A stretch of 64,000 nucleotides of DNA from Candidatus Brocadiaceae bacterium S225 (GTDB taxonomy: Bacteria > Planctomycetota > Brocadiia > Brocadiales > Scalinduaceae), in the NCBI GenBank assembly GCA_007859995.1, contig SMSL01000014.1, positions 1-64,000 of the forward strand. Direction: 5' to 3'. The first letter of the stretch is position 1. Each line of letters opens with the position of its first letter. Shown in pieces: positions 1-64,000 of the stretch. Below the pieces are notes generated by a model. That model was not told the origin of the DNA, searched no databases, and was given only the letters and a program-made list of their open reading frames with translations. The position numbers and the translations under genes are program-made.

Positions 1-1
1 T

Positions 2-169
2 ACAAGAACACAAAAAGGATTAGAGATTAAATCAATGCTTGATCAAAATCAATATGAAACGGGCATTAAAATTAGTGATGAAGAAATGGCTAGATTAAAT
101 ATACGAAAGGCGAAGTTTCATGGAGAATGGAATTATAAAATTTCTCCTCTCGACAATCACAAGAATTAG
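2..169 (+). pseudogene. ISAzo13-type transposase, C-terminal end (cut by window start)
   Basis: The open frame entering from the left edge encodes about 55 residues ending in a pattern typical of ISAzo13-family transposase C-termini: GIKISDEEMARLNI followed by FHGEWNYKISP. Only the end is visible, so whether the element is intact cannot be judged. The next gene continues in the same frame right after the stop, which suggests the element end was joined to, or inserted into, an existing gene. Confidence 0.7.
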
Positions 170-259
170 GGATTTTATTTTTGCTTAATTCCTCAGTGCA
201 AATCGAATGCTGGTGAATTTGATCATTATGATGATGAAGCAAATGCTTTCTTCATCCCA

Positions 260-670
260 ATGATGTGGCAGGAAATAGCTTGTAAAGCAACATTAGGGGA
301 GTTGAATGCACTTCTAGAGTGGGAATTGCATCACATAGCAACTATTCCACATTTCGAAGTAAAAGCACGTACCAATAAAGGTAAATCAAAATTGGTTTCT
401 GATTTATCAGTGAAGGATGTTTTTAAATTAATTGAAAAATATTATGAACTAAAGATCAATGAAATTGATTCATTTGAAGGTGTAATGGAATTCAGAAAAA
501 AAGTTAATTCTTTTAAACATCGGAAGGGATACAAGCATCCAATTAAAGACAACTGCAAAACACTCTGTGAAAAAGTCGAGTTAAACATAAAAGAAGCTTT
601 TGAGTGTATAGATATTTTAAGAAAATTCATCAAAGATCTATGGTCAAAAACAACAAATAAAAAATCATAA
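260..670 (+). CDS. HEPN-like hypothetical protein, probably 5'-truncated
   Basis: This 136-residue, strongly helical protein has no clear named family. Residues 80-95 contain an Arg-rich stretch (FRKKVNSFKHRKGY) resembling the R...H patch of HEPN RNases, so a HEPN-like fold is possible. The frame stays open upstream to position 170, directly after the transposase stop, and that extension (for example CKSNAGEFDHYDDEANAF) looks coding. The original gene was therefore probably longer and lost its 5' end to the IS. The ATG at 260 is the first available start, with no obvious ribosome binding site. Function is unknown. Confidence 0.5.
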   Translation: MMWQEIACKATLGELNALLEWELHHIATIPHFEVKARTNKGKSKLVSDLSVKDVFKLIEKYYELKINEIDSFEGVMEFRKKVNSFKHRKGYKHPIKDNCKTLCEKVELNIKEAFECIDILRKFIKDLWSKTTNKKS

Positions 671-984
671 CAAAAAACTACAGCCAACCTCCTGCGTCAG
701 CGGGTGAGTACTTCGTTATATTTCAACCACACTTCCTCATTACCTCGTTTCTCACGACCAAACGCTTATAGTGCTATTAGTAAAGAAATACTGACTAAAG
801 TTTTATAGACATTAACCGATTATTTATATAGGGCTTATGGTAAAGATTCTCTTTTACTAAAATAAGTAGGTAAACAACGATGAGAAAAAATCATAACAGT
901 TTAAACTCAGATATACATAATCTATCTACTATCTGAATTATATTGAAAATGCCCTGGTATCTCTTAAACGGGAACAAACCATTC
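671..984. other. Non-coding stretch
   Basis: No credible coding frame, RNA gene or strong hairpin is seen. The sequence is AT-rich and full of stops in all frames. Confidence 0.4.
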
Positions 985-1179
985 TAGGTTTAATGTATTA
1001 CAGAGGACAAGGGGTAAAAACAGGATTATGAAGCAGCCGTTAAGCGGTATCGAATAGCTACCGAGCAGAGATACACACAAGCACAGAAAAATCTTAGTGC
1101 AAGGTACTCACAGGGTCTAGGTGTAGAGAAAGATCAAAAAGTGGCAGTTAAGTGGCAACTCAAGGCCATTATTGAATAA
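985..1179 (+). pseudogene. Decayed Sel1-like repeat protein fragment
   Basis: Translation across a frameshift near 1017 gives two adjacent Sel1-type (tetratricopeptide-like) units. The first reads LGLMYYRGQGV then DYEAAVKRYRIATEQ, and the second ARYSQGLGVEKDQKVAVKW, ending at a stop at 1177-1179. The consensus A..LG..Y..G.GV..D...A..W is well preserved. There is no start codon or complete frame, so this is a relic of a larger Sel1 protein. Such proteins usually act as scaffolds. Confidence 0.65.
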
Positions 1180-1385
1180 TACTGATGGCAGGTACTCTGG
1201 AGATAGGTAATTGAGGGACGGTCAAGGGTCACATCCTAATGATTAAATATTGACAAAAGTATAATTGTTGTCATTCGTCTAAAACACCAAGCATATTTGG
1301 GTGGCAAATCTGATCCAGAATTTCCATGCCTGATTATCTGATAAGTTTTTAATTCTAAAAGTACAATATCCAAAGGAGGAACATT

Positions 1386-2936
1386 ATGAGAATAAGATCA
1401 GCATGTAATGCAAACAGGAAACTTTTCTTTATTACACTTGTGACTTTTTTGCTTGGAACACTCTTTTCTACTATGAATACCTTCGGAGAGGATGGGGAAA
1501 AGTGTATAGAAGGTGATTGTTTAAATGGACAAGGAACGCTTATAGAGCCTGATGGGCGTAAGTATGTTGGAATGTTCAAGGATGGCAAGAAGCATGGAGA
1601 AGGAACATGTACATTGTCTAGTGGGAGCAAGTATGTTGGTGAGTTTAAGGATGACAAGCTTGATGGCCAAGGAACATTTACATGGTCTGATGGGCGTAAG
1701 TATGTTGGATCATGGAAGGATAGCAAGTTTGATGGTCAGGGAACTTACACTTGGCCAGACAGAGATAAGGATGTCAAGCTTGACAAGGTAAAACTTACAT
1801 TGCCTAATGGCGGCAAGTATGTTGGTGAGTGTAAGGATGGCAAGTTTTATGGCCAAGGAACATATACATGGGCTAATGGTAGTAAGTATGTTGGGTCATG
1901 GAAGGATAGCAAGTTTGATGGTCAGGGAACATATACATGGGCTAATGGTCATAAATATGTGGGTGAGTGGAAGGATAACAAGAAACATGGTCAGGGAACC
2001 CACACTTGGCCAAACGGAGATAAATATGAGGGCAAATGGAAGGTTGGTAAGTATGTTGGGTCATGGAAGGATGGCAAGCTTGACGAGGTAAAACCTATAT
2101 TGCCTGCTGGCAACAAGTATGTTGGAATGTTCAAGAATGGCAAGAAGCATGGAGAAGGAACACTTACATGGGCTAATGGTAGCAAGTATGTTGGAATGTT
2201 CAAGTATGGCAAGAGGCATGGAGAAGGAACGCATACATTGCCTGTTGGGACTAAGTATGCTGGGTCATGGAAGGATGGTAATCCGCATGGCCAAGGAACA
2301 TTTACATTTTCTGATGGGAATAAGTATGTTGGGTCATGGAAGGATGGCAAGATGCATGGACAAGGAACATTTATAGAGCCTGATGGGCGTAAGTATGTTG
2401 GAATGTTCAAGGATGGCGAGATGCATGGCCAAGGAACATTTACATGGTCTGATGGGCGTAAGTATGCTGGGTCATGGAAGGATGGCAAGATTCATGGAGA
2501 AGGAACGCAGACATTGTCTGATGGGACTAAGTATGTTGGAATGTTCAAGGATAACAAGCCTGGTGTTTTTGCTCAAAAAAGGGCAAGGGCAGGCCTTGGT
2601 GGTATTCCCTCTCATAATTATAGTTATGGAGTCTCAGGTACAAGCACAAATATTGGCAATACTACATTTCATAATCTTAATGGAGCCTTAGGTACAAGCA
2701 CAAGCATTGGCAATACTACCTTTCATAATATTGGTGGCTCCTTAGGTTCAAGCACAAACATTGGCGGTACTACCTTTCATAATATTGGTGGCACCTTAGG
2801 TTCAAGCACAAGCATTGGCGGTACCACCTTTCATAATATTGGTGGTAATTTAGGTTCTAGCACAAGGATTGGCGGTACAACTTTTCATAATATTGGTGGT
2901 AACTTAGGTTCAAGCATTGACCTTGGTGGTTACTAA
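1386..2936 (+). CDS. Secreted MORN-repeat protein with C-terminal 18-residue repeats
   Basis: The start at 1386 has a strong ribosome binding site (AAAGGAGG). Residues 1-34 form a signal peptide: basic start, hydrophobic core FFITLVTFLLGTLF, then a small-residue region. From about residue 45 to 395 there are roughly fifteen MORN units of about 23 residues (consensus YVG.WKDGK.HGQGT.T..DG.K), some degenerate. Residues about 415-516 carry five 18-residue units (GTSTSIGNTTFHNIGGSL type). MORN repeats bind lipids or proteins and often act as membrane-linked scaffolds. An export signal suggests a periplasmic or cell-surface location here. The exact role is unknown. Repeat copies are nearly identical at DNA level, so unit number may vary between strains. 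Confidence 0.9.
   Translation: MRIRSACNANRKLFFITLVTFLLGTLFSTMNTFGEDGEKCIEGDCLNGQGTLIEPDGRKYVGMFKDGKKHGEGTCTLSSGSKYVGEFKDDKLDGQGTFTWSDGRKYVGSWKDSKFDGQGTYTWPDRDKDVKLDKVKLTLPNGGKYVGECKDGKFYGQGTYTWANGSKYVGSWKDSKFDGQGTYTWANGHKYVGEWKDNKKHGQGTHTWPNGDKYEGKWKVGKYVGSWKDGKLDEVKPILPAGNKYVGMFKNGKKHGEGTLTWANGSKYVGMFKYGKRHGEGTHTLPVGTKYAGSWKDGNPHGQGTFTFSDGNKYVGSWKDGKMHGQGTFIEPDGRKYVGMFKDGEMHGQGTFTWSDGRKYAGSWKDGKIHGEGTQTLSDGTKYVGMFKDNKPGVFAQKRARAGLGGIPSHNYSYGVSGTSTNIGNTTFHNLNGALGTSTSIGNTTFHNIGGSLGSSTNIGGTTFHNIGGTLGSSTSIGGTTFHNIGGNLGSSTRIGGTTFHNIGGNLGSSIDLGGY
2635..2932 (+). repeat. Five tandem 54-bp repeats inside the MORN gene
   Basis: The 3' end of the MORN gene consists of five near-identical 54-nt units, each encoding 18 residues with the core IG(N/G)TTFHN. 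The period is an exact codon multiple, so gain or loss of a unit keeps the frame. Confidence 0.85.
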
Positions 2937-3150
2937 TATTGATTCATAGATAGCTTTATTTCCTTTTTCCCCCAACGTTTTGGTTCAGGCAATAAGTGTG
3001 AAATAAACTAAAATCATAAGTCCTTGATATTGGACTGGTTCCCCGTTATTTTTTGAATATTAAGGGATTGTGAGTATTGTATCTGCTCTAATAGGTTCAA
3101 TTAATTCTATCTATTTTGGTTGATTCTAGCACAAATAATAATTAACTTTT

Positions 3151-3260
3151 TTAGTATACTCAAGAATTTTCTAAAGTATCAATCTCAAGTAACATACTTG
3201 CCATACCACTCCTGTATTTATAAAGTACAATTCTTATATAAATAATGTCTTGTATTAGTT
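3151..3260. repeat. ~100-bp dispersed repeat, copy 1 of 3
   Basis: This AT-rich element is shared with 10806-10906 and 11536-11640. Common blocks are TACTCAAG, the perfect palindrome CAAGTAACATACTTG (3186-3200), TATTTATAAAG and AATGTCT. It lies immediately upstream of the HEPN-like gene at 3279, so it could carry a promoter or operator, or be a mobile-element remnant. Confidence 0.75.
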
Positions 3261-3278
3261 ATTAAATTTAGGAATAGT

Positions 3279-3764
3279 ATGTCTGAATATAGAATCGGGT
3301 TTGCTCAAAAATTGTCAGAAACTAGCGAAAGCATGATAGAAGAGGGGTTAAATTCTGAAGATGCTCAGAGAGCCGTTCTGTATATTTCTTGTGTTTCTTG
3401 TGAAATAGCATTGAAGGCCGCTTTGGAAAAAGCGGGAAAGACAGTTCCGGATATACGAAGGAAAAGTCATAATCTGTCTTCTTTATTAAAAGAAGTGTGC
3501 TCATGTACTGTTCTATGTGAAGTAACCAAAAATAAACTTAACAGGGTAAGGGCAACGGATATTCGAGGAGTTGTGGTTGATAGTAATTTTGCAAATGCTA
3601 CGGTTGGTCAATTACTAGAAGCGGAAGAAAATGGCGCTTCTAAATTTCCAAATGAAATTCGGTATGGCGAAGTGTTAAAACATTTTCCTGCGCCAGTAAT
3701 GTCAAAGCTGAGTATTATAGTAGTGGCTTGGGTTCGGTTACACTGGTCTGATATTCAAGCTTAA
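3279..3764 (+). CDS. HEPN-like protein
   Basis: This 161-residue helical protein has an N-terminal half reading AVLYISCVSCEIALKAALEK followed by RRKSHNLSSLLKEV. That matches the pattern of HEPN-superfamily proteins, in which a helix is followed by a 'SH.L..LL' segment near the nucleotide-binding face. HEPN proteins of this size are often toxins or accessory defence RNases. The canonical RX4-6H motif is not certain here. It stands alone behind repeat copy 1. No partner antitoxin is recognised, although the orphan gene at 3863 follows on the same strand. Confidence 0.55.
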   Translation: MSEYRIGFAQKLSETSESMIEEGLNSEDAQRAVLYISCVSCEIALKAALEKAGKTVPDIRRKSHNLSSLLKEVCSCTVLCEVTKNKLNRVRATDIRGVVVDSNFANATVGQLLEAEENGASKFPNEIRYGEVLKHFPAPVMSKLSIIVVAWVRLHWSDIQA

Positions 3765-3862
3765 TCTACCGCCGGAGCTAATCCATAGGACATGGTCGGC
3801 ATGCTTCGGTAGTCAACCACTGAGAACCTTGTGGGTAGCTCAGCTTTTGTTATCCAAAGAAA

Positions 3863-4480
3863 ATGATTACAAAAAAAGAGATACAAAAAGAACGTTCACC
3901 ATTAGGCCTAAGACAGTTTGTCTTGAGAAGAAAAAATAAAATTTCTAAAATAACAGATGAACGACATAAAGCCATGTTGAAAAATGGCTTATATAAACAG
4001 TTTTCAGATGAAATAATTCCATTGAGTTTGTTTTGCCTTAAAAATTACCAAAAGAATTTTAAAATAATTCCTGATCTCGGCGAAGAGGGATATGATGCAA
4101 TAGTAAAAGATGAAAATGGGGATCTTTATGAGAATATAGAATTAACATTCCCTCATGACGGGAAGTTTGAAGCTGATGATTCAAGAGAAACTATTAATAA
4201 AGGGATTGGAAATTTTCGTATTTATGAACCTGGAGAAGACCTTAATAATCTAAGGCCTTTTATTATGGATACATGCAGAAAAAAATTAGAGAAAGATTAC
4301 AGTGATTGCTCTTTAGTCATTATTCTTGGTTTATTTATTCGCCCATATAACCAGCACAAGAAATTATATATAAATATCTTGGAGGAAATAACAGAAGAAA
4401 TAAAGCAAAAATTTAAATTCAAAGCAAAGAGTGTTTATATATTATTTACACCTTTCAAAAAGATAATAAAAATTGGATAA
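3863..4480 (+). CDS. Hypothetical protein, possibly nuclease-like
   Basis: This is a 205-residue soluble, Lys-rich protein. Its central part (GYDAIVKDENGDLYENIELTF, followed by HDGKFEADDSRET) has the D...E.E spacing seen in some PD-(D/E)XK-like folds, but this is only a resemblance. It follows the HEPN-like gene by about 100 bp and precedes another orphan by 30 bp, so the three may be co-transcribed. The ATG at 3863 has no clear Shine-Dalgarno site. Function is unknown. Confidence 0.5.
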   Translation: MITKKEIQKERSPLGLRQFVLRRKNKISKITDERHKAMLKNGLYKQFSDEIIPLSLFCLKNYQKNFKIIPDLGEEGYDAIVKDENGDLYENIELTFPHDGKFEADDSRETINKGIGNFRIYEPGEDLNNLRPFIMDTCRKKLEKDYSDCSLVIILGLFIRPYNQHKKLYINILEEITEEIKQKFKFKAKSVYILFTPFKKIIKIG

Positions 4481-4509
4481 CCTGTAGGTGAACTTAATCA
4501 CTTTTACGC

Positions 4510-4773
4510 ATGAAAGCTGGTAAAAACAATAGTTGGAAAGAGAAGATAGACCCGGCTTTTGATAAGCCTATTAAGACGTATTTGGAATATCTACATGAAA
4601 TTGAAGATCTTCCAGATGACGGACAAGTAACATTTCAGGACGAATTCATTGAATTAATAAGTAAAAATCACAATTTGTCGGCAGATTATAAAAATGAATT
4701 TAAAAGTGTGATGCTTCAGTTTAACAAAAATGTCGGATTAGTAACTGAACATCAAAGTGAATTTTTTTTTTAA
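4510..4773 (+). CDS. Hypothetical protein, N-terminal part (separated from 4757-5533 by a T10 tract)
   Basis: These 87 residues begin with MKAGKNNSWKEKIDPAFDKP. The reading frame stops inside a run of ten T (4762-4771), and the downstream ORF starts on the other side of the same run in another frame. A one-base difference in the T tract would join the two into one protein of about 340 residues. A similar N-terminal stretch, NNSWKEKIRPAFDD, is found as a remnant at 11703. Function is unknown. Confidence 0.55.
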   Translation: MKAGKNNSWKEKIDPAFDKPIKTYLEYLHEIEDLPDDGQVTFQDEFIELISKNHNLSADYKNEFKSVMLQFNKNVGLVTEHQSEFFF

Positions 4774-5533
4774 CACAATTAATACCATAGATGAATACAA
4801 TAAATTATTGAAGGGATTACAAAAAGATGGCTCAAGAATAACTAGCTCTCAATCTTTTATACTATCCAAAATCACCTCGCTGATGCATTCCTTAATAAAA
4901 CTAGCAGGAAAACTACCAGAAGAAGAAAGCAAACAGTACTATGCTAATAAAATTAATGTATTTATTGAAGATATTCGTACAAAACATTTCATTCAGTTTC
5001 CAAAAGACTTTGAGTTAATATTACTTTCCCTTTTAATACGATTTCTTTTCAATAAACTTGATAAAAGCAAAGAAAAAGATGCTGTAAAAGAAGACATTGA
5101 ACACTTGAAAAATCCCATTGTGATTAGCACGGTGATAGGTTTTCTTTATTCGACCATTTCTCAAATCTCCCACCAGAAAGACATGCGTGAACTCCTGGAT
5201 AATGTAGAGAAGGGTGATGATAAATCGTTATTTAAGGCAATTACTATTGATAAAACTTTGACAAGTTACGAACCAATAAAAAACAGGATTATTCAAGCCC
5301 AGGCTTCCGGTGACAAATCATTTCTGAATAAGCTGGGTAAAGCAACAGCAAAAAGTCCGTTTGAAAGTGTTGGGGAACATGGCAAGACGTATGCGGTTTT
5401 GAATTTATTCTGGAATAAAGTACTTTATAAACTAAACAATCATGAGTTGTACGACTTCTTAGTATCATGCGGTTTAACCCCTCCTGCCTATCCAGATGCT
5501 TTTGATAAGTTCATGCAGAGACATATTAAATAA
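4757..5533 (+). CDS. Hypothetical helical protein, C-terminal part after the T10 tract
   Basis: This 258-residue ORF uses a GTG at 4757 as its only possible start, which lies inside the preceding ORF. It is therefore more likely the continuation of 4510-4773 than an independent gene. The protein is helical, with a hydrophobic segment around FELILLSLLIRFLF. It ends in a conserved-looking region (NLFWNKVLYKLNNHELYDFL). No family is recognised. A strong terminator lies 110 bp downstream. Confidence 0.55.
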   Translation: MNFFFNTINTIDEYNKLLKGLQKDGSRITSSQSFILSKITSLMHSLIKLAGKLPEEESKQYYANKINVFIEDIRTKHFIQFPKDFELILLSLLIRFLFNKLDKSKEKDAVKEDIEHLKNPIVISTVIGFLYSTISQISHQKDMRELLDNVEKGDDKSLFKAITIDKTLTSYEPIKNRIIQAQASGDKSFLNKLGKATAKSPFESVGEHGKTYAVLNLFWNKVLYKLNNHELYDFLVSCGLTPPAYPDAFDKFMQRHIK

Positions 5534-5641
5534 AATAATTTTAAAAGATATTTTCTTATCATGCCACAATTACAATACTTAGGACTGGACAAAAAACACC
5601 CCATTTAGTGTCCTGGTAATAAAAATAATTTTGAGTAAGTT

Positions 5642-5676
5642 AAGGCCACAGTTGAATAAACTGTGGCCTTTTTTAT
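5642..5676 (+). terminator. Rho-independent terminator
   Basis: The perfect 10-bp stem AAGGCCACAG / CTGTGGCCTT with a 9-nt loop is followed by a T-rich tail. It ends transcription of the 3.8-5.5 kb genes and sits at the left edge of the plasmid-like element. Confidence 0.9.
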
Positions 5677-5739
5677 TTTAAGGGTTAATTTGTGAAAAAG
5701 GGAGAACGGTAATTTGTCAAAATTGATTCAGGCAAAACT

Positions 5740-5792
5740 AACACAAACTTCTTTTATTTTCTGTTTTGTAGAAATTTAAAGAAGTTTGTGTT
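5740..5792. repeat. 15-bp inverted repeat
   Basis: AACACAAACTTCTTT (5740-5754) is repeated in perfect inverted orientation at 5778-5792, with a 23-nt spacer. There is no T-run, so it is not a typical terminator. It lies near the left end of the element and could be an end structure or a protein-binding site. Confidence 0.7.
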
Positions 5793-6063
5793 TTGGGAGT
5801 AAGTAAAAGCATGGCTGGAGCAATAAATGTTACTCCTTTTCTCTTTGCGAAGTGTTTTGTATGAAGCAAAGAGTGAAGGTATATAAGCTGAACAGGCGGA
5901 CATAATTATTTTTGAAAGTCTTTATCACATCAAATAAAGAAATTGGTACAGATTGAATATGTTGGATAGTCAACGATATTAAAATTAATTTGAGATAGCT
6001 AGTAATGTAAAGGATTAGAGAGTTTTAAGAGTTTAATGATTACAAGGAATACTTATGACTAAT

Positions 6064-6137
6064 ACTGTGGTGCGTGTGTGCGTAGTGAACGGAGCACACC
6101 GCGTGAGTGCAACGAAGCGCACACGCACGCACCACAC
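6064..6137. repeat. GC-rich palindromic region upstream of rep, candidate replication origin
   Basis: In an otherwise AT-rich stretch, the segment starting GTGGTGCGTGTGTGCG folds back on CGCACACGCACGCACCAC with only small bulges. The loop region holds GAACGGAGCACACCGCG. The base composition contrasts sharply with the flanks and the structure lies 145 bp upstream of the initiator gene. This is the position and form expected of a double- or single-strand origin for a rolling-circle-type replicon. The origin function is inference. Confidence 0.55.
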
Positions 6138-6280
6138 AGAATGCTAGATGATGAAACTGTAAGTTCTCACAATTGTAAAAACGATTGCATACAATTTAGC
6201 ATACATTAACACATAATTGGGTGCGAAGCCTAGTAACACAGCACCCCCTAATTACATAACTTATTTAGAAAGAGGTAAAG

Positions 6281-7372
6281 ATGGTATTTAAAGAAGTATT
6301 TAAGGGAATTGACAGTTTATATGTATCTTATAAGGGTACGCTCAAAGAAGGAATAAAAGAACAACTGGAAGAAAAAAAGAAACAAGCCCAATCAGAGAAT
6401 GAAAAGGAACAAGCTTTGGCAAGAATTACCATCGGTAACCACTTCTTTGAAGTAAAGGACAAAGGCGCTAGATATTATCCATTTGTTTTGGTTGATAATT
6501 GGTATCGTTTACAAGTGTCGGGAAGTAAGAGACAAAAACTACCACAAATATATGCTCAAGTATCAAGCCAGCTCCTTACCTGTTATGGTCTTGATGGCTC
6601 AATTAACGAATTAAGAAAGACAGTAAACATGCTCCTGGAAAAGACAGAAGAGGAAACCATCAGCAGGACAGATATTTTCACTGATTTTGTTACCAACAGT
6701 GAATTAGAGTTCATCGAAAAGGTATCCTGGGTTACCAGGGCACGAAAGATTCATAAATATTGGGATGGCAATATATTCACCGGTTGGACAATAGGAGAGG
6801 GTGGAAGTCTTTTAGCAAGAATCTATGACAAAACTGTTGAGATTGAAAAGAGTCGTAAGGATTATCTCAAAGAGATATGGGAAATGCATGGCTGGGACAC
6901 CTCTCAAAGTGTATGGAGACTCGAATTTCAATTAAGAAGAGAGTCTTTGGGGCAGATGTCCATAAATACATTTTCAAGTCTTACGGAAAAAGTAAATGCT
7001 CTTTGGGATTATTGTTCAAGTGATTGGTTACGGCTTGCGGTAAAGGACAATACCGTAAATAGAACACGATGGATGACAAATCCACTATGGGGAAAGATTC
7101 AAGGTGTAAGAATTAATGATGGCAAACTCACCGGTATATTAAGAGAGGTAGATAAATCAAGGATACCCAGCGATCAGACATTATTCCAAAATGGCATTGG
7201 CTATATCACGGCCTTTGCAGCACGTGAAGGATTTGAGAACATTGATAAGGACACGCTTAGTGAATACTTATATAAAGTTAAAAACTATCTCAGAAAACAA
7301 ACCAGAGGGAGAGATGAAGATTATTTAAAAGCAAAGATAAGTAATAAAAAGAAGAGATATAACAAGGCGTAA
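6281..7372 (+). CDS. Replication initiator, Rep_trans / phage RstA-like
   Basis: This 363-residue protein has the layout of the Rep_trans family (PF02486), which covers initiators of rolling-circle plasmids and RstA-type phage proteins. It has an N-terminal 'GIDSLYVSY' strand, then ISRTDIFTDFV (the conserved R.D...D strand), then LARIYDKTVEI and VWRLEFQLRRE (the conserved Y.K...E and WR.E.Q.RR segments). The family nicks the origin and initiates replication. The start follows AGAGG by a normal distance. Upstream lies the GC-rich palindrome at 6064. This fits a self-replicating stage for the integrated element. Confidence 0.7.
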   Translation: MVFKEVFKGIDSLYVSYKGTLKEGIKEQLEEKKKQAQSENEKEQALARITIGNHFFEVKDKGARYYPFVLVDNWYRLQVSGSKRQKLPQIYAQVSSQLLTCYGLDGSINELRKTVNMLLEKTEEETISRTDIFTDFVTNSELEFIEKVSWVTRARKIHKYWDGNIFTGWTIGEGGSLLARIYDKTVEIEKSRKDYLKEIWEMHGWDTSQSVWRLEFQLRRESLGQMSINTFSSLTEKVNALWDYCSSDWLRLAVKDNTVNRTRWMTNPLWGKIQGVRINDGKLTGILREVDKSRIPSDQTLFQNGIGYITAFAAREGFENIDKDTLSEYLYKVKNYLRKQTRGRDEDYLKAKISNKKKRYNKA

Positions 7373-7383
7373 GGTAGAGAAAA

Positions 7384-7647
7384 ATGAAGATAGTAACCAT
7401 ACAAGAAGTATCAGAATTTCTGAAAGTCAAAAAATTAACTCTCTATTCATGGGTGAATCAGAAATTGATACCCTCATTCAAATTAAATGGCCTCTGGCGT
7501 TTTGATATGGAAAAAATAGAGGATTGGGTGACAGAGTCAGCAAATACAAAAGTCGTAACAAAAAGGGTCACAAAAAAGACAACAAGGAATCAGGATATAG
7601 ACAGAATCATTAAACACGCAATTGAGGACGTTAATGGAAACGAATAA
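7384..7647 (+). CDS. Excisionase/MerR-type helix-turn-helix protein
   Basis: This 87-residue protein has an N-terminal winged HTH of the excisionase family (HTH_17): TIQEVSEFLKVKKLTLYSWV, then IPSFKLNGLWRFDMEKIEDWV. The basic tail is KRVTKKTTRNQD. Its position 11 bp after rep, and on the same strand as the integrase, suggests control of excision or of rep expression. The next gene's start overlaps its 3' end. Confidence 0.8.
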   Translation: MKIVTIQEVSEFLKVKKLTLYSWVNQKLIPSFKLNGLWRFDMEKIEDWVTESANTKVVTKRVTKKTTRNQDIDRIIKHAIEDVNGNE

Positions 7648-7876
7648 CCAGGATAATACAGAGAGCGAACAAGAGATTACTATTGCTCATCCTTCTTATG
7701 AAGTAAGTCAGACATTTATGTCATTAGGCTTCCGTGAAACGGTAGTATCTAACAATCAAAAGAAGACAAAAACTTTTATATCCTATCAGGAAAAGATATA
7801 TCAATACACACAGACAATTGTTTTGAACACGAAGATGAAAAAATTATATTCGATGCACAAAATAGGGTGCTTTTAA
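7634..7876 (+). CDS. N-terminal fragment of the P-loop protein gene (frameshifted)
   Basis: The frame starting at METNNQDNTES (7634, GAGG upstream) looks coding up to about residue 40 (FMSLGFRETVVSNNQ) and then turns into poor sequence. From about 7755 the -1 frame becomes better: KEDKNFYILSGKDIS, then HEDEKIIFDAQNRV, running without a stop into the 413-residue ORF that follows. I read this as one gene of about 490 residues with a frameshift in the A-rich stretch near 7755-7775. Confidence 0.55.
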   Translation: METNNQDNTESEQEITIAHPSYEVSQTFMSLGFRETVVSNNQKKTKTFISYQEKIYQYTQTIVLNTKMKKLYSMHKIGCF

Positions 7877-9108
7877 GGGTTAAAGACCGATGGGACAAAA
7901 ACAAGATATTGAGCTTTACTAAAAATCCAGAACCACCAAAAGGACTCTATCAGGAAATTAAGAATACGCTTAAGCAATATATTGAATTTCAGACAGAAGC
8001 CGTTTACGGCCTTGTAACGGCGTGGATTATAGCTACATACTTTCACCGATGTTTTCACGCCTACCCCTTCCTATTCATATACGGAAAGAAACAGAGCGGA
8101 AAGAGTAGGTCTCTGGACTTACTGGAACGGCTGTCATTTAACGCTATGAAGGTTAAAGGGGTTTCCGTTCCATCCCTTGCAGATAGCATTGATGGGGTAC
8201 GAGGGACGTTTCTCAATGATCAGGCCGAAGAACTCAGCAAAAGAAAGAATACAGAGATATTGGGTATCCTTTCGGATAGCTATACAATCGGTGGCGGTAA
8301 AAGAAGAGTGGTAAATATTACAAATAATGGCCGTGGGATTTTGGAATTTGAGACCTATGGGCCAAAGGCATTTGCAAGCATAAAAGAAATAGACAGCGAT
8401 TTAAAGGATAGGTGTATTGAAATTACCATGCTAAGGGCTATCAAGGAATTCCCCTACCCTGACGCATACCTGACAATCTGGGACGATTTAAGAGATAAGT
8501 TATACAAACTCCTGTTAACAAGGTGGAGTGAGGCAAGAAACATATATCAAGACACAGGAAAAGACGTATCCCACAGGATAAAGGAACTCTGGAGACCTAT
8601 TGAGACTATATTAAGACTTGAGGCGGTTCCCGTTGAAGAAATGAAAGAGATCAAAGGTTTTTTCCTTGAAAGTATGCAGGAAACGCAAAATGAACTTACC
8701 GAATATGAAATCAAACTCTTCGAAACGTTGAAAGAAATCCTCAAGGGAAAAGAGAAGGAGATATTGACTTCAACTGATATAGCGGAAAAACTTAAACCGG
8801 AATATGCAACAATGAATGATAAGGAAAAAAGAGGCATTCAGACGTGGATAGGTCGGACGTTAAACCAGTTGAGTCTTTACAATAGACATGCTGGCAAGAA
8901 AGACGGGAGAAAGGCATATGAATTTAGTTCCGGACATATTGAAAACGTATACAGAAGATATCAACCCGATACGACCTCAGGAGACTACGGGGAGACCTAT
9001 GGGTTAAGTCATAAGCCTTTGTCTGATAACATTCAGGGAGACTTGGAGACTGGAATTGAGGAAATGGTAGGTGATACCCATACTCCAGAAAAGGAAATAG
9101 AGATTTGA
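7867..9108 (+). CDS. P-loop NTPase (plasmid/phage helicase-primase-associated type)
   Basis: The ORF's nominal GTG start at 7867 is probably internal, because coding-like sequence in the same frame extends upstream to about 7755 (see the frameshift entry). It has a clear Walker A (FIYGKKQSGKS, about residues 73-83) and a Walker B-like or catalytic acidic segment (GTFLNDQAEEL). A conserved 'ISDSYT.GGGKRRV' type region follows, then a helical C-terminus with DVSHRIKELWRPIETIL. This is typical of ATPase domains next to replication genes in plasmid-like elements (the DUF927/DUF3631 type of neighbourhood). The exact family is not certain. It likely supports replication of the element. Confidence 0.6.
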   Translation: MLLRVKDRWDKNKILSFTKNPEPPKGLYQEIKNTLKQYIEFQTEAVYGLVTAWIIATYFHRCFHAYPFLFIYGKKQSGKSRSLDLLERLSFNAMKVKGVSVPSLADSIDGVRGTFLNDQAEELSKRKNTEILGILSDSYTIGGGKRRVVNITNNGRGILEFETYGPKAFASIKEIDSDLKDRCIEITMLRAIKEFPYPDAYLTIWDDLRDKLYKLLLTRWSEARNIYQDTGKDVSHRIKELWRPIETILRLEAVPVEEMKEIKGFFLESMQETQNELTEYEIKLFETLKEILKGKEKEILTSTDIAEKLKPEYATMNDKEKRGIQTWIGRTLNQLSLYNRHAGKKDGRKAYEFSSGHIENVYRRYQPDTTSGDYGETYGLSHKPLSDNIQGDLETGIEEMVGDTHTPEKEIEI

Positions 9109-9608
9109 GCAATATTTCAAAACTTATCAACACCATTCAAACCCTGGGATACAAAGTCTCCCTTGAAGGTGAAAAGATTAAACTAAAGTTTATAGACAAA
9201 GACGATCCACCGAAAGAAGCCTCAATAATAATCAAGGAGATAAAAGAAAATAAGGCCATTGTCATAGAGTATCTGAATAATATTTCCAGGATGGAGAATA
9301 TCTTTATGGATGCAGTAAATGAAATTACAAAGGTTTCTACCGTGTGTGCTATTAATTACACACAAAAGATGTTGCCAGAAATGTATGAAAAAGTCATTAC
9401 TGCTGAAAACAAGATTAACAGTCTATGGGATGAAGGGCAAGACATTAAAGCCTTTAGTGAAGCGGTAATAGAATGGCAAGAGACACAAATGGAATACATT
9501 GAATTGCTGAATGCTGAAAATGGTGTTGATACCGTTGTGGAGGATGTATATAATTCACCCAACGGGAAGCCAGGCCCGAGTCAAGGTCTCGGAAAGGAGG
9601 TTGTATAA
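9105..9608 (+). CDS. Small element protein with TubC-like N-terminus
   Basis: This 167-residue protein starts with a TTG that overlaps the upstream stop codon (TTGA). The first 55 residues (ISKLINTIQTLGYKVSLEGEKI) resemble the TubC_N docking-like domain often seen in small proteins of mobile elements. The remainder is helical and acidic. Translation coupling with the genes on both sides is likely. Function is unknown. Confidence 0.5.
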   Translation: MSNISKLINTIQTLGYKVSLEGEKIKLKFIDKDDPPKEASIIIKEIKENKAIVIEYLNNISRMENIFMDAVNEITKVSTVCAINYTQKMLPEMYEKVITAENKINSLWDEGQDIKAFSEAVIEWQETQMEYIELLNAENGVDTVVEDVYNSPNGKPGPSQGLGKEVV

Positions 9609-10679
9609 ATGGGACTTTATAGAAGAGGTTCGGTCTGGTGGATGCGATTTACTTACAAGGGTCAACAGGCAAGGAAATCGACAGAGACAATAAATAGGAA
9701 GCTGGCAGAAAAGATATACTGTAAGGTAGTAAGCCAGATAGCCGAAGGGAAATGGTTTGATGTTGATGAGGCAGATCAAAGAGACTTTGGAGAACTTGCG
9801 GAAAAATATGAAACGCAGGTTTTCAGAGAGCTCAAGAGTTATCAGAAAAACAGATGCTATTTGAACCAACTGAGAGATTTCTTTGGTAAATACAGATTGA
9901 GTAATATTACCCCTGCATTGATCGATGATTTTAAGCAGATGAGAAAAGAGCAAGGGGTGACATCAACGACTATCAATAAACAACTGTCGATGTTGAGAAG
10001 GATGTTTAATCTTGCCAAAAAACGTTGGATGTGGATAAAAGAGATACCTCTTATAGAGGTGGAACCTAATGCTGATAATAAGAGAACAAGGCATTTATCC
10101 TTTAAAGAGTTTTACCGGCTTTTAGAGTTCTGTGATTTATGGTTGAAAGATATTGTCATTGTGGCTGCATGGACTGGTCTTAGACGTGAAAATGTCGTCA
10201 TGTTACGGAAGATGCAAGTAGACCTTATAAAAAAGGAAATCACTGTGGATGGAGCGGAAATAAAGAACGGTGAAAAATTGAGAATTCCGATTGCCGGCCC
10301 TGCTTATGAAGTATTGGCGGGTCTCATGAGCAATGACAAAACCAATAGCCTATATGTATTTCGAAATGAAGAGGGCAAGCCGTATAATCCAAAAAAAGTG
10401 TACAGGCTATTTAAAAAGAGCTTAGAATGCGCCGGGATAGAGGATTTCAGGTTTCATGATTTGAGACACTGTTTTGCGTCATGGAACAGGCAGGCTGGGG
10501 TTGATATATACACGCTTGCAGAGTTAATGGGACATAAAGACACCAAAATGACAATGCGTTATGCTCATATAACTCCTGCACATCTTACAAAGGCTATTGG
10601 GTTACTGGAAAAAAGCTATCATAACTCTAGCACAAAATTAGCACATCCTAATAAAGATGTAGTTTCTCTATCAGCATAA
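9609..10679 (+). CDS. Tyrosine recombinase / integrase
   Basis: This 356-residue enzyme has an N-terminal SAM-like core-binding domain (about residues 55-150) and a C-terminal catalytic domain. The catalytic residues appear in order: Arg in TGLRRENV, His-x-x-Arg in HDLRHCF, His in LMGHKD, and the nucleophile Tyr in MRYAH. The start has an excellent ribosome binding site (AAGGAGG). It is the last gene of the element, as in many integrative elements where int lies next to attP. It should catalyse integration and excision. Confidence 0.92.
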   Translation: MGLYRRGSVWWMRFTYKGQQARKSTETINRKLAEKIYCKVVSQIAEGKWFDVDEADQRDFGELAEKYETQVFRELKSYQKNRCYLNQLRDFFGKYRLSNITPALIDDFKQMRKEQGVTSTTINKQLSMLRRMFNLAKKRWMWIKEIPLIEVEPNADNKRTRHLSFKEFYRLLEFCDLWLKDIVIVAAWTGLRRENVVMLRKMQVDLIKKEITVDGAEIKNGEKLRIPIAGPAYEVLAGLMSNDKTNSLYVFRNEEGKPYNPKKVYRLFKKSLECAGIEDFRFHDLRHCFASWNRQAGVDIYTLAELMGHKDTKMTMRYAHITPAHLTKAIGLLEKSYHNSSTKLAHPNKDVVSLSA

Positions 10680-10717
10680 CTTATTATGTTGACGATGGTT
10701 GTAAATGCAAATTAAAA

Positions 10718-10744
10718 GTTCAGGCCCATACTGCAAGCCTGAAC
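10718..10744. repeat. Hairpin after the integrase gene
   Basis: GTTCAGGC (10718-10725) pairs perfectly with GCCTGAAC (10737-10744) across an 11-nt loop. There is no T-run. It may be an inefficient terminator or part of the element's right end. Confidence 0.5.
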
Positions 10745-10805
10745 CAGCGTTAGGAAGAAGTCTCTTATCTGTGTGTATCTGCGAAAATCTGCGTCCTATT
10801 ATTAT

Positions 10806-10906
10806 AACCTTATTAAGATACTCAAGAAAGTTCCTCAAGTAACATACTTGACATACTGTTCTTGTATTTATAAAGTGTAATTCTGATATACATGATGTCT
10901 GGTTCC
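10806..10906. repeat. ~100-bp dispersed repeat, copy 2 of 3
   Basis: It contains the same blocks as copies 1 and 3, with the palindrome CAAGTAACATACTTG at 10836-10850 followed by ACATACT and TATTTATAAAG. It is immediately upstream of the toxin-antitoxin genes at 10969. Confidence 0.75.
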
Positions 10907-10968
10907 TGCCGTCTTACAAAAAAACATAGAAATAGATTAAGCGAAAAGCTGGAAAATAAGGAGGAAGT

Positions 10969-11154
10969 ATGAAGATAAAAGAAATTGCTATTGAATCAAT
11001 TAAGGCACTTCCTAATGACGTAACATGGGAAGATATCAAAGAGAGAATTGATTTTATTGCCGGTGTGCGTAAAGGGTTGATGGAGCTTGATGAAGGTCGC
11101 TATATCGAACATGAAGATATCAAGAGAGAACTAAAAGAATGGATTTCAAAATAG
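10969..11154 (+). CDS. RelB/addiction-module antitoxin
   Basis: This 61-residue acidic/helical protein starts after an ideal AAGGAGG site. The sequence ALPNDVTWEDIKERIDFIAGV and the later HEDIKRELKEW follow the pattern of small 'addiction module component' antitoxins that pair with ParE/RelE toxins. Its 3' end overlaps the toxin start by 16 bp, so translation is coupled. It should bind and neutralise the toxin and probably represses the operon. Confidence 0.85.
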   Translation: MKIKEIAIESIKALPNDVTWEDIKERIDFIAGVRKGLMELDEGRYIEHEDIKRELKEWISK

Positions 11155-11435
11155 TCTGGTCTCAAACGGCACGATTAGACCTTAGAGAGATTGTCTCGTT
11201 TATTGCAGAAGATGATCCTGAAATAGCTGAGAAATTTGGACTAAAGATTATAGATTATGCTGAAAGAGCGTCACGATTCCAAAAGGGAGGGAGAACCGTT
11301 CCTGAATTCCGTGATGGCAAACTGCGCGAATTTATATTCCACTCTTATAGAGTAATTTATAGAGTCAAAGAAGAAAATAAAATAATCGAGATTGCAAGAG
11401 TTTGGCATGCTGCCAGAGGAACTCCAAAAATTTAA
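11139..11435 (+). CDS. ParE/RelE-family toxin
   Basis: This 98-residue toxin has the plasmid-stabilisation (ParE) pattern. It begins IVWSQTARLDLREIVSFIA and contains RTVPEFRDGKLREF, then YRVIYRVKEENKIIEIARVWHAAR. The conserved Arg/Tyr residues and the C-terminal 'V.HAAR' are present and the length is normal. ParE toxins act on DNA gyrase; RelE relatives cleave mRNA. The sequence is closer to ParE. Confidence 0.88.
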   Translation: MDFKIVWSQTARLDLREIVSFIAEDDPEIAEKFGLKIIDYAERASRFQKGGRTVPEFRDGKLREFIFHSYRVIYRVKEENKIIEIARVWHAARGTPKI

Positions 11436-11535
11436 TTTTCCAATAAACTGGTTGTTTCTACCACTGGTTCAGACTTGCCAACCCGACACTTCTTTCTGGC
11501 TGCAACCTGAACCATCGGTAGAAATAATAACGAAC

Positions 11536-11640
11536 CTTATTAGGATACTCAAAGAATTCCATCAAGTAACATACTTGACATACTACTCTTGAATTTATAA
11601 AGCACAGTTCTGACATACGTAATGTCTTGTATTCGTTGCT
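11536..11640. repeat. ~100-bp dispersed repeat, copy 3 of 3
   Basis: The palindrome CAAGTAACATACTTG lies at 11563-11577. The flanking blocks CTTATTAGGATACTCAA, ACATACT, TTTATAAAG and AATGTCTTGTATT match copies 1 and 2. It is followed by a 13-bp hairpin and a gene remnant rather than an intact gene. Confidence 0.75.
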
Positions 11641-11644
11641 AAAA

Positions 11645-11674
11645 TGGATAATATCACGATAGTGATATTATCCA
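11645..11674. repeat. Perfect 13-bp hairpin
   Basis: TGGATAATATCAC (11645-11657) and GTGATATTATCCA (11662-11674) are perfect inverted repeats around GATA. The arms are AT-rich and no T-tail follows, so an operator-like or recombination role is as likely as termination. Confidence 0.7.
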
Positions 11675-11694
11675 TAAACCCATCAATTACTTGT

Positions 11695-11800
11695 TATTGA
11701 TAAAAATAATAGTTGGAAAGAGAAGATAAGACCTGCCTTTGATGACCTCACTAAAGTATTACCGGATTATACAAAACGTTATGGCGTAGACTGCACGCCA
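11695..11800 (+). pseudogene. Remnant related to the gene at 4510
   Basis: In one frame the DNA encodes NNSWKEKIRPAFDD and then VLPDYTKRYGVDCTP. The DNA is strikingly similar to 4522-4550 (AATAGTTGGAAAGAGAAGAT is identical). No start or full-length frame is present. This links the 3-5 kb and 11.5 kb segments as duplicated or split parts of one ancestral region. Confidence 0.6.
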
Positions 11801-11847
11801 GACAAAATATGGATAGTGACCATTTCTGTTTGCGTATAGTTTTGTGT

Positions 11848-11911
11848 GGGAGTGCAGTAACCGTGTTACTGCTTTAATACGCATCATCGTGGATGATGCA
11901 CCCCATATTTT
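11848..11911 (-). repeat. Short repeat element A, downstream flank of nqr-fabI
   Basis: Read on the minus strand, this element begins AAATATGGGGTGCATCATCC and ends GGTTACTGCACTCC. The same ends occur on the plus strand at 18980-19038, on the other side of the nqr-fabI operon, with a different middle. It also contains the small hairpin GCATCAT/ATGATGC. It may be a MITE-like relic. Confidence 0.6.
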
Positions 11912-11960
11912 GTACCTTATTTCAATGACATTGCCGACAAATGTGTCCCATTATTTCAAA

Positions 11961-12728
11961 TTACACACCAACGGCATGGTATCCCGCGTCAACGTGAAGG
12001 ATTTCTCCGGTAATCCCGCTTGCTAATTCACTGCATAAAAAAGTGGCGGTATCACCTACTTCACTCGTCGTTATGTTTCGCTTTAAAGGTGCCTTTTCTT
12101 TCATGCCCTCGTACATATCCGAGAAATTTTTTAAACCCCTGGCGGCCAGGGTCCTCATCGGACCGGCAGAGATTGCATTCACGCGAATGTTCTTCGGGCC
12201 TAAATCGACGGCTAAATACCGAATGCTCGATTCAAGCGCGGCTTTGGCAACACCCATTACATTGTAATTTTTTACGGCTTTTTCTCCGCCGATATAGGAA
12301 AGCGCTATTACGGCTCCACCGCATACTTCCATCAGTGGTAATGCGCTCCTGCATAACGCAATTAAAGAGTAACAGCTTATGTCCAGAGCAAGTTTAAACC
12401 CGTCACGTGATGTGTTGATAAACCCATTAGAGAGATCCTCTTCTTTAGCAAATGCGGGAGTGTGTATCAGCCCATCAAGGGAATCAACGTTGTTGCCCAA
12501 TCGCTCAAAGAGTTTATCTATGTCTTCATCAGAAGTGACATCGCACTCTCCTAAATCTATAGCGTCTAAAGGTTCGAATAATTGTCTGACTTCATTGCCG
12601 AACCTTTCATTTTGATATGTATATGCAACCTTTGCACCCTGTTTCGCAAGAGATTGCGCTATTGCCCAACCAGTGCTGCGTTTTCCTGAAATGTTGGCAA
12701 TGAGTATTGTTTTATCTTGAAGTAACAT
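11961..12728 (-). CDS. fabI: Enoyl-[acyl-carrier-protein] reductase (NADH)
   Basis: This 255-residue short-chain dehydrogenase matches FabI. It has an N-terminal NAD-binding segment (ILIANISGKRSTGWAIA), with FabI's divergent glycine motif instead of the usual TGxxxGxG. The catalytic Tyr-x6-Lys is in NYNVMGVAKAALE, RVNAISAGPMRTLA follows, and the C-terminus is TGEILHVDAGYHAVGV. It reduces trans-2-enoyl-ACP in the last step of fatty-acid elongation in the cytosol. It is the last gene on the strand of the nqr operon, about 180 bp behind nqrF, and could have its own promoter. The length is normal. Confidence 0.95.
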   Translation of the reverse strand: MLLQDKTILIANISGKRSTGWAIAQSLAKQGAKVAYTYQNERFGNEVRQLFEPLDAIDLGECDVTSDEDIDKLFERLGNNVDSLDGLIHTPAFAKEEDLSNGFINTSRDGFKLALDISCYSLIALCRSALPLMEVCGGAVIALSYIGGEKAVKNYNVMGVAKAALESSIRYLAVDLGPKNIRVNAISAGPMRTLAARGLKNFSDMYEGMKEKAPLKRNITTSEVGDTATFLCSELASGITGEILHVDAGYHAVGV

Positions 12729-12904
12729 ATTTAAGACTCCTTCTTTAGTATCTGTAAATCTATGTTAGTAATAGGTTTGTATTTAATAACCTGCTAAAGC
12801 CGAAACATGTTATGTTTCTGTCCGTGTCAATTTGTGTCTAACACCTTTGCGTCTCGCAAGTTAAGTATGTTAATTGGAATAGTAAATAAAATCAACAAAT
12901 ATTT

Positions 12905-14539
12905 CTATTCGTACTCCTTAAATAATTTATTCAGCTGGGATTCCTTCTCTGATTGCTGTGCTAATATTTCTTTGATCTTGTCTAAGAAGATGTAGCTTTC
13001 GTCGATCTTATCTCTCAGTATTAATTTAATGATCAGGATAGTAGTCATTTTCTCTATATCCGTGTCAGCATGATGCAAGCCAAGCTGTTTGAACATTTTT
13101 GTTATCATAAGTTTCAGGTAGATTAAGTCAAGAGACGGGGTAAGGGTGCCGGTGAAATCATCAAATAAAACATTCTCTTTTTTTAATCCAATAGTATTGG
13201 CTGCCGCATCTATTACGGTTACTGTCATCGGGGCCGGGCCGCATAGATAAAATGTCAGTTTAGGATCATGTTTAAAGTAGTCAGTCAGTAATGGGCCTAT
13301 AAAACCAACCTTACCAAGCCATTTCTCTCCACTCTTATCAATGTAACCCTGTTCTATAATATTTTTCCTGAGTTCATCTGATGTATTTTTGAGGTATTCC
13401 TTATCAATATCATTTAATTCGGAGGGATTATCTCCCCTGAACGCGCCTGACATTACCGGTATGAATTTAAAGTTATGATGTATTTTTTGCCAGTGAAGCC
13501 ATTTCGATATATAAAGCATGGGAATGTCCTGAAATCTTCTTTCACCTAAGAAGAAGTATATTTCCTCTTTACGTCCTTCTGCGAACCATTGATCGAGGAG
13601 TGCTAAAATTGGCGCAAGCCCCGCTCCACCTGCCACGAAAACGGCTTTATGCGGCTCTTCTTTCAGGCAGAAATTGCCGTAAGGGCCGGTAAACCTGATC
13701 TTCTCACCTGCCCACAAGTTCCAAATCGATTTGTCCTGGAGGTACTCTTGTGTACAGTTTGGACCAAGGCAGGGTACTCCACCACTTTCTATCGGTACAC
13801 GTGGATTTATTGGCGCAGTTCTTGTAATCAACGTTACGATATCTCTCCTTATCGTAGCAATTGAATAAGCACGATAGAGGTCAAGGCCGGGGGTAAATGG
13901 AATATAATCTTTTCCTGTCTCTTTGCAAAAACATTTTATCTGTTTACCGTATTTTTTGTAATGTTGCTCTACATAATCTTCCGGCAAACCTATCTGGATA
14001 TACTGTCCGGGTTTGAAATTGAACTTTTGAAGTGGCCGCAAACGCATTTCCAATTTATCGGATGTCAATTGGATCTTTTTGATTACACGGGCTGAATATT
14101 TTTTAACCTGTAACGTAGACTTAGGCAGAAAGATATCCATATCTTTGTCTATCCTTACCTGGCATGATAGTCTGGTATACCCGTCACCTATTCCTTTCTC
14201 AAGAAACTTTCTGGTCTCTTCTCGTGACTTACGATCAAAAAGAGGTGTTTCTGTTGGTGAATATGGCCCCATGTTAGTATATAATTTTATCTTGCATTGG
14301 CCGCAGGTCGCGTTTCCACCGCAACCTGACGGGATATTGTAATTTTTGGTCTGAAGAGTATTCAGTAATGTGTCTCCACCCTCTATGTTGAGTGTTTTTT
14401 CAAAGCCATCATCACTGTGTATGCAAAGTTCCAGCTTTTTGCCTTTGCCGAAGAACTGGTAGGTAAGTTCGCTGAGCCCGGCCATGGCCAACATGATTAT
14501 TACTATGATAATGATACTCAGTATTATAGACGTGGTCAT
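12905..14539 (-). CDS. nqrF: Na+-translocating NADH:quinone reductase subunit F, with C-terminal extension
   Basis: This NADH-oxidising subunit has an N-terminal membrane helix (residues about 5-25) and a 2Fe-2S ferredoxin domain with CGGNATCGQC. An FAD-binding domain with RAYSIA and an NAD-binding domain with GGAGLAPI and FYLCGPAPMTVTV follow. NqrF passes electrons from NADH via FAD and 2Fe-2S to the other Nqr subunits. At 544 residues it is much longer than the roughly 410 residues usual in proteobacteria. Part of the excess is an insertion in the FAD domain (KCFCKETGKDY region and a PCLGPNC loop). Part is an extra C-terminal tail of about 80 helical residues after FDDFTG. It is the fifth and last nqr gene here. 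Confidence 0.93.
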   Translation of the reverse strand: MTTSIILSIIIIVIIMLAMAGLSELTYQFFGKGKKLELCIHSDDGFEKTLNIEGGDTLLNTLQTKNYNIPSGCGGNATCGQCKIKLYTNMGPYSPTETPLFDRKSREETRKFLEKGIGDGYTRLSCQVRIDKDMDIFLPKSTLQVKKYSARVIKKIQLTSDKLEMRLRPLQKFNFKPGQYIQIGLPEDYVEQHYKKYGKQIKCFCKETGKDYIPFTPGLDLYRAYSIATIRRDIVTLITRTAPINPRVPIESGGVPCLGPNCTQEYLQDKSIWNLWAGEKIRFTGPYGNFCLKEEPHKAVFVAGGAGLAPILALLDQWFAEGRKEEIYFFLGERRFQDIPMLYISKWLHWQKIHHNFKFIPVMSGAFRGDNPSELNDIDKEYLKNTSDELRKNIIEQGYIDKSGEKWLGKVGFIGPLLTDYFKHDPKLTFYLCGPAPMTVTVIDAAANTIGLKKENVLFDDFTGTLTPSLDLIYLKLMITKMFKQLGLHHADTDIEKMTTILIIKLILRDKIDESYIFLDKIKEILAQQSEKESQLNKLFKEYE

Positions 14540-14599
14540 TTTGTTGTCCTGCTACCCGGAGAAAATAAATAATTTTGTAATTTAATAATTTAAAAAAAT

Positions 14600-16015
14600 T
14601 CAGAAAATCGTTATTGCACCGATACCGGTAAAAATTGCTGCCATGACACCAAGAAGCAGTATAGCAACGGAGTCCTCATCCCACGTGTTAAAAGGTACAA
14701 ACAGTTTGTGTCTCCTCAGTAGAGCAAGCCAGACGCATACCATCAGCCAGTGGAGACCAAATCCAAAAGCCGTGACTGTCGTTGCCATAAAAGACAAGCC
14801 TGGCGGGATAGTAAAGGTAGCAGCAGCAAGGACAATGCAGTTGACGGTAATCAGCTCCAGGAACTGTCCCATTTGTTGATATACATCCATTGCGAAACGT
14901 CTGAGGAGTACGCCCAGAATTTGTACAAAAGTTGCAATGGTTACAATAAAGACTGTTAGGTAAAATATTTTCTCCAATCTTATGGGAACCGGAGAAATTG
15001 AAGAGAGGTAGTTACTTGCACCTATTAATACTTTGTTGTAAACCAACCAGTTAAGGCTTGTGGACAGCGTCACTACGATAACGACAGCCACTCCCATCTT
15101 CCACGCAGCGTCAACCTGCCTGGACTTGTTAAGCAGCGGGCATATTCCCAGAAGTTTGCTGAGAACAATGCCGTCAAAGAAAAGCGCACTCAGGAATATC
15201 GGAAGAAGAATTTGAAATTGACTGTTCAGGGAAGTAACCGCTTTTATATTTGTGACAAGACTTACTACGAGAAGCACTCCCAAGACAATGATTATTATCA
15301 GTTTACCGGTCATTTTAAATGCGGGCTTCTTTTTTTTCATCGGAGTCTCAGCATCTGTTGCTTCCTCTTTTTCCTGTAGTACATTTTCCTGATAGACAAC
15401 ACCTGTCTTGATAAATAGCGGTCTCAGCATGAAACGCCACAATGCCAGAGCAAAGAAACCGCCTACAGGTGTTATCATTAAGACTACAACAGGAAAGCTT
15501 TCCGGAAGTATCCGAAAATTCAGTAACGTTCCAAACCCTAGAGGTTCCCTCATCAGGGCCAGGAAAATGAGCGCGATAGAGTAGCCGAGGCACGCCTTCA
15601 ATATCTTCTTCTGGGCATCCCAGAATCCCAATGTCAGTCCTTCAGCGATTACGGCAAGGACAATGCAGTTTGTTGTAATCAGATCGATATATGCTTTTAT
15701 ATTGAGAGCTATTCTAGGGATTGTTGCCTGGACTATCAGACTGAATATTGTTACGAAAACAGAGATAATAATCATTAAAAGCGTAATTTTGTGATGAGTG
15801 CCGGATGCGATAATTAATTTCTTAAAAGGGTATATAAGGCAGAAGCTGACACATGTTACAAAAACTACACCAACTCCCATTGTAAGAGAGTTCTCCATCT
15901 TGTTTGTGACTGCAAGTGCAGAGCAGAAACCAAGACCTGCCGCCGCTGAAATTATATAGTTATCCCTTAAAAAGAATTTGGAAATCAGCCTGATATATCT
16001 TGACAGCATGACCAT
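14600..16015 (-). CDS. nqrDE: Fused NqrD-NqrE membrane subunit
   Basis: This 471-residue, highly hydrophobic protein contains two consecutive domains of the RnfA/RnfE/NqrD/NqrE family. Residues about 1-205 resemble NqrD (NCIVLAVIAEGLTLGFWDAQKK, then LMREPLGFGTLL). A polar, Lys-rich linker (about 210-240) follows. Residues about 245-471 resemble NqrE, with VNCIVLAAATFTIPP and a GLHWLMVCVWLALLRR end. Each half has about six membrane helices. In characterised Nqr complexes these are two separate genes whose products form a pseudo-symmetric pair binding an iron centre. No other nqrD or nqrE is in the operon and the order A-B-C-DE-F is kept. The start overlaps the nqrC stop. Confidence 0.88.
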   Translation of the reverse strand: MVMLSRYIRLISKFFLRDNYIISAAAGLGFCSALAVTNKMENSLTMGVGVVFVTCVSFCLIYPFKKLIIASGTHHKITLLMIIISVFVTIFSLIVQATIPRIALNIKAYIDLITTNCIVLAVIAEGLTLGFWDAQKKILKACLGYSIALIFLALMREPLGFGTLLNFRILPESFPVVVLMITPVGGFFALALWRFMLRPLFIKTGVVYQENVLQEKEEATDAETPMKKKKPAFKMTGKLIIIIVLGVLLVVSLVTNIKAVTSLNSQFQILLPIFLSALFFDGIVLSKLLGICPLLNKSRQVDAAWKMGVAVVIVVTLSTSLNWLVYNKVLIGASNYLSSISPVPIRLEKIFYLTVFIVTIATFVQILGVLLRRFAMDVYQQMGQFLELITVNCIVLAAATFTIPPGLSFMATTVTAFGFGLHWLMVCVWLALLRRHKLFVPFNTWDEDSVAILLLGVMAAIFTGIGAITIF

Positions 16016-16722
16016 TATCTTTCTTCCCCCATCTCCTGCCAGAAGGTTCCCATCGACTCGTTAATAATTTTTTCTATCCCCTTGCTTGTATATGAAGCTC
16101 CCGTAATGGCATGTACCTCATTCGGGCCTACTGATTCTCTTCCTCTCACCAGTGATAACCTTGGTTTCAGTTTTTTGCCGATAAATTGTCTCTTAAATTC
16201 ATCTTCCGTCATCCTGCCGCCAAGACCGGGAGTTTCAGTATGGTCCAGTACCTCTATACCTTTTATGGTTTCCAAATCGGGGCCGACGCAGATAAACAGA
16301 GAAATATCGGCAGCTTTGTTAAAGCCATAACCAGGTTTTGTAGTAATAAATCCTATACCTTCTAAGCTTCCGTCCTTGTAATACAAAAACAGCTCTTTTC
16401 CCTTTTTATTCATTTGCATTGGATTAGCGGATAGTTTTTGACTGGAAATATCTGATGTATTCTTTCTGGTAATGTTGTTATTGAAAACGGTCCGTACGTT
16501 CTCCTTATCAACCTTCATCCGGCGAAAGCCAAGTAATTGTTTCTCTTCTGTGCGATATGGAATATCAAATATATCAAGGACTGATCTTTTAATCTTAATT
16601 TCATGGTATTCGGCAATCCTTGCTGAAGTTGCAAAATACAGGGTCAACAATATAGTACATGGTATAGCCGTAATAAGAGTGATAGAAAAGACTCTTATAA
16701 GTATTATTTTAAACTCGTTCAT
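16015..16722 (-). CDS. nqrC: Na+-translocating NADH:quinone reductase subunit C
   Basis: This 235-residue protein has an N-terminal membrane helix (about residues 8-30) and a periplasmic FMN-binding domain. The flavinylation motif near the C-terminus reads HAITGASYTS (about residues 204-213), equivalent to D.xSGATxTS in classical NqrC. The Thr/Ser acceptor is kept as Ser, but the first Asp is His. Other conserved parts are GYGFNKAADISLFICVG and LDHTETPGLGGR. It carries covalent FMN in the Nqr electron path. It overlaps nqrDE by one base and follows nqrB by 3 bp. Confidence 0.92.
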   Translation of the reverse strand: MNEFKIILIRVFSITLITAIPCTILLTLYFATSARIAEYHEIKIKRSVLDIFDIPYRTEEKQLLGFRRMKVDKENVRTVFNNNITRKNTSDISSQKLSANPMQMNKKGKELFLYYKDGSLEGIGFITTKPGYGFNKAADISLFICVGPDLETIKGIEVLDHTETPGLGGRMTEDEFKRQFIGKKLKPRLSLVRGRESVGPNEVHAITGASYTSKGIEKIINESMGTFWQEMGEER

Positions 16723-16725
16723 TTT

Positions 16726-17823
16726 TTATCTGTATTTTATCTTCAGTATCAGGGATTGAATCGGAATCCCTATAAGGTTCATGAGTAGTATTGCATACAT
16801 TATGCCTTCAGGTATTGGTGTAAAACTCCTGATTACAACAGTAATAAGGCCGCAACCGATACCAAAAATCCATTTGCCGATTTGACTGTATGTCGTTGTG
16901 ACCGGGTCTGTTGCCATGAAAAAGGCGGCGAAGATAAGCCCCCCACTCAAGAGCTGGAAAATAGGAGGCGCCACAGTATTGCCGGCCAATAAAGATAAAA
17001 CCGTGGAAAAGATAAATACGCTTCCTAAATAGGCAACAGGGATTCTCCAGTTTGCGATCCTTTTAAAACATAACCATATTCCCATAATGATGATAGAGAT
17101 CCTGCACGTTTCTCCCAGGGAGCCGGTATTTGAACCGAACATAAGGGAGAAATAAGATGCAGTCTCACCAATTTCTTTATAAACTATGAGAGGTGTTGCG
17201 CGTGTGACCGCATCCACTCCATGGATTAAGGACTGGACGGTTGGTATGCCGGTGAACGGCTCCTGCCATCCGGTGACTACTATGGCGGGAAAACATATTG
17301 TCAACAACAGGCGACCGAGCAGGGCGGGGTTAACAAGGTTATTGCCGACCCCACCGAGAATATTCCTGAACAGTATACTTATTGCTGCCCCTACACCAAT
17401 TAGCCAGAGAGGCGCCTGAGGTGGTAATAACGCGGGGATAAACAGACAGGTTACAAACCCTCCTTCATTGATTCTTTCTTCTCTGGCCAGTACTACCCAT
17501 ATTGCCTCTACTACAAACACACCGACCACTAATGATACAATAAGTTTTGGAACAACGCATAAAAAGCCATAAAAGTATATTGCGGGGACAACCCATCCAA
17601 AAAAGAGTGCAACAAGAACACCGCCCATGTATTGTTTAACATCCATATTGCTCCGAATGTACGGCGGGGTTTTCGCAGTGTCTTTTGTGCTTCTGATCAA
17701 GCCGTCACAAGCTTCGAACAGCGCACCGAAAAGGTAGTTAACCTTTGGGTGTGATTGGACAAAATTCTCTGCCTTGTTCAGGTTATTATTTAAAATTGTT
17801 TCAATACGTTTAAATATTTTCAT
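16726..17823 (-). CDS. nqrB: Na+-translocating NADH:quinone reductase subunit B
   Basis: This 365-residue integral membrane protein has about ten helices. The hallmarks are GGVGNNLVNPALLGR (about 157-171) and the FMN-attachment segment DAVTRATPL (204-212), equivalent to D.xSGATPL with Thr-210 as acceptor. A downstream FMATDPVTT segment is also present. NqrB holds covalent FMN and riboflavin and the Na+ path. It lies between nqrA and nqrC with spacings of a few bases, so the operon is tightly coupled. The N-terminal cytoplasmic arm (residues 1-60) is normal for the family. Confidence 0.93.
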   Translation of the reverse strand: MKIFKRIETILNNNLNKAENFVQSHPKVNYLFGALFEACDGLIRSTKDTAKTPPYIRSNMDVKQYMGGVLVALFFGWVVPAIYFYGFLCVVPKLIVSLVVGVFVVEAIWVVLAREERINEGGFVTCLFIPALLPPQAPLWLIGVGAAISILFRNILGGVGNNLVNPALLGRLLLTICFPAIVVTGWQEPFTGIPTVQSLIHGVDAVTRATPLIVYKEIGETASYFSLMFGSNTGSLGETCRISIIIMGIWLCFKRIANWRIPVAYLGSVFIFSTVLSLLAGNTVAPPIFQLLSGGLIFAAFFMATDPVTTTYSQIGKWIFGIGCGLITVVIRSFTPIPEGIMYAILLMNLIGIPIQSLILKIKYR

Positions 17824-17828
17824 TTTTC

Positions 17829-18839
17829 TTAATTTACTGACTTACATTCTTTAATAACCTGAAGCAGTTCTAATTTTGAAGGACATATATAACTGCAGAG
17901 CCCGCATTCAATACATTTATCCAATGCATAGATACGTGCCTTCTGCTTTTCGCCGCGTGAATGACAGTGCCAGTAGAGGGCCGGTTCAAGATTTACCGGG
18001 CAAATATCATCACAATAATTGCAGTATACACAGTGTCTTAATTCTCCCCTGAGGCTTGTCGTAAAGTGCAGTTCGTTAGTCTTTATGTAAGGGAAAGGTA
18101 TCTTGTAATCTTTCTCCTCCATTACGACAATGTTCTTTACGGGCCAGTCAATCGCTTGCGTCAGATCTTCAACCTCGATACCGTTCAGAAGTCCGTCAAA
18201 AAAGACACGATATTTGATATCAGTTTTGATATATTTTTTTAAAACAGTTTCAACAGGAGTGCCAGGCCTTACCTTGAGAATCCTGTTTTCATGTAAGCCT
18301 GTTCCTGATATCGGTATAAGACGTACTTCGTTTTCTTTCTTTAATATATAGTGTTCATAAATGCCGGTGACGGATTGGGGGTCTAATAAGAGAATTCCAT
18401 GCTTAATTGGATCCTCATCAAAGGAGATCTCCAACCCGAGAACATTCTTTAATACAAGTACAGGCGCGTCATAAGGATAAGCAGGTTCCATGCTATACGT
18501 ATGCAACCACTCTTTCTCTTTTCCATACCGTATTAAGTCATTAATAAGATCATCTTCACCGCAGTCAACGACAATGCGAAACTGTGAGTCGGGAAAGTAC
18601 TCTGATCTTACTTTTTCCAGTCTGTGCAGGAAATTTGTCGTATTGTCTTTGAGGATAGCCCAGTGAGGAAGTGCCCATGGTTCGGTAGGACATAAATTTA
18701 TTATAATGTGTTCAACCTTTTTTTCAGGGAAGGGAAAACTGAAATTTTCGGTATGTCCACTATACCTTACTGACACAATTTCTTCAGAAAACTCAGTTGG
18801 ATATGTATTTATGAGATCAAAACCTTTTCTGTATACCAT
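17829..18839 (-). CDS. nqrA: NqrA-like subunit with two 4Fe-4S motifs (RnfC-like C-terminus)
   Basis: This 336-residue soluble protein occupies the nqrA position at the head of the operon. It keeps the RnfC/NqrA core: a Rossmann-like region around residues 90-200 and an SLBB-like segment at ISGTGLHENRILKVRPGTP. It ends in two ferredoxin motifs, CVYCNYCDDICP (about 270-281) and CIECGLCSYICP (about 309-320). Vibrio-type NqrA has about 446 residues and no cluster-binding cysteines, whereas RnfC carries two 4Fe-4S clusters. It therefore looks like an Nqr subunit with ancestral Rnf-like clusters and a shorter N-terminus. It is first in an operon running to 12905. Upstream is AT-rich promoter-like DNA. 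Confidence 0.85.
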   Translation of the reverse strand: MVYRKGFDLINTYPTEFSEEIVSVRYSGHTENFSFPFPEKKVEHIIINLCPTEPWALPHWAILKDNTTNFLHRLEKVRSEYFPDSQFRIVVDCGEDDLINDLIRYGKEKEWLHTYSMEPAYPYDAPVLVLKNVLGLEISFDEDPIKHGILLLDPQSVTGIYEHYILKKENEVRLIPISGTGLHENRILKVRPGTPVETVLKKYIKTDIKYRVFFDGLLNGIEVEDLTQAIDWPVKNIVVMEEKDYKIPFPYIKTNELHFTTSLRGELRHCVYCNYCDDICPVNLEPALYWHCHSRGEKQKARIYALDKCIECGLCSYICPSKLELLQVIKECKSVN

Positions 18840-19198
18840 TTTAGGTTAGTTTATTTGCGATATGTATGATTAATAATTCTGCATTATATCTTGATTATAT
18901 ATGAATTTCAATTTTAAGTTGAATTTAAGTTGAATGAAATGTAGTGGAGGTTTACAGCTTTTGCGTTTGTGATGAGACGAAATATGGAGTGCATCATCCA
19001 CGCCCAAATGCTTGGCGGACAGGCGGTCACTGCACTCCAAAAGGTTCTGTACAACAATCTTGGAATGCTCTCTCCGGTATGTTATCAGTTCAATAGTTTC
19101 AAGAAAATTATATTGTATTTATAGAAAATACGGTTTTAATAATGCAAATACAAGCCACCTGAGAATATGTACCAGGGAATATTGAGGGAGTTATCATT
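18840..19198. other. Divergent intergenic region between nqrA and the Usp gene
   Basis: This stretch separates two divergent genes, so it should hold both promoters. The first 100 bp next to nqrA are strongly AT-rich with short direct repeats (TTTTAAGTTGAATTTAAGTTGAAT). The middle contains repeat element B (18980-19038). No gene is seen. Confidence 0.5.
18980..19038 (+). repeat. Short repeat element B, upstream flank of nqr-fabI
   Basis: It begins AAATATGGAGTGCATCATCC and ends GGTCACTGCACTCC, the same ends as element A (11848-11911) but on the opposite strand. The ends TGGAGTGCA (18985) and TGCACTCCA (19031) are also inverted repeats of each other, as in a small transposon relic. Confidence 0.6.
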
Positions 19199-20119
19199 AT
19201 GAGTCAATTTCCAAATAAAAGCATTCTTACTGCGACAGATTTTTCTGAATACTCAAAAATTACTTTGGACATGTGTCTGGGTGCTTACCGGTGTATGAAG
19301 ACAAAGCTTTATGTTTTACACACCATCGAAAAATTCCCCCATGATTCCCGGCATTTATCATCCGGTACTAATCCTGAAGGCATAAAACAAAAACTTGAAG
19401 AGGATGCCATAGATAAAATTAAGGCATTGATACCTGAGGATGTAATGGATAAAGGGGACATAATTCCCATGGTAAGATTCGGTAAACCATTTCTGGAAAC
19501 AATACAAGTTGCAAAAGAAAACAGTGTAGACCTTCTGGTAATAGGCACACACGGAAGGGCAGGAGTGGACAGAGTTATGTTGGGCAGTGTTGCGGAAAAA
19601 ATTGTCAGAAAAGCAGACTGTCCTGTTATGGTAATTAAGAGTATAAAGTATACTGGATTCAAAAGAATTATCGTCCCTATCGACTTTTCTGATTGTTCCA
19701 GAAAGGCATTGGAATACGCTGTCTCCATAGCGAGATCACACAATAACAGATTAACTATTTTACACGTTTATGAGAAGTCATTCGTTGAGCCCTATGTAAA
19801 TGCGGCAAATTCTGAGGAGAAGGCGGATGAAATAATGAAAGAGATAGAGCGGGTGAATGAATCCAAATATGATGAATTTTTGAAGACAGTCGATCTCAAT
19901 GGAGTTGAATATGAAAAATTGCTGAAAAAGGGTATTGCCGAGACAGATATAGTAGAGATAGCCATGGAACAACAGGCAAATTTGATAGTTATGGGCACCC
20001 ATGGAAGATCCGGTATCAAGCATATGCTGATTGGTAGTACTGCAGAGCAAGTCGTTCGTACTGTACACTGTGATATTATAATAGTTAAGCCTGAGAAATT
20101 CAGTCTCTCTATGCCTTGA
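19199..20119 (+). CDS. Tandem universal stress protein (UspA) domains
   Basis: This 306-residue protein is two UspA domains in tandem (about 1-145 and 155-300). Each has the ATP-binding signature G..GR.G....L.GS.AE..VR near its end: GTHGRAGVDRVMLGSVAEK and GTHGRSGIKHMLIGSTAEQ. Usp proteins bind ATP and modulate stress survival in the cytosol. It is 27 bp upstream of a cation/proton antiporter gene, and such Usp-antiporter pairs are common, so Usp may regulate the transporter. Confidence 0.93.
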   Translation: MSQFPNKSILTATDFSEYSKITLDMCLGAYRCMKTKLYVLHTIEKFPHDSRHLSSGTNPEGIKQKLEEDAIDKIKALIPEDVMDKGDIIPMVRFGKPFLETIQVAKENSVDLLVIGTHGRAGVDRVMLGSVAEKIVRKADCPVMVIKSIKYTGFKRIIVPIDFSDCSRKALEYAVSIARSHNNRLTILHVYEKSFVEPYVNAANSEEKADEIMKEIERVNESKYDEFLKTVDLNGVEYEKLLKKGIAETDIVEIAMEQQANLIVMGTHGRSGIKHMLIGSTAEQVVRTVHCDIIIVKPEKFSLSMP

Positions 20120-20146
20120 AAGCAGTGCAATCCTATGGTGTAAAAA

Positions 20147-21514
20147 ATGAAAAAGGCATTATCTAAATATACTTTAATTCTCCTTCTGGCATTGCCTCTT
20201 GCCTTTTACATGTCCAGTGCATATCCGTCTTCTGAGAACTCATCTCGCAAGACCAATTCAACAGAACATGCTAAAGAAAATACGGGTGAGGTAATGCATG
20301 GTCATGCAGACCCCATTGCTCCCATCCTCCTTAGTATCATAATTATACTCGCTGCGGCAAAAATTGGAGGTGGAATATTTGAAAAAATAGGACAACCTGC
20401 AGTACTGGGAGAACTGGTCCTCGGTATTATTATAGGAAATTTGGCTTATTTTACCGGTTGGGAATTCTTCGCTCAACTTAGAAACCATACCTTTGTAGAT
20501 CTTCTGGCAAGGTTTGGTGCAATAATCCTTCTTTTTGAGATTGGGCTGGAAACAGATATACGGGATATTGTAAAGGTAGGTCTTTCATCACTTTTAGTGG
20601 CTTTGGGTGGTATTGTAACACCGTTTATATTAGGATATTTCACCAGTCTTTACTTTTTTCCTGATGCCGGTTTTAATGTTCATCTCTTTGTGGGAGCTAC
20701 GCTCTGTGCTACAAGTGTAGGTATAAAAGCACGTATATTTAAAGACTTGGGAAAACTCCAGACTACTGAGTCAAGTATACTCATGGGTGCGGCGGTAATT
20801 GATGATATTATAGTAGTATTTATATTGGCTATAGTTACTGACATCGTAGTAACGGGAAGTGTGGGTCTCTTTCCTGTTGTCCGGACATCAATATTCTCTA
20901 TCCTCTTCCTTTCAGGTGCCGTATTCATGGGTTTTAAGTTGGCCCCTTTTCTAGGTTATTATACAATACACAGGAAGGCCGAGGGTTGGAAGCTGGCTAT
21001 GGCCATTGTTTTCTGCCTCCTTCTCTCTTATACAGCTAATCTTATTGGCCTGGCGACTATAGTGGGCGCATTTGCAGCCGGACTTATTTTAAGAGAGGTT
21101 CGCTTCAAGGATTTAAAAGGAGGAGAACACGGCATACAGGAGATTTTGCGACCGGCATCTTTTGTCTTTGTGCCGGTGTTCTTTCTTCTAATTGGCATGC
21201 AGATAAAGCTGGAAATCTTCGGTAATCTTTCCGCATTAAAGGTAGCCCTGGTAATAACTTTGGCTGCCATTCTTGGTAAACAGGTTTGTGGTTTGTGTGC
21301 GTTGGAAAAAGGGTTGAACCGGATTGCTATCGGTATTGCCATGGTTCCACGAGGAGAGGTCACGCTGATATTCGCCGGCATTGGAAAGAGCCTCGGCATT
21401 ATCAACGATATTGTTTTCTCTGCACTAATAATCATGGTAATCATTACTACCCTGATTACACCGCCAGCCCTCAGGATGGCAATGTCAGAAAAGCCTCCGA
21501 TACAGAAGGATTAA
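20147..21514 (+). CDS. CPA2-family cation/proton antiporter (Kef/Nap type)
   Basis: This 455-residue protein has an N-terminal signal-like helix (residues 8-25), a polar His-containing segment (GEVMHGHADP) and about twelve membrane helices. The family marks are IGQPAVLGELVLGIIIGN near helix 2, AVIDDIIVVF with the conserved DD ion-binding pair of CPA proteins, and GMVPRGEV-like AMVPRGEVTLIFAGIG near the end. It lacks the cytosolic TrkA/RCK domain of KefB/C. It probably exchanges Na+ or K+ for H+, which fits an organism with a sodium-pumping Nqr. Confidence 0.9.
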   Translation: MKKALSKYTLILLLALPLAFYMSSAYPSSENSSRKTNSTEHAKENTGEVMHGHADPIAPILLSIIIILAAAKIGGGIFEKIGQPAVLGELVLGIIIGNLAYFTGWEFFAQLRNHTFVDLLARFGAIILLFEIGLETDIRDIVKVGLSSLLVALGGIVTPFILGYFTSLYFFPDAGFNVHLFVGATLCATSVGIKARIFKDLGKLQTTESSILMGAAVIDDIIVVFILAIVTDIVVTGSVGLFPVVRTSIFSILFLSGAVFMGFKLAPFLGYYTIHRKAEGWKLAMAIVFCLLLSYTANLIGLATIVGAFAAGLILREVRFKDLKGGEHGIQEILRPASFVFVPVFFLLIGMQIKLEIFGNLSALKVALVITLAAILGKQVCGLCALEKGLNRIAIGIAMVPRGEVTLIFAGIGKSLGIINDIVFSALIIMVIITTLITPPALRMAMSEKPPIQKD

Positions 21515-21518
21515 AATA

Positions 21519-21635
21519 AACGTTACTATTCGCCGTAAACGGCGCAAAGTTGATATTTGTAAGATTATAGATGGTTCAAATAAATTTGGAGTGAGAGTAA
21601 TAACTCCGAAGATGTTATTGGAGGAACTGAAATGA
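21519..21635 (+). pseudogene. Possible C-terminal remnant of a PIN-domain toxin
   Basis: The frame without a start codon encodes RRKRRKVDICKIIDGSNKFG and then VRVITPKMLLEELK, ending in a TGA that overlaps the ATG of the next gene (ATGA). A C-terminus of the type '(F)GV.(V/I)(I/L)TP..(F/L)L..L' is typical of PIN-family toxins, and the overlap with an RHH antitoxin fits a toxin-antitoxin operon. Its first 55 bp recur at 53935-53989. The assignment is tentative. Confidence 0.4.
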
Positions 21636-21868
21636 GTGCCTTAAGCTTAAGATTACCCGATTCTATACACAGACATATTAAAGAAGTTGCAAAGAAAGAG
21701 GGGGTGTCGATTAATCAGTTTATATCATCGGCAGTTTCAGAGAAAATATCGGCATTATTGACTGAAGATTATTTAAAAGAGAGAGCTGGAAGAGCCAGGA
21801 AAAAAGATTTGAAACAGATATTGGATAAAGTGCCTGATCGTAAGCCTCTTCCCGGTGATGAAATATAG
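21632..21868 (+). CDS. Ribbon-helix-helix antitoxin (CopG/HicB-like)
   Basis: This 78-residue protein begins ALSLRLPDSIHRHIKEVAKK, then EGVSINQFISSAVSEKIS. That is the N-terminal beta strand plus two helices of an RHH DNA-binding antitoxin. The C-terminal tail (KKDLKQILDKVPDRKPLPGD) is the usual toxin-binding extension. It would autorepress its operon. Its toxin appears to be lost: only a possible upstream remnant is present and the following gene is an unrelated nuclease fragment. Confidence 0.8.
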   Translation: MSALSLRLPDSIHRHIKEVAKKEGVSINQFISSAVSEKISALLTEDYLKERAGRARKKDLKQILDKVPDRKPLPGDEI

Positions 21869-22388
21869 AAGAGCGGCTGAGAAGACATTAATTAAGGAGT
21901 TAGATTGGAAGGATGATGGTCTTCAACTGTTCCTGCCTTGTCGGATTAATGACTCATTTAATTTGGTTGCTGTTTGGACAAAACAAGCGAATTCACCAAA
22001 TTTCAGATACATCGGGCAGTTTTGGAAATACCTACAACTACATAAAGAGAGAATAAAAAACGAAAAAACAGTTGTTTGCGGCGATTTTAATAGCAATGTG
22101 ATTTGGGATGAATGGGATCGTTGGTGGAATCATAGTGATGTTGTCAGGGAGTTAGGTGAAATTAACATCAGTAGTATCTACCACAAATTATACGGTGAAG
22201 AACAAGGTAAAGAAACCATGCCAACTTTATTCATGCAGCGTAAAAGAGCAAAGTCATATCATATTGACTATGCCTTTGCTCCAGGCAATATGTTTAAAAA
22301 GGGTAAGACCCTTATAAGGGTAGGTGATCCGGGAACATGGTTAGAGCATAGTGACAATATGCCAGTCATATTCAAAATAACCTGCTAA
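21855..22388 (+). CDS. Endonuclease/exonuclease/phosphatase-family protein, N-terminally truncated
   Basis: The 177 residues correspond to the C-terminal half of the EEP superfamily. They show CGDFNSN (the D.N motif), HIDYAFAPG and WLEHSDNMPVIF (the terminal SDH-type motif, here SDN). The N-terminal strand with the conserved N and metal-binding Glu is absent, so the protein is probably inactive or a fragment. The ORF start overlaps the RHH gene. Neither a good ribosome site nor an upstream continuation was found. Confidence 0.65.
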   Translation: MMKYRRAAEKTLIKELDWKDDGLQLFLPCRINDSFNLVAVWTKQANSPNFRYIGQFWKYLQLHKERIKNEKTVVCGDFNSNVIWDEWDRWWNHSDVVRELGEINISSIYHKLYGEEQGKETMPTLFMQRKRAKSYHIDYAFAPGNMFKKGKTLIRVGDPGTWLEHSDNMPVIFKITC

Positions 22389-22513
22389 CTATGTAGTTCA
22401 GTTGATGTCAAAACCGCTACTGCGTTTTGATTATACCACCACCACCGATTGCTGGCGTTATATTATGAGAAAAAAGGGAGACTTATTATGGAAGTGTGAA
22501 TTAAACAAAATAC

Positions 22514-22541
22514 TTGACACTTTCTTCTGACGCTTTAAGAT
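22514..22541 (+). promoter_or_regulatory. Sigma-70-type promoter candidate for the polyferredoxin gene
   Basis: A consensus -35 box TTGACA (22514-22519) is followed after 16 bp by TAAGAT (22536-22541), with GATATA as an alternative -10. It lies about 110 bp upstream of the gene at 22650. Confidence 0.5.
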
Positions 22542-22649
22542 ATATTTTCAGCCGGAAACAGGCGGACTAATATAGTAAAAACAGGAGAATGTTACATTTG
22601 GTAAGCCCTTTAATGAATTACGTGCTTATCATTAGAATGGAGGAACAAC

Positions 22650-23945
22650 TTGGCTTCACAAAATGAAAATTCTATAAAGAAGTCTGACTCATCAAATGTG
22701 TCTAAGAAGAAGCGTAAATCATCATGGATCACTTCACTCAGGTTTAGATGGTTTTCACAGATTTCGTTTTTTATTATAACAATTTACATTGGATGGTCGT
22801 TTTATCTGTTTGTGCGATATTGTGAATCCGGCGGTGTTACTGCTTTTGTGGCAAGGCCGCCGGGGATTGAGGCATTTTTGCCTATAGGTGCATTTATGGG
22901 GTTGAAGTATTTTCTGGGTACAGGGGCGGTAGACCCTTTGCATCCTGCGGGTTTTATTATATTTGCTTCTATTTTGGTAACTTCGTTTCTTTTTCAAAGG
23001 GGGTTTTGCAGCTGGATATGTCCGGTTGGAACAATGTCGGAGTGGGCATGGAGATTTGGTGATTGGCTAAAGTCTAAATTTAACAGCAAGGTCAGCTATT
23101 GGTTGGAAAAGTTTCCGGTAAAACTTACATGCGGCCTCAGCATGATAACAACTCCGATTGTCGCCCTGATGCTTCTTAATATGATAACTTTTGCTTCATT
23201 TAAATCGTCAAGCATGAAGTATATCTTTCCTTTTATGATTGTGGCTATTGTCATACCTTTTGTCCTGCCCAGGAAAATTTGGCCGGCCCGTGTGGAAGAT
23301 GCTATCGCGCGCGCGTGGAAGTATACCCTTTTGACCTTTTTTACTGTCAACATTGTGATAAAGATGTCGGCTGCTCAGCTTGGAATGATATTTGAGAAGG
23401 CTCCGTATATGAAGGTTGCAGATATAAAGATGATGTATTTTTTCCTTGATCTTTCCATGCTTGCGTTAATTATTTTATCCTTAATATTCTTTTTTTCCAT
23501 TTTCAATAAGAATTACTGGTGCAGGTATTTTTGTCCGTATGGCGCCTTGATAGGTATCCTGGGATGGGCCAGTGCAACCAGAATAGTTCGAAACAAAAAG
23601 ACGTGTATTGATTGCAGTAAGTGTACGATTGCCTGCCCGGTTTATATAGAAGTGGAGAAAAAAAATATTGTTTATGATGTAGAATGTCTTGGTTGCTATG
23701 ATTGTGTTGATTCGTGTCCCGTAAATGGCGCTCTCGATATGAAGGTTTTGGGAGTTGGCAAGAAGGTTCATTATGCTGTCTATGCCGGTCTTGTAGTTGG
23801 TCTATTTGTAGTTTTTATGAATACCGCGCGATTTACAGGATACTGGTACAATAATGTATCGGTACAGGAATACACGGAATTGGTCCAGGATCTGGATAAT
23901 CCCAGGTTCAAACATCAGCAAGGGGAATTTGAGATAGAAGAGTAG
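22650..23945 (+). CDS. NapH/NosR-like membrane polyferredoxin
   Basis: This 431-residue protein has five to six membrane helices and conserved cytoplasmic cysteine motifs. CSWICPVGTMSEW and CRYFCPYGALIG are the twin CxxxCP motifs of the NapH/NosR/YccM family. Two 4Fe-4S motifs follow: CIDCSKCTIACPV and CLGCYDCVDSCPV. Such proteins pass electrons between the quinone pool and periplasmic reductases or maturation factors. The start at 22650 is a TTG behind GGAGGAAC. The partner reductase is not in the neighbourhood, so the substrate is unknown. The next gene starts 11 bp downstream. Confidence 0.88.
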   Translation: MASQNENSIKKSDSSNVSKKKRKSSWITSLRFRWFSQISFFIITIYIGWSFYLFVRYCESGGVTAFVARPPGIEAFLPIGAFMGLKYFLGTGAVDPLHPAGFIIFASILVTSFLFQRGFCSWICPVGTMSEWAWRFGDWLKSKFNSKVSYWLEKFPVKLTCGLSMITTPIVALMLLNMITFASFKSSSMKYIFPFMIVAIVIPFVLPRKIWPARVEDAIARAWKYTLLTFFTVNIVIKMSAAQLGMIFEKAPYMKVADIKMMYFFLDLSMLALIILSLIFFFSIFNKNYWCRYFCPYGALIGILGWASATRIVRNKKTCIDCSKCTIACPVYIEVEKKNIVYDVECLGCYDCVDSCPVNGALDMKVLGVGKKVHYAVYAGLVVGLFVVFMNTARFTGYWYNNVSVQEYTELVQDLDNPRFKHQQGEFEIEE

Positions 23946-23956
23946 CTTTTTCATTT

Positions 23957-24535
23957 ATGTTAGATAAAAACAATATTTTTCATGACCTTATAGTAGAGGT
24001 AAGAGCGTTAACAGAGTCTCACGATCCCGGTCCTCTTTTTGAAGATCTGGATGTTGAGTCTCTTGATGGTGAATACCATTTTACGACATCAAGAAGTACC
24101 TTGTTAATGATGAGCAAGGTTATTGAAGATACTTTGAAGTCTCATAAAAAACGGTGTACATTGTATTCCGGATTTCAGGAATTAAGCAGGTTTAAGAAAC
24201 ATCGTGAAAGATATGCTAAATTAGCAGCCTCTGCAGACCAGATATTCGTTATAGGTGTTGCAGACACGCCTGTTGAAAGCATTGCGGATAATGTGCATAT
24301 CAGGACAAAGAATGCGGATATAATCCGCAACAATTGGATTTCAATCATTACGGACAAAAATATCAATATTTCATTGATAGCACAAGAATCGACTTCTCAG
24401 AAACATCACGAAGGGTACGTTGGCTTTTACACAAACAGTAAATCCCTTACCGAAAAAGCCGTTAATTTGCTAATTGATAACGATGTACTGAGTGATGACC
24501 CAGTCCCGGGTAAGCAAACCTATTTTAATATTTAG
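23957..24535 (+). CDS. DICT-type sensory domain protein
   Basis: This 192-residue soluble protein has a central stretch (FTTSRSTLLMMSKVIEDTL, YSGFQELSRFKKHRERYAKLA, then DQIFVIGVAD) that resembles the DICT sensory domain (PF10069). DICT is found alongside GGDEF and response-regulator domains. Here it stands alone without an output domain. It follows the polyferredoxin gene by 11 bp and probably shares its transcript. Its ligand is unknown. Confidence 0.6.
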   Translation: MLDKNNIFHDLIVEVRALTESHDPGPLFEDLDVESLDGEYHFTTSRSTLLMMSKVIEDTLKSHKKRCTLYSGFQELSRFKKHRERYAKLAASADQIFVIGVADTPVESIADNVHIRTKNADIIRNNWISIITDKNINISLIAQESTSQKHHEGYVGFYTNSKSLTEKAVNLLIDNDVLSDDPVPGKQTYFNI

Positions 24536-24557
24536 CGATCATTCGTTACCTAAACAC

Positions 24558-24617
24558 GACAGACCTCTCTTTCGAGAGGACTCCAATTCTGGAATCCTCT
24601 CGAAAGAGAGGTCTGTC
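24558..24617. repeat. Perfect 23-bp inverted repeat with nested hairpins
   Basis: The arm at 24558-24580 (begins GACAGACCTCTC, ends CGAGAGGA) is perfectly complementary to 24595-24617 across a 14-nt loop that itself contains TCCA/TGGA. Each arm also folds alone (CCTCTC-TTTC-GAGAGG). It fills nearly the whole gap between the DICT gene and the deacetylase gene. There is no T-run, so it is probably a mobile palindromic repeat rather than a simple terminator. Confidence 0.85.
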
Positions 24618-24628
24618 TCCTGATCTTT

Positions 24629-25327
24629 ATGCCAAATTCTAAAAAAACTATTCTTGCCGTAAGCCCACATCCTGATGATGTAGAAGCGGGTATGGGCGGC
24701 AGTATAATAAAATTCCTGAAACTTGGATACGAAGTTCATGTTGTAGATCTTACCAATGGAGAGCCTACACCACATGGTACTCCGGAAATAAGGCGTGAAG
24801 AGTGTAACAGGGCAACCGCCTTGCTTGGTGTATCCGGCAGGACAAATCTCGACCTTCCAAACCGCTATCTTTTTGACAATAAGAAATCAAGGAATAAATT
24901 GGCTGAGGTTATTCGAAGGGTGAGACCTCATATCATGTTTCTGCCCTATTGGGAAGACGCTCATCCTGATCACATACAGGCAACACAGATCGGTGAGGCG
25001 GCAAGGTTTTATGCTAAGCTTACAAAAACAGATTTAGCAGGTGAACCGTGGTACCCAGGCCGTATTCTTTATTATTTGTGGTCTCATCAGAGAGTACATA
25101 TTTCCCCGGCTTTCATTATCGATATTAGTGACGAGTTTGAAAGTAAGATCGAGGCCGCAAGATCCTATAAGTCTCAATATGCCTATAATGAAGAAAGATG
25201 GCAGATCGTAAATGGAACAATGCATTCTTGCGGGCAGTATTTTGGTTCATTAATTGGAACACGGTATGGAGAACCATTTGCGAGTCGTGAGAAAATAGGA
25301 CTGAGAGATATAAGAGACATATTATAA
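24629..25327 (+). CDS. PIG-L deacetylase, BshB1-like
   Basis: This 232-residue zinc deacetylase has the PIG-L motif AVSPHPDDVEAGMGG (Zn ligands His/Asp) and the second motif EDAHPDHIQA. The sequence is closest in form to BshB1, the N-acetylglucosaminyl-malate deacetylase of bacillithiol synthesis (LTNGEPTPHGTPEIRREE is typical). The end, GTRYGEPFASREKIGLRD, also fits. No other bsh genes are in the window. The start codon follows the perfect palindrome by only 11 bp and no free ribosome binding site is visible. Confidence 0.88.
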   Translation: MPNSKKTILAVSPHPDDVEAGMGGSIIKFLKLGYEVHVVDLTNGEPTPHGTPEIRREECNRATALLGVSGRTNLDLPNRYLFDNKKSRNKLAEVIRRVRPHIMFLPYWEDAHPDHIQATQIGEAARFYAKLTKTDLAGEPWYPGRILYYLWSHQRVHISPAFIIDISDEFESKIEAARSYKSQYAYNEERWQIVNGTMHSCGQYFGSLIGTRYGEPFASREKIGLRDIRDIL

Positions 25328-25704
25328 AGAAATTGAGGAATTTAAAAACCTCCTGGATGAATTGGTAAGCGGTATCAAGCAAAAAAACCCAATGGTTATA
25401 GTGGGCCCGAAAGTCGGTCGGGACATAAGCTTAGTGAGGTTGATAAAAATAAATTGGTGATAAACTCACATGCGAGGGTCGGAGATTTATGTTCTGAGTA
25501 TAAACTTGATCTGTTAGGTGTTATTGCCCCGGTGCATTATTAATAGTGGTAGATCCTGATGACAGAGATGCAGTCCTGGGCAAACTTACGCAAAATTATA
25601 TAAAATGTTCGGTGATTGGTAAATTGACCGATAAAGAGGGTGGTTTGAAAATAATAGCAGATGGAGAGGAGAGAGAGTTGCTTTTTTTGAAGTGGATTAG
25701 ATAG
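25328..25704 (+). pseudogene. Decayed gene, AIR-synthase-like fragments
   Basis: Two adjacent segments look coding but lack starts and are interrupted by stops. The first includes PMVIVGPKVGRDISLSEVDK. The second (25546-25704) reads VDPDDRDAVLGKL, then CSVIGKLTDKEGGLKIIADG, a pattern resembling the C-terminal domain of AIR-synthase-related proteins (PurM/PurL/HypE type). The original gene cannot be named. Confidence 0.4.
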
Positions 25705-25893
25705 CCAGTGTTATCTAAATTAAAGAATGATAACCGTATAGCACCACCCCGATCGTCATAATTAGCTTGACACTTATAGGCATTACTTGTAGAATCCACG
25801 ATCACTGGAGACATATAGACGTGGTCTTGATCTGCACATTGCAGAAGTGTCTTTATAGATACTACATAAACAATATATCGTGAGTAATGAGTT

Positions 25894-26889
25894 ATGAATG
25901 GTTACGGAGACAAACCGGAATTCAAATTTGAAAAAATACAGTTCGATCCTTTTAAAAAGTATATAGTACCAATAGCAGTTGTACTGGGTATTATCATAAT
26001 TGGGGTTTCTTCAGTCTTTACGGTAAAGGCCAACCAGGAAGCCGCATTATTAAGATTTGGTAAGTATGCGGATACTGTCGGGCCGGGGTTGCATTTTAAG
26101 TTGCCCTTTGGTATTGACAAAGTATATGCAGCGGAGGTCAAGCGTATATACAATGAAGAATTTGGTTATAGGACAGTTCGGTCTGGTAGAGAAAGTATGA
26201 TTGATTATAACTTCAGGGGAGCTACCGAGGTTTCTCTCATGCTGACCGGGGATAGGAATTGTGCTGTAGTGCATTGGGTAGTTAGATATAAGATAAAAGA
26301 CCTGAAAGAGTATCTCTTTAATGTCAGGGATGTTAAGAGTACCATAAGAGATGTTTCTGAAGCAGTAATGAGAAGGATTGTTGGTGACAGGTCTATTGAT
26401 GAGGTACTGACTATTGGAAGAAGGGAAATAGAGGATGTTGCGCAGGCGGAAATAGAGACAGTTTTGGATGATTATGGCTGCGGAATAGATATACAGGTGG
26501 TAAACTTGAAGGGCGTTAATCCGCCGGATCAGGTTAAGGATGCATTTGATGCTGTTAACAAAGCGGTACAGATGAGGGATCAGATTACTAATGAAGCTGA
26601 AGGAAAGAAAAACAAGATTATTCCGGCTGCAATGGGAAAGAAGGAACAGGCAATAAGGGAGGCTGAAGGGTACAAGATAAAGAGGGTAAACGAGGCAACT
26701 GGAGATACCAAGGCGTTTCTTGCCGTCTTCAAAGAGTATGAGAAGGCTAAGGACGTAACCAGGCGAAGGCTTTATCTTGAAACGATGGAAAAGGCGATAC
26801 CTAAGTGTGAGGCAGTGTATATAATCGATGAAGATCAAAAAGGGATATTGCCAATACTCAATCTGGGAGAGAGTAAGGTGTTGAAATGA
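25894..26889 (+). CDS. hflK: HflK-like SPFH membrane protein
   Basis: This 331-residue protein has one N-terminal membrane helix (residues 28-48) and an SPFH/Band 7 domain. It starts ANQEAALLRFGKYADTVGPGLHFKLPF and has the Ala/Glu-rich coiled segment NEAEGKKNKIIPAAMGKKEQ. HflK forms large cages with HflC that control the FtsH protease. The downstream hflC-like gene overlaps by four bases (ATGA), as in other species. The length is a little below that of E. coli HflK, mainly because the N-terminal Gly/Gln-rich arm is short. Confidence 0.9.
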   Translation: MNGYGDKPEFKFEKIQFDPFKKYIVPIAVVLGIIIIGVSSVFTVKANQEAALLRFGKYADTVGPGLHFKLPFGIDKVYAAEVKRIYNEEFGYRTVRSGRESMIDYNFRGATEVSLMLTGDRNCAVVHWVVRYKIKDLKEYLFNVRDVKSTIRDVSEAVMRRIVGDRSIDEVLTIGRREIEDVAQAEIETVLDDYGCGIDIQVVNLKGVNPPDQVKDAFDAVNKAVQMRDQITNEAEGKKNKIIPAAMGKKEQAIREAEGYKIKRVNEATGDTKAFLAVFKEYEKAKDVTRRRLYLETMEKAIPKCEAVYIIDEDQKGILPILNLGESKVLK

Positions 26890-27848
26890 GTGAAACGAAA
26901 CAAAAGAGGCAGGCATACATAACAATAGCCATAACAGCAGTAGTAGCAATAATTATCCTGGCCAGTAGCTCTTTTTACGTGGTCGACATTAAATCGCAGT
27001 GTGTGATTACTGAATTTGGTAAACCAAAGAAAGTTGTAACTGAACCCGGGCTAAAGGTAAAAACTCCTTTTATTCAAAAAGTGGAATTTTTTGAAAAACG
27101 AATCATAGAATGGGACGGAGAGCCAAGTGATATCCTGACAAGAGATAAGGAAAATATTGGCGTTGATACCTGGGCTCGTTGGAAGATCGTTGACCCATTG
27201 AATTTTTATACCTCATTAGGGACGGAAAGCAGGGGGCAGGGCGTACTGGATGAGGTCATAGGGTCTGCCGTGAAAAATATTGTTAGTTCGTATCCACTGA
27301 ATGAGATGCTTAGAAATACTAATCGAAAGCTTGGGTACACGACCGTAGAACTGGAAAAGGCAGAAACGGACAAAAAGGTGCACATATCTAATGGCAGGGC
27401 CCATCTTGTCAAAGAAATTAAAAAAATGGCAAGTGAAGGTTTAAGGGATAGATATGGAATGGAATTGGTTGATGTCAGGATAAAACACATTAATTATATT
27501 CCGGCTGTTATACCTAAAATATTTGACAGGATGCGTTCAGAAAGAATAAGAATTGCTAGCAAATATGAGTCTGAGGGCAGGAGAGAAGAGGCCGAAATTC
27601 TGGGATATATGAAGAAAGAGCTGGAGAAGATAGAATCTGAAGGTTATAAAATAGCGACTGAGACAAGAGGAGAGGCGGATGCTGAGGCGGTAAAAATATA
27701 TGCGGATGCTTACGGGAAGGCTCCTGAATTTTATTCGTTTACAAAGACGCTTGAAACGTATGGAAAAACAATTGATGAAAACACCCGTTTATATTTGAGT
27801 ACAGATAGTGAATACTATAAATATATAAATGATTTTATGGAAAAGTAG
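26886..27848 (+). CDS. hflC: HflC-like SPFH membrane protein
   Basis: This 320-residue partner of HflK has an N-terminal helix (residues 10-33), then a Band 7 domain (IKSQCVITEFGKPKKV) and the HflC-type region (EPGLKVKTPFIQKVEFFEKRI). The C-terminal coil (MRSERIRIASKYESEGRREE) and YKYINDFMEK end are typical. It is translationally coupled to hflK. Confidence 0.9.
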   Translation: MSETKQKRQAYITIAITAVVAIIILASSSFYVVDIKSQCVITEFGKPKKVVTEPGLKVKTPFIQKVEFFEKRIIEWDGEPSDILTRDKENIGVDTWARWKIVDPLNFYTSLGTESRGQGVLDEVIGSAVKNIVSSYPLNEMLRNTNRKLGYTTVELEKAETDKKVHISNGRAHLVKEIKKMASEGLRDRYGMELVDVRIKHINYIPAVIPKIFDRMRSERIRIASKYESEGRREEAEILGYMKKELEKIESEGYKIATETRGEADAEAVKIYADAYGKAPEFYSFTKTLETYGKTIDENTRLYLSTDSEYYKYINDFMEK

Positions 27849-28107
27849 GAGCATCTGTAATATTGCCATAGGGCAGTAAGTGAAGTATTAGGTATTGATT
27901 AATGAACACCTCATATTTAATTGTAGAATAAAGCATTTCAATAAACGTTGTTTAGTTTAAAACTCGATGTACAGCATGCCTGATTTCAATTTACACTTAT
28001 CCCCTTTGGCCCATTCTGCTGACTGATATTTTACCAATATCAAATTGCAAATATTACTGCCGTCCTCATTGATATGAACATTAACCGTCTCATGTTAATA
28101 AATATTT

Positions 28108-29427
28108 ATGCGTCCTAAATCTCATATTGTTTATGAAAATAAAACGATTTTTATTTATTTTTTAGCGATATCCGGAATATTGCACCTGATTTTCATCTTT
28201 TCAACTTCCAACTTCAGCCATTTGTTAAAATCGGAACTTAATTTTAGCGATTATGGAACTAAGGAAAGCAACTATGTTATTGAAATAGATCTTGAGCCGG
28301 ATGAACAGAAAGAAGAAAATACTGAAGAAAAGGAAAGAATTGCATCTGAAGGCCAGGAAGAGAAGAGGCAGCTTTTTGTTGATACATCCGGAAGGACTGT
28401 AGACGAGGAAACTCAGACAGAGACTAATAAAATTGGGGAAAAGGGATCTGTCGCGAGAGACATGTATTCGGGTGAAAATAATATCAATGATAAACCTCGG
28501 CTAGAGAGTGAAAGTGATTTTCCCGGAGAAGCTCCAGCTGAATTTGCATCAACGGCGCCTCAGGAATTAGGCATGCCAATGAATGTTAGTCCTGGTGAGC
28601 CTGTTAAGGATGAATCTGAAGAGGCTGTTGAGGAGTCTGTTAAAGAAGAAGTTGCAGCCGTTTTGATTGAGATCGACAAAAGCGAAGAGCTGCCTGTACG
28701 TGAAGAAGTTGAGAAATCCGAGGAGGCAAAGGAAGAAGCGGTTGTCAAGGATGTAAAACCGGTAGAAAGTGTTGAAGAGATAGTTTCTGTGGAAATGGGA
28801 TCGGACATAGTTGTTCTGACGTCTGAATCAAAAGAAAGTGATGATACAGCTGCTGCTGCTGCTGCTGATGATGATGATGTAGTAGATGAAAAAGTCGGAA
28901 AAACTACTGAACCGGTAGAAGAATATACAGAAACAGCATCTCTTTCTAAAGCATTGATTAAAGAAGTTGTTGAAGGCAGGAGAGAGAGTGTTGCAAATAA
29001 ACAGCAAAACAAAAATAAGACTTCTGAGTATCAGGTAACTAACGTTCCATCAGGTGACGATGCTCCCTTTTTTGAAGATAATATTTCAAACGCACCACTG
29101 AAGGGCACAGAATCGTTTAATGTAAAAAAACATGAATATGCGCCGTATTACAAACACATAAAAGATAAAATAAGATTGTACTGGTTGTTGCAGTATGGTA
29201 CAGATGCATCTATTAATCAGGTAACCAAAGACTACAAACCCATAGTCGTTACTTTTAAGGTGTTTCCTTCCGGGGAAATAAAGAATGTTGAAATTACTGA
29301 TACAGCGGGTAATGAACTATTGGCTTCTAAGATTAGAGTATCAATTAAGAATACGACTTTAAATAAATTTCCGGATTACATTAACGAAAATCATATAGAT
29401 GTTAAATTTAGTTACTTTTTCTTTTAA
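28108..29427 (+). CDS. TonB/TolA-like energy transducer
   Basis: This 439-residue protein has a cytoplasmic N-terminus, one membrane helix (FIYFLAISGILHLIFIF) and a very long acidic, Glu/Val-rich periplasmic spacer (about 60-330). Its C-terminal domain has the TonB-type strand pattern (VTFKVFPSGEIKNVEITDTAG). It is directly upstream of exbB- and exbD-like genes, so it is the force transmitter of a Ton/Tol motor. The spacer contains a run of six Ala then Asp residues encoded by GCT/GAT triplet repeats. Glu-rich spacers replace the usual Pro-rich one. The substrate is unknown. Confidence 0.8.
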   Translation: MRPKSHIVYENKTIFIYFLAISGILHLIFIFSTSNFSHLLKSELNFSDYGTKESNYVIEIDLEPDEQKEENTEEKERIASEGQEEKRQLFVDTSGRTVDEETQTETNKIGEKGSVARDMYSGENNINDKPRLESESDFPGEAPAEFASTAPQELGMPMNVSPGEPVKDESEEAVEESVKEEVAAVLIEIDKSEELPVREEVEKSEEAKEEAVVKDVKPVESVEEIVSVEMGSDIVVLTSESKESDDTAAAAAADDDDVVDEKVGKTTEPVEEYTETASLSKALIKEVVEGRRESVANKQQNKNKTSEYQVTNVPSGDDAPFFEDNISNAPLKGTESFNVKKHEYAPYYKHIKDKIRLYWLLQYGTDASINQVTKDYKPIVVTFKVFPSGEIKNVEITDTAGNELLASKIRVSIKNTTLNKFPDYINENHIDVKFSYFFF

Positions 29428-29442
29428 TAGGGAGGCATTATA

Positions 29443-30075
29443 ATGGAATGGTTAATGGGTGGTGGGCCTATAATGATACCCATATTAATTTGTTCTGTTA
29501 TCGCGCTTGCCGTTGTCATGGAACGTATTGTAAGCCTTCGCAGAAGTTGTATTATGAGACCTGAATTGATCGAGGTAATTGATGCGATCAGGGGTCCGGA
29601 GGATATTCAGGTAATATATAACAGATGTAATGTGATAAAGGGTCCGTTTTCCAATATCATCAAACGTGCTATTTCAAATGCTCATTTGTCAAGGGAAGAA
29701 AAAGTATTAGACATCCAGGCAACGGGAAGGCAAGAGGCCAGAGTTTTAGAGAGAATGCTGGTCGTATTGGAAATTATTACCGCAATTACCCCGCTTCTCG
29801 GATTACTCGGAACCGTACTTGGAATGAGCCAGGTATTTGATGTGATTTCAGAAGTCGGATTGGGACAGACAAAGGCATTTTCCGGTGGTATAGCACAGGC
29901 CCTTAGGACCACTATAGTTGGACTGGGTGTGGCAATACCGTCTTTAATCGCATACAGTAGTTTTGATAGGAAAGTGGATAACCTGATACTGGAGATGGAA
30001 AAATATTCAATGTTGCTCTTGAATAAAATATACTCTGTGGAGAAAGATGAGGAAGCTATAAGCTCCAGAGATTAA
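29443..30075 (+). CDS. exbB: ExbB/TolQ/MotA-type proton channel
   Basis: This 210-residue protein has three membrane helices. The first is at residues 8-25, and the second and third lie within the conserved block starting ITAITPLLGLLGTVLGM and continuing GGIAQALRTTIVGLGVAIPSLIAY. It forms the proton-driven stator with ExbD and powers the TonB-like protein. It is separated from the tonB-like gene by 15 bp and has a GGGAGG site. Confidence 0.92.
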   Translation: MEWLMGGGPIMIPILICSVIALAVVMERIVSLRRSCIMRPELIEVIDAIRGPEDIQVIYNRCNVIKGPFSNIIKRAISNAHLSREEKVLDIQATGRQEARVLERMLVVLEIITAITPLLGLLGTVLGMSQVFDVISEVGLGQTKAFSGGIAQALRTTIVGLGVAIPSLIAYSSFDRKVDNLILEMEKYSMLLLNKIYSVEKDEEAISSRD

Positions 30076-30080
30076 TAGCC

Positions 30081-30482
30081 ATGCAATTTCGTGTAAAAAG
30101 ATATATAAAACCGATAATAAATATTGCTTCATTAGTAGATGTTCTCTTTCTGCTTTTAATATTTTTTATGGTAACATCCGCATTTGTAGAACAGCCGAAC
30201 ATTAAATTAGAGTTGCCTTCAACCAGACATTCCGAGGTGAGTAAGGTAGAGAGAACGGTATTAACCATCTCTCGTGACGGGCAATTATTTCTAAGAGATA
30301 AACCTGTTGACAAGCAAAACCTTGAAAAAGAACTCAGAAGATTAATGTTGGACACGGGAGATGATGTTCTGGTTTTGAAGGCTGATAAAATGGTGCCTTA
30401 CGGGGATGTAGTCGATATTATGGATTATGCTAAGGGGGCAGGTTTTAAAAAGGTAGTTGCTCCAACTATTATGGCAGAATAA
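30081..30482 (+). CDS. exbD: ExbD/TolR-type motor protein
   Basis: This 133-residue protein has one N-terminal helix that carries the essential Asp: PIINIASLVDVLFLLLIFFM. The periplasmic domain follows (LPSTRHSEV...VLKADKMVPYGDVVDIMDYAK). It is five bases downstream of exbB and the length is normal. Together with the two upstream genes it makes a complete TonB-ExbB-ExbD set. Confidence 0.92.
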   Translation: MQFRVKRYIKPIINIASLVDVLFLLLIFFMVTSAFVEQPNIKLELPSTRHSEVSKVERTVLTISRDGQLFLRDKPVDKQNLEKELRRLMLDTGDDVLVLKADKMVPYGDVVDIMDYAKGAGFKKVVAPTIMAE

Positions 30483-30554
30483 TGGCAATATGACGAATTT
30501 AACTAAGTATGCGTAGTTCGGGTTCAAGAGAAAACATGAAAGGAGTATAGGGTT

Positions 30555-31343
30555 TTGTTGAGTAGTAATTTTAAGGATTTAATAGAAATAATGGAAACGC
30601 TCAGAAGTAAAGACGGATGTCCCTGGGATAAAGAGCAGACGCATGAATCCCTGAAATCCTGCTTGATAGAAGAGGTTTATGAGATTGTTGATGCAGTAGA
30701 TTCAAAAGATTCTGAAGGGTTAAAGGAAGAACTCGCAGATCTGTTTTTTTTGATAATATTTTATTGTAAAATAGCTGATGACAGTAATAACTTCAATATC
30801 AATAATGTGCTGGAGGCTTGTTTAGAAAAGATGACCAGACGGCATCCTCATGTCTTTGGTGATAAGTCAGCTAAAGATGCAAGTGAGGCATTAAATCAAT
30901 GGAATGAAATTAAGAAGAAAGAAAAAGAAACAAAGCAAAGTGGTAAAAACGGTAATAAATCAATAGTGGATAATGTTCCAAATCATATGCCTGCGTTACA
31001 AAAAGCACAAAAAGTTCAAAAGAAGGTTGCGCGCGTTGGCTTTGATTGGGAAGTAATAGAGGATGTAATTGCAAAGGTTCATGAGGAGTTAGAGGAAGTC
31101 AAGGAGGCGATTAACAATAAAAAGAAAGGGCCGATAGCCGAAGAGATAGGTGATTTGCTGTTTGCAGTGGTAAACCTTTCGAGATTTCTCAAGTTAGATT
31201 CGGAAGATTTATTACGGAAAAGCATCTCTAAGTTTACCGGCAGGTTTCAGAAAGTAGAGATGCGGGTTGCTGCTTTGGGGAAAACAATAGAAGAATGTTC
31301 TTTGCGCGAGTTGGATGGTATTTGGAATGAAATTAAGAGTTGA
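30555..31343 (+). CDS. mazG: Nucleoside triphosphate pyrophosphohydrolase MazG
   Basis: This 262-residue protein has two MazG domains. The first shows LRSKDGCPWDKEQTHESLK, EEVYEI and EELADLFF (the EXXE...EXXD metal-binding pattern). The second shows KVARVGFDWEV, EELEEVKEAI and EEIGDLLFAVVNL. It hydrolyses NTPs to NMPs and cleans the nucleotide pool. The start is taken as the TTG at 30555 behind AGGAG; the ATG at 30591 would remove part of the first conserved segment. The length is normal. Confidence 0.93.
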   Translation: MLSSNFKDLIEIMETLRSKDGCPWDKEQTHESLKSCLIEEVYEIVDAVDSKDSEGLKEELADLFFLIIFYCKIADDSNNFNINNVLEACLEKMTRRHPHVFGDKSAKDASEALNQWNEIKKKEKETKQSGKNGNKSIVDNVPNHMPALQKAQKVQKKVARVGFDWEVIEDVIAKVHEELEEVKEAINNKKKGPIAEEIGDLLFAVVNLSRFLKLDSEDLLRKSISKFTGRFQKVEMRVAALGKTIEECSLRELDGIWNEIKS

Positions 31344-32227
31344 GTTTTACTTATGAAAATCAATATCTCTGACCCATCGGATACTGAGCCAGATAATATG
31401 GATTCCTTTTGAGAAATTTCCATTTGGAATCGTGAAAAAGAGAGTATTAAGCCATAGTTATGAAATGATATCAATTCCTTCATATTGCCTTTGTTTTGAT
31501 AAGTGAGAAGCAGGTTTTGTCAGTCTTGTTCGTATAATTTTATTGACTTTATGGGTGAGACTGCAATATAATCCGCTTCCATGCGGGCATTTGCTTTTCC
31601 GTCTGCAAGTGAGTTATGGCTGGGGCGCTACAGAAAAGGTTATTTTGCCTGAGTGTCGTAAGTCAGAGTACTCTATGCCATAAGCGGTTTATATGTTCCC
31701 AATAGGCAGATTTACGCCAGAAATCAGAGGTTTAATAGACACCGGCAGAGATCAATTAATTTAAGTAAGCAGTTGTGTAAATTGGTGTTATGGTTGATGC
31801 ACATTATTATTTTAAATTTTGGTATAACCGTTGCGGTAGCTTGTATCTTGTATTTTTATATGTTTAGATTTTATTTGGTTGTTTAAGGTTGTTAGAGACT
31901 TTATTTTACATACGTTTGTAACCAAATATGCAAATTCTTAAACTGGCTACACATCAAAGAGAAGTGTTCCTTCCACACAGTATTGTCTTTAATTCTCGTT
32001 GCGTTAAGAAGAGATTACATGTTTTCGAGGCGTTTTGCTTTAATAAAAAGTATTTTAATACATAGGAATTTCAATGTTTGTCACGCTTCAACTCCGTTCA
32101 GTGTGATGTAATTCCCAGTCTGACTGACAGACGGGAGGGCGGAGTCGTGAAGACTAAATTGTTTATCTTTTACTTTATTACATCTAAATATAATGGGTAA
32201 TTGGAAATAGAAAGGGGGGAGAAGTAT
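31344..32227. other. Long intergenic region upstream of the first amt gene
   Basis: No convincing coding frame is seen. At 32088-32155 a possible structured segment combines CTTCAACTCCG / CGGAGTCGTGAAG and an inner GTCTGACTGACAGAC. It could be a leader or terminator hairpin before amt. A TATAAT box lies at about 32191-32200 without a good -35. Confidence 0.4.
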
Positions 32228-33613
32228 ATGCGTTTTAAACAGAACAATGTGATATGGTTTCTGTTGATTTTGGTTGCTGCTGTTTTCCTGATGTGCGGTG
32301 TTTCGAATGCGGCAGACCCGACAGGTGATAAGACTTTTGCATTGGACATTAGGGGTATAAGTATGTCCAACAACTTTACATGGATTCTTATTTGTGGTTT
32401 TGTGATATGGTTCATGCAGTTAGGTTTTACATTACTAGGTGGTTTATTGCCGGCCAAGAATGCACTGAGTTACATGACTCACTGCTTTATTGCCACAACA
32501 CTTGGTGTTATCATCTATTGGTTTGTTGGCTTTGGAATAATGTTTGGTGGTTTTGACTTTCTGGGGCAACATATGGGAAAAGGTAATCAATTTATGGGCC
32601 TGAGTGGTTTTATGCTACTAGGTGAAGCGTATGACGTTAGGACCATATTATTGTTTATATTCCAGGCGTGTGTAGCAACATTTATCGGTAGTATTATTGC
32701 GGGTGCGATCGCGGAAAGAATGAAGCTTTGCTCCTATATTCTTATGTTATTCTTCGTATATATCTTCGTATATCCGGTCTATGGACATTGGGTATGGGGA
32801 GAAGGATGGTTGTGGGAGTTGCCATACGGTGCAGGTATGAGAGACTTCGCAGGATCTGGGGTTGTTCATGCAATTGGTGGAACTATAGGATTTGTTGGTG
32901 CCGCTTTCCTGGGCCCGAGGGCTGGCAGGTATAATGAGGATGGATCGTTAAACTCAATACCAGGCCATAATGTAGGATATATGATTCTTGGTACCATAGT
33001 ACTTGCGTTTGGCTGGTTGTTTTATGATGCAGGGAGCACATTGGCTGCAGGCGATTTGAGAATGTCTGTAGTAGCAGCTAATACCGCCCTTGCCGGGTCA
33101 ATAGGAGCTGTTACGGTACTGTTCCTAACCTACCTGCTGTCAGGTCACACCGATGTTGGTGAGGCGTGTAATGGTGCACTGGCCGGGTTCGTAGCTATTT
33201 CGGCAGGATGCGCTTATGTTGCACCTTGGGCTGCGGTTGTGATAGGGTGTACGGGCGCCATACTCTACTTAATTTCATTCTGGATTATTGGTAATAAATT
33301 CAGAGTTGATGATCCACTTGGTGCATGTTCAGTTCATGGCGCTAACGGGTTCTGGGGATTAATTGCCCTGGGTATCTTTGCGGATGGTTCATATGGTGGT
33401 GTTTATGGAGTGATAACCGGCCATTATGGACAGTTGTTATCACAGGCTATCGGAGCTGGAACTGCCTTAGCTTTTGCCGGTATAATGGCTTTTATATTAT
33501 TCAAGCTGATTGGTGGCAAAAACAGCAAATCAAAGATGAGAGTGTCTGAAGACGTTGAAAAAGATGGTCTAGACGTACATATTCATGGTACAGCATGTTA
33601 CCCTGAACAATAG
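32228..33613 (+). CDS. amt: Amt ammonium transporter, paralogue 1
   Basis: The ATG at 32228 is chosen because it follows GGGGGGAG and opens a signal peptide (FLLILVAAVFLMCGVSNA). An upstream TTG at 32201 would precede the ribosome site. The mature protein of about 430 residues has the Amt fold with eleven helices. Twin-His sites are in VYGHWVWGEGW and CSVHGANGFWG. The conserved DFAGSGVVHAIGG is present. The cytosolic tail ends HIHGTACYPEQ, a form shared with paralogues 3 and 4 but not 2. It conducts NH4+/NH3 and is possibly blocked by PII. Confidence 0.93.
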   Translation: MRFKQNNVIWFLLILVAAVFLMCGVSNAADPTGDKTFALDIRGISMSNNFTWILICGFVIWFMQLGFTLLGGLLPAKNALSYMTHCFIATTLGVIIYWFVGFGIMFGGFDFLGQHMGKGNQFMGLSGFMLLGEAYDVRTILLFIFQACVATFIGSIIAGAIAERMKLCSYILMLFFVYIFVYPVYGHWVWGEGWLWELPYGAGMRDFAGSGVVHAIGGTIGFVGAAFLGPRAGRYNEDGSLNSIPGHNVGYMILGTIVLAFGWLFYDAGSTLAAGDLRMSVVAANTALAGSIGAVTVLFLTYLLSGHTDVGEACNGALAGFVAISAGCAYVAPWAAVVIGCTGAILYLISFWIIGNKFRVDDPLGACSVHGANGFWGLIALGIFADGSYGGVYGVITGHYGQLLSQAIGAGTALAFAGIMAFILFKLIGGKNSKSKMRVSEDVEKDGLDVHIHGTACYPEQ

Positions 33614-33635
33614 ATGATGTGTTAAATCCTTACAG

Positions 33636-33669
33636 ATAGCCACTCGCTCTACATAAGGCGGGTGGCTAT
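33636..33669 (+). terminator. Terminator after amt paralogue 1
   Basis: ATAGCCACTCGC and GCGGGTGGCTAT form a 12-bp stem with a single G-T pair and a short loop. A weakly T-rich region follows. Confidence 0.65.
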
Positions 33670-33799
33670 TATTACCGTTTTCATAATTAGAAGTAGTTAA
33701 TCATCCAATGCACTGTATACAGACTGAAGCCAGTCGGCACCGTGCTCAGATAATAAAATGCCCTTTGATATTGATATAGAAAACGTCTATGTTCCAATA

Positions 33800-34130
33800 C
33801 TCATGAGGTTTCAGAGACTGGATGAAGCCCGTACTTTTTTTAAACGGCTTCCTTTCTCATTTTTGCCAGCTCACGGTACACACCTGACGAACTAACCGCC
33901 ACGATATCTTCATCAAGCATTATAAATATCAATCGCCGATAACCATCCTGGCAATGCGATTGATAATAATCCAGAATGGCCTCCTTTTCACATTCATCAA
34001 GCCGGTTATCCCGAGGAACACAACTGTTATGTTCATTAACCTTGCCTGGGCGTTCTCTCATTGATAGAATTTTGGACGCCTGATTCCGATCCATCTGATC
34101 TGCGATCATATAAGTTTATATCGACCAGAT
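33800..34130 (-). pseudogene. Decayed transposase (integrase-core, IS3-like) fragment
   Basis: The minus-strand frame 34109-33840 encodes NRLDECEKEAILDYYQSHCQ, then DGYRRLIFIMLDEDIVAVSSSGVYR. This matches the HTH/linker region found before the DDE core of IS3-type integrases (…GYRRLT.MMLD.D.VAVSPS..YR.L). The start region and the whole catalytic core are missing, so the element is dead. Confidence 0.6.
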
Positions 34131-34724
34131 ATCGACAAAATAAACCACTTTGTCCGGAATGTCATGGGTAAGCCGGATTTCATTCAGCTTTCCCTGAGAC
34201 TTTTTTTAAGGCAATATGTTCCTCCATCAACTCTCAGAGAACCTCGTTCTTACGTTGCAGCTTATCCTCTAATTATGCCATCTTCATTGACATCGGTCAG
34301 ATAAACAGTGCTGTATAAATCGCGAATTGGATCTCACCATATAAAGTTTTAATTCTTGTATGGTTATTGCTATGTCGAAACAAAACAATTAACATGATAA
34401 ATTTGGTTGTGGTTTATCTTGATTTCTACTGCCAGTTGTAAGTGTAGTTATAGCTTGGTAATAGGTATGGCCAGTTTGCCACTGGCATATTTAAGCCATA
34501 AATTTGCGGTTCTAACACTGGATTAAATCAAGCAATATAACTTGTAAGTTCCTGTAGTTATGAAGTTTATGATTTGTTCCATTTGGTTTTGTTCTTATTG
34601 GTATATATATTGCTATATCCTATATTTTAACGTTATACATTGTTGATTGTATTTTTTAAATACCTTATTTTGTTAATTTGTTTTTAAACATCTCATTGTA
34701 CGAACTAATAATACAGGTAATTAA
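34131..34724. other. Intergenic region, no gene seen
   Basis: This is AT-rich DNA with only a small hairpin (GCCAGT/ACTGGC near 34469). The last 150 bp are extremely AT-rich and may include the promoter of the gene at 34725. Confidence 0.35.
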
Positions 34725-35099
34725 ATGGAAACATATTCATACATAAAATTACTGTCGATATTAAACCCTTCGGAAGTCAATGGCGATTTGTTCATAAAAG
34801 GGTACAATATTTTGCTGCTGAGTGATGATACCAGGGCTGCCAGAGATTTTTATTTGCTTTTGATGGTATATGTTAATTATTTTTGTGTTCCGATATTATT
34901 TTTTGCTTTAAAGGGATTATCTGGATTTGGACAGAGTGTGTTATCTAAATATAGTGAAAGATCTAAATTTGTTCATTTAACAATTACTTTCTTTGTTGAG
35001 GATAAAAAATATATTTCTATGCTGCCTTTTTTATGGAAAAAGCATGTAGAATGCAATCTTTTATTAAAAAATACATATTGTAAAACCGTGTTGCTATAA
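34725..35099 (+). CDS. Small hypothetical protein
   Basis: This 124-residue protein contains one hydrophobic stretch (FYLLLMVYVNYFCVPILFFAL). No family is recognised. A perfect terminator stem begins inside its last codons, which supports a real transcription unit ending here. It lies between amt paralogue 1 and glnK. No ribosome site is evident. Confidence 0.4.
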   Translation: METYSYIKLLSILNPSEVNGDLFIKGYNILLLSDDTRAARDFYLLLMVYVNYFCVPILFFALKGLSGFGQSVLSKYSERSKFVHLTITFFVEDKKYISMLPFLWKKHVECNLLLKNTYCKTVLL

Positions 35100-35126
35100 A
35101 TTGGCTGTGGCAACACGGTTTTTTTT
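35082..35126 (+). terminator. Rho-independent terminator overlapping a gene end
   Basis: AACCGTGTTGC and GCAACACGGTT form a perfect 11-bp stem followed by eight T. It separates the small hypothetical gene from the PII gene downstream. Confidence 0.9.
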
Positions 35127-35356
35127 GTTGAATTTTGTATATGGAAGAATGGCTTAGTGATTATTTATTACCTGACGTAAAGTAATAATCTCTTAATTTT
35201 TTGTGCTCGACAGAGTCTCCAACCTCTGGACTTTTTATTTGGGCAGGTTTCAAGTATTTAGAGAAGAGGTAAGCCTTGTTAGCTGTAAGAAGGAGGGAGC
35301 TTTAAATCGGTTATTTATATTAATTATAATTTTTTTATTATTTAGTGCTTTAATAG

Positions 35357-35707
<351 letters not shown>

Positions 35708-35808
35708 TAATATATATTTCACACGTATTTATTATTGAAGATGCGAAAGAATTGTTGACGTATTTAGTTTAAACCTAAAATATTTGTTAGCAAAAGGAGG
35801 TTACGCGA

Positions 35809-37140
35809 ATGAGAAAATTTAGTAATATTTCTGTTTTGATGTTGGTCTTTTTGTTAGTGGCATCCCAAACGGGATGGGCAGATGAAGCCACTCTTGATAC
35901 AGGTGACAATGCCTGGATACTTACCTGTTCCGCCCTGGTGCTTCTCATGACACCCGGTCTGGCATTCTTTTATGGTGGTATGTGTTCCGTCAAAAACTTA
36001 AATAACATGATTATGATGGTGTTTTTGTGTATGGCCATAGTTAGTGTTCAGTGGGTATTCTGGGGATATTCCCTTTCATTTGGTGCAGATCATGGAAGTT
36101 TTATCGGAGGTTTGGGAATGGCAGGTTTACATGGTATAACGCCTGATTCGCTCTCAGGTACATTGTCTGAGTATACGTTTGTCGCGTTCCAGGCGACGTT
36201 TGCCATAATTACGGTAGGCCTGATAATGGGAGCCGTTGAAGGGCGCATGAAGTTTAGCGCATGCATGTTGTTTATTCCACTTTGGGCGACTGCCTGTTAT
36301 GATCCGGTTTGTCATTGGGTATGGGGTGGCGGCTGGGCTGGTAGTATGGGAATACTTGATTTTGCCGGCGGAACAGTTGTTCACATAAACTCTGCTGCTG
36401 CTGCGCTTGCTCTCTGTTTAATGATTGGTAAGCGTAAAAATGCAAATATCAGACCTCCAGCAAATGTTCCAATGATTGCGCTTGGTGCTGGTTTGCTTTG
36501 GTTTGGTTGGTTTGGATTTAATGCCGGTAGTGAGTTGGCTGCTGATGGCAGATCTGCATTTGCATGGGTTATAACAAATACCTCCGCTGCTTCTGCCGCA
36601 TTCACGTGGATCGTATGCGAATGGATTCATCGTGGAAAACCAACTCTTCTTGGTATGGCTTCCGGTATAGTTGCAGGTTTGGTTTGTATAACGCCAGCGG
36701 CCGGATTTGTTGGGCCAATTGGTGCAGTTCAGATGGGAATTATGGCTGGTGTAGGCTGCTACTTTGCATGTGTAAAAATGAAAGCAGCTTTTGGTTATGA
36801 TGATGCATTAGATGTTGTTGGAGTACACGGAGTCGGTGGGACTATTGGAGCATTTGCCACTGGGCTTTACTGTACAAAGTTTGTTATGGGCCCTGACGGT
36901 GTTGATGGTTTGTTCATCGGATGGAATGCTGCAGGTTTTCATCAATTGGGATTGCAAGTTGTCGGGTTTACGGTAACATGGTTTTACGCATTTGTTGTTA
37001 CCATAATAATATGCCTTATAGTTAAATACACAACTGGGTTAAGGACAACTGAAGAAACTGAGGATAAGGGTCTGGATCTGGCGCTGCATGCCGAAGCTGC
37101 TTACCACTTAGAAACAGAATCAACAAGTACCTTGAAATAA
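35809..37140 (+). CDS. amtB: Amt ammonium transporter, paralogue 2 (canonical, PII-linked)
   Basis: This 443-residue Amt has an N-terminal signal (VLMLVFLLVASQTGWA). The helix bundle carries twin-His motifs CHWVWGGGW and GVHGVGGTIGA, plus NTSAASAAFTWIV. The cytosolic tail is GLDLALHAEAAYHLE. These features are those of the ordinary AmtB type and differ from the three other Amts in this island (VHGANG and HG..CYP ends). It follows glnK and has a perfect AGGAGG site at the start. Confidence 0.95.
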   Translation: MRKFSNISVLMLVFLLVASQTGWADEATLDTGDNAWILTCSALVLLMTPGLAFFYGGMCSVKNLNNMIMMVFLCMAIVSVQWVFWGYSLSFGADHGSFIGGLGMAGLHGITPDSLSGTLSEYTFVAFQATFAIITVGLIMGAVEGRMKFSACMLFIPLWATACYDPVCHWVWGGGWAGSMGILDFAGGTVVHINSAAAALALCLMIGKRKNANIRPPANVPMIALGAGLLWFGWFGFNAGSELAADGRSAFAWVITNTSAASAAFTWIVCEWIHRGKPTLLGMASGIVAGLVCITPAAGFVGPIGAVQMGIMAGVGCYFACVKMKAAFGYDDALDVVGVHGVGGTIGAFATGLYCTKFVMGPDGVDGLFIGWNAAGFHQLGLQVVGFTVTWFYAFVVTIIICLIVKYTTGLRTTEETEDKGLDLALHAEAAYHLETESTSTLK

Positions 37141-37226
37141 GCAGGTTTTTCTTAGAGTTGTGTTATAGATTAATCGTTGAGTCTGCCTTGAATTGATGAA
37201 TATGGTAGGGGCAATGGGTTTTTGAG

Positions 37227-37264
37227 AGCGCTGGCTATTTTTATAATAGTCAGCGTTTTTTTTT
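37227..37264. terminator. Bidirectional terminator
   Basis: A stem of CGCTGGCTATT with AATAGTCAGCG (one G-T pair) is followed by nine T on the plus strand. It lies between two converging genes. Confidence 0.8.
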
Positions 37265-37729
37265 GTCAGAAAGAAATCTAAAGCCTCTCAGGTTGTAATT
37301 GCATACTGGACATCTCCTAACAAAGAGATACATTGCAAAAAGAAATATCGCCCATAGCCCTGCGGTAAGTAAAGCAATTATAATATCCGCAATGTCTAAT
37401 TTATGTAGCCTCTTTGGAACTACTGATTTTTCACAGTATGGGCAGAATGTACTTTCAGGCTGCTTACTTTTTGACCAAAAATGTGCTGAATGCACTATCC
37501 TTTTTTTGTGTTTAGGAACTATACCAGTTGCGTTAAGTTTTGAGAGTTGAAACCATCTAAATTTGCTACGAATTGAATTGTATCTTCTTGCTGTATAGAG
37601 CTCAATACGAAAACCGTGTGGGTTGCGATATTTTTGATATTTGCTTGTAAGAAAGTGCTCAGGGTCTTTAGCTAGATATTTGATGTTATTAACGAACACA
37701 TTGAATTTTTGAAGATTTATATTTGTCAT
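37250..37729 (-). CDS. Hypothetical zinc-ribbon membrane protein
   Basis: These 159 residues contain two CPxC knuckles, CPYC and CPVC, about 50 residues apart around a membrane helix (IIIALLTAGLWAIFLFAMYLFV). This suggests a zinc ribbon split by a hydrophobic segment. The N-terminal half is basic and unrecognised. It sits inside the amt island on the minus strand. Function is unknown. Confidence 0.5.
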   Translation of the reverse strand: MTNINLQKFNVFVNNIKYLAKDPEHFLTSKYQKYRNPHGFRIELYTARRYNSIRSKFRWFQLSKLNATGIVPKHKKRIVHSAHFWSKSKQPESTFCPYCEKSVVPKRLHKLDIADIIIALLTAGLWAIFLFAMYLFVRRCPVCNYNLRGFRFLSDKKKR

Positions 37730-37932
37730 GCATTAAAGAGGTTATTAAGAGCGTATGCCTGATGTGCAAAGATACCAAAATCCAAAATTGTAACTTAATT
37801 GAAATTTAATATATATCGGGCTGGGGATATTCTGTGACAACGCAGAATATGTTGAGATATCCGGAATGTTACAACACATAATACAGTTTTCACTCTTTCA
37901 TATCGTACATTTTCACATTCTAAATAAGTATA

Positions 37933-38748
37933 TCAAATACTTGCAAGCTCGCTTTTTAATATCTCTGTAGAAGATATCCTGTTTGATGGATCTTCTTCCA
38001 GGAGTCCCAATGTTATTTCATTTAATTTTTGAGGGACAGCGTTGTTAATCTCTATCGGAGGCTGGCTGGTTTGTGCTCGGATTTTACCAGTTAATACTTC
38101 GAATAATATCAATCCCATTGTGTATAAATCGGTTTTACCATCAATCTTTACTTGTTGTAGAACCGTCTTTTCACCTTTTTCATCTGTAACCTCTCTTAAT
38201 AGATTATTCATCTCCTTTTGTTCCGGTGATGCATATTCTACGGTCAACCCTTTTATTAGTTCACCTTCTTTTATGGAGAGTTCTAAATCAATCAAACCTA
38301 TTGTTCCAGAGTCTGGATTAAGAATTAGATGGCCTGGCTTAATGTCTGCATGAACATATCCTTTTGAATGGAGATATTGTAGCGGTTCGGCAGCACTTGT
38401 AATATACTTGATTACGTTTTCCATTTCACTGGTACCAGGTACACCATTCTGCTTATATAACTCAACAAGATCTTCACCTTCAAAATGTTGTAATACAATG
38501 TAATACTCTTTCAATACTAATTTATCGTTTTCATACAAATCGCCTCTACCAGTACCTGATTCATATCTCTTTGGTATCTGAGGATGAGAGAAATCCTTTA
38601 ATATTTCATACTCTCGATCATAACTGTACGTAGGCGAGTACTTTATTCCCCATTCATTATTTCCAGGTTTAGCCAAGATACCATAATTTGCTCTGTGGCC
38701 AGGTCTGTATTTGAAATTTCCAAATTCATAATTTCCTATTTTATACAT
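37933..38748 (-). CDS. Divergent Ser/Thr protein kinase, copy 1
   Basis: This 271-residue kinase domain has no membrane segment. An ATP-binding Lys is in WGIKYSP and the alpha-C region is REYEILKDF. The catalytic loop is HADIKPGHLIL, in which the HRD Arg is Ala and the usual DxKxxN Asn is His. The metal-binding loop is DLELS in place of DFG. YASPEQ (APE-like) and DLYTMGLILFEVLTG (subdomain IX) are normal. The glycine-rich loop is poor. It lies between amt paralogues 2 and 3, so a role in ammonium signalling is plausible. Confidence 0.85.
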   Translation of the reverse strand: MYKIGNYEFGNFKYRPGHRANYGILAKPGNNEWGIKYSPTYSYDREYEILKDFSHPQIPKRYESGTGRGDLYENDKLVLKEYYIVLQHFEGEDLVELYKQNGVPGTSEMENVIKYITSAAEPLQYLHSKGYVHADIKPGHLILNPDSGTIGLIDLELSIKEGELIKGLTVEYASPEQKEMNNLLREVTDEKGEKTVLQQVKIDGKTDLYTMGLILFEVLTGKIRAQTSQPPIEINNAVPQKLNEITLGLLEEDPSNRISSTEILKSELASI

Positions 38749-38875
38749 TTGTTTCCTTTCATAATGACGTGACCGTAAATTTCTTTAAACCATATTTGCA
38801 AAGTTGTACTTGTCAGGTTACTGTTCAATACTAAAGCCTTTTATTAGAGTATTGTATATTGTAATTCCCCGGATT

Positions 38876-40300
38876 TCAATTAAAGCCGGGATAGCATGAA
38901 ATTCCGTGTTCATAAACATCAATACCAGTGTTTTCCTCATTTACCGGTACTCTGAGTCCGATTGTTTTCTTTAATATGTAAAATAATATATAACCAAAGC
39001 TAAATGTCCATGTAATGAGAACAGCACAACCAATGAACTGAGACAGCAGTTGCCATCCTGAACCTGTTATTAACCCCTTTACTCCATGATAAGAGCCATC
39101 GGCAAAGATACCAACAGAAAGTAACCCCCAAAGTCCATTTGCTCCATGGACAGAGATTGCCCCGACCGGATCATCTATCCTCAGCCTAATTTCTACAAAG
39201 TGCAGGCTCTCTCTTAAAATGATAACAGCAATAAAACCAATAGCTACTGCCGCCCAATGTGAAACATAAGCGCCAGAGGCTGTTATAGCCACACAACCGG
39301 CCAGAGTACCATTGCAAGTCATAACGATATCAAACTTTCCAGTGTCAAAGTACGTGATGTACATAAGTGCTACTCCTCCTGTACATGCAGCAAGAAAGGT
39401 GTTTGCTGCTATTATTGAAACCCTGAAATCGGTTGAACCTAATGTACTTCCTGCGTTAAACCCAAACCATCCGAACAGTAAAAACAAGGTTCCCAAAACT
39501 ACAAAAGAGAGATTGTGACCGTGGAACATGTTTGGTGTGCCATCAGGGTTGTACTTGCCAAACCTGGGACCGATCATCCAGGCTGCAACAAGGGCTGTTA
39601 AGCCGCCTATTCCATGAACTACACCAGATCCTGCAAAATCCTTCATCCCGGAACCGAAAGGTAGGTTCGCAAGCCAACCACCTCCCCAAACCCAATGGCC
39701 GTATACAGGATATATGATTCCGCACAATACAGCGCTGCAGATTATATGCGTATTGAACTTGATGCGTTCGGCAACTGCACCTGCAACTATTGTACAGGCG
39801 GCCGCTGAAAACATCATTTGGAACAACCACAACTTTGACGTTGAGTAGTCAAATGAACCAAATGAGAGAAAAAATCCGCTGTAGCCAACAAGCGTGTTTC
39901 CCGTATCAAGCCCAAAGGCCAGATATGACCCTCCAAACATAAGCGCAAAACCAAACGCCCAAAAAATTAAGCCGCCAACACAAAAATCCATAAAACTCAT
40001 TGTCAGGTAATTTAAAGTGTTTTTCTTTTGAAGAAATCCTGCACCCAGAAAAGCAAATCCAGCCTGCATATTAAAGACAAGAAATCCGCACAGCAATGTC
40101 CAGGCAAGATCAATGGATATCTTGACCCCTTCTATATCTCTTATTTCTGAAGAATGAACCGAATAACTACTGGCCATGTCAGAGGCGACGGATGTATGAA
40201 ATGCTGCAAACAATAGGCAACACATAATAACAGGGGCAACAATGTACCATCGTGTTATCTGCCATGGTAAACTAAATATATTTTTTTTATTACTAATCAT
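38876..40300 (-). CDS. amt: Amt ammonium transporter, paralogue 3
   Basis: The start is taken at the ATG giving MISNKKN (40300). A longer frame to 40372 exists without better support. The signal-like helix (YIVAPVIMCCLLFAAFHTS) is followed by the Amt bundle with VYGHWVWGGGW, DFAGSGVVHGIGG and SVHGANGLWG. The tail is VYEHGISCYPGFN. It groups with paralogues 1 and 4. It is encoded on the minus strand behind glnK copy 2. Confidence 0.92.
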   Translation of the reverse strand: MISNKKNIFSLPWQITRWYIVAPVIMCCLLFAAFHTSVASDMASSYSVHSSEIRDIEGVKISIDLAWTLLCGFLVFNMQAGFAFLGAGFLQKKNTLNYLTMSFMDFCVGGLIFWAFGFALMFGGSYLAFGLDTGNTLVGYSGFFLSFGSFDYSTSKLWLFQMMFSAAACTIVAGAVAERIKFNTHIICSAVLCGIIYPVYGHWVWGGGWLANLPFGSGMKDFAGSGVVHGIGGLTALVAAWMIGPRFGKYNPDGTPNMFHGHNLSFVVLGTLFLLFGWFGFNAGSTLGSTDFRVSIIAANTFLAACTGGVALMYITYFDTGKFDIVMTCNGTLAGCVAITASGAYVSHWAAVAIGFIAVIILRESLHFVEIRLRIDDPVGAISVHGANGLWGLLSVGIFADGSYHGVKGLITGSGWQLLSQFIGCAVLITWTFSFGYILFYILKKTIGLRVPVNEENTGIDVYEHGISCYPGFN

Positions 40301-40668
40301 AATTTGCACAAGAGACTTAAGGCACTCAAAAATATAAAGAGTCAAAAAGTAATGATGATATTTCCTCGCCATCTATTTCTACCAGAATAGAAGCTGTTAT
40401 TTCTTGTACAATCCAAGTTGTGCTGTTCTGGTAAACCGGTTTAAGATTTATTAATATGATATCTTCATTAACATTAAATAAATCAGATGATAACATTTTT
40501 CTTTGTAAGATTAAATTTGAAATTATAGCTAAATACAGGGATAAATACAAAAGGAGATCAGCGGTCTCTAATAACTATATTACGTGACTAGCGACAGCAC
40601 TGATCTCCCGTATTCGAAGACAACTAAAAGACAATAAACTCAAAGTTCACGTTATGAGGGTTGTTGTC
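40301..40668. other. Intergenic region between amt paralogue 3 and glnK copy 2
   Basis: No supported gene is seen (a 74-residue minus-strand ORF overlaps the amt start and has no family). The region contains short AT-rich runs and may include the amt promoter. Confidence 0.35.
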
Positions 40669-41007
40669 TTAAATTGCAGTATCACCTTGTTCACCAGTGC
40701 GGATCCTGTATACATTCGAAATTTCAGATACAAATATCTTGCCATCTCCAATGCTCCCAGTCTGTGATTCATCAATAATGGTCTGAACCACCTGCTCTAC
40801 TGCATCGTCTGAAACTACAAGTTCAATCTTTATCTTCGGCAGCAGGTCAACACGGTATCTCTTTCCTCTCCAGACTTCACTGACTCCCTTCTGGTTACCA
40901 TGTCCCTTCATTTCTGCTACTGACATCCCGCCATAACCCTTCTCTGTAAGGGCATCCTTGATGATATCGAACTTTTCGGGACGAATTATTGCTTCTATTT
41001 TTTTCAT
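40669..41007 (-). CDS. glnK: PII signal protein, GlnK type (copy 2)
   Basis: This 112-residue PII protein has T-loop SEVWRGKRYRVDLLPK and B-loop [10 protein letters not shown]. It has Trp in place of the first T-loop Tyr of copy 1 but keeps the second, modifiable Tyr. It is encoded 87 bp behind amt paralogue 4 on the same strand, the reverse of the usual glnK-amt order. It should control one of the neighbouring Amts. Confidence 0.95.
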   Translation of the reverse strand: MKKIEAIIRPEKFDIIKDALTEKGYGGMSVAEMKGHGNQKGVSEVWRGKRYRVDLLPKIKIELVVSDDAVEQVVQTIIDESQTGSIGDGKIFVSEISNVYRIRTGEQGDTAI

Positions 41008-41094
41008 ATTAAGTATTCCTCCTTTGAATTAAAACATCTACAAAAAAATTATTTTATAAAACAAAATTATAAGTTCGATACATTATTTCATATC

Positions 41095-42648
41095 TTACTT
41101 GTTGGGTTTAGCATAGATCCATCTGCCAAGTTTATCAGAATAAATCTTCTCCCTCCTTGCGTCCTTCATCATAGATTCTTCCAGTATGGCCATGTCTCTG
41201 TGAACAGACTCTTCTGCCTCGACGTTGCCTAATGGAGAAGTAAGTTCATCCTGGGCGGGATAACATGGTGAACCGTGCAGATGTATGTCAACACCCTCGT
41301 ATTCAACCAACTCGGATACACGGAGACCAAATGTTAACTTGAGAATGCCAAATAAAAGTGCTCCACTGGCAAAAGCCCATCCTATAGCAGTAGCAGCACC
41401 AATAACTTGAGCTTGAAGCTGTCCAATAGAACCTGTGATGCATCCGCTTACTCCTCCGTATGTGCCGTCTGCAAAAATACCAATTGCAAGCATGCCCCAA
41501 ATTCCATTAGCGCCGTGTACTGCAACCGCACCGAGAGGATCATCAATTTTCAGTTTTGTTTCAACAAATATTACGGCACCCCACATTATTGCTCCGGCCA
41601 ATATGCCGATTGTTACAGCAGCCCAAGGTGGCACATATGCGCAAGGGCCGGTTATGGCAACTAATCCACCAAGTGCGCCATTGCAGACTATGCCGAGATC
41701 TACGAATCCAAATGCGATCCACGATACGAAGATTACGAGAGCTGCGCCACCGGCAGCACCTAGAAAGGTGTTAGTCGCTACGACAGAAATCCTTAAGTCA
41801 GTGGCACCGAGTGTACTACCGGCATTGAATCCGAACCATCCGAATGCCAGGAGCAAGGTTCCGACGACTACCAGTGTAAGGTTGTGACCGGGTATGGCAT
41901 TAGCCGTTCCATCAGGGTTAAATTTATTCTTTCTGGGGCCAAGAAAGAAGGCACCAACCAGGGCAAGCATTCCGCCCATAGTATGCACTACTCCGGATCC
42001 TGCGAAATCGACACAACCTGCACCATATGGCAGGCAGCTTAGCCAGCCTCCACCCCACATCCAGTGCCCATACAACGGATAGATTATAGCGCATACAAAA
42101 ACACTGTACACCATGTATGGCGCAAACTTCATTCGTCCCGCAACAGCTCCCGCAATAATGGTAACTGCTTTGGTACAAAATACCATTTGAAAAAGCCAGA
42201 GCATAATAGTTTGAACATCATAGCTACCGCCGGCCAGGAAGAATCCACTGTATCCCATAAACCAATTACCTGCCTCCAGACCTGGTGTGGCCATAGATCC
42301 TCCAAACATAACGGCAAAACCACACATCCAGAAGAGTAGTGCACCCACAAAACCATCTACGACACAGTGTGCCATATACCCCAGCATATTTTTGGATTGC
42401 AGGAATCCACCAAGCAACGCAAAACCTGCTTGCATCGAAAATACCAGGAATGCGGCAACAAGGGTCCATGTGAAATTAATGGAATATTTTAGTCCGTCAA
42501 CACTATCGGAATAAGTGTTCTCACCACTTGGGTCTCCAGCTAGCACGATCTTAGAAGCAAAATAGACCAGACATGATACGCTTACAATAAAGGTGACTAT
42601 GTTCAACCATTTCGGATTACTTCCAGACCTTTTAAACAACAAGTTCAT
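41095..42648 (-). CDS. amt: Amt ammonium transporter, paralogue 4
   Basis: The 517 residues start behind GGAGGAGGAG. A membrane-targeting helix (FIVSVSCLVYFASKIVLA) is followed by the Amt bundle with LYGHWMWGGGW, DFAGSGVVHTMGG and AVHGANGIWG. After HLHGSPCYPAQ there is an additional cytosolic tail of about 50 polar residues (to KLGRWIYAKPNK) not seen in paralogues 1 and 3. That tail might contact PII or the kinase. Confidence 0.93.
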   Translation of the reverse strand: MNLLFKRSGSNPKWLNIVTFIVSVSCLVYFASKIVLAGDPSGENTYSDSVDGLKYSINFTWTLVAAFLVFSMQAGFALLGGFLQSKNMLGYMAHCVVDGFVGALLFWMCGFAVMFGGSMATPGLEAGNWFMGYSGFFLAGGSYDVQTIMLWLFQMVFCTKAVTIIAGAVAGRMKFAPYMVYSVFVCAIIYPLYGHWMWGGGWLSCLPYGAGCVDFAGSGVVHTMGGMLALVGAFFLGPRKNKFNPDGTANAIPGHNLTLVVVGTLLLAFGWFGFNAGSTLGATDLRISVVATNTFLGAAGGAALVIFVSWIAFGFVDLGIVCNGALGGLVAITGPCAYVPPWAAVTIGILAGAIMWGAVIFVETKLKIDDPLGAVAVHGANGIWGMLAIGIFADGTYGGVSGCITGSIGQLQAQVIGAATAIGWAFASGALLFGILKLTFGLRVSELVEYEGVDIHLHGSPCYPAQDELTSPLGNVEAEESVHRDMAILEESMMKDARREKIYSDKLGRWIYAKPNK

Positions 42649-43058
42649 TCTCCTCCTCCTTCAATAAAATAAAAAAATACAAGTGGTAATCCATAAAGTA
42701 AACACGCTATAACGCGTTTATTATATGATTGTTATACACTTATACTAATAAAAAAATTAGAATTTTTAACAAATCTGCATTATCGATATCGATTGGATAT
42801 CAACTATCTTAATAAACAATTAAATGGTATCAAATTGGTTTCTTTATAAGATAATAAAACTACAATTTGATCTAACAAGAAAACATCATTAACACCTCCT
42901 TTAAGAGTAACTCTGTCACAAATATTTGTAAATACTTCCTACACTAATCTTTCTTTATTTTGCGTATAATTTATGTTATTGTTCTTACGTATTGCATCTT
43001 GTTAAATATTATTGTATTGACAAAATGATGATAACCATGAATTTAATGTTTTAATTTT
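42649..43058. other. Divergent intergenic region between amt paralogue 4 and a kinase gene
   Basis: These 410 bp are strongly AT-rich with no gene. Both neighbours point outward, so both promoters should lie here. No perfect sigma-54 (TGGCAC-N5-TTGCA) motif was found. Confidence 0.45.
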
Positions 43059-43880
43059 ATGTATACGATTAAGGACTACAAATTTAAATCTTTCAAATCA
43101 GTCGCTGATATGCATAAGTCAAATTATGCAATGTTAGAAGAAGATGATACTTTAGAAATTAAGAATATGGGTATAAAGTATTGTCCCCATCTGAGCTTTG
43201 AAGATGAATATTATATTTTACAGCAATTAGATCATAGTCAAATTCCCAAGGCTTATGATTTTGGCCAGGAGATTTTATATAAGGATACAAAGGTCGTGCT
43301 GAAACAGCACTTTATTGTTCTCGATCATACGAGTAATACTGACCTTCTCAGTTATTATAAGTGGAAAACAGGATTTTTCCCTCCTGTAGATGAAGTTATT
43401 AAATGTTTCATTAGTACTTGTGTTCCGCTGGATTATTTACATTCAAAAAACTTCATTCACTGCGATATCAAGCCCGGTCACCTCTTGCTGGATCCTGTTA
43501 CAGGTACCGTTTATTTAATTGATTTCGAACTTGCAATAAAAAAAACAGGTGTATTAAAAGGGATCAGCATGGATTATGCATCTCCTGAACAACATACCCT
43601 GGTTGAACAACTCAGAGGTACTCCTGAAAATGTTCCACTGGAAGCAATTTCTTTCTTTTTATCCATCGACGGTAAGGCTGATATATATTCTACCGGTGCA
43701 ATTTTTTATGAAATCCTGACTGGTCAAAAGTGGTACGAGAAAAAATGTCCTCCAAGCGAATTTAATAAAACAATCCCTCCAGCGTTGGAAGAGATTCTTA
43801 TGGCAACACTAGAAGAAAATCCAGCTAATAGAATAAGTACGGCAAAGCAACTAAAACAATCATTAGAAGCTTTAATATAG
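43059..43880 (+). CDS. Divergent Ser/Thr protein kinase, copy 2
   Basis: This 273-residue paralogue of the kinase at 37933 has the same unusual catalytic features. The loop is HCDIKPGHLLL (Asn replaced by His, Arg by Cys) and the metal loop is DFELA rather than DFG. MDYASPEQ and ADIYSTGAIFYEILTG are normal. The ATP-binding Lys appears to be in MGIKYCP. It starts a plus-strand unit with two phosphoesterase genes (10-bp gap to the next gene), suggesting a kinase/phosphatase switch. Confidence 0.85.
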   Translation: MYTIKDYKFKSFKSVADMHKSNYAMLEEDDTLEIKNMGIKYCPHLSFEDEYYILQQLDHSQIPKAYDFGQEILYKDTKVVLKQHFIVLDHTSNTDLLSYYKWKTGFFPPVDEVIKCFISTCVPLDYLHSKNFIHCDIKPGHLLLDPVTGTVYLIDFELAIKKTGVLKGISMDYASPEQHTLVEQLRGTPENVPLEAISFFLSIDGKADIYSTGAIFYEILTGQKWYEKKCPPSEFNKTIPPALEEILMATLEENPANRISTAKQLKQSLEALI

Positions 43881-43889
43881 GTTAGAAAA

Positions 43890-44810
43890 ATGAAATTCTT
43901 AATTATATCAGACATTCACAGTAACCTTGAAGCGCTGGTTTCAGTTTTTTCTGACCTTCATGGTAATAACGAGACGGTAGACAGAATATTGATACCGGGT
44001 GACATTGTCGGATACGGTCCAAATCCTAATGAATGTTGCGCTATCGTAAGGTTTTTAAAAAACGGTAAATCATATTTAAAGAAAGAGATTCAAGCTCTCA
44101 TACAAGAATTAGATCTTGGCGAGGTCGACAAGAAAAACATTTTAGATTATATTTTTTCAATGAGCAAAAAGGCTTATGTAATAGCAGGTAATCATGACAA
44201 GCAAGTCATTGGTCAGCCTTCGCTATGTAGTATAATGGCTGCTTCGGCAGGTAACGCTGCAAAGTGGACAACCAAGGTCCTGCAGAAGGCCAATGTCCGG
44301 TTCCTTGAGTCTCTATGGTATAGAAAGAAAATAAGGAAATTTGGTATAGAGTTGGTCCATAGTACACCAGTCTACCCTCAAGGTTATCAATATGTAAAGA
44401 ATGCAGCAACTTTGAGCTACGATTTACTATATTCAAGCATAACAATTTCCGGTCATACGCATACACCTTCTGCATATTTATATACAAAACAAAAAAGAAA
44501 TATTACCGCTTCTGTCTTCATTCCGACAGATCAATTCGATAACAGGCTAATGTTGGTTGAAAGAGAATCAATGCAGAGGCTGGAAACATTCGACGTTTCA
44601 TTGACACCCGGTCAACGTTACTACATAAATCCAGGTTCAGTAGGTCAGCCAAGAGACGGTACTCCAAAGGCATCTTACATGATTTACGATACGTTGGCAA
44701 AAAAAGTTTCTCTGAAAAAAGCAGCGTATAATACAGAGATAGTAAAGAAAAAAATTCTTAAGGCTACCCTTCCATTTGATCTTGCGGAACGTATTGTAAA
44801 AGGAGTTTAG
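43890..44810 (+). CDS. Calcineurin-like metallophosphoesterase, copy 1
   Basis: This 306-residue YfcE/MJ0936-like enzyme has all five metal-binding motifs: DIHSNLEAL, PGDIVGYGPNPNE, GNHDKQV, LVHSTP and SGHTHTPSAY. The C-terminal segment YINPGSVGQPRDG is also conserved. It could be a protein phosphatase or a cyclic nucleotide phosphodiesterase. It begins 10 bp after the kinase gene and has a paralogue directly downstream. Confidence 0.9.
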   Translation: MKFLIISDIHSNLEALVSVFSDLHGNNETVDRILIPGDIVGYGPNPNECCAIVRFLKNGKSYLKKEIQALIQELDLGEVDKKNILDYIFSMSKKAYVIAGNHDKQVIGQPSLCSIMAASAGNAAKWTTKVLQKANVRFLESLWYRKKIRKFGIELVHSTPVYPQGYQYVKNAATLSYDLLYSSITISGHTHTPSAYLYTKQKRNITASVFIPTDQFDNRLMLVERESMQRLETFDVSLTPGQRYYINPGSVGQPRDGTPKASYMIYDTLAKKVSLKKAAYNTEIVKKKILKATLPFDLAERIVKGV

Positions 44811-44955
44811 ACATGTAAGCCTATTATTTTGTATTCTTTCTGCAAAACCGATCCACACCGTAATGAAAACTCTTGACGTTTTTCAAGAACAATGTATTGG
44901 AAACACATTGCGGTTAATAGAACATAACTTGTAAACTTTATTAAGATGTAAAAGT

Positions 44956-45870
44956 ATGCGATTCTTGATTATATCAGATATACACAGTAACCTGGAAGCC
45001 CTGGCCGCAGTTTTTTCAGAACTTCACAGGCAAAATGAACACATAGACCAGGTTTTAATGCTTGGTGATATTGTTGGCTACGGTGTAAACCCCAATGAAT
45101 GCTGTACTATCATTAAATTTTTAAAGAGCGGTAAACCTGCTTTGAAAAAAGAAATTCAAACAATTATTCAAAGCATTGATATTGATGCTACTGATAAAAA
45201 AAATATAATCGATTATATTTTCTCCCTAGGCAAAAAAGCCAAAGTTATCGCAGGTAACCATGATCAGCGGGTCATTGGTCAGCTAAATACCGTGATGGCG
45301 TCATCTGCAGGTATATCTATCAATTGGACAAAGAAAGTAATCCATGAAGATAATGTTCGTTTTCTTAAATCACTATCACTTATAGAAAAGCTATTGGAAT
45401 TTGACATTGAGTTAGTTCACAGTGCACCTAATCGTCCTCAAGATTATATATATGTGATGAATTCAACCTTATTAAATTACAATTTATTAAATTCAAAAAT
45501 AACGTTTGCCGGTCATACACATAAGCCTGCGGCATATTTATTTACTAAACATAAAAGAGATGTTCATGCTTCTGTCTTTGTTCCCGCAGACAAATTTGAT
45601 AAAAATCTTATGCTGGCCGAAAGAGAATCTTCAGAGAGGTTGGAAACATTTGATATTTCTATAAAACCCGGTCAGCGATACTATATAAACCCTGGTTCAG
45701 TCGGTCAGCCACGAGACGGTATTCCTATGGCTTCTTACAAGATTTACGATACGGAAACAAAGACAGTCTATATGGAAAAAGCAGAATACAATATAGAGGG
45801 GGTCAGAAAAAAAATTCTAGAAGCCGGACTCCCTTTCGATCTTGCTAATCGCATAGTATCTGGAATTTAA
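44956..45870 (+). CDS. Calcineurin-like metallophosphoesterase, copy 2
   Basis: This 304-residue protein is about as long as copy 1 and very similar throughout. It has DIHSNLEAL, LGDIVGYGVNPNE, GNHDQRV, AGHTHKPAAY and YINPGSVGQPRDG. The two are a tandem duplication separated by 145 bp. All catalytic motifs are kept, so both copies are probably active. Confidence 0.9.
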   Translation: MRFLIISDIHSNLEALAAVFSELHRQNEHIDQVLMLGDIVGYGVNPNECCTIIKFLKSGKPALKKEIQTIIQSIDIDATDKKNIIDYIFSLGKKAKVIAGNHDQRVIGQLNTVMASSAGISINWTKKVIHEDNVRFLKSLSLIEKLLEFDIELVHSAPNRPQDYIYVMNSTLLNYNLLNSKITFAGHTHKPAAYLFTKHKRDVHASVFVPADKFDKNLMLAERESSERLETFDISIKPGQRYYINPGSVGQPRDGIPMASYKIYDTETKTVYMEKAEYNIEGVRKKILEAGLPFDLANRIVSGI

Positions 45871-46231
45871 TACCAAACCTTCTCCATCTCCATTCGCGAA
45901 ATATGTGCCAAATATCTGATTGTTCAGCCTTGTAATATGCGTAGAAGCATTGAATTCCTTAATTGTAGCTCATTTAACAGCCTTTCGAATATTGCCGGAA
46001 TATGTCTAAAATCAGACTGTCAATAAACTTGTGCTTGCGATCAGAAGGCTTGTTTTGCTATAGTATTTCCTCGAATTGATTTGCAGAATTATATATTTTG
46101 TTACTCATTAATAAAAATATTTATTTGATCGGTAGAAGTACTGTCAGATTTGAGCCACAAATCATGTTTTATTGGTTCTATGTTATCTTGATAACAACCT
46201 GTTATAAGAGAGGTTATTCGTTAATTAAGCG
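45871..46231. other. Intergenic region, no gene seen
   Basis: The 360 bp show no coding frame or strong hairpin with a T-run. The region separates the ammonium island from the PLD-like gene. Confidence 0.4.
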
Positions 46232-47356
46232 ATGAATAGGTTTGGATTTATTAAAAAAAATAGTTTATTTACTATGCTGTTATCATTAGGTATAGGTATT
46301 ATAACTGTGCTATTTGCTCCTGATACAATATATGCAGAGACTGAGGTGCTTTTCTCGCCAAGAGGGTCAATTAAAGATGCCATAATAAAAAATATCATTT
46401 CATCAAGAGATTCAATAGACGTTACTGCCGCTACGTTTACGGCAGGAGACATAGCAGAAGCGTTGTATCAGGCGAAAGAGCACGGTGTAGCGATAAGAAT
46501 TATTATAGACCAGGCACAAGATGTAATACTCTATCCGGTGATAGAGTTTCTTAAGGAGGAAGGATTTAATCTGCAATTTCTTAAAGGTAATATTGGGGGT
46601 TCCATGAACAATACATTTGCAATTTTTGATGATAAGCTTCTTGTGACTGGCTCGTATACCTGGACAGAATATGCTGAAAAATTTAATTATGAGAATGCTA
46701 TTTTTATAGACGAACCCGATGTGGTAGAGAGATATAAGAGAGAGTTTGAGTCGTTATATGACAAAAGTGTCGTGCAGGGAGCTAGCAGGGTACGGGTTGT
46801 TGCTACCTCAAATGAGGTGAAGGAACCGGCAAAACAGGATAGTGTGAGCAATGCGAAAGAAAAAAGTGGAAAAAACAACACTCTTAAAGATAATGTTATC
46901 AAATTTGTTTCGAGAAAAGATATTGAACATTTAAATATTTCTGAAGATAAACAGCTAAACAAAGTTGGCAAACGGTTAAAAACTATTGAAGAGCCATTTA
47001 AACAGTTTGTTACTATTTCTTTTGATGAATTAGATAAAAAATTTGGTAGTGAAAGCAAGCTCGATAAATCGGAGAAGAGGCGGTTGTGGAAGGAAGAGTA
47101 CGAAGGGAAGTATGTCAGGTGGACAGGTAGAATCAGTTTCAGAGGATTTGCCGTTTATGACTGGAATAAAGTCGGCATAAGTCATAAAGGTAGTAGTATA
47201 GATGTTAATCTTAGGTTTGGCTATTCGAAACAGCGCAAAGTAATGAAATTGAAAGTTGGTGATATAGTAACATATACGGGAAGGTTGGTATCATTGCGTA
47301 GTTCATTGTCTTCATATAGGGTTGAAGATGCGGATGTGCTACAAGTAATAAGATGA
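46232..47356 (+). CDS. Secreted PLD-like protein with substituted HKD motif and OB-fold C-terminus
   Basis: The protein of 374 residues has a signal peptide (residues 12-36) and a single phospholipase D-like domain (about 38-180). The motif region reads MNNTFAIFDDKLLVTGSYTWT (125-145), where active members have MHNKF.I.D. Both catalytic His (Asn-126) and Lys (Thr-128) are replaced while the Asp and the GSYTWT end remain. After a Lys-rich linker, residues about 290-374 resemble an OB-fold (YVRWTGRISFRGFAVYDW ... VGDIVTYTGRLVS). It may bind nucleic acid or lipid without cleaving it. It is a lone gene. Confidence 0.75.
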   Translation: MNRFGFIKKNSLFTMLLSLGIGIITVLFAPDTIYAETEVLFSPRGSIKDAIIKNIISSRDSIDVTAATFTAGDIAEALYQAKEHGVAIRIIIDQAQDVILYPVIEFLKEEGFNLQFLKGNIGGSMNNTFAIFDDKLLVTGSYTWTEYAEKFNYENAIFIDEPDVVERYKREFESLYDKSVVQGASRVRVVATSNEVKEPAKQDSVSNAKEKSGKNNTLKDNVIKFVSRKDIEHLNISEDKQLNKVGKRLKTIEEPFKQFVTISFDELDKKFGSESKLDKSEKRRLWKEEYEGKYVRWTGRISFRGFAVYDWNKVGISHKGSSIDVNLRFGYSKQRKVMKLKVGDIVTYTGRLVSLRSSLSSYRVEDADVLQVIR

Positions 47357-47485
47357 TTACCAAGTTTATGTGTAGAACATATTTTAACAGTACAGAAGTA
47401 ATAATTCTGCAAATATGCATAAGCTGTTATAGAAACTATCTAAAGTGTTTTATCTTAAAGAGCTTAACATGGAAAGATTATTTCT

Positions 47486-47896
47486 TTAAACAAATTCCTG
47501 ATGATCTTCAATAAAGTCTTTTATTTCTACGGTGCAGTTTAGAATTTTCTCATCTGTTTTTCTGATACGTTGACTCATTTTTTCCAGCATCCTGAATGCT
47601 AAGCTGGGATCTCTACTGATTTTTTTCAAGAAATTTTTCTGATTTATTTCAAGAAGTTTTACATTTCCCAACGCCTTTACGCTAGCAGAACGCGGGTTAT
47701 TGTCAAACAGTGACATCTCTCCAAAGAAATCACCTTCTTCCAGGGTTGCAAGTATAGTTTCCACATCACCTTTCTCTTTTATTACTTTAACTTTTCCTGT
47801 TAAGATAATATACATTTCTTTACCAATCGAATTTTCTTCGAAGATAATATCTCCATCCTTATAGTCCCTTCCTAAAGAACCTTCACCGTCCTTCAT
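47486..47896 (-). CDS. Cyclic nucleotide-binding domain protein
   Basis: This 136-residue protein consists of one cNMP-binding (Crp-like) domain. It shows GDIIFEENSIGKEMYIILTGKVKV, then EEGDFFGEMSLFDNNPRSASVKA, the phosphate-binding cassette F(G)E.(A/S)L....R.A. No DNA-binding domain follows. Its start overlaps the end of the FAD oxidoreductase gene (ATGA), so it probably regulates that enzyme or binds it. Confidence 0.9.
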   Translation of the reverse strand: MKDGEGSLGRDYKDGDIIFEENSIGKEMYIILTGKVKVIKEKGDVETILATLEEGDFFGEMSLFDNNPRSASVKALGNVKLLEINQKNFLKKISRDPSLAFRMLEKMSQRIRKTDEKILNCTVEIKDFIEDHQEFV

Positions 47897-49308
47897 TTCT
47901 TATCTCCAGATTTTTTTAATCGAATAAAAATAGCGTTAAAGATATTTACTAAAATCCTTAGTAACAGTTTATAGTTAAACGCTCTCAGGAAAATATCGAT
48001 GTACGGTTCGTTGCCGGTAAACGTATCCCACAATATTGTACTGCATTTGTAACCAGACTCAGGGTGTTTTTGTTCATATCGTGAAGCGTTTAACAGCGCT
48101 TCACGAAGGATGGGTGTTTGGTTAATAATACCGGTAAACGCAAACATTATCTTGCCGAAAATATTGTCTCGGTTAATTTTCCTGCATGATGGATAGTAAT
48201 ATTTGTGAAAATCAGTTTCACCTACACCGTAGAGAATTGCGGTATTTGCTGCTGCCTTTGCAGTAAGATAAGCGGAACCGATTCCATCTTTGTATAACCG
48301 CGCAGAACTTGCATCTCCTATCATTACTATTCTGTCGGCAAAAGGGTGCCTGGCAGCTCCCACATTAATCTTTGGTACACAACGGCAGAAAGCGTCAGGA
48401 GTTTTCCATGAATCAGGAAATTTGCTTTTTACTTCTGGATGGTTGAGAAAATCCATTACGGTTTGCCTGGTTATATCCTTACCGAGCATACTAACGGTTA
48501 CATACGAACCTTTCGGTGTTATCGCCGCAAATTTTACTCCGGGTTGATTTATAAGGAATACGTATACGACATTGCCAAACAGATCTGATACATTTTGCTC
48601 TCCTATATGTATTTCTGATTGGTACGCCTTGATTGTAGAGGGGCAGATATAGCCTGTTCCGAGTTCTTCAAATTTCTTAATGATTTTTGAATTTATTCCG
48701 CAGGCGCCAACCACAAGATCGGCATCCGGTAACTGACCTCTTTTTGAGAATATTATGGGTCTTCCGTTATTAAGTTTAATGTCTTCTATTCTTACATTTT
48801 CAACTTTTGCACCTTCTTTTTCGGCACAATCCAGTAAAAAGTCATCAAAGCTTTTTCTTTCAAACACGTGTTCTTTGTCTGTCTCTGATGCTGCTTGATT
48901 AACGGGGCCTCCTCCCCTATAAACAGTAGCAATTCCTCTCTGCTTACTGGGACTGTTAAGAAATACATCTCCACCAATTGTTTGAAAACAGTAGGTATCA
49001 ATTGCACGTTGAACGATCGGTGGTTTCAAGCAAATACCTTCGATAGCAAGCATTTGTACCAGGGATTCTGAAACAACCCCTGCACACATATTACAGCTGG
49101 AAGGTCCATCGTGTGAAAAGTTTTTGTTTTCATAAATAGTCAGATCAATATTTTTGCCAATTTGTCTGGTTAATTTAAGGGCAAAAATACTGAAGAATGA
49201 GCCGGCAGGACCTCCACCCAGGACTGCAATCTTAGCACCGTCATTTAGCTCAAGGTTTGAATTTTCTTTCAAATTATTTGTACCGTATAAATAAGAAGTC
49301 TGACTCAA
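47893..49308 (-). CDS. Geranylgeranyl-reductase-family FAD oxidoreductase
   Basis: This 471-residue flavoprotein starts with a Rossmann motif (IAVLGGGPAGSFFSI). It has a Cys-containing segment (PSSCNMCAGVVSESLV) of the GGR type and a second nucleotide-binding segment (FADRIVMIGDASSARLYKDGIG). The family reduces isoprenoid chains or related lipids with NAD(P)H or ferredoxin. A hydrophobic C-terminus (FNYKLLLRILVNIFNAIFI) may attach it to the membrane. It is coupled to a cNMP-binding protein. The substrate cannot be told from sequence. Confidence 0.8.
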   Translation of the reverse strand: MSQTSYLYGTNNLKENSNLELNDGAKIAVLGGGPAGSFFSIFALKLTRQIGKNIDLTIYENKNFSHDGPSSCNMCAGVVSESLVQMLAIEGICLKPPIVQRAIDTYCFQTIGGDVFLNSPSKQRGIATVYRGGGPVNQAASETDKEHVFERKSFDDFLLDCAEKEGAKVENVRIEDIKLNNGRPIIFSKRGQLPDADLVVGACGINSKIIKKFEELGTGYICPSTIKAYQSEIHIGEQNVSDLFGNVVYVFLINQPGVKFAAITPKGSYVTVSMLGKDITRQTVMDFLNHPEVKSKFPDSWKTPDAFCRCVPKINVGAARHPFADRIVMIGDASSARLYKDGIGSAYLTAKAAANTAILYGVGETDFHKYYYPSCRKINRDNIFGKIMFAFTGIINQTPILREALLNASRYEQKHPESGYKCSTILWDTFTGNEPYIDIFLRAFNYKLLLRILVNIFNAIFIRLKKSGDKK

Positions 49309-49344
49309 TTCTTACACACAATGGAACGAAGAAGCTCCAAACCG

Positions 49345-49807
49345 TTATAGCGGTAAAACCAGTGCTATTGTCAAATTACATAAGCAGCCATATTCATCAT
49401 TCGGGTTATACAAGTCTGTAGTTTTATATAATACATCTGCAGTTTCACTGAAAACACAGAATCCGTGAGCAAAGCCTTCAGGAACAAAAATCTGTCGTCT
49501 GCTTTTGTCCGACCCATTTCCCAATTCCAGGAGAGCCTCGACATATGCCAACGGCAACATCATAGATTTCTCCCATAATAACATAAGCCAATTTGCCCTG
49601 TGGGTAGTTCAGTTGATAGTGCAACCCTCTCAGTGTTCCCCGTGTTGAATGTGAATAATTATCCTGAACAAAGGCATGATCAATGTCAGATTTAGCATAT
49701 ATCTTCTGACGGAATGTTTCCATGAAAAAGCCCCGGGAGTCTTTAAAAACGCCAGGGTCTATCAGTAAAACACCTGGAAGATCTGTTTCAGTGCATTTAA
49801 TAGACAA
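49345..49807 (-). pseudogene. rfbC: dTDP-4-dehydrorhamnose 3,5-epimerase, broken
   Basis: The N-terminal part (49807 to about 49510) reads DSRGFFMETFRQ, FVQDNYSHSTRGTLRGLHYQ and GEIYDVAVGI, a normal RfbC. After GKWVGQK the reading shifts frame in a run of A near 49503, continuing as RRQIFVPEGFAHGFCVFSETADVLYKTTD and DEYGC. The C-terminal 50-60 residues are missing. One indel plus truncation make it a pseudogene unless sequencing is in error. Confidence 0.85.
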
Positions 49808-49876
49808 TTTCTAAATCCCCATTTTGTTAGAATTTACTTGTTCGGCAATGTTTCTTTATGGAATGGATTTCTAAGA

Positions 49877-50932
49877 CTAAGCACCGTAGTGTGCTTTGAC
49901 CCATGACAGGTATTCACCGCTCTTTACCCTGTCTGTCCAACTCGTATTTTCCAGATACCACTGGATAGTTTTTTTGATACCTGTTTCAAATGATTCTTCC
50001 GGAGACCAACCTAAGGCGTTCTTCAATTTGCTGAAATCTATTGCATACCTTCTGTCATGGCCGGGTCTGTCCTTTACAAACGTAATCAATTCTTTTCGAG
50101 GATGTTGATCTGGTAATTCTTTGTGCGTATCCAGTATTTCACAAATCATCTCCACAAGTTTCAAATTTTCCAGTTCATTATTACCCCCAACATTGTAAGT
50201 CTCACCGTGATTCCCTTTTCTCATAATCATCCAGACCGCCTTGCAGTGATCTCTCACGTATAACCAATCTCTTATATGCAGTCCATCTCCATACACAGGC
50301 AGTGATTCGCCCTCAATGGCGTTAAGGATCATCAGGGGTATCATTTTTTCCGGAAACTGGAACGGGCCATAGTTATTGGAACAATTGGATATTGTAATAG
50401 GCAGGTTATAGGTCTTATGATATGCCCTCACAAGGTGGTCAGAAGATGCCTTGGACGAAGCATAAGGGCTGTTGGGCTTATAAGATGTTTCTTCAGTAAA
50501 AAACCCTTCTCTGCCCAGACTGCCAAAAACCTCATCTGTGCTGACATGGTGAAAAAGCTTGATGTTGTCCATTCGGTTTCTGGCAACTTCTAACAGATTA
50601 AAGGTTCCAATTATGTTGGTTTGAATAAATGTGTCAGGTTTGACAATCGACCTGTCAACATGAGATTCTGCTGCGAAGTGGCAAACACTATCAATTTGAT
50701 ATTTGCTAAATATTTTTGCAACTCCTTCTTTATCACATATGTCAACTTTGTCAAATTGATATCGGCCCTGAAAACCTTCCTCTATTCCGCTTAAGTTATC
50801 AGGGTTTCCAGCGTAAGTCAGATTGTCTATGTTGATTATCCTTCCTGAGAAATCAGATTCTTCAAGAAGATAGCGGATAAAGTTTGCTCCGATAAAACCA
50901 CATCCACCGGTAACTAATAAGTTTTTATACAT
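49877..50932 (-). CDS. rfbB: dTDP-glucose 4,6-dehydratase
   Basis: This 351-residue extended SDR enzyme has TGGCGFIGANFIRYLL (NAD binding). HFAAESHVDRSI, STDEVFGSLG and SPYASSKASSDHLVRAYH hold the catalytic Tyr-x3-Lys. NCSNNYGPFQFPEKMIPLMI and DRPGHDRRYAID are also typical of RfbB. It converts dTDP-glucose to the 4-keto-6-deoxy sugar for rhamnose or related sugars in surface polysaccharide. The length is normal. Its expected partner rfbC directly downstream is broken, and rfbA and rfbD are not in the window. Confidence 0.95.
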   Translation of the reverse strand: MYKNLLVTGGCGFIGANFIRYLLEESDFSGRIINIDNLTYAGNPDNLSGIEEGFQGRYQFDKVDICDKEGVAKIFSKYQIDSVCHFAAESHVDRSIVKPDTFIQTNIIGTFNLLEVARNRMDNIKLFHHVSTDEVFGSLGREGFFTEETSYKPNSPYASSKASSDHLVRAYHKTYNLPITISNCSNNYGPFQFPEKMIPLMILNAIEGESLPVYGDGLHIRDWLYVRDHCKAVWMIMRKGNHGETYNVGGNNELENLKLVEMICEILDTHKELPDQHPRKELITFVKDRPGHDRRYAIDFSKLKNALGWSPEESFETGIKKTIQWYLENTSWTDRVKSGEYLSWVKAHYGA

Positions 50933-51151
50933 CAGTCCCGCCTTTAGATATTGTCTATAAAAAAAAGAAATTTATAAAATACTCTGATATATTTCTGCCT
51001 GGTTTCTGCTGGAAATATATCTTCTTGCTACAGTTTATACAAGGCATTACTGCTTAACGCCTCCATTTTTTTCTCATACAATGCTGAAATTATTCTGAGT
51101 TTGCCTGCTTCTCCTTTAATGTCTATCAGCTATCTATCCAGGATAATCTTT

Positions 51152-52174
51152 CTATATTGCGATGACGTCTATCAATGAAGGGTCGTCAACACCCAGACCT
51201 AGACGTGCTGCAGTGTGAATATACCTCGGTTCTCTGCCCGCATCTTTAAGAGATGGCATGTTTACTTCTCTTCTCTTTTTCTCGATAATCCGGGCTCCGA
51301 CACGATCCAGAGCTACAGGATCAGTCCCAATCAACATTCCCTGGAAATCCCATGTCCATTGCGGCTTGAAGGCCGGACCACCATGGTATTGTGCTTTCAG
51401 AGCATCACAGACAATTAATCTTAATTTGTCCTTTATAAATGGGTGGCTGTTGAGGTCGGCAACATAAGGATTACAATTTCCATCATGGTATTTGTTGGGA
51501 TTGTGTATTATTCCAAAGAAGTTTTTCATTCCTATTGACACACCGGCTAGATCGTGGTCTTTCAGTATCGGCACATTTACTATTGCTGTGCAGAGTGATG
51601 ATGCTATCTTGCTGAAGCAGCTTCCAATGCTTCCCATAATCAGTGGCTTGGAATCGTATCCTCCTGAAGGGAGATCATCTGTGCCGAAACACTTGAAACC
51701 ATTGCTGCCTCTACGAATGTTAAAACCAGCATTTTCCAACTCTCTATTAAATCTTTCGAATACTATTATGTTACTTTCTCTCACACCGGCAGCTTTGACA
51801 CCGTTTATGATCGCCTCAACTATTTCCGTATGAGGTGAAAACTTGTTTCCGGCCAGGCAATTAAGTTTAATACCCACTATATCATTTTTGTTGAAGAGGC
51901 TTCTCCATGCGTCTAGTGGCTTTTCTGAATTTGTAATTTTTAAAAGTGCACTGTCCAAAGCCATACTGATAATAGATGCGTTTACTGCTCCATTAGCATT
52001 TATGAATCGTTTGTCTTTTGCAAGTATAACTCTTGATCTTAATGACGTTACATCTTCTGAATAAAGAGTCTTGAGGAAGTAATTGTTACTTAATAAAAGT
52101 GATGAAGCGCAGAGCACGGTTCCTATAGTCGTTGCATCTTTAAGGAATTCTCTCCTCGATTTTTTGATAGACAT
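51152..52174 (-). CDS. Tat-exported DUF362 protein
   Basis: This 340-residue protein has a twin-arginine signal (KKSRREFLKDATTIG followed by a hydrophobic stretch) and a DUF362 domain (GIKLNCLAGNKFSPHTEIVEA, VNVPILKDHDLAGVSIGMKNFFG, GTDPVALDRVGARIIEKKR). DUF362 proteins often lie near Fe-S proteins. This one has no CxxCxxC ferredoxin motif, which the family sometimes has. It is folded before export and is probably a periplasmic redox-related protein of unknown role. It is monocistronic. Confidence 0.85.
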   Translation of the reverse strand: MSIKKSRREFLKDATTIGTVLCASSLLLSNNYFLKTLYSEDVTSLRSRVILAKDKRFINANGAVNASIISMALDSALLKITNSEKPLDAWRSLFNKNDIVGIKLNCLAGNKFSPHTEIVEAIINGVKAAGVRESNIIVFERFNRELENAGFNIRRGSNGFKCFGTDDLPSGGYDSKPLIMGSIGSCFSKIASSLCTAIVNVPILKDHDLAGVSIGMKNFFGIIHNPNKYHDGNCNPYVADLNSHPFIKDKLRLIVCDALKAQYHGGPAFKPQWTWDFQGMLIGTDPVALDRVGARIIEKKRREVNMPSLKDAGREPRYIHTAARLGLGVDDPSLIDVIAI

Positions 52175-52484
52175 TTCTTTTAATTGTTATTGCGACTATG
52201 TGTGCTGGATTTGTGAGGTTAAGAAGAATTATTGTATTAAATAAATTCCACTTAGTATCCAAGCGCGCTAGCCTGAATAGTGACAGTTTTTTGTGTGAAC
52301 AAGCATTGAGAATTTTTGAATAATATCTCTTGCTAAACTAATACACAAACCTGTCTTTAAATAAAAAATTATTATAGCAAAATACGGCTTAGTGTCAATG
52401 TATTGGTGTACTGGAATGTATAGACGGGATTGTGGTAAATGAAGTATTATGATAACTTCGTAGCGTGTGGAATCGACAAAGTTA
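52175..52484. other. Intergenic region, no gene seen
   Basis: AT-rich sequence with no gene. It would hold the promoter of the DUF362 gene. Confidence 0.4.
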
Positions 52485-52526
52485 CTACAAAAAATAAGCC
52501 TTATCCCAGCAGGTGCGATAAGGCTT
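52485..52526 (-). terminator. Terminator of the coiled-coil gene
   Basis: The 10-bp perfect stem AAGCCTTATC/GATAAGGCTT, read on the minus strand, is followed by a T-run (ATTTTTTG). Confidence 0.85.
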
Positions 52527-52613
52527 AATTTGTATGTAAAAAGAGCAAATGTGTGTGCTCTAATATTTGTTCCGAGATTTTTCCATTACCACTTTTACAG
52601 ATTCATGTGAGGA

Positions 52614-53093
52614 TCAATGTGAAGATTCGATCAGTGTTTTTTCGATCTCGTCTAGCTCATCTATTCTGGTGCCGCCATCATTGGTGCCCATCTCTTCTCT
52701 TAACTCTCTAACCGCTTGTCTTGCTTCAACCAGATTCTTTGTGTAACCGGCCTTATCTACTTCCAGAACAAGCTTAGCTACCGTCATTATAGTTAATTCT
52801 TTCTGCAGCTCAGCAAGCTCTACGTCAAATTCTTCATTTGCTTCTGTAAGTTCAGCAACTTGATTTTCCAGGTTTTTCTTTGTTTTGTCAGCTTTCCTTA
52901 CCTGACCGATCATTTCAGGCACTTTTAATATTTCGGTTTTACCTGCCAGTATCTGTTGCTCCATATGATGGACTCTTTTCAATTGGCCTGTATATTTACC
53001 AATAGCGGTAATTGATAGTGTGAAAAATATGATAGCACAAACAGCAAATAACGCAGTAGTTGTGGCAAAAATTTTAACTTTTCCTGTAGCCAT
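52614..53093 (-). CDS. Membrane-anchored coiled-coil protein
   Basis: This 159-residue protein has an N-terminal helix (TTALFAVCAIIFFTLSITAI) followed by a long heptad-rich coil (residues about 60-150, many Glu/Lys/Leu) in the periplasm. There is no enzymatic domain. It may be a structural or scaffolding protein. It has its own terminator and an AGGAG-like ribosome site. The family is not recognised. Confidence 0.65.
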   Translation of the reverse strand: MATGKVKIFATTTALFAVCAIIFFTLSITAIGKYTGQLKRVHHMEQQILAGKTEILKVPEMIGQVRKADKTKKNLENQVAELTEANEEFDVELAELQKELTIMTVAKLVLEVDKAGYTKNLVEARQAVRELREEMGTNDGGTRIDELDEIEKTLIESSH

Positions 53094-53685
53094 TACTTCC
53101 CTCTCCTTTCAAACACATTTTCTGTAATACTGTAATAAGTTAATGGAGTTTTATTTCTACAATTTTCGTTAATCTAACAAATAGCTAATTTTATGTCAAG
53201 TACGAATTTATTGTTTCTATACAATATATAACTTCTGTTCATTCTGATATTTATGATTGAATATGTTATTTGTTCCTGTTCTAATTTAACGAGATCAGTA
53301 ACCCGATGTTTTCATTGGAGTAACATCAAAATTGATCAGTCAGGGGTTTTGATATCTGGCCTTCTCGGCCAGTTTGACTTACGGTTTTTTGTTATTTCCA
53401 CTCATTCTTCGATTTTTTTATATTTTTATCTATTTTACGAACGAAAACATTGTAATGTATTCCACGTAAATGGAGGTAAGAAATATATTTACCATGTAAA
53501 AATTACGCATTATGGTCATTTTTTCAAAACAAAAATATCCCAGAATTTTTTCTTATTGCCTCCTGATAGTTATTATTTGCCAGGGATCTTCTGACGGATA
53601 CGGTTACAAGAGGAATGATGATCCGATTATTACGGTTTTCAAATCGGTTATTTTTTTATGGTAAAAATGGTGATTGGGAGTGAAT
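53094..53685. other. Intergenic region
   Basis: One open frame (113 residues, 53253-53594) is rich in Phe, Tyr and Cys without a recognisable family or ribosome site, so I do not call it. No RNA gene is recognised. Confidence 0.35.
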
Positions 53686-53935
53686 TAAGGCAGACATAGA
53701 TACCATTAGTGACAGGATTGATTACTTCTATACAGCAGAAAGGCATGCCTATCCAATATACCAACTGGATTATAAATTACATCTTAAGAAATTATTCTCG
53801 TGGATAGATGCTATAGAAAACCTCCACGCTTGCGGGAGGAACTGACTCTTTCAATACATCTTTATGAACAGAGCAATGGAGATGGGTTTTGAAGCCGCTA
53901 TGGTTGTAGAGGGGAAAGAAAATAAAGAAACATGA
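53686..53935 (+). pseudogene. C-terminal remnant of an FAD-dependent amine-oxidase-like enzyme
   Basis: One frame reads RIDYFYTAERHAYPIYQLDY and then IDAIENLHACGR, followed after a frameshift by MNRAMEMGFEAAMVVEG. This is the C-terminal signature (AYPVY...L....ENL...GR.G.F.YNNMD....MG..AA) of protoporphyrinogen-oxidase/UDP-galactopyranose-mutase-like flavoproteins. The rest of the gene is missing. Confidence 0.6.
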
Positions 53936-53989
53936 ACGTAACTATTCACCGTAATCGGCGCAAAGTTGATATTTGTAAGATTATAGATG
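53935..53989 (+). repeat. 55-bp repeat, second copy (first copy 21519-21573)
   Basis: The sequence starting AACGTAACTATTCACCGTAA differs from 21519-21573 at three positions by eye. In both copies it follows a gene end and then diverges abruptly after ATTATAGATG. Here the junction is the start of an inverted-repeat insertion (53991). Confidence 0.8.
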
Positions 53990-53990
53990 A

Positions 53991-54053
53991 GTCCGCTCCG
54001 CTTGACCCATCCTTACAAAAAGCAACTGGTAGGCTGTGTCAAGTGAAGCGGAC
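53991..54053. repeat. Imperfect 16-bp inverted repeat element
   Basis: GTCCGCTCCGCTTGAC (53991-54006) and GTCAAGTGAAGCGGAC (54038-54053) pair with two mismatches. The ends and abrupt junction suggest a short inserted palindromic element. Confidence 0.65.
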
Positions 54054-54139
54054 CCAGCGTCTACGTCTATCTTGTCTTTGCTTTTCCTCGCGTTCTTCGC
54101 GGCTTTGCGTGAAAAATAAATTATGCTGGAGAGTTACTA

Positions 54140-54343
54140 TCCTGTTTTACGAATATAACGGCGGGGTGGTTAATAGAGAGACACAGACAGGGGTAATGGA
54201 AATATATCAGAATATGAAGGAACTGGACATTCAGATAGCAATGGCACATAAAAAGGCAGTCATAATCACCGGATCGAGTATGGGACTACTGTTTCTTATA
54301 CTGCTTCTGATTAAAAAAAATAGATTTGTTTTTTACCACAACT
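54140..54343 (+). pseudogene. Fragment of a membrane sensor protein
   Basis: The frame reads GGVVNRETQTGVMEIYQNMK, then a helix (AVIITGSSMGLLFLILLLI). A '..GV.EIYQ(D/N)' segment before a transmembrane helix is typical of the periplasmic end of sensor histidine kinases and diguanylate cyclases. No cytoplasmic domain follows, so this is a remnant. Confidence 0.4.
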
Positions 54344-54416
54344 TTAGCTCACCTCAAACTTCCTGCCAGGACTGATTGGCAAGGCGAGTAGACACTTTAA
54401 ACTTCTTCTCGAACCC

Positions 54417-54662
54417 TTAGTTATGCATGTGTCCTTTTTCATATTTATCCAGAAAATCTTTGTAGTTTGCGAAAGAGAGATGAAAGGTCTTATTCATCAA
54501 TGATTTTCTGACATGAATTATACCATCTTCAGCTAAATTATCTGATAGTAGCAGCTTAAGTTCTTCAATGGTTGCAATATCCACGTCAGTATTCTCTATT
54601 GATTCTATCTGTTGTAAAATAGAGTTAATAAATAGGAGAAGAACTTCTTTTTCATCAATCAT
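54417..54662 (-). CDS. Small hypothetical protein
   Basis: This 81-residue acidic helical protein has no recognised family. It has a normal-looking start region and is followed on the plus side by remnants. Low certainty that it is a gene. Confidence 0.35.
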   Translation of the reverse strand: MIDEKEVLLLFINSILQQIESIENTDVDIATIEELKLLLSDNLAEDGIIHVRKSLMNKTFHLSFANYKDFLDKYEKGHMHN

Positions 54663-54808
54663 CTGTTTTCTCGTATAGTATAGGTATATATCTGATTTTC
54701 TGTTCTGTACTGTTATTATCGGTGTATTGGACAGATTCTTTAGAAAATATATATTTAGTTACAGTCGGAATGGTGATAGTTTAAAATGCTTTAGTGTCAA
54801 ATGTGTGA

Positions 54809-55048
54809 ATGCTGTGCATAAAATCGTTGAAGATATGGAAAGTCGTGATATATAATGCCCGGATTTCAGTTATTGATGAAACGATGTCTTCTGATACACT
54901 ATGCAATATTTTCTATGAAGTTGGGTTAATGCATGCCTTAGGAAAAGAGGCAATAGTAATTAAGACTAAAGATGCGAAGGTTCCTTCTGATTTTGTAAGA
55001 ACCGAATATGTTAGGTTCGACAAAAATTTCGACAAAAACGTATTTTAA
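54809..55048 (+). pseudogene. Fragment of a nucleoside 2-deoxyribosyltransferase/TIR-like protein
   Basis: The 79 residues include ARISVIDETMSSDTLCNIFY and then EVGLMHALGKEAIVIKTKD. This is the '..D(I)..I.D.....NVFYE.G.AHALGK..I.I' pattern of the nucleoside 2-deoxyribosyltransferase-like fold used by several TIR-like and nucleotide-binding defence proteins. The N-terminal half is missing and the start is poor. Confidence 0.45.
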
Positions 55049-55203
55049 CACATCATTGTCCGGAAAGGTTAAGAGATGGAGTACAAATGTTAGAAGCTGA
55101 CTACAGTTTGACTACATTCGCTTAATAAGCTTGACTTTGAAGTACAATTTTGCTAAAAGTGATTTCCATAAAGAACTAGGCAGTAAAAACTTACAACATT
55201 GCG

Positions 55204-55279
<76 letters not shown>

Positions 55280-55356
55280 TACTACGTAAGGACTTGCGAC
55301 AAAAGGCAGGGTAATCAATTCTATAAATTGTGACCATTTTGTGACCAAATGTTTTT

Positions 55357-55398
55357 AAAAGGGGTATAGGAAATCAAATTTCTATACCCCTTTTTTTT
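55357..55398 (+). terminator. Rho-independent terminator after the tRNA
   Basis: GGGGTATAG (55361-55369) and CTATACCCC (55382-55390), extended by A/T pairs, are followed by eight T. It ends the tRNA transcript. Confidence 0.9.
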
Positions 55399-55586
55399 GT
55401 AAATCATTCTTTCGCTACCCCAAATTACATCCTTCCTCTATGATTAACAGATCAGGATAACTTTACATAAAAGATACTATACAGCTAAGTTACAATTAAG
55501 AATACACTTGAAACAATTCTGATATACTATAAAATCTTTTACTATACAGCAACTTGAGAAGTACTTGTTAGACGTTCAATCAAAAC

Positions 55587-56262
55587 ATGAAGTCAAGAGC
55601 AAGGCAAATAGTAGATAAATCAGTTGACGCAATTATTGCAGCAATTGAAGTCTACAATAAACCATCATTCAGCTACCGAGAGGAGAAGTACATGAAATAG
55701 GCACAGCGAATCTAAAGAATTATTTACACCTGATACGTCAATGGTTTGGAACTGATTTAAGCCAGTATCAACTCTTTCTCATGCCTATAGCATTCTTGCA
55801 TAACGTGGCAACAGTAAAAGGAGTAAATACAAATAGCGCAGAAAAAAACCTTTTGAGCTATGTAAACTTTAATGAGAGCAAAGTCAATGATGATGTATCA
55901 AACGACTTCAATCTAACTCTAGATTAGATATAGATATAAAACTAAAAAAAGTATCGAGTGGTGAGTCCAGTTCCGTACAGATCACTAATGAACCCAATGC
56001 CCTTAAGGTATCTTTATCTGAGGAAGACATTCGTGAGAAATATCTGTGGGATTATCAAATTCTAACAACGAGGCTAGGAAAAAGATACTCGGATTTTTGT
56101 ATAAACCAAAAATATCACAAATTACGCAAAGAACTAGAGAAGGAGAAAAAGTATTGCTTACCTAGGTACTTAGACCCAGGAAACCTCAAAAGCACCAAAA
56201 AGAATTTTTATAACACAAACATTCTAAAAGCATTTGATAAAAAGTACACTCGAATTCCTTGA
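55587..56262 (+). pseudogene. DUF3644 protein, fragmented
   Basis: Three pieces in three different frames match DUF3644. They are ARQIVDKSVDAIIAAIEVYN and EVYNKPSFSYREEKY; then ANLKNYLHLIRQWFGTDLSQ and YQLFLMPIAFLHN; then LTTRLGKRYSDFCINQKYHK, CLPRYLDPGNLKSTKKNFY and KAFDKKYTRIP. The first piece ends at a stop and a large middle part is missing. DUF3644 proteins are HEPN-like and common in defence islands. Confidence 0.65.
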
Positions 56263-56296
56263 TGGACAAAAAGTAAATTAAGAACTGGAGATATAA

Positions 56297-58066
56297 ATGG
56301 CAAAAGCCAAAAAGAACAATAACTCCGAAGAACCGATTGAAAAGCAGCTTTGGAAGGTGGCGGATAAACTCAGGAAAAATATTGATGCTGCTGAATATAA
56401 GCACATTGTATTGGGTTTGATTTTCCTGAAGTATATATCTGATGCTTTTGAAGAGTTATACAATAAATTAGAATCAGGTGAAGGAGATTATACTGGTGCT
56501 GACCCGGAAGACAAGGACGAGTACAAAGCAGAGAATGTCTTTTTCGTTCCTGAAAAAGCCCGATGGTCATATCTGCAATCAAAGGCAAAGCAACCTGATA
56601 TTGGTAAAGAGATTGATAATGCAATGGATGCCATTGAAAGGATAAATCCCTCACTGAAAGATGTTTTACCCAAGGTATACGCACGGCAGAATCTTGACCC
56701 AACAAATCTGGGTGGTTTAATTGACCTGGTTGGAAACATTGCCTTAGGAGATGCCAAGGCCAGAAGTGCTGATGTTCTTGGCCATGTGTTTGAATATTTC
56801 CTTGGTGAGTTTGCCCTGGCAGAAGGTAAAAAGGGTGGACAGTTCTATACCCCAAAAAGTGTTGTTGAATTACTGGTAGAAATGTTAGAGCCGTACAAGG
56901 GAAGGGTATTTGATCCCTGCTGTGGTTCGGGTGGCATGTTTGTGCAGTCTGAAAAGTTTGTCGCAGACCATCAGGGCAAGATCAACGATATCTCCATATA
57001 TGGACAGGAGAGCAACCAGACCACATGGCGTCTTGCAAAGATGAACCTTGCGATCAGGGGCATAGACAGTTCACAGGTAAAATGGAACAACGAAGGCTCT
57101 TTTTTGAACGACTGTCACAAGGACTTAAAGGCTGACTATGTTATCGCCAATCCTCACTTTAATGACAGCGATTGGAGCGGTGATCTCCTCCGTAAAGACG
57201 GGAGATGGAAATATGGAATCCCTCCAACAGGGAATGCTAACTATGCGTGGATACAACACTTCCTTTATCACCTCAGCCCAAGCGGTCAGGCAGGTTTTGT
57301 TCTGGCCAAAGGTTCTTTGACGTCAAAAACATCCGGGGAAGGCAGTATCAGAAAGGAATTAATTGAAGCCCGTCTGGTGGACTGTGTCGTAAACTTGCCA
57401 GCAAAGCTCTTTCTCAATACACAGATACCGGCCTGTTTATGGTTTTTAAGTAGAAACAAAGCTAATGGTAAATTCCGCAACCGTACTGATGATATCCTCT
57501 TTATTGATGCCCGGAACATGGGTCACCTGATAAACCGCAGAACACGGGAATTATCGAAAGAAGACATTGCATACATATCTGAAACCTATCACAAGTGGAG
57601 GAATGCACCCACCCCTGGCCCCTCCCGGGAGGGGACTACATTTACTCGCCCCTCCCAGGAGGGGAATACATTTTCCGACCCTTCCCAGGAGGGGAATACA
57701 TTTTCCGACCCTTCCCAGGAGGGGAATATTTCTTCTGGCTCTTCTCAGGAGGAGAGAAAATCCCTCCCTTGGGAGGGTGGCTCGGAGAGCCGGGAAAAGT
57801 CCCTCCCTGGGGAGGGTGGCTCGAAGAGACGGGAGGGGTACATGGACATCCCCGGTTTTTGTAACTCTGCATCCATTGAAAGAATAAGAGAACTCGATTA
57901 TGTACTTACACCGGGCAGATATGTTGGCCTGCCTGACGATGAAGATGATTTTGATTTTAATAAACGGTTTACTGAACTGAAAGCTGAGTTTGAAGAGCAG
58001 TTGAAAGAGGAAGCAAGATTAAACGCGCTGATTGCGGAGAATCTCAAAAAGGTGAAACTGGTATGA
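56297..58066 (+). CDS. hsdM: Type I restriction-modification methyltransferase HsdM, with repeat insertion
   Basis: This 589-residue enzyme has an HsdM N-terminal domain ([20 protein letters not shown]). SAM motif I is [11 protein letters not shown] (205-215) and [15 protein letters not shown] precedes it. The catalytic motif is NPHF (285-288) instead of NPPF, with NDSDW following as usual. Residues about 437-515 are low-complexity 10-residue repeats ([10 protein letters not shown] type). After these the ordinary C-terminus resumes ([23 protein letters not shown]). It transfers methyl to adenine as part of M2S. Upstream is a DUF3644 relic. The gene start has a usable GGAGAT site. Confidence 0.9.
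57606..57840 (+). repeat. 30-bp repeats inside hsdM
   Basis: Units of 30 nt built around CCCAGGAGGGGAATACATTT repeat about four times, followed by related CCTCCCTTGGGAGGGTGG-type palindromes. The unit is ten codons, so the reading frame stays open. A related set is at 58380-58545. Confidence 0.85.
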
Positions 58067-58118
58067 ATCGTTCCTTATTTTAATTATAACAAATATGCTG
58101 CAATTAAAGGCGGACAAG

Positions 58119-58706
58119 ATGGCGCAAAGAAATAAAAAGATAGAAGTCAAAGGTACTGAAATAACAATTGTTTCTCATGCAAAAGATGAGTATATCAGCG
58201 TTACAGATATAGCCAGGTTTAAAATCAAGCCGGATTAAACAGCTTTGTATTAACGCCTAAGCAGTGGATAGAAAAAACCAATGCTATTGGGATCGTTTCC
58301 AAAGCAGGCCGCTATGGAGGCAATTATGCACATAAAGACATTGCCTACATATCTGAAACTAATTACAAATGGAGGAATGCACCCACCCCTGGCCACTCCC
58401 AGGAGGGGACTAAATTTACTCGCTCCTCACAGGATGGGAATTCAATTACTCGTCCCTCTGAGGAGGGGAATATTTTTTCTGGCTCTTCCCGGGAAGAGCC
58501 AGAAGTCCCTCCCTGGGGAGGGTGACCCGAAGGGTCGGGAGGGGTATAAAGATATTTCCGGTTTTTGTAACTCTGCATCCATTGAAAGAATAAGAGAACT
58601 CGATTATGTGCTTACACCGGGAAGGTATGTTGGCTTGCCTGATGAACTAAAGACTTCTCTGCCGAGTATCGAGGAGATTGAGGCGGGACTGAGTGGAGGA
58701 GAATAA
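58119..58706 (+). pseudogene. Chimeric pseudogene: KilA-N domain joined to a second hsdM 3' end
   Basis: The first 39 codons (58119-58238) are a KilA-N N-terminus (ITIVSHAKDEYISVTDIARF) ending in a stop. In the next frame follows [20 protein letters not shown], then [13 protein letters not shown], the C-terminal part of KilA-N with the middle deleted. This runs without a break into [16 protein letters not shown], which is the hsdM C-terminal sequence, then the same repeats, another frameshift and [23 protein letters not shown] again. The junction falls at a short shared motif (HKDIA in KilA-N, EDIAY in HsdM), pointing to homologous or illegitimate recombination. Confidence 0.8.
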
Positions 58707-58712
58707 ATAACG

Positions 58713-59126
58713 ATGACTGAATATGATAAACTGAAGAGATCATTACAGCACCTTGAGCAGCAGTACGCGAACTATGTATCAATGAATGAGCGTAAATATC
58801 TCTCTGATCTGGATAAGGATGCAATAAGTGAATCGGTTGTGCGAAGATTTAAACCCTGTTATGACACTCTCTGGAAACACCTGAAAAAGTATCTGGAAGA
58901 AGAGGTCGGATTAGTAGCGCCTGATAGCCCTAAACCAATTTTCCGTTTAGCATATGAAAACAATATTATTGATGAGGTTGAGAATTGGTTTGAGTACACA
59001 CAGGCAAGGATTGATACTGCTCATGACTATAGTGAAGAGAAGTTTATGTCTACTCTGGAAAAGACAGGAGATTTCATACGGGACGCAATTGAACTGTATA
59101 AAGTGATGACAAAGGAATCATGGTAA
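58713..59126 (+). CDS. HepT-like HEPN toxin (HI0074 family)
   Basis: This 137-residue helical protein is of the 'nucleotidyltransferase substrate-binding' (HI0074) HEPN family. It has the motif RIDTAHDY (Arg-99, His-104, Tyr-106), which is exactly the RX4HXY pattern of HepT toxins. In studied HepT/MntA systems the toxin is an RNase and its Tyr is AMPylated by the antitoxin. It has a strong GGAGGAG site and its last codons overlap the start of the MNT-HsdS gene by 7 bp. The two therefore form one coupled operon. Confidence 0.9.
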   Translation: MTEYDKLKRSLQHLEQQYANYVSMNERKYLSDLDKDAISESVVRRFKPCYDTLWKHLKKYLEEEVGLVAPDSPKPIFRLAYENNIIDEVENWFEYTQARIDTAHDYSEEKFMSTLEKTGDFIRDAIELYKVMTKESW

Positions 59127-60616
59127 TAGAGAACCAAATTGATGTTGAACCGGAACACCTGAAGCTCATTAAAAAAATTCTTAAACGGCATATTCCCTAT
59201 AAAACGGTGTGGGCTTATGGTTCACGGGTCAATTGGACAGCAAACCAATTTTCTGATCTGGATTTAGTGGTTTTTGAGGTTAATACCGTGAAACTGGGAG
59301 AACTGAAGGAAGAGTTTGCCGAAAGTGATCTGCCTTTTTCCATTGATATTATGTCTTGGGAAAAGATACCGGAAAAATTTAAGAATAAAATTTGTGAAAA
59401 GTATGTGATATTGCAGAAAAAACCGGAATTAGAAGGTTGGAAAGAATGCAGGTTGGGAAATGTTGCTTCTAAAATCGGCAGTGGTGCAACTCCCAGAGGC
59501 GGTTCAAACGCATACAAGGATTTTGGCGTTTCATTAATTAGAAGTCAGAATGTATTAGATTTTGAGTTTTCACGATCTGGACTGGCATTTATTGATGACT
59601 CACAAGCTAATGGATTAAAAAATGTTGAGATTCAGGAAAATGATCTCCTCTTAAATATTACTGGTGACAGCGTTGCAAGGTGTTGTATTGTTCCTAAGAA
59701 TATATTACCTGCAAGAGTAAATCAACATGTGTCTATTATTCGTTTAAATCCTGAGTTGGCTGATTACAAATTTGTATTTTATTCTTTGCAGTATTTAAAA
59801 GATGAATTACTGATGCAAGCGGAGATTGGTGCTACAAGAAAAGCTTTAACAAAGGTAATGGTTGAAAATTTAGAAATTTTTCTGCCCTCTCTCCCCGAAC
59901 AAAAAGCCATCGCTTCTGTCCTTTCCAGTCTCGACGACAAAATAGACATGCTCCACCGCCAGAACAAAACCCTCGAAGCAATGGCAGAAACACTTTTCAG
60001 GCAGTGGTTTGTGGTGGAGGCGAAGGGAGATTGGGAGGAAGGTTGTTTAAGTGATATTATTGATATAAATCCAGCGTATCAACTTAAAAAGAGAACGCTA
60101 GCTCCATATCTTGAAATGAGTAATGTGAGTAATACCACTTTTCATCCAGAAGGCTGGTATATGCGTGAGTTTACGTCGGGAATGAGGTTTAAAAATGGAG
60201 ATACGCTTTTAGCAAGAATAACTCCATGTCTTGAAAATGGGAAGACTTGTTTTGTTACTTTTTTAAAAGATAAAGAAATTGGTTGGGGTTCTACAGAATA
60301 CATTATTATGCGGATGAAGAAACCATTCCACGCATTTATTTCATATGTTTTGGCAAATGATAAAGATTTTAGGGATTTTGCAATTAGCAGCATGTCTGGT
60401 TCAAGCGGAAGGCAAAGAGCACAAGCTGATGTATTAAAGGAATACGAAATAAAAATACCTCCTTTGGAATTAATTGAAAAAATAAATCTTCAATTGGAAG
60501 GAATTCTTCCAAGACTCATAATAAACGCAAATCAAATTTACACCTTAGAAAAACTAAGAGATACTCTATTGCCAATATTGATGAGTGGTGAAGTTAGGGT
60601 TAAATATGGAAATTGA
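59120..60616 (+). CDS. hsdS: MntA-type nucleotidyltransferase fused to type I specificity subunit HsdS
   Basis: The 498-residue protein has two parts with no stop between them. Residues 1-98 are a minimal nucleotidyltransferase. YGSR (Gly-34, Ser-35) and SDLDL (Asp-46, Asp-48) give the MntA pattern GSX10DXD, and a third acidic residue is in FSIDIM (Asp-76). From about residue 104, EGWKECRLGNVASKIGSGAT begins a normal HsdS. There are two target-recognition domains (ending near 245 and 485), a central conserved coil (LPEQKAIASVLSSLDDKIDM, HRQNKTLEAMAETLFRQWF) and a C-terminal coil (YTLEKLRDTLLPILMSGEVRV). HsdS sets the DNA target of the methyltransferase and restriction enzyme. Confidence 0.92.
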   Translation: MVIENQIDVEPEHLKLIKKILKRHIPYKTVWAYGSRVNWTANQFSDLDLVVFEVNTVKLGELKEEFAESDLPFSIDIMSWEKIPEKFKNKICEKYVILQKKPELEGWKECRLGNVASKIGSGATPRGGSNAYKDFGVSLIRSQNVLDFEFSRSGLAFIDDSQANGLKNVEIQENDLLLNITGDSVARCCIVPKNILPARVNQHVSIIRLNPELADYKFVFYSLQYLKDELLMQAEIGATRKALTKVMVENLEIFLPSLPEQKAIASVLSSLDDKIDMLHRQNKTLEAMAETLFRQWFVVEAKGDWEEGCLSDIIDINPAYQLKKRTLAPYLEMSNVSNTTFHPEGWYMREFTSGMRFKNGDTLLARITPCLENGKTCFVTFLKDKEIGWGSTEYIIMRMKKPFHAFISYVLANDKDFRDFAISSMSGSSGRQRAQADVLKEYEIKIPPLELIEKINLQLEGILPRLIINANQIYTLEKLRDTLLPILMSGEVRVKYGN

Positions 60617-61082
60617 TAATTATCAAAATATAATTAGTTATTTAAATAAGAAAAAAAGGAGGAAACATCTCCTTCTGGGTAATGGATTCAGCATGTCTTA
60701 TGATAAGAAAATATTTTCTTATAATGCGTTTAGTAACTTTATCAAAAAAACAGATAATCAATTATTGCGGAAATTGTTTGGTATTATAAAAACTTGCAAT
60801 TTTGAACTGATTATGAGTCAACTTGATGTTTTTTATCAACTTGCTGTTGAGTTTGTTGCAGATAAGGGCTTAGCTGATAAAATTACGATAGCTACGAAGT
60901 CCTTGAAAGAGAAACTTGTTGATGCCATTTCCGAATTGCATCCAGAGCAGGTTTTTAAAATACCGGGTCTGAGTTGGTCACATATACGGATAAGATTGAA
61001 GCTCATGTTTAAAAAATCCAACCGCGACATGGAAAATACTAGAGAAAGTTCTTCAGGAAACAATCTGCAACTCAAAAGATAA
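60609..61082 (+). pseudogene. DUF4917 protein, truncated
   Basis: Using the ATG at 60609 (MEIDNYQ), this encodes a DUF4917 N-terminus: KHLLLGNGFSMSYDKKIFSY, then a helical region ending HPEQVFKIPG. The family is normally about twice as long (SIR2-like fold). After about residue 125 the sequence is unrelated and stops. It overlaps the end of hsdS by 8 bp. Another frame over 61000-61130 looks coding (NPTATWKILEKVLQETICNS), so a second gene end may be fused here. Confidence 0.6.
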
Positions 61083-61135
61083 AGAAAATACAGAAATATT
61101 ATTAACATCACGAATGCTCTGAAAGGATAATAATT

Positions 61136-62929
61136 ATGGAAGAACCTTTTAAACCGTTAAGTTTATCAATACGTGAACTTTTTGGTAATGCAGATTCACT
61201 ATACAAAATTCCCCAATACCAACGTCCTTATAAATGGGAAAATGAACAAATAGACAAACTTTGGGATGATGTTTACGAAGCGTTTGATAACAGTGAGGAT
61301 AATTATTTCTTAGGTTCTATAATAACTGCGAAACCAAGGGACAATGAAAAGTCAGCGTATGTAGATGTTGTTGATGGACAGCAACGACTTACGACTTTGA
61401 TGATACTGTTTTGCGTTATTAGAGATTTGTTTCCTTCGATTAACGAATGTGCTTCCGACGAAAATCCTTTCGCTGTAGATATAGACACGATTCAATCATC
61501 GATTGCTTTATATGGTAAATCAAAACGACTGAAGCTTTTTACGCACCGACAACATCAGAGTGATTTTGAAGAGACTATACTTAACGGTAATACAAATGAC
61601 TTAAGAAAACCTTATAAGTATCAAATACACACTGATGAAGAACCAAAATACAAATTTATAAATGCAGCTATCATTTTCAACAATAAGCTTAATGAATTAG
61701 GAGAATCAAAATCACAGGATTTGATAAACTACCTTTTTAATCAAGTTAAGATAATACGAATAGATTGTAAGAACCGCGAATTTGCCATTAAACTTTTCCA
61801 GGTATTAAATGATAGAGGCATGGATTTAACTGCTGCGGACTTAATAAAAAGTTACTTGCTTGAAAAACTTTATACTAAATATAAAAATGACCCCGAAACA
61901 TCAAAAATTAAAGAAGAACAGTTTATTTCTGATTGGCGTGAAATGGAACAGACTATAAAATCATGTGATATAAACATGAATGATTTGTTTATTATATATG
62001 AATATCATATTCTTGGGCAAAACCCGAGAAAGTCTCTATATGATGAATTACAGGACGCTTTTAAAGATCTTGACCCTAATGAAGTTGTAAGTGATATAAA
62101 AAAAATATCTCGTACATACTTTACAGACATTTATGAAGCACAAGATAAAATTATTTATTCATTCTGGTACATCAGATGGAATATGTATTGGAAAAGCATT
62201 TTATTAACAGCGCTTCACACAAATTATACTGATTTCGTGAAATTAAAAAAATTGCTCTGTAGGTTTTATTATTTATATTGGATTGCTGGAAAAACATTAT
62301 CTCAAATTAAACAAACATCGTTTAATCTTATCAAATGGATAAAAGAGAAAAGGGCTATTGCCGAAGTAGAAGCAGAATTAAATAGTAAAATAGCTAATGA
62401 TGGAATAATTGATTTGGTTAAGCATAACCTTTCTTCAGAGCACATAACAACTGAAGCGTGGTGTAAGCCGTTGTTGCTTTTAATGGAATACAATATAACA
62501 GACAATAGCAAACTTGCATTCATTAATCTAAATAAGGATTTGCATTTGGAACATATCCTTCCAATTAAATTTCACAAATTCCCAGAATGGAATCATATCA
62601 CAAAAGATGGTGCCGCGGCTTGGTTAAATAGTGCAGGTAATATCACACTTCTTGGTGGTGCAAAAAATATTGAAGCAAGCAATAATCCATTTTCAGTGAA
62701 ACAGGAAGTTTATAGAGGTAAGGGTAAGTATGATGATAAAAATGACAAAATTACTGCTTTTTTAATTACACAGAAAATAGTCCAAGATTATGGTTCAAAA
62801 AAATACAATTGCGAATGGAACAAAGAAGCAATGATAGACAGATGGAAATGGTTTTTTGAAGAAGCAGAAGAATTGCTAGATATTGATTTAAAAAAAGAGA
62901 TTGAAAAACATACTCCTGTAATTGTTTAG
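61136..62929 (+). CDS. DUF262/DUF1524 (GmrSD-like) restriction nuclease
   Basis: This 597-residue protein has an N-terminal DUF262 domain: YKIPQYQRPYKWENEQIDKLW and VVDGQQRLTTLMILF (the DGQQR motif required for NTP use in GmrS-like domains). The C-terminal DUF1524 HNH-type nuclease domain follows: LHLEHILPIKFHKFPEW, GNITLLGGAKNIEASNNPFS and K...Y. Both halves are in one chain, as in BrxU and many single-chain GmrSD homologues. These are usually type IV enzymes that cut modified phage DNA. It lies between hsdS and hsdR fragments. Confidence 0.9.
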   Translation: MEEPFKPLSLSIRELFGNADSLYKIPQYQRPYKWENEQIDKLWDDVYEAFDNSEDNYFLGSIITAKPRDNEKSAYVDVVDGQQRLTTLMILFCVIRDLFPSINECASDENPFAVDIDTIQSSIALYGKSKRLKLFTHRQHQSDFEETILNGNTNDLRKPYKYQIHTDEEPKYKFINAAIIFNNKLNELGESKSQDLINYLFNQVKIIRIDCKNREFAIKLFQVLNDRGMDLTAADLIKSYLLEKLYTKYKNDPETSKIKEEQFISDWREMEQTIKSCDINMNDLFIIYEYHILGQNPRKSLYDELQDAFKDLDPNEVVSDIKKISRTYFTDIYEAQDKIIYSFWYIRWNMYWKSILLTALHTNYTDFVKLKKLLCRFYYLYWIAGKTLSQIKQTSFNLIKWIKEKRAIAEVEAELNSKIANDGIIDLVKHNLSSEHITTEAWCKPLLLLMEYNITDNSKLAFINLNKDLHLEHILPIKFHKFPEWNHITKDGAAAWLNSAGNITLLGGAKNIEASNNPFSVKQEVYRGKGKYDDKNDKITAFLITQKIVQDYGSKKYNCEWNKEAMIDRWKWFFEEAEELLDIDLKKEIEKHTPVIV

Positions 62930-62937
62930 GCAAGAAC

Positions 62938-63288
62938 ATGAAAAGAATAACTGAATTAACCATCGAACAATTCGGAATCGAACCCTTTGAAAAACAGGAT
63001 TATCAGTACATATTTGCCCCATCCATTGCCCCGGACAGTGACACACCGGAAAGAGAGTCTTTTGAGGATGTGCTGTTAATAGAACGTTTACAAACAGCGA
63101 TCAGCAGAATTAACCCTGAAATTCTAGAGGATATTAGAGAAAACGCTGTAAAACAGATATTACGGCTAAACCCTCCAGAGTTGATTACCAATAATGAGGT
63201 CTTTCACCGTATGCTTACAGAAGGAATAAAAGTAAGTTTCCAGAAGGACGGTAGTAACCGTGGTGATTCAGTCATAGAGGTAAATTGA
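62938..63288 (+). pseudogene. Type I restriction subunit HsdR, N-terminal fragment
   Basis: The 116 residues match the beginning of HsdR: RESFEDVLLIERLQTAISRI, then NPPELITNNEVFHRMLTEGI and KVSFQKDGSNRGDSV. A complete HsdR has about 1000 residues with the PD-(D/E)XK nuclease and helicase. A stop follows at 63286-63288, immediately before the next gene (TGAATG). Either hsdR is broken, or this is a duplicated stub and the intact gene lies beyond the window. Confidence 0.85.
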
Positions 63289-64000
63289 ATGGGCACAAAA
63301 GAGAATCAAAACCTGGAATGGAAGGAAACCTGGAGAGACGAATATATCAAATGGATCTGCGGGTTCGCCAATGCTCAGGGCGGGACGCTTTTTATTGGCA
63401 AAAATGATAAAGGAATCTTAACCGGGGTTCCCACGGCATCTAAGCTGATGGAAGCGATTCCTAACAAAGTGAGAGATATTCTTGGGATTATCATTGATGT
63501 TAATCTGATTAAAGAGAATGATAAAGAGTTTCTGGAAATTGTTGTAGAGCCTTATCCCTATCCGGTAAGCTACAAAGGGCAATATCATTACCGAAGCGGC
63601 AGTACCAAACAGGTTTTAAAAGGTTCTGCTCTTGATAAATTTCTGCTGAAAAAACAGGGAAAGCGATGGGATGGAGTTCCTGTTCCCAATGTTACCGTTA
63701 AAGATTTAGGAATTGACGCTTTTAAATTGTTTAGATCAAAGACGGCAAAAAGCAGCCGGTTAAGTAAAGAAGTTCTAAGCGAAAGTAACGAAATGCTCGT
63801 GGAAAATCTCCGGCTTAAAGATGGAAATTACTTAAAACGCGCTGCTGTTTTATTATTTCATCCTGACCCTGAAGCATTTTTGGCCGGCGCATATATAAAA
63901 ATCGGTTTTTTCCAAACAGAGGCTGATTTGATTTATCAGGATGAAATACACGGCAATTTATTTGAACAATCTGAAAAAGCGATGGATATTCTGCTTACAA
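63289..64000 (+). CDS. AlbA_2 (Schlafen-like) DNA-binding/ATP-binding protein, cut by window end
   Basis: An open frame of at least 237 codons begins one base after the hsdR fragment's stop. The N-terminus NLEWKETWRDEYIKWICGFA, then NAQGGTLFIGKNDKG, is the AlbA_2/Schlafen domain (COG2865). HYRSGSTKQVLKGSALDKFL and LKRAAVLLFHPDPEAFLAGA follow. These proteins are found in type I restriction loci and other defence islands. The C-terminus is outside the window. Confidence 0.85.
   Translation, partial: MGTKENQNLEWKETWRDEYIKWICGFANAQGGTLFIGKNDKGILTGVPTASKLMEAIPNKVRDILGIIIDVNLIKENDKEFLEIVVEPYPYPVSYKGQYHYRSGSTKQVLKGSALDKFLLKKQGKRWDGVPVPNVTVKDLGIDAFKLFRSKTAKSSRLSKEVLSESNEMLVENLRLKDGNYLKRAAVLLFHPDPEAFLAGAYIKIGFFQTEADLIYQDEIHGNLFEQSEKAMDILLT

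Follow-up and report, generated by a model that had tools for sequence, protein, structure and literature searches.

An operon in the window (the whole stretch of DNA analysed here, 64,000 nucleotides) could encode a Na+-NQR-type, ion-pumping NADH–menaquinone oxidoreductase, the NqrA of which belongs to the stem lineage and has kept its iron–sulfur clusters; the probability of this reading is put at roughly 0.6. The operon itself, the NqrF-type input, the NqrB-type extension and the ligand motifs for FMN and 2Fe-2S centers are read from the sequence, as are the eight invariant cysteines of subunit A, the loss of its FMN loop and its tree position as part of a grade lying between RNF and canonical NQR. 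NqrA is described as cofactor-free, or as having lost its cofactors, in reviews and in a structure paper of 2025 (PMC12174285 among them).

Composition of the operon

The genes lie on the minus strand in the order A-B-C-(D+E fused)-F, with A first, and this A-B-C-DE-F operon is found in 19 of the 19 anammox loci compared. Loci related to that of the window are 56–95% identical, and most of them carry the name Candidatus Scalindua (anammox bacteria), the genus to which the genome of the window is assigned on this basis. Subunit A (336 aa; 17829..18839, minus strand) is assigned to the NqrA/RnfC family by its open reading frame, Pfam, profile scores and alignment; it is truncated at the N-terminus and contains two 4Fe-4S motifs.

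Subunit B of the NqrB/RnfD family (365 aa; 16726..17823, minus strand) is of the NqrB type, with the FMN site DAVTRATPL. Its N-terminal extension (residues 1–60; 17644..17823, minus strand) aligns with NQR and is missing from RnfD of RNF. The corresponding NqrB segment builds the quinone site in NQR (PMC12174285), from which the function of the extension is taken. Subunit C of the NqrC/RnfG family (235 aa; 16015..16722, minus strand) contains the FMN-attachment motif HAITGAS, and ApbE, responsible for FMN attachment, is encoded in the window genome. The same motif, with Ser in place of the flavinylated Thr, is present in all Scalinduaceae loci checked, versus D/E-AITGAT in loci of the sister family f5 (which would be Brocadiaceae, to judge by the literature).

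NqrD and NqrE (RnfE and RnfA) are fused into a single protein (471 aa; 14600..16015, minus strand), in which the four cysteines that ligate the intramembrane 2Fe-2S cluster are all present. D and E form one protein in all anammox loci compared, and two proteins in family f4 and the other cluster-bearing operons. The NqrF-like NADH dehydrogenase subunit (544 aa; 12905..14539, minus strand) comprises a 2Fe-2S ferredoxin domain, an FAD/NAD domain, an internal insert and a C-terminal extension of ~80 aa. The TIGR01941 model matches it over 404 of 405 positions with 172 bits, below the cut-off of 295 bits. The extended length of F is conserved in all anammox loci (~543–570 aa).

RnfB is not encoded in the operon, and its best match in the window genome scores 34 bits, short of the 68.7 required; this genome is 79% complete, and more complete congeners agree on the absence. 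The sequence-only reading spoke of an Nqr operon, a label that holds insofar as the input gene is NqrF-like and the operon lacks RnfB. RnfB above the cut-off was found neither in f4 nor, with the exception of one genome (G014), in Scalinduaceae; since canonical RnfC is missing as well, no ordinary RNF is evident in most genomes of these two families. The f5 genomes encode RnfB and canonical RnfC besides the cluster-bearing operon. Canonical rnfC-rnfD-rnfG genes in f5 and in family f2 (L056, L052) adjoin an aminotransferase-like gene, and no rnfE, rnfA or rnfB was detected next to these genes. Hydrazine synthase alpha (PF18582) is present in f4 genomes (G019:C14, G021:C18) and in f2 genomes, which makes both probable anammox families as well. 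Going by PMC12758564, f4 would probably correspond to Anammoxibacteraceae and f2 to Bathyanammoxibiaceae.

With Na+-NQR of Vibrio cholerae the predicted complex shares the order A-B-C-D-E-F, the NqrF-type NADH input, the quinone-site extension of NqrB, FMN sites on B and C and the 2Fe-2S ligands in D/E. It differs in the two 4Fe-4S motifs and the missing N-terminal barrel of A, the fusion of D and E, an F ~130 residues longer and Ser at the FMN site of C. RNF (RnfABCDGE; Clostridium tetanomorphum, Acetobacterium woodii) has a homologous membrane core and both RnfC 4Fe-4S motifs in identical columns, whereas the operon of the window lacks RnfB, has an A without the FMN/NADH loop and combines an NqrF-type input with the NqrB-type extension of B. 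An Nqr operon comprising all six subunits, with D fused to E, was described in the anammox bacterium Candidatus Jettenia ecosi; in the available text of that report clusters of subunit A are not mentioned (PMC6828613). According to the same text, complexome profiling of Kuenenia had revealed ion-translocating complexes of this kind (PMC6828613).

Cluster motifs and lost regions of subunit A

The first 4Fe-4S motif of A, CVYCNYCDDICP, occupies residues 270–281 (17997..18032, minus strand), and the second, CIECGLCSYICP, residues 309–320 (17880..17915, minus strand); the ligand columns of both align with those of RnfC. Pfam places 4Fe-4S dicluster domains at residues 266–322, above the cut-off. 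All eight cluster cysteines are invariant in the anammox A proteins aligned (17/17 rows; Scalindua and the sister family f5), which share 46–95% pairwise identity with the window protein, and they fall in the same columns as the eight cluster ligands of 26 RnfC proteins. The two Rnf-like motifs reported by the sequence-only reading are therefore real, as is the shortening of the protein by ~110 residues relative to Vibrio NqrA (336 versus 446 aa, chain 7xk3_A). The invariance of the cysteines and their match to the RnfC ligand columns indicate that the motifs did not arise by chance.

The eight cysteines are also invariant in nine of nine other complete cluster-bearing NqrAs. Among 22 aligned canonical NqrAs, six of the eight ligand positions have no Cys in any protein, and the last two columns retain a relic Cys in 86% and 64%. 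The possibility that clusters are a normal trait of NqrA was considered and ruled out: the motif is missing in all 30 of the 30 best canonical NqrA matches.

As a whole, the protein scores below the cut-offs of both families. The RnfC model yields 96 bits (cut-off 246), its match starting at about position 150, while two NqrA models yield 55 of the required 450 and 35 of 321 bits, mainly at the C-terminus. Among solved structures, the closest are RnfC subunits from Rnf complexes (9eri, 7zc6), NqrA being a far weaker match. An AlphaFold model built with 12 Scalindua sequences had a pLDDT of 40 and was discarded; the alignment would place the clusters of A near riboflavin.

The GLGGAGFPT-type loop, which serves FMN/NADH binding, is found in 26 of 26 RnfC proteins and is intact in no other aligned protein, window A included. 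In f4 it persists in a decayed form (SLGTSGIPTPHN), and in the anammox A proteins aligned the loop is deleted together with the barrel. The f5 proteins still have an FKGG-like start, as in RnfC. An N-terminal part encoded elsewhere was not detected: the listed minus-strand open reading frames upstream of A are all ≤56 aa, the window genome gives 0 matches each to PF05896 and PF13375, and a separate RnfC_N (PF13375) barrel protein is absent from 12 of 13 Scalindua genomes, the window genome counted. The exception, G010, has an extra canonical NQR operon (L097 and L099; G010:C13 203000-235000), in which nqrA is in two pieces and ApbE adjoins; a second nqrA fragment is situated ~15 kb off.

Possible electron path and role of the clusters

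In RNF, electrons pass from the riboflavin of RnfD to an RnfC cluster 11.7 Å away, then to the second cluster and to FMN (PMC9588780). In NQR, the riboflavin of NqrB delivers them to quinone (PMC12174285). Subunit A of the stem lineage has lost the NADH/FMN site of RnfC and would have kept both [4Fe-4S] clusters; in Scalindua and f5 the whole N-terminal barrel is gone as well. Electrons from NADH could pass through FAD and the 2Fe-2S center of F to the intramembrane 2Fe-2S cluster of D/E, then through FMN of C to FMN and riboflavin of B and finally to menaquinone, the presumed acceptor; Na+ would be the coupling ion. Alternatively, the flow could be reversed, with the formation of NADH. The clusters of A, presumably bound and redox-active, would lie beside riboflavin and act as a one-electron relay or buffer. 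An NqrF input and an NqrB extension are combined with RnfC clusters but not with the RnfC FMN; the most economical reading is an NADH–menaquinone pump that has kept a relay or buffer next to the riboflavin. The fact that canonical NQR works without clusters in A counts against it.

The clusters could instead form a port to a soluble low-potential carrier, the outer one meeting ferredoxin or flavodoxin now that FMN is gone. The pump would then couple ferredoxin to either NADH or menaquinol and could feed, for instance, CO2 fixation by the Wood–Ljungdahl pathway. This is the strongest of the alternatives, although clearly less probable than a relay within a quinone-reducing pump. It would account for the retention of a relay after its former partner (FMN/NADH) had been lost and for the strict constraint on eight cysteines while the remainder of A degenerates, and it agrees with the lack of RnfB and canonical RnfC in most Scalinduaceae and f4 genomes. 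However, transfer of electrons to ferredoxin via B would be uphill, and cluster-bearing A proteins also occur in nearly full-length form in other genomes. Nor does the operon have a conserved ferredoxin neighbor: comparison of the surroundings of 19 anammox loci revealed none. The idea of the sequence-only reading that this Nqr could take ferredoxin electrons thus finds no support in the gene content, in which such a neighbor and, G014 apart, RnfB above the cut-off are missing. The common neighbors are a FabI-like reductase, a universal-stress protein and an antiporter only, and these are limited to Scalinduaceae. A gene for a NapH-like membrane polyferredoxin (22650-23945, plus strand) is situated ~3.8 kb upstream of the operon of the window.

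Slightly less probable is a purely structural role, in which the clusters are bound but carry no current and merely fix the C-terminal ferredoxin-like domain of A to NqrB. Canonical NqrA retains this domain without clusters and is itself regarded as structural (PMC12174285). The same observation can be turned against such a role, since the domain evidently stands cluster-free; moreover, that all eight ligands survived both deep divergence and truncation points to more than a contribution to the fold. An NQR with two outputs, in which menaquinone is reduced at NqrB and soluble ferredoxin trades electrons with the iron–sulfur relay of A, is more doubtful still. If it existed, such an enzyme would provide gradient-driven low-potential electrons for CO2 fixation in anammox bacteria lacking RNF.

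Cluster-bearing forms between RNF and NQR

Proteins of the NqrA type with both motifs, encoded beside NqrF and other subunits, were found in several further Planctomycetota families (392 Planctomycetota genomes and 75 of the class were searched). Complete or near-complete operons are present in G019 and G021 (both f4), G148, G405, G088, G260, G421 and G423, the A of the last being partial; partial operons on short contigs occur in G069, G067, G064 and G314. As in the window, the complete and near-complete operons combine a cluster-bearing A with B-C-D-E-F, include NqrF and lack RnfB. They differ in that D is not fused to E, F is unextended in f4, and A retains an N-terminal region wherever the contig covers the gene (frames of 445 to 604 aa). 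The A proteins of f4 match both models, RnfC with 241 and 234 bits and NqrA with 168 and 163 bits. Beyond Planctomycetota the sampling comprised a few records from plasmids and from E. coli, and the plasmid entries listed carry the annotation NqrA or RsxC. Prior knowledge of many cluster-bearing NqrAs had been named beforehand as an objection. Such proteins do occur in several families, but no paper describing one was found in the open-access literature, subscription papers being outside the scope of the search.

Trees were rooted on RNF, following the consensus of the literature (PMC4014512, PMC11889175, PMC12174285), and the relic cysteines of canonical NqrA support the direction from RNF to NQR. 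In the trees of A, B and D+E and of concatenated B+D+E, the cluster-bearing forms make up a grade that leads from RNF to canonical NQR. In the B, D+E and A trees, a branch with 99–100% bootstrap sets off each of three groups, namely RNF, the anammox proteins and canonical NQR; the other cluster-bearing forms are not set off in this way. L088–L090 (for D+E, L088 and L089) join canonical NQR with supports of 100/96, 100/97 and 100/97 in three trees. Without the anammox rows, B+D+E gives the order RNF, f4, L092/L093, L088/L089, NQR (supports 100/100, 99/96 and 100/99), and a single clade of cluster-bearing forms is rejected (AU p 0.038). Inclusion of the anammox and f6 rows leaves the branching order unchanged; with the long anammox branch in, the single clade is not rejected (AU p 0.17 for the concatenation, 0.33 for A, 0.10 for B). 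Bootstrap values, however, give good support to a placement of canonical NQR inside the cluster-bearing grade.

The proposed check by RnfC/NqrA phylogeny accordingly places cluster-bearing A between RNF and canonical NqrA. The suggestion of an evolutionary intermediate applies to the group, whose members branch successively below canonical NQR in trees with RNF as the outgroup. It does not apply to the window protein itself, which by its alignment and branch length is a derived, truncated, long-branch member rather than an ancestral form. The grade position of full-length cluster-bearing NqrAs encoded beside NqrF dates, on the evidence of these trees, the gain of NqrF and the loss of the NADH/FMN site before the loss of clusters. 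According to an earlier proposal, RnfC lost its NAD, FMN and cluster sites as a consequence of the loss of RnfB (PMC4014512).

The anammox branch could be a sister of f4 or an early branch. A separate origin, in which an RNF, apart from the NQR line, lost RnfB, gained a gene of the NqrF type and came to have a truncated RnfC, is unlikely. The branches are long, and a position next to RNF is not rejected (p 0.39 for B, 0.59 for A); yet the NqrB extension and signature and the NqrA-type stretch directly before the clusters are common to both lines, and constraining the anammox rows with f4 improves the likelihood over the free tree by 8.6 log units. It is highly improbable that the complex is still RNF-like, with a new binding site for NAD or FMN on A: the RnfC model does outscore the NqrA models on A, but the FMN-binding loop and the entire N-terminal part are absent from the anammox proteins aligned, and F already provides an NADH site.

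Descent of NQR from RNF is accepted, while the order of changes has so far been conjecture; living operons give this order from data. The cluster-bearing operons supply proteins in which each step from RNF to NQR is measurable, and the survival of an intermediate stage in anammox bacteria and some other Planctomycetota makes the route testable. The finding bears on the role of NqrA, which reviews have left open, and on the electron traffic between NADH, menaquinone and ferredoxin in anammox bacteria without RNF.

What the first reader, a model, noticed from the sequence alone, without database searches (positions are those of the whole stretch)
58713..60616. HEPN/MNT toxin-antitoxin pair built into type I restriction: MntA antitoxin domain fused to HsdS
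The sequence shows a HepT-like toxin (RX4HXY: Arg-99, His-104, Tyr-106) overlapping by 7 bp a gene whose first 98 residues carry the MntA pattern GSX10DXD and whose remainder is a full HsdS. In known HepT/MntA systems the nucleotidyltransferase AMPylates the toxin Tyr. If the antitoxin activity is physically part of the specificity subunit, loss or mis-assembly of HsdS (for example phage attack on M2S) would release the toxin. This would couple restriction with an abortive-infection backup. I do not know of a described system with this layout; the guard model is inference.
Basis: partly seen in the sequence, partly recalled or inferred. Interest (0 to 1): 0.88.

Follow-up and report, generated by a model that had tools for sequence, protein, structure and literature searches.

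The report
Toxin's antidote built into restriction enzyme
In this bacterium, and in relatives from at least fourteen phyla, the protein that tells a restriction enzyme which DNA sequence to recognise carries a predicted enzyme domain at its front end that should switch off a toxin encoded just before it, tying a DNA-defence system to a built-in self-destruct pair in a layout that we could not find described.

Summary
Window 58713-59126 encodes an HI0074-type HEPN protein (R99, H104, Y106). It overlaps by 7 bp a 498-codon ORF (59120-60616) with an HI0073-type nucleotidyltransferase (MNT) domain at residues 1-100 and a complete two-TRD HsdS after it. It is not an artefact: 74 distinct fused loci were collected from at least 14 phyla, including a closed plasmid of cultured Zymomonas mobilis ATCC 10988. 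The gene order is hsdM-HEPN-MNT::hsdS-hsdR. A HEPN gene lies directly upstream in 70 of 74. Three of the other four keep a HEPN 3' remnant; the fourth is cut by its contig end. The GSX10DXD motif is intact in at least one copy of all 74, RX4HXY in 66. An unfused version exists in Acetobacter and Betaproteobacteria. HEPN and MNT are under purifying selection, while both HsdS recognition domains are swapped downstream of MNT. Most likely this is a type VII-like toxin-antitoxin pair built into a type I restriction operon, with the antitoxin enzyme carried by HsdS. AMPylation, toxicity and any phage trigger are inferred. Novelty: new variant of a known kind.

The parts
56297..58066 (+). hsdM, type I methyltransferase subunit, with an in-frame repeat-derived insert encoded at about 57600-57860
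   Evidence: PF02384 8e-106, PF12161 1e-26; repeat family D1/D2
58281..58706 (+). remnant ORF: repeat-rich copy of the hsdM 3' end, then a tail resembling the end of YhcG/DUF1016 ([15 protein letters not shown])
   Evidence: weak N6_Mtase match; 143-nt 90% duplicate of hsdM; L008 has a YhcG gene at this place with the same tail
58713..59126 (+). HEPN protein, predicted RNase toxin (137 aa); RX4HXY motif encoded at 59007-59030
   Evidence: PF08780 1.5e-19; model matches HI0074 1jog and the Legionella HEPN-MNT complex 8xeh
59120..59126 (+). 7-bp overlap of the HEPN stop and the MNT::HsdS start
   Evidence: sequence; most relatives overlap by 4 or 8 bp
59120..59419 (+). MNT (nucleotidyltransferase) domain, residues 1-100; G34-S35 at 59219-59224, D46xD48 at 59255-59263, D76 at 59345-59347
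   Evidence: PF18765/PF01909; HI0073 1no5 9e-21; TM-score 0.92 to 1no5
59438..59884 (+). HsdS first target-recognition domain (TRD1)
   Evidence: PF01420; model secondary structure
59891..60013 (+). HsdS central conserved helix
   Evidence: helix 258-298 in the model; conserved block in pairwise profiles
60017..60457 (+). HsdS second target-recognition domain (TRD2)
   Evidence: second PF01420 stretch; model
60464..60583 (+). HsdS C-terminal conserved helix
   Evidence: helix 449-488; invariant L484-P485
62938..63288 (+). truncated duplicate of the hsdR start; full hsdR (1300 aa) lies outside the window at contig C14 65792-69694
   Evidence: PF04313; 84% over 300 nt to the hsdR start; full HsdR domains

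Best explanation
This is a type I restriction-modification operon with a built-in HEPN/MNT toxin-antitoxin pair, in which the antitoxin enzyme is the N-terminal domain of the specificity subunit. SHOWN from sequence: the operon hsdM-HEPN-MNT::hsdS-hsdR, the catalytic motifs, and conservation across phyla. INFERRED from characterised HepT/MntA pairs: the HEPN protein is an RNase toxin, and the MNT domain silences it by AMPylating Tyr106 beside the RNase motif. INFERRED from gene overlap: HEPN and MNT::HsdS are translationally coupled, so each new toxin molecule meets a new HsdS-borne antitoxin. INFERRED role: toxin activity is tied to continued synthesis of the specificity subunit. Loss of the locus, or shut-off of host expression during infection, would leave unmodified toxin and arrest the cell. 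That would stabilise the restriction system and act as a backup to it. MNT also serves as the constant 5' arm at which TRD1 cassettes are exchanged, so recognition specificity can change without breaking the antitoxin.
For: Of 74 distinct fused loci, 70 have a HEPN gene directly upstream and 66 an intact RX4HXY; GSX10DXD is present in at least one copy of every locus; hsdM is found in 64 and hsdR in 52, several contigs being cut short. G34, S35, D46 and D48 are invariant and D76 is at least 90% conserved in 50 fusions; the HEPN Tyr is invariant and R/H at least 90% in 45. In 85 Poribacteria genomes, 15 of 15 restriction-type HEPNs precede MNT::HsdS, while 0 of 15 other examined HI0074-like HEPNs do. 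In pairs at moderate divergence dN/dS is mostly 0.06-0.2 for HEPN and 0.08-0.25 for MNT, against about 0.1 for HsdM. Identity falls from 80-100% in MNT to 10-30% in TRD1, returns to 80-100% in the central helix, and falls again in TRD2. HEPN is lost or broken repeatedly with MNT intact. The folds match HI0073, the MNT antitoxin 8xeo, HI0074 and the AMPylated HEPN 8xdj. PMC7641770 shows Tyr AMPylation by GSX10DXD and groups PF08780/PF01909 pairs with the active Class I. Closed-plasmid example in Zymomonas.
Against: No toxicity or AMPylation was measured for any member. The pair scores below the NCBIfam cut-offs for HepT, MntA and HI0074. L096/L169 (apparently one genome; identical protein) has MNT D48G with an intact HEPN motif and a truncated HsdS, which a lethal toxin should not allow, unless binding alone suffices or the locus is silent. 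Unfused operons show that the physical fusion is not required. Most loci are metagenome-assembled.
Confidence: 0.62

Rival explanations
1. Guard model (first reader; PrrC-like): the MNT domain on HsdS reports the state of the M2S complex, and phage inhibition, disassembly or degradation of M2S releases or activates the HEPN RNase.
For: PrrC/PrrI precedent and the general proposal for restriction-linked HEPNs in PMC3710099. Recurrent fusion to HsdS, and once to HsdM, suggests that closeness to the methyltransferase matters.
Against: AMPylation is covalent, so old toxin should stay off. MNT is N-terminal. L058 keeps intact HEPN and MNT motifs with an HsdS lacking TRDs. Unfused versions exist. 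Nothing here tests a trigger.
Confidence: 0.2
2. Passive fusion: a mobile HEPN/MNT pair settled in type I operons, and read-through into the next gene (helped by TRD1 cassette swapping at the MNT/hsdS border) made fusions with no function beyond ordinary toxin-antitoxin activity.
For: Fused and unfused states are interspersed on the MNT tree (22 changes, many forks unresolved). In Acetobacter the MNT C-terminal residues vary between alleles at the swap border. Gene order is the same with and without fusion.
Against: Fusion is kept over long distances with both partners intact in many phyla and is clustered on the tree (22 versus about 40 changes in shuffles). In Poribacteria every restriction-type pair is fused.
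Confidence: 0.3
3. Domesticated regulator: the HEPN is no longer a toxin. The HEPN/MNT pair nucleotidylates HEPN, HsdS or HsdM to tune assembly or restriction (for example alleviation after acquisition).
For: HI0074/HI0073 were first read as a two-part nucleotidyltransferase. MNT persists in loci that lost HEPN (L079, L137).
Against: RX4H is kept in almost all HEPNs. HEPN domains recruited as mere binding domains typically lose it (PMC3710099).
Confidence: 0.15

Closest known systems
HepT/MntA type VII toxin-antitoxin (Shewanella SO_3166/SO_3165; Legionella HEPN-MNT)
   Same: HEPN with RX4HXY next to an MNT with GSX10DXD, overlapping genes, matching folds
   Different: HEPN gene comes first here (in Shewanella MNT comes first); the MNT is a domain of HsdS; the pair sits inside a restriction operon; below the NCBIfam HepT and MntA cut-offs
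HI0073/HI0074 family pair of Haemophilus influenzae (PF01909/PF08780)
   Same: Closest solved relative for MNT (9e-21) and among the closest for HEPN (1.5e-5, behind Thermus 1wwp and 1wty); TM-scores 0.92 and about 0.8
   Different: HI0073 is a separate 114-residue protein, not fused to HsdS
PrrC-PrrI: anticodon nuclease inside a type Ic restriction operon
   Same: A HEPN RNase encoded among hsd genes as a second line of defence
   Different: PrrC is held by an ABC-type NTPase and by binding the restriction complex; here the predicted control is a nucleotidyltransferase on HsdS, and there is no NTPase
HEPN fusions to restriction nucleases, helicases or DUF499 ATPases (PMC3710099; type 1 BR systems, PMC12839542)
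   Same: HEPN RNase linked to a restriction system as suicide effector
   Different: There the toxin is fused; here the antitoxin is fused, to the specificity subunit, which those texts do not mention

Membership tests
Type I restriction-modification | hsdM, hsdS with two TRDs and hsdR in one operon | tested here: met
   hsdR full length at C14 65792-69694, after inserted cargo
Type VII HEPN/MNT toxin-antitoxin | HEPN with RX4HXY adjacent to MNT with GSX10DXD | tested here: met
Type VII HEPN/MNT toxin-antitoxin | HEPN is a toxic RNase and MNT neutralises it by AMPylating the Tyr | not testable with these tools
   Bench assay needed; only motif and fold support
HepT (NF047751) / MntA (NF047752) in the strict NCBIfam sense | Score above the curated cut-off of 60 bits | tested here: not met
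   15.6 and 31.1 bits
HI0074 family (PF08780; TIGR01987) | Score above the curated cut-off | tested here: inconclusive
   PF08780 met (70.7 against 31.8 bits); TIGR01987 just missed (51.4 against 55.8)
PrrC-like guard of a restriction enzyme | HEPN fused to an ABC-type NTPase and embedded in an hsd operon | tested here: not met
   HEPN ORF is 137 aa with no other domain
PrrC-like guard of a restriction enzyme | RNase silenced by the restriction complex and released by anti-restriction | not testable with these tools
   Phage challenge needed

The most novel reading that the evidence does not exclude
HsdS-borne MNT makes the methyltransferase complex itself the antitoxin. Anti-restriction proteins, loss of HsdM or a failed specificity switch would change MNT activity (or favour removal of AMP) and unleash the HEPN RNase: a PrrC-like guard that uses reversible nucleotidylation.
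Probability: 0.18. Interest if true: 0.92.

Novelty: new variant of a known kind. Interest (0 to 1): 0.74.

Why it matters
A toxin's antidote enzyme is a physical part of the DNA-recognition subunit of a restriction enzyme, recurrently and across at least 14 phyla, and the annotated example is simply called HsdS. If the prediction holds, restriction, epigenetic specificity switching and cell suicide share one polypeptide. The old question of whether restriction systems act as addiction modules or as guards then becomes directly testable, with a closed-plasmid example in a harmless, workable bacterium (Zymomonas mobilis ATCC 10988). The PADLOC defence library labels the fusion only as HsdS and gives the toxin beside it only a weak, unrelated CARF_HEPN match.

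Tried and rejected
Viral contigs and phage records: no MNT relative. Frameshift or assembly artefact: rejected by recurrence and a closed plasmid. hsdR seemed missing (only a 116-aa piece in the window), but a full copy lies further along the contig. L009, with a 556-codon open frame, looked like a fusion but is ordinary HsdS. MNT fused to HsdM (L058, Pfam-confirmed) was the only such case found; a search of 48 Magnetococcia genomes gave no second. Rows labelled unfused in the tree that end at contig ends (L061, L074, L114) are probably cut fusions. The tree (100 columns) is too weak to count origins; starred branches force at least 2 changes. Ten paper searches found no account of HsdS with an MNT domain, but subscription papers and preprints are not held.

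Full report
OBSERVATION. Window 58713-59126 encodes 137 aa matching PF08780 (1.5e-19) with R99-X4-H104-X-Y106. Window 59120-60616 encodes 498 aa, starting inside the last codons of the HEPN gene (7-bp overlap). Residues 1-100 match nucleotidyltransferase families PF18765 (7e-10) and PF01909 (2e-6); the rest matches HsdS PF01420 (5e-22, two stretches). Against solved structures MNT hits HI0073 1no5 at 9e-21. HEPN hits Thermus 1wwp and 1wty first (4e-6, 5e-6), then HI0074 1jog (1.5e-5) and a Legionella HEPN toxin. AlphaFold models are confident (fusion pLDDT 90.9, pTM 0.80; HEPN 94.2). Fold searches return HsdS structures plus HI0073 (TM 0.92 over the domain) and MNT antitoxin 8xeo for the fusion, and HI0074, the Legionella HEPN-MNT complex 8xeh and AMPylated HEPN 8xdj for HEPN.

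SURROUNDINGS. hsdM (56297-58066) lies upstream. Between it and HEPN is a decayed ORF (58281-58706) made of a copy of the hsdM 3' end and a tail like that of YhcG, a gene that stands intact at this place in a Phycisphaera relative. After hsdS come DUF4917, GmrSD, a truncated duplicate of the hsdR start, AlbA_2 and RhuM genes, and then the full hsdR (1300 aa) at contig position 65792-69694, outside the window. The system is therefore a complete type I operon with defence-like cargo inserted before hsdR.

RECURRENCE. The same pair is found in a Phycisphaera MAG of the same phylum and fully annotated on Zymomonas mobilis ATCC 10988 plasmid pZMOB01, where hsdM, HEPN, MNT::hsdS and hsdR follow each other across the record's origin. 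Acetobacter plasmids carry hsdM, HEPN, MNT, hsdS and hsdR as separate, mostly overlapping genes. A scan of about 85,000 genomes kept 80 loci. Profile searches of these, of loci from two phylum surveys and of Poribacteria gave 91 fused records, or 74 distinct loci including the window, in at least 14 named phyla. Of these, 70 have an adjacent HEPN, 66 an intact RX4HXY, 64 an hsdM and 52 an hsdR in the DNA held; all 74 have GSX10DXD in at least one copy. The four without HEPN are one contig end (L097) and three loci (L075, L079, L137) that keep the 3' end of a HEPN gene, including the stretch leading into MNT. Fused ORFs occurred in 5 of 251 Chloroflexota genomes, in 12 of 398 genomes of the second survey (at least one genome in each chosen beforehand), and in 15 of 85 Poribacteria.

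CONTROL. Poribacteria carry two kinds of HI0074-like HEPN. All 15 of the restriction kind precede MNT::HsdS. None of the 15 others examined does; each has a small separate MNT. The arrangement is thus a distinct lineage, not random fusion.

CONSTRAINT. In 50 fusions G34, S35, D46 and D48 are invariant and D76 nearly so; in 45 HEPNs Tyr106 is invariant and R99/H104 are at least 90% conserved. dN/dS in pairs at moderate divergence is mostly 0.06-0.2 (HEPN) and 0.08-0.25 (MNT), near HsdM's 0.1; very close pairs are uninformative. In pairs such as L107/L051, HEPN is 96%, MNT 89% and HsdM 95% identical while HsdS is 35%. Block profiles show that MNT stays, TRD1 is replaced, the central helix stays and TRD2 is replaced. 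MNT is therefore the constant 5' arm of TRD1 exchange. In Acetobacter the border lies in the last codons of MNT, which offers a route between fused and unfused states.

ASYMMETRY. The HEPN motif or gene is lost with MNT intact in L063 (R lost), L095 (H to R, with broken hsdM and hsdS), L129 (Y to D), L057/L172 (frameshift), L075, L079, L137 and L168. The opposite, a broken MNT motif with an intact HEPN motif, was seen only in L096/L169 (D48G, apparently one genome, HsdS also truncated), whose close relatives L080/L170 are intact. This is the direction expected of toxin and antitoxin, with one counterexample. L058 keeps intact HEPN and MNT motifs although its HsdS has lost both TRDs, so an intact HsdS is not needed to live with the toxin, at least there. 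L058 also has a second HEPN followed by MNT fused to HsdM in one 687-codon ORF, found once.

MECHANISM. Shown: operon, motifs, folds, conservation. From characterised pairs (PMC7641770, PMC11586414): MNT with GSX10DXD adds AMP to the Tyr of RX4HXY and silences the HEPN RNase; PF08780/PF01909 pairs were placed in the same active class. Inferred: the HsdS-borne MNT does this here, coupled to HEPN translation through the overlapping genes, so survival depends on continued production of the specificity subunit. I prefer retention plus backup under expression shut-off to a strict guard of M2S. The mark is covalent, MNT is translated before the TRDs, and the L058 case and the unfused versions argue against a need for intact or physically linked HsdS. 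The guard is not excluded.

NOVELTY. The HEPN survey PMC3710099 proposes that restriction-linked HEPNs are suicide backups. It lists toxin fusions to nucleases, helicases and ATPases, and for the PF08780 family mentions occasional MNT and methylase-domain fusions but not HsdS. Searches within PMC2701414, PMC7641770 and PMC12839542 found no mention of it either. Within the searchable open literature the architecture is undescribed; its figures, supplements and subscription papers could not be checked.

LIMITS. Mostly MAGs; domain calls in the census come from small home-made profiles (checked with Pfam for representatives); the tree is poorly resolved; no function was measured.

Noticed in passing
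L058 3632-5695 (Magnetococcales MAG): HEPN followed by an MNT fused to the N-terminus of HsdM (MNT, HsdM_N and N6_Mtase in one 687-codon ORF), next to a second HEPN and an MNT::HsdS remnant without TRDs. Not found again in 48 genomes of the class.
   Followed up: partly
contig C14 65792-69694 (L045 1792-5694), outside the window: hsdR holds an in-frame DUF559 nuclease-like insert (residues 363-469) near copies of a PTPNPSQEG-type palindromic repeat. It is the only DUF559 found in this genome.
   Followed up: partly
window 57600-57860 and 58360-58540: The same repeat family lies in-frame in hsdM (peptide PSQEGN...) and in the remnant ORF.
   Followed up: partly
window 58281-58706 and 62938-63288: Partial duplicates of the hsdM end (90%) and the hsdR start (84%) beside inserted genes suggest that cargo entered the operon by duplication or recombination.
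   Followed up: partly
window 60585-61082: The DUF4917 gene (165 aa; PADLOC PDC-S21 model is 336 long) appears truncated.
   Followed up: no
window 55204-55279: tRNA-Ala (GGC) about 1 kb upstream of hsdM; a possible island border.
   Followed up: no
L129 (Chloroflexota survey genome G506): HEPN and a separate MNT lie directly before hsdM, and a second HEPN (motif Tyr changed to Asp) lies before MNT::hsdS in the same operon.
   Followed up: partly
L136: Two HEPN genes in tandem before MNT::HsdS; the first has lost the RX4H histidine.
   Followed up: no
L075, upstream of MNT::HsdS: HEPN is replaced by a gene whose translation looks like an Abi_2-type protein (judged by eye only; the Pfam call that included it failed).
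   Followed up: no
L188, L189 (Zymomonas NCIMB 11163 and ATCC 29191 plasmids): The same species carries standalone HEPN/MNT pairs on other plasmids, a handy comparison for the fused pair.
   Followed up: partly
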